A stretch of DNA of 33,025 nucleotides from Candidatus Parcubacteria bacterium (GTDB lineage: Bacteria; Patescibacteriota; Patescibacteriia; Magasanikbacterales; UBA922), in contig JABGUG010000064.1 in assembly GCA_018646705.1 (NCBI GenBank), positions 1 through 33,025 of the forward strand, in the 5' to 3' direction. Below, piece by piece: positions 1 through 33,025 of the stretch. Numbering within the stretch: position 1 is the first letter of the stretch; every line of letters starts with the position of its first letter. A program made the translations under genes and the position numbers. Below the pieces are notes generated by a model. That model ran no database searches and was not told where the DNA came from. It saw nothing but the letters and a program-made list of their open reading frames with translations.

Positions 1-57
1 CCCCTTCTCGAGATGTTTCATGATCCCGAGCCCGTGTAAAAGGAGCGGTGGATTCAC
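1..57 (-). CDS. Possible partial ORF running off the left edge of GC-rich island 1 (VNPPLLLHGLGIMKHLEKG...)
   Basis: Open frame from a GTG at 57 to the window edge on the minus strand, downstream of the 114-395 ORF; very short. Confidence 0.25.
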   Translation of the reverse strand, partial: MNPPLLLHGLGIMKHLEKG

Positions 58-113
58 CTCGTCTCATCTACACGATGGATGAGAGGAGGTGGTGCAGGAG
101 TCCAGGGATTCTG

Positions 114-395
114 CTAGGTCTCGGGCGGGCCGTCGTCCAGTTGCAGGCTTCGTACGTGCTCCAGAGCCTCGTTGATGTTTCGACGGAAGTTCTTCGCCCC
201 GTCGAGCTCGCTGAAGCTGCTTTGTGCACCTACCAGAAGCGCGACGAGTTTCTGGTGTTCTGCCTGAGAAGGGAAATCATCCGCAGAGAGCACAAGTGCG
301 AGCTTTGCGCCGACGACCTTTCCATTCAGGCCGTTCAGGTCTGGAGGAAGCTCATCGTCTAGAAGCATGTTAATGAGGCCTACCGCAGATTTCAT
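114..395 (-). CDS. Small acidic protein of unknown function (93 aa), GC-rich island 1
   Basis: ORF with ATG start inside a GC-rich block (row 121-180 has 37 G/C of 60), directly downstream of a TTGACA-N17-TAGCTT promoter on the same strand. Confidence 0.65.
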   Translation of the reverse strand: MKSAVGLINMLLDDELPPDLNGLNGKVVGAKLALVLSADDFPSQAEHQKLVALLVGAQSSFSELDGAKNFRRNINEALEHVRSLQLDDGPPET

Positions 396-425
396 ACGTC
401 GTCTCGACGTGGTTTTTGCATAGTT

Positions 426-454
426 AAGCTACACTAATTTATTCCTTTTGTCAA
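426..454 (-). promoter_or_regulatory. Sigma70-type promoter for island 1
   Basis: Minus strand: TTGACA (449-454), 17-nt spacer, TAGCTT (426-431). Confidence 0.7.
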
Positions 455-469
455 TGGTTTTATATAACA

Positions 470-502
470 AAAAACAGACTTACACCTAAGTCTGTTTTTT
501 TT
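470..502. terminator. Intrinsic bidirectional terminator
   Basis: ACAGACTTA-cacc-TAAGTCTGT stem flanked by A-run and T8. Confidence 0.8.
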
Positions 503-519
503 AATTTATTTTATAATTT

Positions 520-1740
520 TTATGTAGGAAGCTCTTTTGAAAGAAGTTCTTTTCCTTTGTCACTCCATTCTTCAAATCCACGATAATCCATCTCAATAAT
601 ATAGTCGCTCAAAATTTGCATACGTTTGGATCGTTCACTGAGCAGGGGAATGTAGGCTGAGATAATATCATATTGTACACGTGGTACAATTGTTTCATCT
701 TGAATTTGGAGCCATATATTATTTTCAAAGGCCCATGCAAGAAACTCTGGATCTTCTTTTTGTTTTCCAATAATATTTAAGAGCTGAGATTGTATATCTT
801 CTGGAGTAGTGGCTGTGTAGTCATCTTTTGAAAGAAGGTGTTTGATTGGTTCGATCATTGTTTTCAAATATTCTTCTACCTGTTCTGGATCATATTCAAT
901 ATCTTGTACTGGATAAAACGGTCGCATAGCCAAACTAATACGATCAGGATCTTCATTCAATTTCATTTTGGATAGTGCTTCAATAATTTCACGTGATTGC
1001 TCAAACGATAGATCTGTTTGAATAAGCTTGTAAACAATGTAGTGCAAAGGCGCATTTATCGTAGATGTGTCTTCTGGAATATAATTGGTAATAAGTTTTT
1101 TCAAAAATGTAGAATGATTGTGTGCACGTTGTGGTTCGCCTATGGAATAACCCTGTCTATGTCGTAACCATTGTAATGTTGGTGTAGTAGGCAGGTCAAG
1201 ATAATTTAGAATTCCCATAACTTCGGAAAATCCTACAACCATAATATAGTCTGGTTTTTTGCCAAGTACATATTGGATTTGTTTTACACCATATTCTAGG
1301 TTTACAAGCCCGCATGCATTTGATACATAATAATCAGTGGATGTGGTACCAATTCCTGGTGGAAGTTGGGACGGGGTGCCACGTGAGACAGCTGTGATAG
1401 TTACTGTTTCTTTATCTTTATTTATTTCAATCAGTTGTATTGCATCACAATGACCATTTGTCTGACCAGCACGACTATCAAGTCCAATAAAAAGTATGCT
1501 CGCAATATTATCTTTACCAAAAGGATCTGTAGTCTCTTTATTTTCATCAAGTAGTTGTTCTTGTCTTTTGGAAAGGAATTCTTCAATATTATTTGTTAGT
1601 TTGCTATCAGACCCTCTTGTAATATTTCGTATAACAAAAAATCCTGTTATCAAAATAATAAGGAATGTTATTAGGAGTATTATTAGGCAGCCAAATTTTC
1701 TTTTTCGTCTCATATTTATTATTTGAAGGTAGTGTAACAA
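520..1740 (-). CDS. LytR-CpsA-Psr (LCP)-like membrane protein
   Basis: N-terminal TM helix; ILFIGLDSRAG...DAIQLIEINKDKETVTITAVSRGT resembles the LCP core. Confidence 0.65.
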   Translation of the reverse strand: MLHYLQIINMRRKRKFGCLIILLITFLIILITGFFVIRNITRGSDSKLTNNIEEFLSKRQEQLLDENKETTDPFGKDNIASILFIGLDSRAGQTNGHCDAIQLIEINKDKETVTITAVSRGTPSQLPPGIGTTSTDYYVSNACGLVNLEYGVKQIQYVLGKKPDYIMVVGFSEVMGILNYLDLPTTPTLQWLRHRQGYSIGEPQRAHNHSTFLKKLITNYIPEDTSTINAPLHYIVYKLIQTDLSFEQSREIIEALSKMKLNEDPDRISLAMRPFYPVQDIEYDPEQVEEYLKTMIEPIKHLLSKDDYTATTPEDIQSQLLNIIGKQKEDPEFLAWAFENNIWLQIQDETIVPRVQYDIISAYIPLLSERSKRMQILSDYIIEMDYRGFEEWSDKGKELLSKELPT

Positions 1741-1768
1741 AAAAAGTATGGAAAATCCATACTTTTAT
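1738..1768 (-). terminator. Intrinsic terminator downstream of rlmN
   Basis: AAGTATGGA-aaa-TCCATACTT hairpin with flanking A/T runs. Confidence 0.7.
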
Positions 1769-1778
1769 TTATATAGAT

Positions 1779-2786
1779 TTATTTTTTCTTACCAGCCAAT
1801 TGTCCGCATGCTGCATCAATGTCAGTGCCAAAGCTATGTCGTTGTGTAACTTTGACACCTTCTCTGAGTAAAATATTTTTGAATTTTCTTATAGCAACGG
1901 CCGATGATGGTTTGTATCTGCCCGTTGGGTTGTAACGGATTAGATTTACCATATAGAGTGGTCCGTTTACGAGCTCAGCGAGCTCTCTAGCATGATATTC
2001 ACTATCATTTACCCCATCTATCATAAGATATTCAAACATGACTTGTCTTGATCTATTTTCTACATATTGATCCACTGCATCCATGAGATCTGCCAAAGGA
2101 TAACGTCTGTTTATAGGCATGAGTTCTGAGCGGAGTTTGTCGTTTGGTGCATGCAGTGAAATAGCTAGGTTGATTTGCATTTTTTCTTTTGCAAATTTAT
2201 TTATTTCGTCAATTAGTCCACATGTAGAAACAGAAATATGTCTAGCACCAATATTAAATCCATCTGGATCATTGATGAGTCTAATTGATTCCATTACATT
2301 GTCATAATTTAGAAATGGCTCTCCCATTCCCATGTATACTACATTGGTAACTCTATCTGGGCTTTCTTCATCTGTATGTAGATAACGTTGCCAAAATAAA
2401 ACTTGCTCTACAATTTCGCTTACAGTTAGATTTCTTTTGTAACCCATCTTGCCAGTGGCACAAAAGCTGCATTTCATTGGACATCCAACTTGAGACGAGA
2501 CACATACTGTAGCTCTTCCATCTTCGTGTTTCATTAAAACTGTTTCAACTTTTTTGTCATCTTCTAAGGTTATGAGGGCTTTGAGTGTTTCACTAGTCTT
2601 TGAACCAAATAGTTCTGACTTTATTTCAAGAGAACAATTTTTATTCAAATCTTCTCGTAGGGGTTTAGGTAATGTTGTATTATCATTCCAATCAGATATA
2701 AGATCAACAAAAATAGCCTTATGTGTTTGCTTAAAACGAAAGTTTGGTTGACCTGATAGTGCTTTTTTTAGGTTTTCTAAATTCAT
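1779..2786 (-). CDS. rlmN: 23S rRNA (adenine2503-C2)-methyltransferase RlmN
   Basis: Radical-SAM motif CSFCATG in VSSQVGCPMKCSFCATGKMGYKRNLT; GEPFLNYDNV; full-length RlmN architecture. Confidence 0.96.
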   Translation of the reverse strand: MNLENLKKALSGQPNFRFKQTHKAIFVDLISDWNDNTTLPKPLREDLNKNCSLEIKSELFGSKTSETLKALITLEDDKKVETVLMKHEDGRATVCVSSQVGCPMKCSFCATGKMGYKRNLTVSEIVEQVLFWQRYLHTDEESPDRVTNVVYMGMGEPFLNYDNVMESIRLINDPDGFNIGARHISVSTCGLIDEINKFAKEKMQINLAISLHAPNDKLRSELMPINRRYPLADLMDAVDQYVENRSRQVMFEYLMIDGVNDSEYHARELAELVNGPLYMVNLIRYNPTGRYKPSSAVAIRKFKNILLREGVKVTQRHSFGTDIDAACGQLAGKKK

Positions 2787-2833
2787 GATGATATTTTATA
2801 GCTTATCACGTGATTAGCGTAGCGAATTTTACG

Positions 2834-2907
2834 TGGTTCGGGGACAGGGATTCGAACCCCGATAAGCAGATCCAGAACCTGCGGTCCTACCATTAGACGA
2901 TCCCCGA
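2834..2907 (-). tRNA. tRNA-Gln (anticodon CTG), CCA encoded
   Basis: Minus-strand cloverleaf: acceptor TCGGGGA/TCCCCGA, anticodon arm GCAGG-TTCTGGA-TCTGC, T-arm CGGGGTTCGAATCCCTG, then A-CCA. Confidence 0.93.
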
Positions 2908-2910
2908 GTA

Positions 2911-2985
2911 TTAGTAATTCGTAACTAGTAATTAGTAACTTGTAACTAGTAACTAGTTACGAATTACTAGTTACTAGTTTACTCA
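2911..2985. repeat. Degenerate GTAACTAGTA-word repeat with a 17-bp perfect inverted repeat
   Basis: AGTAATTCGTAACTAGT (2913-2929) and exact reverse complement ACTAGTTACGAATTACT (2952-2968). Confidence 0.85.
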
Positions 2986-3572
2986 TTTAACATCTTTCCT
3001 TCTTTCAATTTGAAATCTATAAATTTTTGACTTACTTCTACCACATCTTTCATAGTCCATCCATGGTTTCTCATAACTCTCATAGAACGTATTTTTCGTT
3101 TCATGTGTCTTTCTATCATGTAAATATGAGGACTTGTTGGTGATTTTATAATGGTTCCATTTTTGAAACCCACTTCATTGAGTATTGGAGAATATCCATG
3201 GATTACTTCTTCTCTATCACTATATCCATCGCCATCACTATCATCTAGCCATAGAATTGTTTTGTGCTTCAATTCTTCGGATTTGGTGAGACCATCACTG
3301 TCACCGTCTGTATTTCCAGAGGTTATAATCTCTTTTCTTGTAAATACTGCTACCTTTCTGCCATTTTGCGTATCATTAGGGCGAAAGTCATGCATGGCGT
3401 TCATAACAATATCATATTTATAGCGATAGTCAAGCCCAAAGCGTGTTGCAGGCTCTTGGGTAATAAACTCCTGAGATTCATCATCATAACCCTTTATAAC
3501 AAATACATGATAAATAATTTGTTCAGTTCGAAAATATTTGTTTATAAGGTCACGACCATACACTGGTATCAT
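2979..3572 (-). pseudogene. 3' part of a frameshifted C39-like peptidase with a C-terminal Ca-binding (TSP3/EF-hand-like) segment
   Basis: VMIPVYGRDL...IIYHVFVIKGYDDESQEFITQEP carries the His part of a C39-like fold; then DGDSDGLTKSEELK / DDSDGDGYSDREE motifs. Continuous with 3586-3990 if one A is removed from an A8 run. Confidence 0.6.
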
Positions 3573-3585
3573 TACAGGATGACCG

Positions 3586-3990
3586 TCATCTATTTCTTTT
3601 TTTTATTTGATCAAGTGTAGGATTTTTAACTACATATGCTTCCCATGGTAGAAATTTGTTTATAATTTCTACAATTTGTTTTGCATTATTATCTTTATTA
3701 AGGCCCAGGTATTTATTTTCTAAGCTTACAAGTAGCTCGATTTTCTTTTTTGCAACACTTGCATCTACCTTTTCTTTTGAATATCCAAAATAAAACATCT
3801 CAATTAGCATTGTGGAAGTTTCTTCACATGCCGTTCTCCATGGTTCTGTCCATATACCGTCTGGTGCTTGAGGGGAAAAGGGGACTGCGAGTTCAACAGA
3901 TTGTGCAAACGAAGGTAGGGGTATAGCAAAAAACAATATGAATAGGAATATTTTTAGAATGTGGAATGTGGAATGTGGAATATTGGACAT
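3586..3990 (-). pseudogene. 5' part of the same C39-like peptidase (signal peptide plus catalytic Cys region)
   Basis: Signal-peptide-like N-terminus, then VPFSPQAPDGIWTEPWRTACEETSTMLIE; ends in the A8 run at about 3597-3604. Confidence 0.6.
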
Positions 3991-4041
3991 GTAGAAAGCA
4001 ATATCTAAGTTTTAGTGTATTTATTGGCTATGAACTATTGG

Positions 4042-5652
4042 CTAATTAATTACTTCGCCACCAAGTGCAGAAGCCAAGTCTTGAAGTTCGGGGTTTGCTT
4101 CTTTTGATTCATCTTTTTCTTTCACATCTACATTAATTTTTACCTTTGTCTCAAGTACCTCACTTAGCATTTGTTCAATTTTTGGTTTTATCATTTTATC
4201 CATTATTTTTTCTTTATGAAAACTGTATTGAACAGAAAAGTTTATTGTGTTACCTTCAGTTTCGCCAAGTTCAGCCATTTTTATTATAAAAGAAAGTGAT
4301 GGCATTTCAGTTTCGATTTTTCCAATACATGCGCTCCAGTTTTGTTCTATATCCTCTTTTGAGATAGTAGATTTTGTTATTATATTTTTTACTTTTTCTT
4401 TGATTGTTGTTTTTTCTGGAGATGGTACCTCGTTTGTCTCCTGTTGGGACAGGTCTAGACCTGTCCTTACTTGTTTGGTGGAGATGTCTTCTTTTGTATC
4501 TTGTGGGGACAGGTCGCGACCTGTCCTTACCGTTTCTTCTGCCTCGCGCTTTTTATCATTAGAGCCTCCAGCACACCACTCTATCAAGAGCATTTCCAAA
4601 GGGAGTTGTGGTAGTGGGGATGTTTTGATTTCTCCAGATCGTTTGAGTGCTAGATCAATGAGGAGTATCATCTCACTTTGTGATGTGAGTGCAGTTAGAC
4701 TAGTCATTTGTTTTTGAGCATCTTTATTTAGATCAAGTTCGTTTTGTGCGAGTTTACTGTCTACAGTTGCAATCATAAGAGTGCGCAAAAAACCAATGAG
4801 TTCTGTTGTGAAGTGGGGGAGACTGATGCCATCCTCTACAAGTCTATCTATGAATTCAAGACCTTCTTTTTGGTTTTTATTAAGAAGATATCCAGTAAAG
4901 TCGAGTTGCAACTCAATATTAGTAGTTGGTAAAACAAGCGAGGCTGTTTCAGTTGTTATATTTTTTTCACCACTTGCCATTATTTGATCTAAAAGACTAA
5001 TACCATCTCGAGCACATCCTTCACCTTTTCTAACGATTCTTTGTATTACTTCATCATCTACTTTTATTCCTTCTTTCTTTGCAATAGATTTTAGATGTTT
5101 TTTCATTTCATCGTCCGCAACCTTGGTAAAGCCAAATCTCTGACATCTAGAAATTATCGTTGCGGGCAGTTTATGAGGGTCAGTTGTGGCCAAAATAAAC
5201 ATTACATATTCAGGTGGCTCCTCAAGCGTTTTCAAGAGCGCATTAAAGGCAGCTGTGGACAACATATGGACCTCATCTATGATGAAAATCTTGTATTTTG
5301 ATTTGGTTGGTTTGAATTGAGCATTCTCTATAATATTTTGTCTCACATTGTCTACACCTGTATGACTAGCCGCATCAATCTCCATCACATCAATAGAGCT
5401 AGAATTGCTGATTTCTTCGCATGTAGTACATGTATTACATGGCTCAGTATCTCCATCCTTCTTATTCTCACAATTCAAAGATTTGGCTAAAATACGGGCA
5501 GTTGTGGTCTTTCCTACGCCTCTAGGACCAGAAAAAAGATAGGCATGTGCTGTCTTTGCATTTTTTACTTGATTTTCGAGCGTAGTCGTTATGTGGGCTT
5601 GTCCAACAATATCTGAGAAGGTCTGAGGACGATGTATGTGATACAGTGCCAT
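4042..5652 (-). CDS. dnaX: DNA polymerase III subunit gamma/tau
   Basis: MALYHIHRPQTFSDIVGQAHI, Walker A SGPRGVGKTT, zinc-binding CNTCTTCEEI, DEVHMLSTAAFNALLKTLEEPP. Confidence 0.97.
   Translation of the reverse strand: MALYHIHRPQTFSDIVGQAHITTTLENQVKNAKTAHAYLFSGPRGVGKTTTARILAKSLNCENKKDGDTEPCNTCTTCEEISNSSSIDVMEIDAASHTGVDNVRQNIIENAQFKPTKSKYKIFIIDEVHMLSTAAFNALLKTLEEPPEYVMFILATTDPHKLPATIISRCQRFGFTKVADDEMKKHLKSIAKKEGIKVDDEVIQRIVRKGEGCARDGISLLDQIMASGEKNITTETASLVLPTTNIELQLDFTGYLLNKNQKEGLEFIDRLVEDGISLPHFTTELIGFLRTLMIATVDSKLAQNELDLNKDAQKQMTSLTALTSQSEMILLIDLALKRSGEIKTSPLPQLPLEMLLIEWCAGGSNDKKREAEETVRTGRDLSPQDTKEDISTKQVRTGLDLSQQETNEVPSPEKTTIKEKVKNIITKSTISKEDIEQNWSACIGKIETEMPSLSFIIKMAELGETEGNTINFSVQYSFHKEKIMDKMIKPKIEQMLSEVLETKVKINVDVKEKDESKEANPELQDLASALGGEVIN
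4447..4466. repeat. Protein-coding palindrome, copy 1 (in dnaX)
   Basis: GGACAGGTCTAGACCTGTCC, perfect 20-bp palindrome, encodes RTGLDLSQQ in frame. Confidence 0.85.
4507..4526. repeat. Protein-coding palindrome, copy 2 (in dnaX)
   Basis: GGACAGGTCGCGACCTGTCC, perfect 20-bp palindrome, encodes RTGRDLSPQ in frame. Confidence 0.85.
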
Positions 5653-5752
5653 AGGGTAGGAATTTGAAATTTTTAATTTAAAATTTGAAATTGAGCTACC
5701 ATATTATAGCTTAATTTGGATGAGTAGTAAACCGGATTTTTGGGTCTCTCTA

Positions 5753-5781
5753 TTGTCTATTCATAGCCTATATGCTATACT
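5753..5781 (+). promoter_or_regulatory. Sigma70-type promoter for the SWIB gene
   Basis: TTGTCT, 17-nt spacer, TGC-TATACT (extended -10). Confidence 0.65.
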
Positions 5782-5840
5782 CGTGTAGTCGTAATAAATA
5801 ATCTAATTATTTAGGCATTCATTCTTAATCAGAAACTATT

Positions 5841-6110
5841 ATGCCACGCAAAGCAAACCCAGCATTGCTCAAGCCATTAAATCTTAGTCCAGAGCTTGAA
5901 GCAGTCGTAGGTAAAGGTCCTATGCCACGTTCTCAAGTAGTAAAGAAACTTTGGGAATACATCAAGAAGAACGATCTTCAAAACCCAGAGAACAAGAGAA
6001 ACATTTTTGCTGACGATCTTCTTATGCCTTTATTTGGCAAAAAGGAAGTAAACATGTTTGAAATGACAAAGCTCGTTTCACCACATATTACTGATCCAGA
6101 CAAGAAATAA
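5841..6110 (+). CDS. SWIB/MDM2 domain-containing protein
   Basis: ELEAVVGKGPMPRSQVVKKLWEYIKKNDLQNPENKRNIFADDLLMPLFGKKEVNMFEMTKLVSPHI matches the SWIB fold pattern. Confidence 0.93.
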   Translation: MPRKANPALLKPLNLSPELEAVVGKGPMPRSQVVKKLWEYIKKNDLQNPENKRNIFADDLLMPLFGKKEVNMFEMTKLVSPHITDPDKK

Positions 6111-6125
6111 GATTTTACAGAAAAT

Positions 6126-6154
6126 AAAAACCCCGTAAATTACGGGGTTTTTTT
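6126..6154 (+). terminator. Intrinsic terminator after the SWIB gene
   Basis: CCCCGTAA-TTACGGGG hairpin followed by a T-run. Confidence 0.85.
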
Positions 6155-6204
6155 TATTGGAAACCTGATCGCTTATTTTTCTCTATAATACATAGTCCCA
6201 TTTT

Positions 6205-6335
6205 CCTTCCTTACTTTTTGTAACCAAAAAGTAACAAAAAGTTCCTGGGGAATAGAACTCACCCCTATTGCCCTTAAGTATATGTAGTTATATTAACAAT
6301 GTGGGGTTCAAACAGCTATTCCCCCGGACCCCCTT
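6205..6335. repeat. Multi-hairpin intergenic repeat-like element
   Basis: TACTTTTTG-taac-CAAAAAGTA hairpin, then CTGGGGAATAG ... CTATTCCCCCGG inverted pair; no ORF. Confidence 0.5.
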
Positions 6336-6368
6336 TGGTTATTTTATATAGTTTAAATATTTTATATA

Positions 6369-6402
6369 ATAAAAAACACCCAAGCATGGTGGGTATTTTA
6401 TA
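6369..6402 (-). terminator. Probable terminator of the 244-aa ORF
   Basis: ACCCA...TGGGT stem with T-rich tail on the minus strand. Confidence 0.5.
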
Positions 6403-6427
6403 TTGGCTACGAACTATTGGCTATTGG

Positions 6428-7162
6428 CTATTTACTAATTATATTTTCAACCGCTCCCCAGTCACAGTGATTTCCTTGTGGTATGAGTACGACTACCTCG
6501 TCCCCAGGTTTTCCTTTATAAAAGGTGACTGACGCAGGCAATACTTTGTAATTTTTATTTTCGTGGAGTACAGACCATATTTGTGTACCCTCATCAAATA
6601 CTAATTCACCAACTACTCGTTTTCTATCCACAGGACCAATTTGTTTGAAAATAAATCTTCCTTCTTTGGTAATGGTAACTTTCATTAAGTCTCCTTCAAC
6701 AATCTTTGATTTACTTGCATAGTTTGGGGACATTGTATATTCTTTTCCATCCGCTCCTATCATTTTTTCTCCATCAAACACTCCTTCTACAATTTTTTCT
6801 CCTGAATCAAGTGTTGTTGATTCTTGTGCAAATGAATCCGCTGTTGTTTTTTGAGCTGTTTTATCGCCATTCAATAAACGCAGTACACTATCTAGCTGAT
6901 CTTTCATTGTTTGAATAGTTTTTTTGATTTGGTCTATGTCTAGATTTGTTTTTGGTTTATCGTGAACTTCCTTTACTTGTGGTGACAGGTCGCGATCTGT
7001 CATGTCCATTTCCATAGTATCGTTTTGTTCATCATTTTGCATAGTCGCAAATGTGGAAATACTGGATAAATTATCAGACACGTTATCTACTCTGTCATTG
7101 ATAATATTTGAGAGTTGGTTCATAAGTTTGTTGTTGGTATTTTTTATATATAGTGTATACAT
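6428..7162 (-). CDS. Conserved protein of unknown function; start probably at the internal MNQLSNI
   Basis: Long ORF between terminators; KIVEGVFDGEKMIGADGKEYTMSPNYASKSKIVEGD. Confidence 0.75.
   Translation of the reverse strand: MYTLYIKNTNNKLMNQLSNIINDRVDNVSDNLSSISTFATMQNDEQNDTMEMDMTDRDLSPQVKEVHDKPKTNLDIDQIKKTIQTMKDQLDSVLRLLNGDKTAQKTTADSFAQESTTLDSGEKIVEGVFDGEKMIGADGKEYTMSPNYASKSKIVEGDLMKVTITKEGRFIFKQIGPVDRKRVVGELVFDEGTQIWSVLHENKNYKVLPASVTFYKGKPGDEVVVLIPQGNHCDWGAVENIISK
6983..7002. repeat. Protein-coding palindrome, copy 3 (degenerate)
   Basis: TGACAGGTCGCGATCTGTCA, one mismatched pair, encodes TDRDLSPQ. Confidence 0.7.
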
Positions 7163-7169
7163 TTTATCA

Positions 7170-7196
7170 AAAAACCTGACACATGTCAGGTTTTGA
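7170..7196. terminator. Intrinsic bidirectional terminator
   Basis: AAAACCTGAC-acat-GTCAGGTTTT. Confidence 0.8.
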
Positions 7197-7234
7197 AGTG
7201 GATTGTTTGTGGACTTGCGGGGGATAAGATTTCT

Positions 7235-9820
7235 TTACAAAGTAGCTTCAATCATATCATCTTTGCTTTCGCCCACACCTTGATCAAGTTTGGTTCGTTC
7301 CATGATTTCTGCTTCTACAATATTACGATCCCTACCATGTTTAAGCCTTGATAGTTGTCTAATAGCGTCTGCAAGCTCTTTGTTTCCTTCTTTAGGAGCA
7401 TATACAGACATATTGAATGGTTTTGTAGTTTCATTGTCTACAAGAAGCTTGGAGTTACATGTGAATTTTTCTACATTCATAAGGTCATATGCACCAAACG
7501 TAGGTGCAAATTCTTTTGCAAGTAGATCCGCATCTTCTGGACCAATACGATACACACACATAGTACCTACATTACCAAGTACTGCATCACGAATATCAGC
7601 CTTTCCTTTGTCATCTGTTAGCTGGCTCATGTATTGGTGAGCAATTATGAGGTCAAGGCGGTATTTACGAGCCTCAGAAAGTATAGTGGAGATAGAATCA
7701 GTAATAAAGTTTTGAAACTCATCAATATATAGATAAAAATCTTTACGATCTTCTTCTGCCATGTCAGCACGCCCAAGAGCAGCCATCTGCAGTTTGGCTA
7801 CAATGATAAGACCAATAAGCTTGGCGTTTACTTCACCAGTTTTACCTTTTGCCAGGTTTACAATTAGAATTTTTTGTTTGTCCATTATATCTCGGAAGCT
7901 GAAACCGGATTTTTGTTGTCCCATTATATTACGCATCATGTCATTTTCTACAAAACGACCAACTTTGGAAATCAAATATCCAAGCATTTCAGATTTGTGG
8001 AAGTCACTGGTCTTTGCCATTTCTTTTTCCCAGAATGCACGTACTACAGGGTCTTTTAATTTTTTCAAATATATCTTAACATAATCATCATCAGTAAACA
8101 TGCGTGGAATATCAATAATCGTACCAGGATTATCAATATCTGCCATAAGGGTAAGCATGACATTACGCATCTGATGCTCAAACATCGGTCCAATCATTTC
8201 TGGTGGAAAGAGTTTATAAAAAATACTTATCATTTCTTGCACTGCATAATCTTTTTCATCTTCACTGCGTGCTTCGAGCATGTTTAGTCCTACTGGACGT
8301 TCTAGATCAGATGGATTGAAAATAACCACATCATCTGCACGATCTTTTGGTATATGAGAGAGTACATATTCAGCAAAATCTCCATGTGGATCTACCACAG
8401 CCACACCCTTTCCATTTTCTATATCCTGTACAGCCATATTTTGGATAAGTACTGATTTTCCAGAACCAGATTTACCAATAACATATAGATGGCGTCTACG
8501 ATCAGAATCTTTTAGTTTCACCTGATAATCTTGACCACGATAGGGGACATGGCCCAACAAGATTCCTTCAGCAGGAAGGTTTGGTGGTGGAGGTGGTTTA
8601 CGCGCACCTAGCCACTTGATATTTGGTGCTTCAGTAGAGTGCAGTGGTAGATGCCAGAGACTTGCTAACTCCTCAGTATTTAGAAGGGTATCATTTTTTT
8701 CATTGAATGATCTATAAATAAAGTCTCTAATAAGTTGTTTTTGATTTCTAGGTATTGCTGCGGTAAATGAATTACCATAACGATACAAATTGTATTGACC
8801 AAACGCACCTACGAGATTATCAAGGTTCACGCGTGCTATATCTGGGTTGTCAGAGGCGCTCAGAAGGCGTGTAGTGACATCTACACCACCTTTGGATAGT
8901 TTTTCTTCTATACCCTTAAGCATCTCTTCTTCCATAGAAGAGAGCTGATATTGTTCTTTTGGTTGGTTAATATTTTCTGGACTTTTTTGTTGTGATACTT
9001 GTTCACCCATGCCTTTACCAATTATTCCCAGAGCCCTGGTAAATGCACTTTTGTGTACTATTTTTTCAAATCTTTCACCTTTTTTTACATCACGTACAAT
9101 ACGTACACCTCTTCGTCTCCATTTTCTATTAGCTGACCGAACTACAAATTGTAGAGCTGCGGAGCTATTGTGCTCATTGATTCTAGCCAATACATTGAGT
9201 ACTGCAGACATAGGGTCTGAATCCATGTTTTTGTATGTTTTGAAAGGGAATACATGTACATTTTTGCTTGTGAGATATGCACCAACAATAGAACTTTTTT
9301 CAGTAAAAATATTATAATCAGAAATTTCTTCTATATGTGCATATGGATACTGTGCATTGATTTGTTGTTCAATAAAACCTTTTACTTTGTGAGGTACAGC
9401 AACATAGAAATGTATAAGGTTGTTGTGTACGACAATTTCAAACGAAATATGATCATTGCGCCCTCGAAAAAGTCGGTGAAAGCCACGCTCAGCCTTTAGG
9501 GCTGCGATAGAAGAGAAAAGTGTCTCGGTAATTCCAATTTCTTCTCGTATTTGGTCAAGTCGTTCTTCTTGGCTTGCATTGCTTGCACCTTCTGATTTTT
9601 TTTCTTTTGGTACAAGAATGTGTAAAAGCGTACGATCAAATGCATGTTTCATCTTGAATACTGATCGTGTGATAGAACGTGTAATAAAAAAGACACCTAC
9701 AGCAAGGAGTATTATAGATCCAAAAATAGTGAGATTGAGGATCATATCTGTGCTAAAAAAAGGTGTCACCTGAGTAGAACTGTCAGGAACTATGGTAAAT
9801 TGAAATAAAAACGTAAGCAT
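7235..9820 (-). CDS. Membrane-anchored TraD/VirB4/HerA-like type IV secretion-type ATPase
   Basis: N-terminal TM helix, Walker A VIGKSGSGKSVL, VVDPHGDFAEYVLSHIP, DFYLYIDEFQNF, IIAHQYMSQL. Confidence 0.88.
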   Translation of the reverse strand: MLTFLFQFTIVPDSSTQVTPFFSTDMILNLTIFGSIILLAVGVFFITRSITRSVFKMKHAFDRTLLHILVPKEKKSEGASNASQEERLDQIREEIGITETLFSSIAALKAERGFHRLFRGRNDHISFEIVVHNNLIHFYVAVPHKVKGFIEQQINAQYPYAHIEEISDYNIFTEKSSIVGAYLTSKNVHVFPFKTYKNMDSDPMSAVLNVLARINEHNSSAALQFVVRSANRKWRRRGVRIVRDVKKGERFEKIVHKSAFTRALGIIGKGMGEQVSQQKSPENINQPKEQYQLSSMEEEMLKGIEEKLSKGGVDVTTRLLSASDNPDIARVNLDNLVGAFGQYNLYRYGNSFTAAIPRNQKQLIRDFIYRSFNEKNDTLLNTEELASLWHLPLHSTEAPNIKWLGARKPPPPPNLPAEGILLGHVPYRGQDYQVKLKDSDRRRHLYVIGKSGSGKSVLIQNMAVQDIENGKGVAVVDPHGDFAEYVLSHIPKDRADDVVIFNPSDLERPVGLNMLEARSEDEKDYAVQEMISIFYKLFPPEMIGPMFEHQMRNVMLTLMADIDNPGTIIDIPRMFTDDDYVKIYLKKLKDPVVRAFWEKEMAKTSDFHKSEMLGYLISKVGRFVENDMMRNIMGQQKSGFSFRDIMDKQKILIVNLAKGKTGEVNAKLIGLIIVAKLQMAALGRADMAEEDRKDFYLYIDEFQNFITDSISTILSEARKYRLDLIIAHQYMSQLTDDKGKADIRDAVLGNVGTMCVYRIGPEDADLLAKEFAPTFGAYDLMNVEKFTCNSKLLVDNETTKPFNMSVYAPKEGNKELADAIRQLSRLKHGRDRNIVEAEIMERTKLDQGVGESKDDMIEATL

Positions 9821-9823
9821 AAT

Positions 9824-10417
9824 CTATTCTTGCTGGTTGTTTTTGATAGATATGATTTTATCTGCTTTGATCTTTGCTTCTTGTTCGAGAAAAAAGGAGT
9901 TAATTCCAGGAAGCATTTTGAGCCACTCCATCAGGAGTTTGAAGATTTCTTTTATCTTTACATGTGTTTTTTTCATGAGCTCTCTAATATTTCCTGCAAC
10001 TTCTTCACCTTTCATCTTAAATTCTTGTTGTTGGACAGGAGTAAGTTCCATATAAGCGTCAGCAAGCCCTTCTTGCATAACCTCTTCAATTCTCTCTGTA
10101 AGTTCATCCTTTATATGAGGCATTTGTACAGAGGTCTTCTTTTTTCGCTTTAATTTTTTCTTGAGTGTATCAATACGTCCTTCTAGAGAGCCATCTTCTG
10201 TTTCTATAGGTTTTGGTTCTAGTTCTTTTGCTGATTCCATTTCTGTCTGAGGCATTGGTGCAGCATCAGATATTGTATCTGGAGTTTGAACCGGTTGCTC
10301 TGTTGCGGATTGTGGTACTTCAAAATTAGGATCTGGTTCAGGGATCGGTTCAGCATACTCAGTAAATTCTTCTTCTAAAAGCTCCTTGTTTTGTTCTGGA
10401 ATATTTTTGTCTGGCAT
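9824..10417 (-). CDS. Hypothetical acidic/Pro-rich protein encoded immediately upstream of the ATPase
   Basis: 197-aa ORF ending 4 nt before the ATPase ORF on the same strand; probable operon partner. Confidence 0.7.
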   Translation of the reverse strand: MPDKNIPEQNKELLEEEFTEYAEPIPEPDPNFEVPQSATEQPVQTPDTISDAAPMPQTEMESAKELEPKPIETEDGSLEGRIDTLKKKLKRKKKTSVQMPHIKDELTERIEEVMQEGLADAYMELTPVQQQEFKMKGEEVAGNIRELMKKTHVKIKEIFKLLMEWLKMLPGINSFFLEQEAKIKADKIISIKNNQQE

Positions 10418-10449
10418 ATGTCCCTAGACAGTTTATAAAGTTTCTAAAG

Positions 10450-10794
10450 TTATAAAGTTTTTATTAATCCTGAGATCATTTTTGAAATTTCTTCAGAAGA
10501 TTCTTTTAGAAGTGTAAAATTTTTTCTATCTATATAGCTCAACTTTAAAGCAAGATATAACATAGATCTAACTTCTCCACTAGAACCTTTTGCAATATAT
10601 AAAAATCTAACAAATTCTTTATTTGATCTTCTTTCAAATCCTTCCGCGACATTATTCATTACAGAAACTGACGCTCTTCTGATCTGATCTCGAAAACCAA
10701 AATCTTTGTTATTTTTAAAAGTATTATAAATTTTAACTGACAACTTCCCGGATTTTTGCCACACCACAATATCCTCAAATCGTTCAAATTTCAT
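10450..10794 (-). CDS. Four-helix bundle protein (23S rRNA IVS-like / TIGR02436 family)
   Basis: DIVVWQKSGKLSVKIYNTF...DQIRRASVSVMNNVAEGFERRSNKEFVRFLYIAKGSSGEVRSMLYLA is diagnostic. Confidence 0.93.
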   Translation of the reverse strand: MKFERFEDIVVWQKSGKLSVKIYNTFKNNKDFGFRDQIRRASVSVMNNVAEGFERRSNKEFVRFLYIAKGSSGEVRSMLYLALKLSYIDRKNFTLLKESSEEISKMISGLIKTL

Positions 10795-10865
10795 GGCAAA
10801 TCTAAGTTGTACCCCTTTTTAACTTTATGTACTTTGTGTACTTTTTAACTATATACATTATATCA

Positions 10866-10896
10866 AAAAAAACAAAAAAGAGCTACAAAAAGCTCC
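10866..10896 (-). terminator. Probable intrinsic terminator
   Basis: GGAGCTttttgtAGCTC followed by T-run on the minus strand. Confidence 0.5.
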
Positions 10897-10911
10897 GTAT
10901 TGTTGATAACA

Positions 10912-11718
10912 TTAATTTTTTTTTAGTTTCATTAATATAAAAAAGAAAATAAGAGATACAATGTAGGCTAAAACTGTTCCACCAAAAATACCAAAAGCAG
11001 GATATGTCCAGTGTGATGCAAAGATAAAGGCAATAAAAACAATAGATCCTTCAGGAATTTTTTTTGCAACTTTGAAAAGCATGTCTGATCCATAATACCA
11101 GTGCAGTGTAATAAAAGTGGAAATATATACTGCGGGAAATCCACCAAATATGCCACCCCAAAATGGATTTAGTGTTTTGGATAAGAATACTGCCAGTGTT
11201 ATGATGATTCCTGCAAAGATAGCCCGACCAACTTTTTGTGCATTTGAATAGGTGATCAATGTGTGATTTGTGACAATATTATTTTTCTTAGTAAGAAAGA
11301 AGTATGAAACAATAGTGAGTAATGCATAGCCTAAGAGTGACAACCATACATCTGAGAATTGAGTAAATACAACTGGGAGTGAAAAAAGGAACCATATGGT
11401 GAGACCTCCCAAAAGACTTATAATAATAGATAGAATTTTTGGTAATTTGATTTTTGAAAGATAAATATAGACAATGGCAAATAATTGTACTACTCCACCC
11501 ATCATGAGTGTTGCTGGTGCTATTCGTCCTACATCTTCTGCCGACAATGTCCATCCTATGAAAATATAGGTAATAACTACGGTTGACGGGAGGCTTATTA
11601 CAATACCCGCAATCTTTTTTGGTGCTCGTTCTGCAAAATAACTCAAACCAGCAATGGTAATGCCACCAGCTATAAAAGAAGTAATAAGTTGTATGTAAAA
11701 TAAATTAGTCATTTTCAA
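10912..11718 (-). CDS. Polytopic membrane protein (DUF3147-like)
   Basis: Multiple hydrophobic helices; no catalytic motif seen. Confidence 0.7.
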   Translation of the reverse strand: MKMTNLFYIQLITSFIAGGITIAGLSYFAERAPKKIAGIVISLPSTVVITYIFIGWTLSAEDVGRIAPATLMMGGVVQLFAIVYIYLSKIKLPKILSIIISLLGGLTIWFLFSLPVVFTQFSDVWLSLLGYALLTIVSYFFLTKKNNIVTNHTLITYSNAQKVGRAIFAGIIITLAVFLSKTLNPFWGGIFGGFPAVYISTFITLHWYYGSDMLFKVAKKIPEGSIVFIAFIFASHWTYPAFGIFGGTVLAYIVSLIFFFILMKLKKN

Positions 11719-12082
11719 AAAATAGTTTCACTGGTGCGTGTAAGTCTAGTTTTTTAAGTTCATCTTTAGAATACCAGGCGAGCTTATCATGCTCAAAGCT
11801 TAGTGTTATTTCACCAGTGTATGATTTTATAGAATAAATAAAGAAATGCATATCAAATTCTTCATTTTTGAGTTCAATATCTTTTTCTATCTTATTAGGT
11901 ATAATATCTAACTTAGTCTCTTCCTTTACTTCACGAATCAAGGTTTGTTCTAGTGTTTCTTCTCCATTCTGTTTTCCACCAGGAAAATCCCATAGTTTAT
12001 TAAACCTAGGTGGATGATTTGTTCTTCTTAGTAACAAATATTTTCCATCTTTTTCTATTAGAGCTTTGCAGGTGTTTGTCAT
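11705..12082 (-). CDS. NUDIX hydrolase
   Basis: GGKQNGEETLEQTLIREVKEET fits the Nudix box. Confidence 0.93.
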   Translation of the reverse strand: MTNTCKALIEKDGKYLLLRRTNHPPRFNKLWDFPGGKQNGEETLEQTLIREVKEETKLDIIPNKIEKDIELKNEEFDMHFFIYSIKSYTGEITLSFEHDKLAWYSKDELKKLDLHAPVKLFFEND

Positions 12083-12091
12083 ATGGTGTAT

Positions 12092-12496
12092 TTAATCCAA
12101 ATACACATGAATAGTTACATCATTTGTCTTTGTGTTTACAACAATTTGGGCAAATTTTGCGTCTAATGGTTTTATAGGATACGTTAGCTCAAAATCTTCT
12201 TTCGATGGTGTGACATCTTTTGTGCCAATAGAATTGTTAATCCACATATCAATGTCTTCCGGAGCGGCAGTAAATGTGATAATAAATTCTTGTGAAGCAG
12301 GGGACCCCATAGTTCTAACAATAAAACCTTCAGCACTTTCTGGTAATGGATCCATTTGTGACCATGTGAGAGCTGTACCTATTGTTTCTTGGTTCTCTGT
12401 GTCAGCTTGATTGAAAAAATGAATCATGATTCCAGCAGTAATTCCTATAATGATAATTGTTAGTGTTACAAATAGAATTATAATTTTTGTTTTCAT
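12092..12496 (-). CDS. Small membrane-anchored protein of unknown function
   Basis: 134-aa ORF with N-terminal TM helix. Confidence 0.65.
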   Translation of the reverse strand: MKTKIIILFVTLTIIIIGITAGIMIHFFNQADTENQETIGTALTWSQMDPLPESAEGFIVRTMGSPASQEFIITFTAAPEDIDMWINNSIGTKDVTPSKEDFELTYPIKPLDAKFAQIVVNTKTNDVTIHVYLD

Positions 12497-12503
12497 ATTA
12501 TTT

Positions 12504-13928
12504 TTATTTAAGATTTTTTTCTAAAAATTTTTCAATACCTTTCAAACCTTTAATTATATTTTCACATGTGTCATGTATGAGTGTAATTCGAAACCATACC
12601 TGACCTTTTTTCTTTGGTATGCCAAATACATTTCCAGGTAAGACTGCATAACCTCCCTTTTTTATAAGATCATGAAAAAATTGATCATCATCACCTTTGT
12701 AATACTCTGAATTTACTTTGATCAAGAAAGTATTTCCAATTCTTTGATTTACATAGTCTGAAAAATATTTTGATTTTGTTACATACTCAGTGATTTTTTT
12801 GTTTGCCTTTTCCATTTTAATATCAGCATCATTAACGCGTTTGTTATATTTTTCAAATAATTTTATTTTTTTGAGATTTTTGAGAACTTGTTTCTCATCA
12901 AATGGTCTACCCCAACCAAATAAGCCTGTATTTAATAATTTCATATCTGACAACACGATTGGTTTTTTTTCTATTCTTTTTGCTCTAAATAACATATCCC
13001 ATGCAAACATTATCATACTGACAGTACTCAAGGTGTTTTCTGTGGCAGAAATATAATATTGGTACACGTTTTGAATTCGTGGATCACCAAACCAATATCC
13101 ACATCTATACCCAGCAAAAAAAGTTGTATCTTTGCTTGGTCCAAATACTTTGATTACATAATCAAGTTTTTTTGTTAGAGAAAAAATTTCTGTATGATTT
13201 CTGTTCTGAGGATAAAGTTCATCTTGGTAAATGTTGTCGACTATCAAGAAAATTCCTTCAGACTGACAAAATTGTACAATCTTTTTTAATTCTTTTGCTG
13301 TTTCATTTTCATAAGTAGACTGGGCTGGATTATTTGGGTATGTTATTACTATAGCGGCTGTTTTTTTGGTAGTACTTTTTTTAATTTGTTCAAAAGTTGG
13401 TAAAAAATTATTTTCTCTAGTTGCTCTCAAGAAACGCGGTTTTACAAGTCCGCTCATGTTTGAAATCTGTGCCAGATATACTGTGTAATTTGGTAAGGTT
13501 AGAATTATTTCTGGTTTACTGCATTGTCTAGGAAATACTTTTTTGGAAAGTTTTGGAATAGAATTTAGTAGACCACTCATTACATTTGTACATCCGTGTG
13601 CCGCACCGAGCCCTGCTTTCTCTATTAATTTTTTATTCTTTATTTTATTTTTTGGATCCACACTGTTCAATCTTTTTAATTCCAAATTTCTGATCAATGG
13701 TCCAAGCTCTATTACACCATCTGGTGATGCATACCCTGGTTCAAATTCAGCTATTTTTTCAATCTCAGTTAGGGTTATTGCAGGAGGAAAAATATCTGCA
13801 TCAAAATTCATGTGATCCATTGCTGTGGCATGAAGAGATTCGTCAAACATAATTGACCAATATTGAATCAATCGTTGATACATTTCTAAATCTTCAACTT
13901 TTTTGGAATAATATGCAGTATTGCCCAT
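12504..13928 (-). CDS. PLP-dependent class I/II aminotransferase
   Basis: AAIVITYPNNPAQSTYENE, FLIVDNIYQDELYP, FGPSKDTTFFAGYRCGYWFGD (PLP-Lys region). Confidence 0.88.
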   Translation of the reverse strand: MGNTAYYSKKVEDLEMYQRLIQYWSIMFDESLHATAMDHMNFDADIFPPAITLTEIEKIAEFEPGYASPDGVIELGPLIRNLELKRLNSVDPKNKIKNKKLIEKAGLGAAHGCTNVMSGLLNSIPKLSKKVFPRQCSKPEIILTLPNYTVYLAQISNMSGLVKPRFLRATRENNFLPTFEQIKKSTTKKTAAIVITYPNNPAQSTYENETAKELKKIVQFCQSEGIFLIVDNIYQDELYPQNRNHTEIFSLTKKLDYVIKVFGPSKDTTFFAGYRCGYWFGDPRIQNVYQYYISATENTLSTVSMIMFAWDMLFRAKRIEKKPIVLSDMKLLNTGLFGWGRPFDEKQVLKNLKKIKLFEKYNKRVNDADIKMEKANKKITEYVTKSKYFSDYVNQRIGNTFLIKVNSEYYKGDDDQFFHDLIKKGGYAVLPGNVFGIPKKKGQVWFRITLIHDTCENIIKGLKGIEKFLEKNLK

Positions 13929-13944
13929 ATCTAATATATAAAAA

Positions 13945-14136
13945 TTATTTTATAATTTGAACCCTACCAATTTCACCAGTAACAAGACGGACCTTGATAC
14001 CTCGGGTGTGATTGGCAGAACTAGTGAGAATATCTTTGACAACACCATCAAGAAGTCTATCAGTTCCTTGATCCTTTTTTAAAGTAATAGAAACGTGTTT
14101 GCCTGGTTTTATATTTGATCGTTTTTGGCCATTCAT
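13945..14136 (-). CDS. YwbE family protein (DUF2196)
   Basis: NIKPGKHVSITLKKDQGTDRLLDGVVKDILTSSANHTRGIKVRLVTGEIGRVQII. Confidence 0.88.
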   Translation of the reverse strand: MNGQKRSNIKPGKHVSITLKKDQGTDRLLDGVVKDILTSSANHTRGIKVRLVTGEIGRVQIIK

Positions 14137-14137
14137 A

Positions 14138-14320
14138 TTATTTTAATGTTTTTTCAAATTCACCCCATACACAACACTTTGTCGTATATCTACGAGCACA
14201 ATCAACTGATGGGCAGTTTTTTTCTATAAATTCATTCCATTTCTCTTTTAATTCTTTTGGAATGGTTCCGTCTCCATCGTGATTCATTTTACATGAATCT
14301 GTTCCACATGTGTTTGTCAT
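14138..14320 (-). CDS. Small Cys-rich protein (60 aa)
   Basis: Tightly packed ORF with 6 Cys in 60 aa. Confidence 0.55.
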   Translation of the reverse strand: MTNTCGTDSCKMNHDGDGTIPKELKEKWNEFIEKNCPSVDCARRYTTKCCVWGEFEKTLK

Positions 14321-14351
14321 AAATTATTTTTTAAGTTAAACCTTATTATTA

Positions 14352-15344
14352 CTATGACTTACAAGCGTTTAGACAGCTTTCATAAGCACCGGTACCACAA
14401 TGGTCATAATAATTATCCCAACATGAATCATCGCAACCAGCTTCCATACCACAACCATAAAATAGATTAAATTTTGTACAAGCACCACGACAACTTAATA
14501 ATTGGTACATATGATCACCAGAATGTTTTACGCATTCTTCAACTATTTCTTGACCGCATTTTATCTGGCATAAATACATTTTACTATCACAACTTCCAAC
14601 TCCTTCTGGACGAGTTACTTGTCCGTGACCGTCTTCCATGCCTGGTTTTCCACCATATTCTTGTATCTGGGTTTCTCTTTTTAATTCAAGTACTGCTGGA
14701 GTTGTGGTGTCTGTGACGCCTAGTTCATTTAAATTAAGTGTTTTGTCAGGGCCTCTGTCAGGTAAGGTGGCGTTCTCTAATGCAGCTTTGTCTTGTTTGT
14801 CTGTCGCTTCAATCACTTTTGGATCTTTATCATATTCTTCAATTGTATATTGTGGTAAGTCTTCATATTCAGGAGTTGTAGTGTCTGTTAGTGTCAATCT
14901 ATCTCTTTTAATATTTAATTTCCCTTCCTCAGATTTTAAATCTATTAGTAATTCTTTTTTTATGTTATTAGTTTCTTCAAGTTTTATTTTTATTTTATCG
15001 AGCCATTCTTTTTTTATTTCCTCATCCTCTGTTTTTTTAGCAATGTTCATTGCTTTTTTTAATAATTTTTCAGAAGAACCTAAAATTTTTCCAACTAATT
15101 CTAGTTTTGATTTATTTAGCATTTCTTTAGCTTCAATTATTCTTTCTTCAGCTAGGTTTATAAATCTTTCTATTTTCTTTTCTTTACCAAAAGTAAAAAT
15201 ATTTTTAACACTTTCTCCAAATTTTTCAAAGGTATAAAAAGGGCTGTCTGGCATAACACCTGCTTTTTCTATTTTGTCTGTGGCTAGTGTAGGTGAGACA
15301 ATTAGAAAAAGTAGTAGTGAAATTATTATTAGTTTTTTAGTCAT
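14352..15344 (-). CDS. Secreted protein: DUF5667-like N-terminus plus Cys-rich C-terminal domain
   Basis: Signal peptide, AGVMPDSPFYTFEKFGESVKNIFTFGKEKKIERFINLAEERIIEAKEM; 12 Cys in the last ~78 aa. Confidence 0.75.
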   Translation of the reverse strand: MTKKLIIISLLLFLIVSPTLATDKIEKAGVMPDSPFYTFEKFGESVKNIFTFGKEKKIERFINLAEERIIEAKEMLNKSKLELVGKILGSSEKLLKKAMNIAKKTEDEEIKKEWLDKIKIKLEETNNIKKELLIDLKSEEGKLNIKRDRLTLTDTTTPEYEDLPQYTIEEYDKDPKVIEATDKQDKAALENATLPDRGPDKTLNLNELGVTDTTTPAVLELKRETQIQEYGGKPGMEDGHGQVTRPEGVGSCDSKMYLCQIKCGQEIVEECVKHSGDHMYQLLSCRGACTKFNLFYGCGMEAGCDDSCWDNYYDHCGTGAYESCLNACKS

Positions 15345-15359
15345 AGGATATTTTTATTA

Positions 15360-15668
15360 TTATTTCTCTTTATTAATCCACTTTTTATCAAGTGCATCTT
15401 CGAGATCAATATCCATGAGATGTGCTATCACAACAGTCATCCCGAGTACGTCTGCAAGTTCTGCAGCAACTTGTTTTTTTGATTCTTCTTTTGATACATG
15501 TTTTATTGGTCTACTTTTCTTTCTGTCAGTAAGTATTGCTTCGGATAGTTCCCCAACTTCCTCAAAAAGTTTAAACAAAGCAAAATCTTCGTCTATTGTA
15601 ATCTTATGTTTCTTACCATATCTTACAAGATTTTGTACGAGTTTGTTTTGGAGTTCTGTGAATTGCAT
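15360..15668 (-). CDS. MazG-like nucleotide pyrophosphohydrolase
   Basis: LFKLFEEVGELSEAIL...KKQVAAELADVLGMTVVIAHLMDID (EExxE and ExxD helices). Confidence 0.8.
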   Translation of the reverse strand: MQFTELQNKLVQNLVRYGKKHKITIDEDFALFKLFEEVGELSEAILTDRKKSRPIKHVSKEESKKQVAAELADVLGMTVVIAHLMDIDLEDALDKKWINKEK

Positions 15669-15686
15669 AGGTTGTTTTTATGTCGT

Positions 15687-15792
15687 GCAACCCATCCCCC
15701 AGCCCCTTCCCTTGAAAATGGGAAGGGGAGATTATTAAGCATCATTCCTCCCCATTTTTAAGGTGAGGTGCCCGAAGGGCGGAGGGGTTGCG
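15687..15792. repeat. 106-bp multi-hairpin repeat, copy A
   Basis: GCAACCCATCCCCCAGCCCCTTCCC...GGGAAGGGGAG...CCTCCCCATTTTTAAGGTGAGGTGCCCGAAGGGCGGAGGGGTTGCG; same length and near-identical to 24085-24190. Confidence 0.92.
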
Positions 15793-15794
15793 TC

Positions 15795-17402
15795 TTAAAA
15801 AGTTGAAATTATAGCCTCACCAACTCTCATCCCATCAGCAGCAGAACTAACTATTCCACCAGCATACCCAGCACCTTCACCAGCTGGGTAGATTCCTGCG
15901 ATATTTGATTGCATGGTTTCCTTATCACGACTGATGCGGAGTGGGGAAGAGGATCGGGTTTCTATGGCAGTGAGTACTGCGTTTGCACTCGCAAAACCTT
16001 TTATTTTGTTGTCTAGTTTTGGTAGTGCTTCGCGTAAACTGTCTGCGACAAAATCTGGTAGACAATCATCAAGTGATGAGAGTGTAATACCTGGTTTGTA
16101 TGTTGGTTTTACATTTTTTATTTTATCAGACTTTTGTTTTTTCAAAAAATCTCCGACAAGTTGCACTGGCGCATGGTAATTACTTCCGCCAAGTTCAAAT
16201 GCTTTCTTTTCCCATTTTCTCTGAAATTCTATTCCTGCAAGTGGATGATCAGACCCAAAGTCATCACCATTTACATTTACCAGTAGCGCTGCATTGGAAT
16301 TTTCTCCATCTTGCGCATACTCACTCATACCATTGGTAATAACTTCATTTTCTCCAGAAGCAGATGGCATTACATATCCACCAGGGCACATGCAAAACGT
16401 ATATACACTACGATTGTTATCACTGTGAGCAACCAGTTTGTATTTTGCGGCTCCAAGCTTTTTTTCTTTGTAAAATTTATCGTACTGAGATTTGTTTATC
16501 ATCTCAGCCTTGTGTTCGATGCGCACACCAATAGCAAATGGTTTTTGTTCAATACTAATTTTTCGTTCATAAAGCATCTCATATGTATCGCGAGCACTAT
16601 AACCAATCGCTAACACAAGATGATTTGTTTCAATTTTTTCTTCATCATTTAACGTAATACTTTCAAGTTTGTCATCTTTGATACTAATATCAGTCAGCTC
16701 TGTATTAAATCTTACCTCACCACCAAGATCAATAATTTGCTTTCGAATGTTTTTTGCAACCTTACGAATCTTGTCTGTACCAATATGTGGTTTTGCATCC
16801 CATAGAATCGTGTCTGGCGCACCAGCATTTACAAACTCATCAAAAATATATTTAATACGTGGATTGGTAATAAGTGTATTCAATTTTCCATCAGAAAAAG
16901 TACCTGCACCACCTTCACCAAACTGAATGTTTGACTCAGTATTGAGCTCTCCCGTATTCATAAACTTTTCTACATCACGAATACGTGCATCTACATCTCC
17001 ACCACGATCTATCACAATTGGCTTTAGTCCTGCACGCGCAAGTAAGAGTGCAGAAAACATTCCTGCAGGACCAGTACCAACAACTACTGGACGTGTCTTA
17101 AATTTCTTTGTATCTACTTTTAATTCTTCATAAACATAAGGTTTTGTAATTTCAATTCTGTGATGTTTTGTATTTTGTTGAACAGTTTTGCTTTTCAGAA
17201 GTTTTGATTCGTCTTCTAGTTCAATCATGACTGAATAAACAAAAAATATCATCTGACGTTTTTTGCGAGAATCAATAGCGCGTTTAGTAATTTTGAAATC
17301 TTTTACCTCATCAACGTCTATTCCCAAAAGATCTGCAATTTTTTCCTGCAAATCATTTTTAGAATGGTCGATGGGGAGGGTTATTTGTTGGAGTGAGAGC
17401 AT
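15795..17402 (-). CDS. FAD-dependent oxidoreductase (COG2509-like)
   Basis: VVGTGPAGMFSALLLARAGLKPIVIDRGGDVDAR dinucleotide fold; IQFGEGGAGTFSDGKLNT; C-terminal IYPAGEGAGYAGGIVSSAADGMR. Confidence 0.93.
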   Translation of the reverse strand: MLSLQQITLPIDHSKNDLQEKIADLLGIDVDEVKDFKITKRAIDSRKKRQMIFFVYSVMIELEDESKLLKSKTVQQNTKHHRIEITKPYVYEELKVDTKKFKTRPVVVGTGPAGMFSALLLARAGLKPIVIDRGGDVDARIRDVEKFMNTGELNTESNIQFGEGGAGTFSDGKLNTLITNPRIKYIFDEFVNAGAPDTILWDAKPHIGTDKIRKVAKNIRKQIIDLGGEVRFNTELTDISIKDDKLESITLNDEEKIETNHLVLAIGYSARDTYEMLYERKISIEQKPFAIGVRIEHKAEMINKSQYDKFYKEKKLGAAKYKLVAHSDNNRSVYTFCMCPGGYVMPSASGENEVITNGMSEYAQDGENSNAALLVNVNGDDFGSDHPLAGIEFQRKWEKKAFELGGSNYHAPVQLVGDFLKKQKSDKIKNVKPTYKPGITLSSLDDCLPDFVADSLREALPKLDNKIKGFASANAVLTAIETRSSSPLRISRDKETMQSNIAGIYPAGEGAGYAGGIVSSAADGMRVGEAIISTF

Positions 17403-17403
17403 G

Positions 17404-18132
17404 TTATTTTAAAGTTAATTCAAAAAGATATTCATGTGCCATCCATTTTTTATTAGATTTAAATATTTTTATCTTACCAGCTTCATTTAGTTCTTTATAA
17501 AATTTAATATTATCTTCCACAAATTCTTTTGTCGGTCCACTATCAAAAGCAATGAGTTTTGTATTATAATTTTCAATCATCTTTTTTAATGTTTTGGTGT
17601 AATCAGTAACAGTATAGATAATTATATAAATTTTTGATTTATTATACATATAAGGCTTTGCCAAATCTAGAAATTCTAAAATTTGTTTGTTTCCGTCAGG
17701 TCCGCCATCAAAGCTTTCTGTTAATTGTTTTCCAATTGCCTTTTGATAATCTATATGAACAATTTCTTGAGGTAGATTAACTACAATGATATCGAATTTC
17801 TTTTTATAATCAGCAAAATATGATCCTTTTTGAAAATCAATATTAACTTTATTTTTTTTGGCATTTTGTTTTGCCAAGTTTAATGCGTCTGTATCATTAT
17901 CTGTAGCGGAGACATTTCCACCTAGTTTAGCTGCAAGAATTCCCAAAAATCCAGAACCTGTTCCAATATCAATAACTGTTTCTCCCGGATTGATTTTCAT
18001 GTTTTCAGCAAAAAATGATCCATGAGGAGAGGGTGGAAATGTATGTTCATTAATATCTAATTCAAAATCAATATTTTGAATATTATATTTTCGGGTTTCT
18101 GGTTTTTTTACAAAATGTAATATTCTGGTCAT
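17404..18132 (-). CDS. SAM-dependent methyltransferase (start placed at MTRILHF)
   Basis: VIDIGTGSGFLGILAAKLG, DIIVVNLPQ. The listed ORF start at 18213 would overlap the upstream gene. Confidence 0.88.
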   Translation of the reverse strand: MTRILHFVKKPETRKYNIQNIDFELDINEHTFPPSPHGSFFAENMKINPGETVIDIGTGSGFLGILAAKLGGNVSATDNDTDALNLAKQNAKKNKVNIDFQKGSYFADYKKKFDIIVVNLPQEIVHIDYQKAIGKQLTESFDGGPDGNKQILEFLDLAKPYMYNKSKIYIIIYTVTDYTKTLKKMIENYNTKLIAFDSGPTKEFVEDNIKFYKELNEAGKIKIFKSNKKWMAHEYLFELTLK

Positions 18133-18137
18133 ATTTT

Positions 18138-18761
18138 TTAGAGAAAAAGAAATGTATTTTTTATTTCTTCTTTTGTTTTTCCGGAAAGTTGTTCTAAAAA
18201 TTTTTTCACACAATTCTGTGCCTCTTTTAATTTCTCCGGAGTAAAATATTCATACTCAGGTTCTTTCATTGAAGTTAGATGGATTTTATTTCTATGTTCT
18301 CTTACGAAATGTGCTACAGAGGCGTACTCCTTGCCAAATATCTTATTTTTCTCAGCTATATTTATCATCCATGAAAAATCACTTCGTCTTTTTAGTTCTC
18401 CTTTCGAGAGTTCTTCGACTGAAGTTTTTATTCTTTTTTGATCATGTAATGTTATATATTTTTTTAAAGAACCCATCTCTTTCCATTCTTTACCAAAGTC
18501 AATATTACTAGAAAAAGAATATAATAAAGAAAAAGTAAAACATTCTAAAAGTGAACCCAAAATCATTATTTGATTTTTAATAAATGATTTTTCAATAGAT
18601 CTATTTATATCGTAGCTGTTGTTTAACTCATTTAGAAAATCCAGATACTGTAAATTATATGCAGCATTTCTTTTCATTATATGATCTGGAATAAAATTGA
18701 GGAATTCCAAACACCTACTGATGGTTATAACTCCTACGATATTAAATTTATCTTTGTTCAT
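18138..18761 (-). CDS. Hypothetical protein, possibly HEPN-like
   Basis: 207-aa helical ORF with REHRNKIH (R-x6-H) near the C-terminus. Confidence 0.6.
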   Translation of the reverse strand: MNKDKFNIVGVITISRCLEFLNFIPDHIMKRNAAYNLQYLDFLNELNNSYDINRSIEKSFIKNQIMILGSLLECFTFSLLYSFSSNIDFGKEWKEMGSLKKYITLHDQKRIKTSVEELSKGELKRRSDFSWMINIAEKNKIFGKEYASVAHFVREHRNKIHLTSMKEPEYEYFTPEKLKEAQNCVKKFLEQLSGKTKEEIKNTFLFL

Positions 18762-18764
18762 ATT

Positions 18765-19208
18765 TTATTTAGTGATAACCATCTTAATTTCTTTCACCAA
18801 TCCCTCAACCTCATCACTCCCAATCCTATATTTCTTCCCAGAAGTCATTTCAATTTCTAATACATCCCATCCAGAAACATTGAAAATCCACATGCCTGTG
18901 GGAATCCAATATCGGATGCCCCAGCCGTGATACCATTTATGCTTTTCTGTTTTTGCTGAAACTATTTCTGATAGTTTGAATTTTTTTTGAAATATTCCAT
19001 AACCAAACTTGATACGTAAATATTCACCGTCAATCATTACCGTGAGAGTGCCAAAAGATGCAATTATGAAGAGAATGAAAATCATGAAGGCGAGAATACC
19101 GAGATTCATTTCTTCTCCACCGGCTACAAAAATTCCTGCAAAGAGAATTGCGGTGAGGGCAAAGACAAATATCATGAGACGTCCTATTTGTGTGTGATTG
19201 TATTGCAT
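18765..19208 (-). CDS. Membrane protein with PH-like domain
   Basis: Two N-terminal TM helices followed by a beta-rich YLRIKFGYGIFQKKFKLSEIVSAKTEK segment. Confidence 0.6.
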   Translation of the reverse strand: MQYNHTQIGRLMIFVFALTAILFAGIFVAGGEEMNLGILAFMIFILFIIASFGTLTVMIDGEYLRIKFGYGIFQKKFKLSEIVSAKTEKHKWYHGWGIRYWIPTGMWIFNVSGWDVLEIEMTSGKKYRIGSDEVEGLVKEIKMVITK

Positions 19209-19209
19209 A

Positions 19210-19524
19210 TTATTTCTTTATTATTTTTATACCTTTAATCCCAAAAAACGATAAAATCAAAATTATTATTTTTAAAATATAGTGATTATTAATATTTAAA
19301 AAATCTGCGGTCATTGGTGTAATACTGCCGACGAGTAAATGAGATAAAATGCCGATTGGCAGAGTAAGAAATAGCCAATTTTTTTTTGGAATATCTAGTC
19401 TTATTTTTAGAAATAATTTTGAAAGCAGGGGGGAAAGCAAGTAAATCCCGAGGAAAGATACGACAAAATCAAATACAGCATAGTCTAGTATTCGGAATTG
19501 TCGTAAGAACTCTAATGTGGACAT
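19210..19524 (-). CDS. Small integral membrane protein
   Basis: 104-aa hydrophobic ORF adjacent to the preceding genes. Confidence 0.6.
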   Translation of the reverse strand: MSTLEFLRQFRILDYAVFDFVVSFLGIYLLSPLLSKLFLKIRLDIPKKNWLFLTLPIGILSHLLVGSITPMTADFLNINNHYILKIIILILSFFGIKGIKIIKK

Positions 19525-19583
19525 ATTTTTTATTTATATCACTCCAATTTTATCTCTATTAAGCCCAAAAGTCAATGAAAATG

Positions 19584-19612
19584 TTGACAGCGGTTATCTT
19601 TTTTGTTAAGTT
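19584..19612 (+). promoter_or_regulatory. Sigma70-type promoter for island 2
   Basis: TTGACA (19584-19589), 17-nt spacer, TG-T-TAAGTT (19607-19612). Confidence 0.72.
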
Positions 19613-19640
19613 CAATTAGAAATCTAATCGAGGTTCTTCG

Positions 19641-19880
19641 GTGGAAATGCAAACAGCCGCGGAAATTCGCAGTACCATAGTCCGTTGCTTATCTAGGAGC
19701 AACAGCGTCGATCTCGTCACAGAAGAGATGGAGACCGTCAGACTTCTTGCCGGAACTTTTTCCATCTGTCCGAGGTCGGAAAAGGTAATCGGTAAGACGA
19801 CCGTCGACGGGGAAGATCTCGAGCTCTGTCTGGCCAACCTAATGTCTTCCAAAGAGATATCGCGTTTCGCGACGAGCTGA
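19641..19880 (+). CDS. Small protein of unknown function (79 aa), island 2
   Basis: GTG start with GAGG 7 nt upstream, GC-rich, promoter directly upstream. Confidence 0.65.
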   Translation: MEMQTAAEIRSTIVRCLSRSNSVDLVTEEMETVRLLAGTFSICPRSEKVIGKTTVDGEDLELCLANLMSSKEISRFATS

Positions 19881-19931
19881 AGAAACAAAACGATCCGCGT
19901 TTCGTGGATCGTGCAACCTTGAGGTGCTGAA

Positions 19932-20111
19932 GTGACAGATTCGAGTACGATCCATAGCCAGCCCAGCCACCTTCAGAGGGCTCGAGAGATCCTCGAGCGG
20001 GATGGTATGATCAGATGGCTCAAGTTCAGGATCGGGATTTCCTTCGATCTCGACAAGATCCGCCAGCTCGGTAGCGAGCTGTTTTCGCTCGAATATGAGT
20101 CATTGTTGTGA
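19932..20111 (+). CDS. Small protein MTDSSTIHSQPSHLQRAREILERDGMIRWLKFRIGISFDLDKIRQLGSELFSLEYESLL (59 aa), island 2
   Basis: GTG start preceded by GAGGTG; below the length cutoff of the supplied track. Confidence 0.55.
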   Translation: MTDSSTIHSQPSHLQRAREILERDGMIRWLKFRIGISFDLDKIRQLGSELFSLEYESLL

Positions 20112-20154
20112 GAGCCCAGAACACCGCCCGCCAAACACGGGCAAGGAGGTTATG

Positions 20155-20295
20155 ATGCACAATCGTGCACCGCCCCGACGCAAACGTTCTTCACGCGCGC
20201 GACGTCGGGGAGAACAAAAAGCAGTCCATAAGTGGACTGCTTTTTGTTTGATAGAAAATATTTTATATTTATTTTGCAATGGAAACTATGAGTAG
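20155..20295 (+). CDS. Possible Arg-rich small ORF (MHNRAPPRRKRSSRARRRGEQKA...), island 2
   Basis: AAGGAGG 5 nt upstream of the ATG; the frame runs through the terminator at 20214-20247, so the 3' end may be truncated or fused. Confidence 0.35.
   Translation: MHNRAPPRRKRSSRARRRGEQKAVHKWTAFCLIENILYLFCNGNYE
20214..20247. terminator. Intrinsic bidirectional terminator closing island 2
   Basis: ACAAAAAGCAGTCCA-taag-TGGACTGCTTTTTGT. Confidence 0.9.
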
Positions 20296-20484
20296 CAATA
20301 TTGAAATAATAATAAATATACCACCTATATAAAAATAAGATTTTAGACCTCGGTTTGGATCATACTTGATATGAAGTTTTTTTAGCAGGTATGTTTGAAA
20401 TTTGTAGATTTTTTTTGGAAAAAGAATCATGAGTAAACCCGCGATGAGGAATATTCCTGCTCGGATTGCAAATAGTTTATCCAT
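20269..20484 (-). CDS. Small membrane protein
   Basis: 71-aa ORF with two hydrophobic helices. Confidence 0.6.
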   Translation of the reverse strand: MDKLFAIRAGIFLIAGLLMILFPKKIYKFQTYLLKKLHIKYDPNRGLKSYFYIGGIFIIISILLLIVSIAK

Positions 20485-20502
20485 ACATTTTTGTTATGTA
20501 TA

Positions 20503-21225
20503 TTATTTTTTTCCACTAAAAATATCAAGTATGTCTTGGGCTGACTCTTCACCAATTGTTTTTTCAAAAAAATCAAGACGATCAAATTTCTTGAGTAGAA
20601 CAAAAACAAATATTATAGAACTCGCAAATGCTCCTTTGAGTAGAGAGGCGTATACCAGCCCTTGTGTTGGCATCATTGATAATGAAAGGAAGAGTACCGC
20701 AGCAAGAAAATAAAGAAGAATCCATTGAAATTGAGGAATGCGTTCTTTGTGTAGAGCAATCATGCTTTTTCTAATCTGTTGCAATATCAAGAGGCCTGCC
20801 ATGATACGATTTATTGCAGCATGACCCAAAGAAGGTAATTTTTTCTCTCCTACGGTTTTTTCTAATAAATTATGTACATCAGTCAAAGTAGTAGATTTAT
20901 GTGTAAAATTATAATCCCAAGCTTGGTTTTTTAATATTTGTTTATAATGTTTTTCAATTATTTTCTTGATTTTTTCTTGAGCTTCTTTGCCTAAGTGTCT
21001 AGTTTGACGATAAAGGCTAGACATAATTCCATCAAATTCTGTTATTCTGTCTCGTATGTCACTATAGCGACTACCTTGTCGTGATATAAAGAATCCAGTA
21101 AAAATAGAAAATAAAAATGTAGATATAGTGAGAAGAGTTTTGTAATAATCTAAATATCCAAAAGGAATATAAAAATATAAAATAGATAAAAATATAAAAA
21201 TAAAAGGCGTGAGATAAAATGTCAT
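20503..21225 (-). CDS. Membrane protein (DUF4239-like)
   Basis: Four hydrophobic helices around a helical loop, SSLYRQTRHLGKEAQEKIKKIIEKHYKQI. Confidence 0.65.
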   Translation of the reverse strand: MTFYLTPFIFIFLSILYFYIPFGYLDYYKTLLTISTFLFSIFTGFFISRQGSRYSDIRDRITEFDGIMSSLYRQTRHLGKEAQEKIKKIIEKHYKQILKNQAWDYNFTHKSTTLTDVHNLLEKTVGEKKLPSLGHAAINRIMAGLLILQQIRKSMIALHKERIPQFQWILLYFLAAVLFLSLSMMPTQGLVYASLLKGAFASSIIFVFVLLKKFDRLDFFEKTIGEESAQDILDIFSGKK

Positions 21226-21291
21226 AGATTAATAGATTATTTTATTATACAAGTATAATATACCATGCAATAGGGGACAATTCAATTAAAA

Positions 21292-21325
21292 AAGAAAAAG
21301 CAACTCTTATTAAGAGTTGCTTTTG
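21292..21325. terminator. Intrinsic bidirectional terminator closing island 3
   Basis: GCAACTCTTA-t-TAAGAGTTGC flanked by A-rich tract and TTTT. Confidence 0.88.
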
Positions 21326-21381
21326 CAAGTCCCCAACGATCGGTGCGACTGCGGTTGATAGTTGGGGGCCTCCTTGCGAGC

Positions 21382-22032
21382 CTACTTGCCGGGAGGCTCA
21401 GTGTGTTCGGTGTGTTTGAGGTGCTCGGTCCGCTGGATGATCTCGCATTCTTCTTGCGAGAACCGATTACACTTCGGTCGTTCTGGCACGATGTGCTCGG
21501 AGTTCCATCCGTTGGCACACACGAACGTGAATGTCGCCGGGTACGGCCTACCCGGGTAACGGGTGGTCCAGAAAGGGATTAGCCTTTCTCCGCATGCGGC
21601 GATCTCTTCTGCCACGATGATTTCCTCAGTAGTGCGGCAGTGCTCACAGGGCTCATGCGCGGCGTGTTCGGTGTTTCGTATGTCTATGCAGGAGTTCAGA
21701 TCCCGGGTATTGCACCGGGGTGGATCCATCTGCAATTCCCAGTCATTGTCGTTGATGCAGACGAAACGCTCCTCTCCACGGGGTATGTTTACAAAGCCGG
21801 ACGCCCATCCGTGTTTCTTGTATCCATACATTGCGCATAGCTCGGTCTCTTCGGCCTCGGCGATCTCCTCGAGAGATCGGCAGTCGCAGGAGGGTCCTGT
21901 CGGTTGGAGGTTTTCCGAAGGTGCCGCCACGAGGGTGACGAGCAAGACCGATCCGATCAACAGACCGAAGGTTAGGTAGACAGTCCCTTTGCTGCATTTA
22001 CGGTAGTTCTCTCGTATCTTCACTAGGGTCAC
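21382..22032 (-). CDS. Predicted membrane-anchored secreted protein with two tandem Cys-rich repeats (start at GTG 22032 or GTG 22023), island 3
   Basis: TM helix GTVYLTFGLLIGSVLLVTLVAAP, then two units CxCRSLEEIAEAEETELC...FVCIND.W...PPRCN...NSCIDIRNTEH and CEHCRTTEEIIVAEEIAAC...FVCANGW...RPKCN...EECEIIQRTEH. Confidence 0.75.
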   Translation of the reverse strand: MTLVKIRENYRKCSKGTVYLTFGLLIGSVLLVTLVAAPSENLQPTGPSCDCRSLEEIAEAEETELCAMYGYKKHGWASGFVNIPRGEERFVCINDNDWELQMDPPRCNTRDLNSCIDIRNTEHAAHEPCEHCRTTEEIIVAEEIAACGERLIPFWTTRYPGRPYPATFTFVCANGWNSEHIVPERPKCNRFSQEECEIIQRTEHLKHTEHTEPPGK

Positions 22033-22055
22033 CTAAAGTGAGGGTTTCAGTAATA

Positions 22056-22084
22056 TATTTATCATAAAAGAAGAGGTTTGTCAA
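22056..22084 (-). promoter_or_regulatory. Sigma70-type promoter for island 3
   Basis: TTGACA (22079-22084), 17-nt spacer, TG-A-TAAATA (22056-22061). Confidence 0.75.
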
Positions 22085-22123
22085 TCATGGTTAATAAAGG
22101 AATAACAAGTAAGGAGTAAGAAA

Positions 22124-22162
22124 TAACAAAAGACAATGCCTTTGGCATTGTCTTTTGTTTTA
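22124..22162. terminator. Long perfect intrinsic terminator
   Basis: ACAAAAGACAATGCC-ttt-GGCATTGTCTTTTGT. Confidence 0.9.
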
Positions 22163-22203
22163 AAATTCTTATTCCTTATTCCTTATTTGTTAGTTCTCAT
22201 TAG

Positions 22204-22479
22204 TTATTCTACTGCTCGTTCTTTTTTTGCTTGGTGTTCCATTTCTTCTAGTCTTTGGTAGTAGTCTCCGAATTCTTTCAAGTGAGCCAGTGTAATTTTG
22301 CCGGTGAGTACTGGATCGTCTCCAGTCACATCAGTCTGAGGATCATGTGTGCCATGTTCCATTTCTTCATCCATACCCATGCGAAAATCTTCAAGTTCAA
22401 AATCTACTTCTGAAAAGTTAATACCGATTTTGTCGGCAACTTCTTGAGCTTCTTCTGATGTGAATTTTTTTTCGGACAT
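22204..22479 (-). CDS. DUF5661-like protein
   Basis: FTSEEAQEVADKIGINFSEVDFELEDFRMGMDEEMEHGTHDPQTDVTGDD. Confidence 0.85.
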   Translation of the reverse strand: MSEKKFTSEEAQEVADKIGINFSEVDFELEDFRMGMDEEMEHGTHDPQTDVTGDDPVLTGKITLAHLKEFGDYYQRLEEMEHQAKKERAVE

Positions 22480-22500
22480 ATTGCAATTATTAAAAGTAAA

Positions 22501-22641
22501 TTATTTTTTTTCTGAGATTTCCTGATCAGTTTTGTGTTCAATTTCTATAGGATTTTTACCGATGCTAGAACCAAGACCAAGCATTATTCCGGTAAGAAAT
22601 TTAATAAAAAATGAACGTATTTTTTTAAGGAAATTGGACAT
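22501..22641 (-). CDS. Small protein (46 aa): MSNFLKKIRSFFIKFLTGIMLGLGSSIGKNPIEIEHKTDQEISEKK
   Basis: Complete ORF between cysS and the DUF5661 gene; one amphipathic/TM segment. Confidence 0.5.
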   Translation of the reverse strand: MSNFLKKIRSFFIKFLTGIMLGLGSSIGKNPIEIEHKTDQEISEKK

Positions 22642-22642
22642 A

Positions 22643-24013
22643 CTATTGAGAAATTTTTTGTCCTTCACCAGTATCTTCTACTTCAAATCCAAGTTTTTTG
22701 ATTTCGTCACGAAGCCTATCACTTTCTTCGAAGTTTTTTTCATCACGAGCTTTTTGTCGTTCGTCGAGAAGTGCTTGGACGTCGGCCGAGATTTCTATTT
22801 TTTCTTCTTCAATTTTGTCTAATCCTAGACCAAGAATTTTGTCGAATTCAAGAAGCGTATCGTAATCAATTTCGTCTTTTTTCAAACTCTCCCACACAAG
22901 AGCCAAAGCACCTGGTGTGTCCAGATCATCATTAATTTTTTCTTTAAACTCAATCTTCAAATCTTTCAATCTTTCAATCTTTCCATCTTTATTTTTAAGA
23001 TCCTTTACTTTACCATGAAGTCTCTTCAAACCAACTTCCGCAGCTTCGAGCGCTTCCCAAGAGAAGTTCAATTGTTTGCGGTAATGTGTTTGTAATAAGA
23101 AATAACGGTAGGCGAGTGGGTCAATATTTTTTTCTTTGAGTGTGTCCATGGTAATAAAATTGTCATCACTTTTTGCCATCTTGTCTTTGCCGAGAACAAG
23201 AAATTCACCATGCATCCAAAAATTTACCCAAGGTTTTTTGCCAGTAAGTGTTTCGGTTTGTGCAATTTCATTTGTGTGGTGAATTGGCACGTGATCAATT
23301 CCACCGCAGTGAATATCAAATTGTTCCCCTAGATATTTCACGCTCATGGCACTACATTCTATATGCCAACCCGGGAATCCTTTTTTTCCAAACGCATCCC
23401 ACTCCATCTGACGTGCTTCTCCTTCGGGAGAAAATTTCCACAAAGCAAAATCATGTGGATTTTTCTTTTCTCCCATGTCCACTCGTTCACCAGCCTTTAA
23501 TTCTTGGTTTTGTAAATTTGCGAGTTTGCCATAGTCATCGATCTTTGTTGTATCAAAATAAATTCCGTCAGTTGTTTCATAAGTCACACCTTTGTCAGTA
23601 AGTTTTTGTACAAAATTAATTTGTTCTTGGATATGGTCAGTTGCTTTACACCATTTGGTTGGCTCGGAAATATTTAAATCTACCATGTTTTTCTTAAATT
23701 TTTCAGCATAAAATTCTGCAATTTCCCATGCAGTCTTTCCTTCGCGAGCCGCACCCTTTTCCATTTTGTCTTCACCAGAGTCAGCATCATCAGTAAGATG
23801 GCCAACGTCAGTGATATTCATGATATGATTTACATCATAATTATTATATTGCAAAATACGCTTCAAAATATCTTGGAATACATATGTACGCAAGTTTCCA
23901 ATATGCGCATAATTATAAACAGTTGGACCACAGGTATAGAGACCGACCTTATTTTTTTCAATAGACTTGAATTCTTCTTTTTTGTGTGTAGAAGTATTGT
24001 ATAGTGAGAGCAT
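22643..24013 (-). CDS. cysS: Cysteinyl-tRNA synthetase (start at MLSLYNTST)
   Basis: LYTCGPTVYNYAHIGNLRTYVFQD (HIGH-like), WHIECSAMSVKYLGEQFDIHCGGIDHVPIHHTNEIAQ, KMAKSDDNFIT (KMSKS-like). Confidence 0.97.
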   Translation of the reverse strand: MLSLYNTSTHKKEEFKSIEKNKVGLYTCGPTVYNYAHIGNLRTYVFQDILKRILQYNNYDVNHIMNITDVGHLTDDADSGEDKMEKGAAREGKTAWEIAEFYAEKFKKNMVDLNISEPTKWCKATDHIQEQINFVQKLTDKGVTYETTDGIYFDTTKIDDYGKLANLQNQELKAGERVDMGEKKNPHDFALWKFSPEGEARQMEWDAFGKKGFPGWHIECSAMSVKYLGEQFDIHCGGIDHVPIHHTNEIAQTETLTGKKPWVNFWMHGEFLVLGKDKMAKSDDNFITMDTLKEKNIDPLAYRYFLLQTHYRKQLNFSWEALEAAEVGLKRLHGKVKDLKNKDGKIERLKDLKIEFKEKINDDLDTPGALALVWESLKKDEIDYDTLLEFDKILGLGLDKIEEEKIEISADVQALLDERQKARDEKNFEESDRLRDEIKKLGFEVEDTGEGQKISQ

Positions 24014-24084
24014 AAAATTATTAGTTATTGTGAGGTAATTATAGTTTAGTTTAGTACTAAGAGCAAGTGTTTTTTGTATGCTAT

Positions 24085-24190
24085 GCAACCCATCCCCCAA
24101 CCCCTTCCCTTAAAAAGGGGAAGGGGAGCTTGTAAATTGGGTTTCCTCCCCATTTTTAAGGGGAGGTGCCCGAAGGGCGGAGGGGTTGCG
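24085..24190. repeat. 106-bp multi-hairpin repeat, copy B, next to the DUF559 gene
   Basis: GCAACCCATCCCCCAACCCCTTCCCTTAAAAAGGGGAAGGGGAG...CCTCCCCATTTTTAAGGGGAGGTGCCCGAAGGGCGGAGGGGTTGCG. Confidence 0.93.
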
Positions 24191-24221
24191 TTGTGCTTAT
24201 TTATGATATACTTCATTTATT

Positions 24222-24608
24222 ATGAACGAAACTCTCTCCACAATCACAAAGCGTTCTCGTAAACTTCGTAGTAACCCAACACCGACCGAGTTAGAGCTCT
24301 GGAAGTATTTACGCAAAAGGCAATTTTATGGATTACGTTTTCTTCGTCAACACCCAATAAAATTTTCTATAGATAATAAAGTGGATTATTTTATAGTAGA
24401 TTTTTATTGTCATGATTATAAAATAGTTATAGAACTTGATGGTGAAATTCATAAAAAACAGAAAGATTATGATGAGATGCGCGAAGGCTTATTAAAAGAA
24501 ATGGGATTTATTATAATTAGATTTAAGAATAGAGAAATATTAGAAAATGTTGAAAAAGTTTTAAATAAAATAAAAAAACTTTTGTTTGAAAATAGACCAG
24601 TTTTGTAG
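24222..24608 (+). CDS. DUF559 domain (Vsr-like) endonuclease
   Basis: RKLRSNPTPTELELWKYLRKRQFYGLRFLRQHPI...DYFIVDFYCHDYKIVIELDGEIH, PD-(D/E)XK-type. Confidence 0.93.
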   Translation: MNETLSTITKRSRKLRSNPTPTELELWKYLRKRQFYGLRFLRQHPIKFSIDNKVDYFIVDFYCHDYKIVIELDGEIHKKQKDYDEMREGLLKEMGFIIIRFKNREILENVEKVLNKIKKLLFENRPVL

Positions 24609-24644
24609 TATACTTAACTTCAGTCTTAGTCTTAATATAATTTT

Positions 24645-24986
24645 ATGCGCCTACTTCTTCGTTGGATTGCAAATGCAGGCATTCTTCTTCTCATTGCATA
24701 CTATGTACCAAATATCGCACTTGCAGGTTTTTATGCGGCGCTGATTACCGCTTTAGTGCTTGGGCTTGTCAATGCAATTATTCGTCCGATTTTACTCTTG
24801 CTTACATTACCAGTAAATCTACTTACACTTGGACTTTTTACATTTGTAATCAACGCCTTGTTGTTCTGGTTTGTATCAACCGTAGTTGATGGATTTATGG
24901 TAGTAGGATTTCAAGCAGCATTTATTGGTGCATTACTTATGACAATTGCAAGTTGGTTTATTGGTCAGTTTCTCAAGAAAAAATAA
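24645..24986 (+). CDS. Phage holin 4_2 (pfam04020-like) membrane protein
   Basis: Four TM helices; LVLGLVNAIIRPILLLLTLPVNLLTLGLFTFVINALLFW. Confidence 0.9.
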   Translation: MRLLLRWIANAGILLLIAYYVPNIALAGFYAALITALVLGLVNAIIRPILLLLTLPVNLLTLGLFTFVINALLFWFVSTVVDGFMVVGFQAAFIGALLMTIASWFIGQFLKKK

Positions 24987-25064
24987 GGAGTTTAAAGTTA
25001 AAAAGTTTAAAAGTTCATAAAGTGTTTTATAAACTTTATAAACTTTATAACTTTATAAACTCTT
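24987..25064. repeat. Intergenic AT-rich word repeat (AAGTTTATAAAGTTT)
   Basis: TTTAAAGTTAAAAAGTTTAAAAG...TTTATAAACTTTATAAACTTTATAACTTTATAAACTC. Confidence 0.6.
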
Positions 25065-25070
25065 AATTTT

Positions 25071-26756
25071 ATGAAAAAAATTATTCTCTTTCTATTTTGT
25101 TTATTTTTACTACCTAGTCAAGCTAATGCAGTCACTGGTTTTCTTGGTAGTCAAGGTGTTTGGATGTCAGAAGGAACGTCTTTTGCAGGTGACACAGTAA
25201 AACTTTATACAGTGGTGGTAAACAATAGTGCGCCACGACTTTCTCTTACTGTTGAATTTTATGATGGAACAGCACTTATCAATAATGTGACAGTGAATAA
25301 TCTTACATTTGAAGAAGCAAAGCAGGTTTGGGTAGAATATGTATTGCCAGCTGGTGAACAACAGTTTTCTGCAAAGCTTGTGAGTCTGGATGCACGAGAT
25401 AATGTAGGAAATTCAGTTGATGCAAATATCAATCAAACTGAACAACAATCTCAAAATTATGATATTGATCTAGATACTGATGGCGATGATGTCGGAAACA
25501 AGGAAGATACTGATGATGATAATGATGGGCTAACTGATGCTAAAGAATCTGAACTGGGTTCTGATCCATTGAAAAAAGATACAGATGGAGATGGTATAGA
25601 AGATAAAACAGAAGTAGATAGAGGATTATCCCCAACAAATGTTGATTCTGATGGAGATGGTCATAATGATAATATAGATCTTTATCCAACTGATAAAAAT
25701 GAATGGGCAGATATAGATGGCGATGGCACTGGTGATAACGCTGATACCGATGATGATAATGATGGACTCAGTGATGAAGATGAAGAAAAACTTGGAAGCG
25801 ATCCTCATAATCCTGACTCAGATGGAGATGGTCTGACAGATGGCGAGGAAAAAGAGCGCGGAAGTAGTCCGATGTCACAAGATACTGATCTAGATGGAAT
25901 TCTTGATAAAGATGAGGTTGACGCAGGTACAGATCCTGCAAAAGCTGACACAGATGATGATGGACTTAGTGATGGAGAAGAATATACACTCAAAACAAAT
26001 CCTCTTGAAAGTGATACAGATGGTGATGGATTGAAAGATGGCGAAGAAAAAGAAAAGGGGACAGATCCTTTGAAAAAAGATTCTGACGGAGACGGAGTAG
26101 ATGATATGACTGATTTATTTCCACTTGATAATAGTGAGGCATATGACACCGATCTTGATGGAATAGGAAATAATGCAGACGAAGATGACGATGGTGATAA
26201 CGTTTCTGATATAGAAGAAGGTGAGGCTGGAACAAATCCTTTGAAAAAAGATTCTGATGAGGATGGTTTGGAAGATAATATTGAAATAGAAGCAGGTACA
26301 GATCCAATGAACCCAGATTCTGATGAAGACAGAATGATGGATGGTGAAGATGATGAACCTCTTGTGTTTAACAAAGGAAGAAAATGGTTTAGCACTGGAT
26401 ATCTTGTATTTTTAGCAGGTCTTGCATTTGTATTTTTCTTGTTATTTAGTGTAATGTATTACTTGAAGTGGAAAAAAACCGACAGCAGCGATGATGTGCA
26501 AGATGATGACGACGTCGAAGAAGAGGTCGTTGAATTAGAAGAAAGTGATGAAACGGTAGGGGAGACTCTAGAGTCTCCCGAAGATGAATCCACCTCCGCT
26601 AAAGCTTTGTCGGACGAGGAGGAATTAGAAGAAGAATGGGAAAGCGGTGTAGAGGATGCTCGAGAGTCTCCTGAAGAGGGCGATGAAGACGAAGACGCAG
26701 AACCTACTAAACCTAAACCAAAAAAGAAATTAAAAAAGAAAAAATCTAAAAAATAA
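25071..26756 (+). CDS. Surface protein with thrombospondin type-3 (Ca-binding) repeats, TM helix and charged cytoplasmic tail
   Basis: Signal peptide; many DxDxDGxxDxxE units; TM STGYLVFLAGLAFVFFLLFSVMYYLKW; Lys-rich C-terminus. Confidence 0.9.
   Translation: MKKIILFLFCLFLLPSQANAVTGFLGSQGVWMSEGTSFAGDTVKLYTVVVNNSAPRLSLTVEFYDGTALINNVTVNNLTFEEAKQVWVEYVLPAGEQQFSAKLVSLDARDNVGNSVDANINQTEQQSQNYDIDLDTDGDDVGNKEDTDDDNDGLTDAKESELGSDPLKKDTDGDGIEDKTEVDRGLSPTNVDSDGDGHNDNIDLYPTDKNEWADIDGDGTGDNADTDDDNDGLSDEDEEKLGSDPHNPDSDGDGLTDGEEKERGSSPMSQDTDLDGILDKDEVDAGTDPAKADTDDDGLSDGEEYTLKTNPLESDTDGDGLKDGEEKEKGTDPLKKDSDGDGVDDMTDLFPLDNSEAYDTDLDGIGNNADEDDDGDNVSDIEEGEAGTNPLKKDSDEDGLEDNIEIEAGTDPMNPDSDEDRMMDGEDDEPLVFNKGRKWFSTGYLVFLAGLAFVFFLLFSVMYYLKWKKTDSSDDVQDDDDVEEEVVELEESDETVGETLESPEDESTSAKALSDEEELEEEWESGVEDARESPEEGDEDEDAEPTKPKPKKKLKKKKSKK
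26560..26579. repeat. Protein-coding palindrome (second family)
   Basis: GGGAGACTCTAGAGTCTCCC, perfect 20-bp palindrome encoding GETLESPED in frame; degenerate partner around 26653-26680. Confidence 0.75.
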
Positions 26757-26774
26757 TTTATATAATTTAATAAT

Positions 26775-27608
26775 ATGGATCAACCAACCATGCCAACACC
26801 TCCTATGCCAGCAGGTCTGGAGCCAAAAAAGAAGGGCAGAGCCAAGAAAATTGTAGGTATAGGGCTTTTAATTTTTGTGGCTTTTTTTGCGTTTATTTGG
26901 ATGGCTACTGGAAAAATATCAGAAGCAGCCAAGACTCATCTTGAACTCATAAAGTCTGGTGATCTACCTGCCGCTTACGCAGACACATCAGAGGGTTTCA
27001 AAGATATTACATCATTTGAGGAGTATGAAAACTTTATTATAGAGTTTGCCGTACTTGAAAAACATGAATCAGTTTCATTTAGTTATCGCAATATACACAA
27101 TAGCGAAGGTTATGTAGAAGGAACAATCAAAGAACCAGACGGAACTGCATATCCAATTCGTGTAGACTTAATAAAAGAGAATGGAGAATGGAAAGTTTTT
27201 GGTATTAGTTTAGAAGAGTTTGATGAAGAATATGTAGAAGATGATTTTGGATTTACAGAAATCCCTACTATTTATCAACTCAAGTCATCGGTTGATTTGG
27301 CAGAAGATGGAAGTTTGATAGATGAAAAGGATGTGTTTTCTCCAGATGAAAGAATTACGCTTAGTGGTTATATCTCAATCCTTCCCAAAGGAACAACCAT
27401 GGTTGGTACAATGTATGATAGTGAAGACAACGCATATTACAGTACTGCGGTTGAATTTGAACAAAGTGGATCCGATGCTCAATTTTACTTTTTTGTAGAT
27501 CCAACAACAGGTGATCTTGAACCAGGTAATTATATGCTCGAGGCTATGTTTGAACATGAAAGTTTTGGTGAAGCAATATTTGGCTTTCACTTTATAACAG
27601 TTGAATAA
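26775..27608 (+). CDS. Membrane-anchored protein with DUF4864/DUF4878-like domain
   Basis: TM helix, then AAKTHLELIKSGDLPAAYADTSEGFKDITSFEEYENFI...VDLIKENGEWKVFGI. Confidence 0.65.
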   Translation: MDQPTMPTPPMPAGLEPKKKGRAKKIVGIGLLIFVAFFAFIWMATGKISEAAKTHLELIKSGDLPAAYADTSEGFKDITSFEEYENFIIEFAVLEKHESVSFSYRNIHNSEGYVEGTIKEPDGTAYPIRVDLIKENGEWKVFGISLEEFDEEYVEDDFGFTEIPTIYQLKSSVDLAEDGSLIDEKDVFSPDERITLSGYISILPKGTTMVGTMYDSEDNAYYSTAVEFEQSGSDAQFYFFVDPTTGDLEPGNYMLEAMFEHESFGEAIFGFHFITVE

Positions 27609-27610
27609 TT

Positions 27611-28303
27611 ATGAAAAAAAAGAGTTTAAAAATTATTTCAGTCGGTGGATCAATTATTATTCCTAAAAGTGGTTTTAATATTCCTTTTTTGAAAAAGTTT
27701 CGAAAACTTATTTTGGATGAGGTAAAAAATGGGACTAAGTTTGTTCTCATCATCGGTGGTGGTGCTACTTGCCGACAATATCAAGATGCGCTTAAGAAAA
27801 CAGTGAAATTAAAAGATGTGGATCTTGATTGGATGGGAATTCATACGACTATGGTGAATGCACAATTCGTAAAATTTCTTTTCAAGGATCATGCATACAA
27901 AGATATTATTACTGACCCAACAAAAAAAGTAAAAACAAATAAACCAATTATTATTGCAGCAGGTTATCAGCCAGGTTGGAGTACTGATACAGATGCAGTT
28001 CTTATGGCAAAGGCGTATGGTGCAACGGATGTTATTAATCTATCAAATATAGATTACGTATATGACAAGGATCCAGCAAAGTTTAAGAGTGCAAAAAAGA
28101 TAGAAGAAACTGATTGGAAAACTTTTCGACGTGATGTGGTGGGAAACACATGGGATCCAGGCAAAAATGCACCATTTGATCCTATTGCCAGTCGTGAAGC
28201 ACAGAAGTTGGGATTACGTGTCAGTATTTTGAAGGGTACAAATTTGGGAGAAGTTAAGAAAGTGTTGGGTGGTAAGAAGTTTAAGGGTACAGTAATTGAA
28301 TAA
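27611..28303 (+). CDS. pyrH: UMP kinase, archaeal-type
   Basis: SVGGSIIIPKSGFN, LIIGGGATCRQYQDA, GYQPGWSTDTDAVLMAKAYGATDVINLSNIDYVYDKDP. Confidence 0.85.
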   Translation: MKKKSLKIISVGGSIIIPKSGFNIPFLKKFRKLILDEVKNGTKFVLIIGGGATCRQYQDALKKTVKLKDVDLDWMGIHTTMVNAQFVKFLFKDHAYKDIITDPTKKVKTNKPIIIAAGYQPGWSTDTDAVLMAKAYGATDVINLSNIDYVYDKDPAKFKSAKKIEETDWKTFRRDVVGNTWDPGKNAPFDPIASREAQKLGLRVSILKGTNLGEVKKVLGGKKFKGTVIE

Positions 28304-28316
28304 AAATATATTTATA

Positions 28317-28352
28317 TAAAAAAAGAATGCTCTTATATAGAGCGTTCTTTTT
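28317..28352. terminator. Intrinsic bidirectional terminator (pyrH / island 4)
   Basis: AAAAAAAGAATGCTC-ttatata-GAGCGTTCTTTTT with one G-T pair. Confidence 0.75.
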
Positions 28353-28478
28353 ATTAATCCACACTTCGCTTTTTACTCACCACAACATATGTAAGTTCTA
28401 GTGAATATTTGCGGCGAAGTGGGGATGCCGCGATAGGAGTTGCGTCCGTGGTTAGCGGTCGGCGGGCTCGTTCGTGGG

Positions 28479-28700
28479 CTAGCTGGTCTGGGTCATCCGG
28501 GTCAGGGCCATTCCGTCGGCGACTCGGACGATACCAGAGTAGGTCTTCGGAGCTGCCTGGCCGTGGGTGCGAGCGATCACACGACCTTCGGAGCTCGTGG
28601 ACATCTCAATCCTGACTTCAGCCACGCCGGCGAATTCAGTTCCCTCGATGTTGCGGATCGCCGTCATGAGGTGGTGCATCGCTTCGTTCAGCTCTTCCAT
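28479..28700 (-). CDS. Small protein of unknown function (73 aa), island 4
   Basis: ATG start with GAGGG about 8 nt upstream, GC-rich (row 28501-28560 has 38 G/C of 60), promoter on the same strand. Confidence 0.7.
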   Translation of the reverse strand: MEELNEAMHHLMTAIRNIEGTEFAGVAEVRIEMSTSSEGRVIARTHGQAAPKTYSGIVRVADGMALTRMTQTS

Positions 28701-28761
28701 GTGTATTCCCTCTATAGCATCTACGCACTCGCAAGACGCGAGATCTTGAAGACGTCATATC

Positions 28762-28790
28762 AATCTAACATAAAAAGAGGTGTTTGTCAA
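28762..28790 (-). promoter_or_regulatory. Sigma70-type promoter for island 4
   Basis: TTGACA (28785-28790), 17-nt spacer, TG-T-TAGATT (28762-28767). Confidence 0.75.
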
Positions 28791-28850
28791 GATTAACTGC
28801 AGGTTTTATGCCCTTGCTTTTTTCTCTCAACCAAGCTAAACTAAAGCCAT

Positions 28851-30650
28851 ATGAGTGACGATGTTCAAAATATAAAAGACAAAATTGATGTGGTAGATCT
28901 TGTGGGTGAATATGTACAGCTGAAACCCGCTGGCATCAATCACAAGGGCTTGTGTCCATTTCATCAGGAAAAGACCCCATCATTTATGGCCAGTCGTGAA
29001 CGACAGAATTGGCATTGTTTTGGTTGCTCCAAGGGCGGGGATATTTTTACCTTTGTAGAAGAGATGGAAGGAATGGAATTTCGTGAAGCACTCAAGTATT
29101 TAGCAGACAAAGCAGGAATTCAACTTACAACAAATTTCAAAAGTGAAGCCGAGTCAAGTCAGAAAAATAGAATCAAAGATATTAATCGTGCTGCCGCTTC
29201 CTTTTATCATAATGTGCTCACAAAAATGGACACATCAAAAGGTGCTCAAGAGTATTTGAAAGATAGAGGGCTGTTGCAAGAAACTATTGAAACATGGCAG
29301 ATTGGGTTTGTTCCAGATCAATGGGATTTACTCACACAATATTTATTGAAAAAAGGTTTTGGCATTGATGATTTGGTAGTATCAGGATTGACTATCAAGC
29401 GTGAAGGTGCAAGCACTCAAACAATGAAAGGATTTTATGATCGTTTTCGTGGACGCATCATGTTTCCTATTTGGGATGTGCATGATAATGTCGTTGGTTT
29501 TACTGGACGAGTATTAGTGGAAACAGAAAAGAGTGGTGGAAAATATGTAAATACTCCACAAACTCCTGTATATGATAAATCACGGGTTGTATTTGGTTTA
29601 AATAAATCTAAAAAAGAAATCAAAAGCAAAGATTTGGTTGTGGTTGTCGAAGGTCAAATGGACGTGATTGCATGTCATCAAGCTGGAATGATAAACGTAG
29701 TTGCTACAAGTGGAACAGCCATGACTGAAGAGCAGATAAAATTACTCAAACGTTATTCAGCAAATATGAACATGGCGTTTGATAGTGATGAGGCAGGAGA
29801 AAAAGCAGCGCGACGTGGTATTGAACTTGCAGTAAAGGCAGGAATGAATGTGCGAGTAATACAAGTACCAGATGGTGTTGGAAAAGATCCAGATGAAGTT
29901 TTGAAAAATAATAAACAAGTATGGTTTGATTCTGTTGAACATGCGCAAGATGTAATGAAATGGTATTTTGGACGTGCGTTTACTGAAAAAGATATAAAAA
30001 ATCCAAAGGACAAACAAATTATAGCGACTGAATTACTAAAAGAAATAAAAAATATTCCTTTTGCTGTTGAAAAAGATCATTGGTTACAGACTCTGTCTCA
30101 AGATTTGGGTGTGGATATTGATGTTTTACGAGAAAATATGGCTCAAATCAAAGAAGAAAATAGTAAAAAGTTTATAAAGGTAGAAAGTAAAAAGGATATT
30201 AATAGTCAGATTGCAATTGAAAAAACACGATTGGATTTAATTGTAGAACGATTTTTGATAATGATATTAAAGTTTCATAAACAACTTTCAACTTTCAACT
30301 TTCAACTTTCAACTTCTCTATCCACAGGGACTTATGCAGAGCTTTACGAAAATGTAAAAAACGCGTATACTAAGGGAGAGTTAAACATTGACCAATTACG
30401 CAATGAATTTCATCGCGAAGGTCAAGAAAATATAGTAGATGTACTTCTCTTAGCAGGTGAGAAGGATTTTGCTACATTAAGCGAAAAAGACGCAAAAATT
30501 GAAATAGAAAAACTTAGTAGTACAGTAAAAAATGAATGGCTAAAGGGTGAGAGAAAGCGTCTTCAAACAGCAATTTCGCAAGCAGAAAAAATAGGGGACA
30601 AAGATAAGCTTGCAGAATTAATGCAAGAATTTCAAAATTTAAATTTATAA
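28851..30650 (+). CDS. dnaG: DNA primase
   Basis: Zinc finger CPFHQEKTPSF...WHCFGCSKGGDIFTFVEEMEGMEFREAL; TOPRIM VVEGQMDVIACHQAGM, FDSDEAGEKAARRG. Confidence 0.97.
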   Translation: MSDDVQNIKDKIDVVDLVGEYVQLKPAGINHKGLCPFHQEKTPSFMASRERQNWHCFGCSKGGDIFTFVEEMEGMEFREALKYLADKAGIQLTTNFKSEAESSQKNRIKDINRAAASFYHNVLTKMDTSKGAQEYLKDRGLLQETIETWQIGFVPDQWDLLTQYLLKKGFGIDDLVVSGLTIKREGASTQTMKGFYDRFRGRIMFPIWDVHDNVVGFTGRVLVETEKSGGKYVNTPQTPVYDKSRVVFGLNKSKKEIKSKDLVVVVEGQMDVIACHQAGMINVVATSGTAMTEEQIKLLKRYSANMNMAFDSDEAGEKAARRGIELAVKAGMNVRVIQVPDGVGKDPDEVLKNNKQVWFDSVEHAQDVMKWYFGRAFTEKDIKNPKDKQIIATELLKEIKNIPFAVEKDHWLQTLSQDLGVDIDVLRENMAQIKEENSKKFIKVESKKDINSQIAIEKTRLDLIVERFLIMILKFHKQLSTFNFQLSTSLSTGTYAELYENVKNAYTKGELNIDQLRNEFHREGQENIVDVLLLAGEKDFATLSEKDAKIEIEKLSSTVKNEWLKGERKRLQTAISQAEKIGDKDKLAELMQEFQNLNL

Positions 30651-30665
30651 ACAGGTTAATCTGTT

Positions 30666-32201
30666 TTGGAAAACATGCCAAGGAAAAAAACAAAATCTAA
30701 GGCCGTTGCGAAGAAATCTGTAAAAAAGAAGATTCGCAAAAAATCAGCTGCTAAAAAAGCAGCTCCAAAAAAACGAGTAACTACTCGTAAAAAAACAACT
30801 ACCCGTAAAACTACAATAAAACGGGCTCCGCGCAAAAAGACGACGCGCAGTACAAAAAAAACGTCTACAAAGAAAAAACCAGCCACAAAGAAAAAGGTGG
30901 TAGCAAAGAAACGCGTAGCGACAAAAAAGCGTGTCACAAAAAAACCACGCAAAGTTGCTGCCAAAAAAGCTTTATCTCGAGGTAAAGCTAAACCATCTAG
31001 TAAAAAAACAAAACAAAAGCCTTCTACAAAAAGGCGTGTTTTGCGTACACGTCCAAAGAAGTTCAAAAAACCTCTAATGGACGAACCGTTTAAAATACCA
31101 ACTGAACAAGATATTCATGTGCTTGTCCAAAAAGGTAGGAATAGAGGATTTCTCACAGAACGTGAAATTATTTCTCTTTTTGCACGCGCTGAACATTATG
31201 TAGATTTGTATGAATATTTTTTAAGCTTACTTGATAAAAATAGTGTAGCAGTTGTGGAGGCTCAAGAAGGATTGCTTGGTGGAGATAGAAGGGCTCAAAA
31301 AGCAGAAGTTATTAGTGGATTGCAAGGTGAACAGCCAGACGTAGAGTCCGGAGGTTTCTTTGATCTTGGAAATATTTCACAAGATTCAATTCAAATGTAT
31401 TTGCGTGAGATTGGTAAGGTGCCTCTTCTTACAGCAGAGCAAGAAGTAGAGCTCGCAAAAGGAAAAGAACGTGGTGACAAAAATTCTGAGCGAAGAATGA
31501 TCGAAGCAAACTTGAGGTTAGTTGTTTCTATTGCAAAGAAATTCGTTGGAAAATCTTTATCATTACTTGATCTTATTCAAGAAGGAAATATTGGATTATT
31601 TCGTGCAGTGAAGAAGTTTGATTATCGTCGAGGATATAAGTTTAGTACATACGCTACATGGTGGGTTCGTCAAGCTATTACTAGATCTCTAGCAGATCAT
31701 TCTCGTACGATTCGTATTCCTGTTCACATGGTAGAGACCATCAATCGTCTCATGCAGGTTTCTCGTAGACTCTTACAAGACTTGGGTCGTGATGCAACTC
31801 CAGAAGAAATTGCTGCTGAGATGGGTGAGGATTTGGTAAAGGTCAAACATATTATCAAAATTTCTCAAGATACTGTTTCGCTCGAAACTTCTGTGGGGGA
31901 CGATGATGATGACGATACATCTCTTTCTGATTTTATCGAAGATATTAAAAACATCAGCCCATCACAAGCTGCAGGAGCAGAACTTTTGAAAGATTATATA
32001 GGAGAAGCAATACAAGATTTGTCTCCACGTGAAAAAAAGATTCTTGAGATGAGATTTGGTCTGACTGACGGTGTAACACATACGCTCGAAGAAGTAGGTA
32101 AAGAATTTGGTGTTACACGTGAGCGTATTCGTCAGATCGAAGCCAAGTCACTAGAAAAGATAAAAGGATTTGGTATTATTGAAAAACTTAATGATTATTA
32201 A
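30666..32201 (+). CDS. rpoD: RNA polymerase primary sigma factor with Lys/Arg-rich N-terminal tail (ATG at 30675 is an alternative start)
   Basis: Regions 1.2, 2, 3 and 4: [108 protein letters not shown]. Confidence 0.97.
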
Positions 32202-32215
32202 TTAACCAATACAGT

Positions 32216-32668
32216 ATGAAATATTATTCTATAGCAGGTTTTTTAATGGCATTATTGCTACTTGGTACTGCATGTACTGAAATACCTTATGATGCATCTG
32301 ATAGGGATGTAGATCATGACACATCTACACAGCAAGAGGTAGAATCAGAAGAAGTAACTGACCAAAGTTGGGAAGATACTATAGATTCTGAATTACAAAT
32401 CGTATTTGCAAGAAAATATGACAAAAGAGTTGATGACGTGACAGTTCACATTGGTCTTGCAAAAGAAAATAAGTTTGTTCGTGGAGAAATGACAATGAAA
32501 AATTTAGATACTCCCGAAGGTATAGAAGGTGGAATATTTTATGCAGTACGTCACAGTAGTAGTGGTGAATGGATAATTGTGCATGATGGTAATGGAGTTA
32601 TACCATGTGAACCATTAGAACTATATGATTTTCCTCTACATATGATGGGTAATTGTGTAAATGAATAA
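32216..32668 (+). CDS. Putative lipoprotein of unknown function
   Basis: Lipobox-like LLLLGTACTE after a signal sequence. Confidence 0.7.
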   Translation: MKYYSIAGFLMALLLLGTACTEIPYDASDRDVDHDTSTQQEVESEEVTDQSWEDTIDSELQIVFARKYDKRVDDVTVHIGLAKENKFVRGEMTMKNLDTPEGIEGGIFYAVRHSSSGEWIIVHDGNGVIPCEPLELYDFPLHMMGNCVNE

Positions 32669-32671
32669 AAA

Positions 32672-32839
32672 CTATTGAAATATATAAAAAAACCGCCGAT
32701 GAGGCGGTTTTACTATTCTTATTACCACTCGTGATAATAACAACAGTCGAAGGAGGGCGCGGTGAACGTACGCGCCTTCCTTTTTGCGTTGCCCAACATT
32801 GTTGGACCATGCGATGATTGAGGCTGTTGCCTTCGTCAT
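32672..32839 (-). CDS. Possible small ORF (MTKATASIIAWSNNVGQRKKEGAYVHRALLRLLLLSRVV...), island 5
   Basis: GAAGGAGGGAGTG-ATG strong Shine-Dalgarno; the frame reads through the terminator at 32683-32714. Confidence 0.4.
   Translation of the reverse strand: MTKATASIIAWSNNVGQRKKEGAYVHRALLRLLLLSRVVIRIVKPPHRRFFYIFQ
32683..32714. terminator. Intrinsic bidirectional terminator
   Basis: AAAAAACCGCC-gatga-GGCGGTTTT. Confidence 0.85.
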
Positions 32840-32884
32840 CACTCCCTCCTTCATCTGTGGGTCCGAGAACCCTCGTGACCAGGT

Positions 32885-33025
32885 TTATGAGACCTGGCTC
32901 CTGCGCTCAACGCGCTTGCGCGCCATCTCGGCGTCGTAGGCCTGAACGGCATTACGCCCGATCAAGGCGCGCATGCTCGTGCGACCAAGCGCGATGCCGA
33001 TCGCCGATGTGGCAGTGATCGAGCG
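32885..33025 (-). CDS. C-terminal part of an ORF entering from the right edge, island 5
   Basis: Uninterrupted 47-codon frame ...RSITATSAIGIALGRTSMRALIGRNAVQAYDAEMARKRVERRSQVS*, GC-rich. Confidence 0.55.
   Translation of the reverse strand, partial: RSITATSAIGIALGRTSMRALIGRNAVQAYDAEMARKRVERRSQVS

Follow-up and report, generated by a model that had tools for sequence, protein, structure and literature searches.

According to its sequence, the gene described here encodes a membrane-anchored protein in which a six-cysteine domain occurs twice in tandem, a domain that is narrow in distribution and lies outside any known family. It was found in a 33,025-nucleotide stretch of DNA (the window) from a Candidatus Parcubacteria genome of about 1.04 Mb. 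We propose, with a probability of roughly 45%, that its product may be a lineage-specific, disulfide-braced surface binding protein whose partner changes. The features of the gene and of its counterpart in a sister species are listed in Table 1.

The gene and its counterpart in a sister species

A first scan of genome contigs returned no match, and among 145 relatives one clear match was found, in the congeneric 'Candidatus Parcubacteria' isolate BM521 (PKTJ01000010.1). When the two genes were compared frame by frame, the coding frame scored 97, as against at most 41 for the other frames, and 500 shuffles did not exceed 53; by this sequence comparison the gene is genuinely coding. The open reading frame is counted from its first GTG. 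Since the two species have in common both the leader and a GTG three codons downstream, the common start at 22023, which yields a product of 213 aa, is probably the working one.

The BM521 gene, like that of the window, stands beside DUF5661 between conserved neighbours. The BM521 protein resembles that of the window in its locus, transmembrane anchor, six cysteines, H-x-x-H motif, promoter and 3' UTR, and the 3' ends of the two genes (..EPP[GV]K stop) are alike at the DNA level. It differs in having one domain instead of two, followed by a small overlapping transmembrane (TM) ORF where the second domain stands in the window, and its identity is only about 25%. The G+C-rich two-gene unit termed island 2 and a 104-aa gene are also present at the BM521 locus, with their order kept. 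In the window, a bestrophin-like gene and a 71-aa TM-like ORF (20269-21225, minus strand) separate island 2 from the Cys-repeat gene (island 3), whereas in BM521 both are absent and the two islands are directly convergent. At the DUF5661 loci of other genera (L015-L020), no comparable Cys-rich TM gene was seen beside DUF5661. Neither mobile-element genes nor attachment-related genes lie next to the Cys-repeat gene; no association with attachment genes, a check proposed in the original prediction, was found. Elsewhere in the window, 14352-15344 (minus strand) encodes a DUF5667 protein whose C-terminal tail is rich in Cys, and 25071-26756 (plus strand) a membrane protein that carries nine TSP3 repeats of the bacterial type, possibly a calcium-binding surface protein.

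Table 1. Features of the Cys-repeat gene, of island 2 and of the corresponding BM521 locus (L032, PKTJ01000010.1)
Feature	Position	Strand	Basis or remark
216-aa ORF	21382-22032	-	first GTG as start; coding by frame-specific conservation with BM521
Extended -10 promoter (TTGACA, 17-nt spacer ending in TGA, TAAATA)	22056-22084	-	sequence
Single transmembrane helix, residues ~16-35	21928-21987	-	hydropathy, full-length model, basic residues ahead
Repeat 1, six-Cys domain (C49, C51, C66, C92, C107, C115; H-A-A-H end)	21652-21897	-	alignments
Repeat 2, six-Cys domain (C129, C132, C147, C172, C188, C196; H-L-K-H end)	21403-21651	-	alignments, AlphaFold2
3' UTR hairpin CCCCAAC...GUUGGGG, conserved loop core GCAGUCGCACC	21331-21367	-	
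Intrinsic terminator	21296-21324	-	sequence; conserved in BM521
Island 2, two-gene unit	19641-19880 and 19932-20111	+	BM521: L032 5969-6449 (-)
BM521 one-domain protein	L032 5099-5530		same locus, adjoining DUF5661
BM521 overlapping 65-aa single-TM ORF, in place of repeat 2	L032 5520-5717	+	

Two six-cysteine domains behind one membrane helix

The tandem duplication of a Cys-rich domain, first proposed from the letters of the sequence, was confirmed. The two repeats, of ~80 residues each, are 33% identical and align with a score of 68, while 1000 shuffles gave 25.6 +/- 4.8 and a maximum of 56; the repeat signal was confined to the coding frame (best score 82, as against 50 or less in other frames). 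On the strength of these alignments the two halves of the protein are homologous. Six cysteines were indeed found in each repeat, but only five are in register, the first being offset by one residue (C-x-C vs C-x2-C). Across the three domain copies, five of the six Cys columns are invariant, compared to 9 of the ~80 other columns (Fisher p = 3e-4); a W, an F and the terminal H-x-x-H are likewise invariant in all three. Of the longer signature that had been put forward, the repeat itself stands, but the details do not: 'FVC-x-N-x-W' is spaced differently in repeat 1, 'P-[RK]-C-N-x-R' matches repeat 1 only and 'C-x-I-I-x-R-TEH' matches repeat 2 only.

The expected single N-terminal TM helix was also recovered. 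The protein has one hydrophobic segment (maximum mean hydropathy 2.2), preceded by five K/R and one acidic residue. This segment was modelled as a helix (15-35) that is the best-confidence part of the full-length AlphaFold2 model; that model, made from one sequence, is otherwise poor (pLDDT 38.7) and was relied on for the TM helix alone. The genome encodes one VKOR and four DsbA-like Thioredoxin_4 proteins, and disulfides outside the membrane are therefore plausible. These oxidative-folding proteins, together with the positive-inside rule, suggest that the N-terminus is probably cytoplasmic and that the repeats would lie outside. A cleavable signal peptide (LVTLVAA-PSEN) is conceivable in this species.

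Predicted fold of repeat 2

When repeat 2 was modelled by AlphaFold2 from an alignment of three sequences (repeat 2 with repeat 1 and the BM521 domain), a confident fold was predicted (the best model reached pLDDT 81.7 and pTM 0.65; of the five models obtained, two scored near 80 and three near 60). The modelled order is alpha-beta-beta-beta-alpha, with helix 14-26, strands 31-37, 46-52 and 58-60, and helix 73-88. A Foldseek search of the model against the PDB and the viral library BFVD, a comparison that the original prediction had proposed, returned nothing at E <= 0.001, and the matches listed reached a TM-score (query) of at most 0.38. The dsRBD fold, represented among the top matches by 2n3g and 1whq, has the same order of elements as the model; with E values of 0.37-0.58, 12-14% identity and TM-scores of 0.24-0.28, against a threshold of TM > 0.5, it was rejected.

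In the model, the two histidines of the invariant H-x-x-H (residues 83 and 86) stand at i/i+3 inside the C-terminal helix. One possible explanation for this arrangement is that the protein is a metal-binding envelope domain, in which the cysteines and the helical H-x-x-H would build one or several sites for a metal to be taken up, stored or sensed; the His-rich C-terminal tail of the protein (HLKHTEHTE) is in keeping with such a role. We consider it rather unlikely, though a serious alternative: the number of cysteines per domain is even, the domain probably lies outside the membrane of a cell equipped with oxidative-folding proteins, and no Pfam metal-binding family was matched.

Searches for related families

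The earlier statement that no known family carries this signature was upheld by searches of Pfam, NCBIfam and PADLOC, which gave no match, and of PHROGs, in which the best match had E = 0.13. No match was found in phages, plasmids or PDB sequences (best PDB sequence-profile E = 0.07), and literature searches yielded no description of this protein. Profile searches for the repeat in 46 family, 383 class-level and 382 phylum-level genomes, conducted with a profile of three sequences that distant relatives can escape, matched the two congeners only. Additional weak matches, in L003 (E 0.003) and in three genomes of the family (L007-L009, E 0.02-0.07), were set aside as chance, as they were short, interrupted by stops or overlapping other genes.

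Rapid divergence and possible function

Between the window species and BM521, the Cys domain shows an amino acid identity of 25-26% and a dN of 0.93-0.94. The corresponding values for the neighbouring genes are 98% and 0.01 for DUF5661, while two others gave 87% with a dN of 0.08 and 76% with a dN of 0.14. The dS is ~1.6 in the Cys-repeat gene and 0.9-2.1 in the neighbours, so that silent sites are near saturation and the dN/dS of about 0.5 obtained for the Cys-repeat gene is a rough figure. Judged from these rates, the rapid divergence could reflect weak constraint instead of diversifying selection.

According to the proposed scheme, the product would be a single-pass membrane protein with its N-terminus inside and, beyond the cytoplasmic membrane, a small alpha-beta-beta-beta-alpha domain present twice in tandem. 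The six cysteines of each domain would brace it, probably by pairing into three disulfides with the help of the VKOR/DsbA-like proteins. The Cys scaffold would be retained while the remaining surface changes fast and the number of domain copies varies. A fixed scaffold, a fast-changing remainder and a variable copy number lead us to suggest that the domains, if exposed at the surface, would most likely evolve under diversifying pressure and bind a changing partner, which may be the surface of a host or neighbour cell, a phage or the product of a competitor. There is a precedent for a surface protein that is both hypervariable and anchored through its N-terminus (PMC6851277). Similarly to the protein described here, the PTD-repeat protein of Gracilibacterium BD1-5, a related candidate-phylum bacterium, has one N-terminal TM helix, is predicted to be extracellular and is variable; it differs in that its short PTD repeats lie in coil, with no Cys domain described, and in that it varies at the nucleotide level while the protein remains constant (PMC6851277).

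The rapid change and the separate promoter would also be explained if the product were an envelope inhibitor or exclusion protein, anchored so as to stop the entry of phage DNA or the toxin of a rival at the membrane. Size, topology and fast evolution agree with this scenario, as does the two-gene arrangement of BM521 with its second small TM protein. Set against it are the lack of any PADLOC, PHROG or phage match, the absence of adjacent mobile-element genes and a locus that is the same in both species, and we regard it as unlikely.

Promoter, terminator and 3' hairpin

As had been claimed, the gene has its own promoter and terminator, both of which were located. The promoter of BM521 has the same architecture (TTGACG...TGATAAACA). 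The 3' UTR, comprising the hairpin and the terminator, is about 82% identical to that of BM521, as compared to 44% for the coding part, and is predicted to fold at -30.6 kcal/mol with z = -5.0 (z = -3.5 in BM521). The hairpin motif occurs in 2 of 115 genomes, those of the window species and BM521, and had no Rfam match; two sequences are too few for proof by covariation. Island 2, too, has a terminator and a conserved 3' hairpin, the loop of which is different.

The strong fold and the higher conservation of the 3' UTR might indicate that the function resides in the RNA more than in its product: a structured transcript, conserved in its 3' UTR hairpin, with a weakly constrained ORF. This reading appears very improbable in view of the frame-specific protein conservation, the repeat, the Cys framework and the confident protein fold, and the absence of an Rfam match also argues against it.

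The islands of the window share one promoter form, TTGACA-N17-TA with a TG closing the spacer, seen at 454 (-), 19584 (+), 22084 (-) and 28790 (-). Of the 15 TTGAC-N15-TGnTA sites counted in 159 kb of this genome, 7 lie ahead of a G+C-rich stretch, the background rate being 7.8% (binomial p = 6e-5, an optimistic value because the pattern had been seen in the window before counting and the sites of the window were included); for non-extended sites the count was 2 of 27.

A G+C-rich island shared with the sister species

The coding sequence of the Cys-repeat gene has a G+C content of 56% and a GC3 of 0.68, compared to GC3 values of 0.20-0.30 in six window genes. The description of the gene as far more G+C-rich than its surroundings was therefore correct, but the impression of foreignness that it conveys needs revision: the gene is an old resident, syntenic in BM521. 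The difference from neighbours with a GC3 of ~0.3 is what a recent import, still unadjusted to its AT-rich host, would show. This origin seems quite unlikely, as the gene is syntenic in BM521 with its promoter and 3' UTR conserved, and as its GC3 is 0.68-0.73 across both species (neighbours 0.28-0.38) even though the near-saturation of silent sites implies that there was time to drift to the local GC3. A recently acquired island would be missing at this place in close relatives, whereas BM521 carries it. Repeated replacement out of a G+C-rich pool, between conserved flanks, may be a further scenario.

G+C-rich islands were observed in the window (1-420, 19600-20240, 21340-22050, 28400-28780 and 32740-33025) and, in a survey of ten sampled contigs beyond it, in L022-L031. 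Contigs often stop inside islands (both window ends; L022, L025, L027, L028, L030 and L031), as if these hindered assembly. In island 2 the first protein is 45-47% identical to its BM521 counterpart, and the GC3 values are 0.60 and 0.68; no family match was obtained, and among 46 family genomes it was found in this genus only; the row isl2b of the two-species comparison, misframed for this genome, was left aside. No counterpart of the island 4 protein (28482-28700) was found in BM521. A second case against recent import is the island gene at L023 9593-10147: it encodes a thioredoxin-like protein (WCPSC; the Pfam score is weak) that is also lipoprotein-like, and its relative in another genus (L047) is 31% identical; their GC3 values are 0.70 and 0.72, each amid AT-rich DNA. 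An island at L028 2-409 (minus strand) holds an unrelated Cys-rich, apparently exported protein, the ORF of which is cut by the contig end.

We tentatively suggest, while holding it to be the less probable outcome, that these islands form a whole class of short, fast-evolving genes, often for exported proteins, dispersed over these AT-rich genomes. Each would have an extended -10 promoter and a terminator to itself; their high G+C would be kept up actively, through selection or through a mutational or recombination bias of local extent, and together they would make up a variable surface or secreted repertoire. The general pattern of maintained G+C-rich islands is more surprising than the domain itself, but few cases support it. 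A G+C richness kept over near-saturated silent sites poses a puzzle as to what determines composition inside a single genome.

Candidate-phylum bacteria are believed to rely on other cells, yet many of their surface proteins await identification. A molecule of contact or defence would be expected to combine a fixed Cys scaffold with a surface and a copy number that change, and the Cys-repeat protein would offer a concrete target of this kind.
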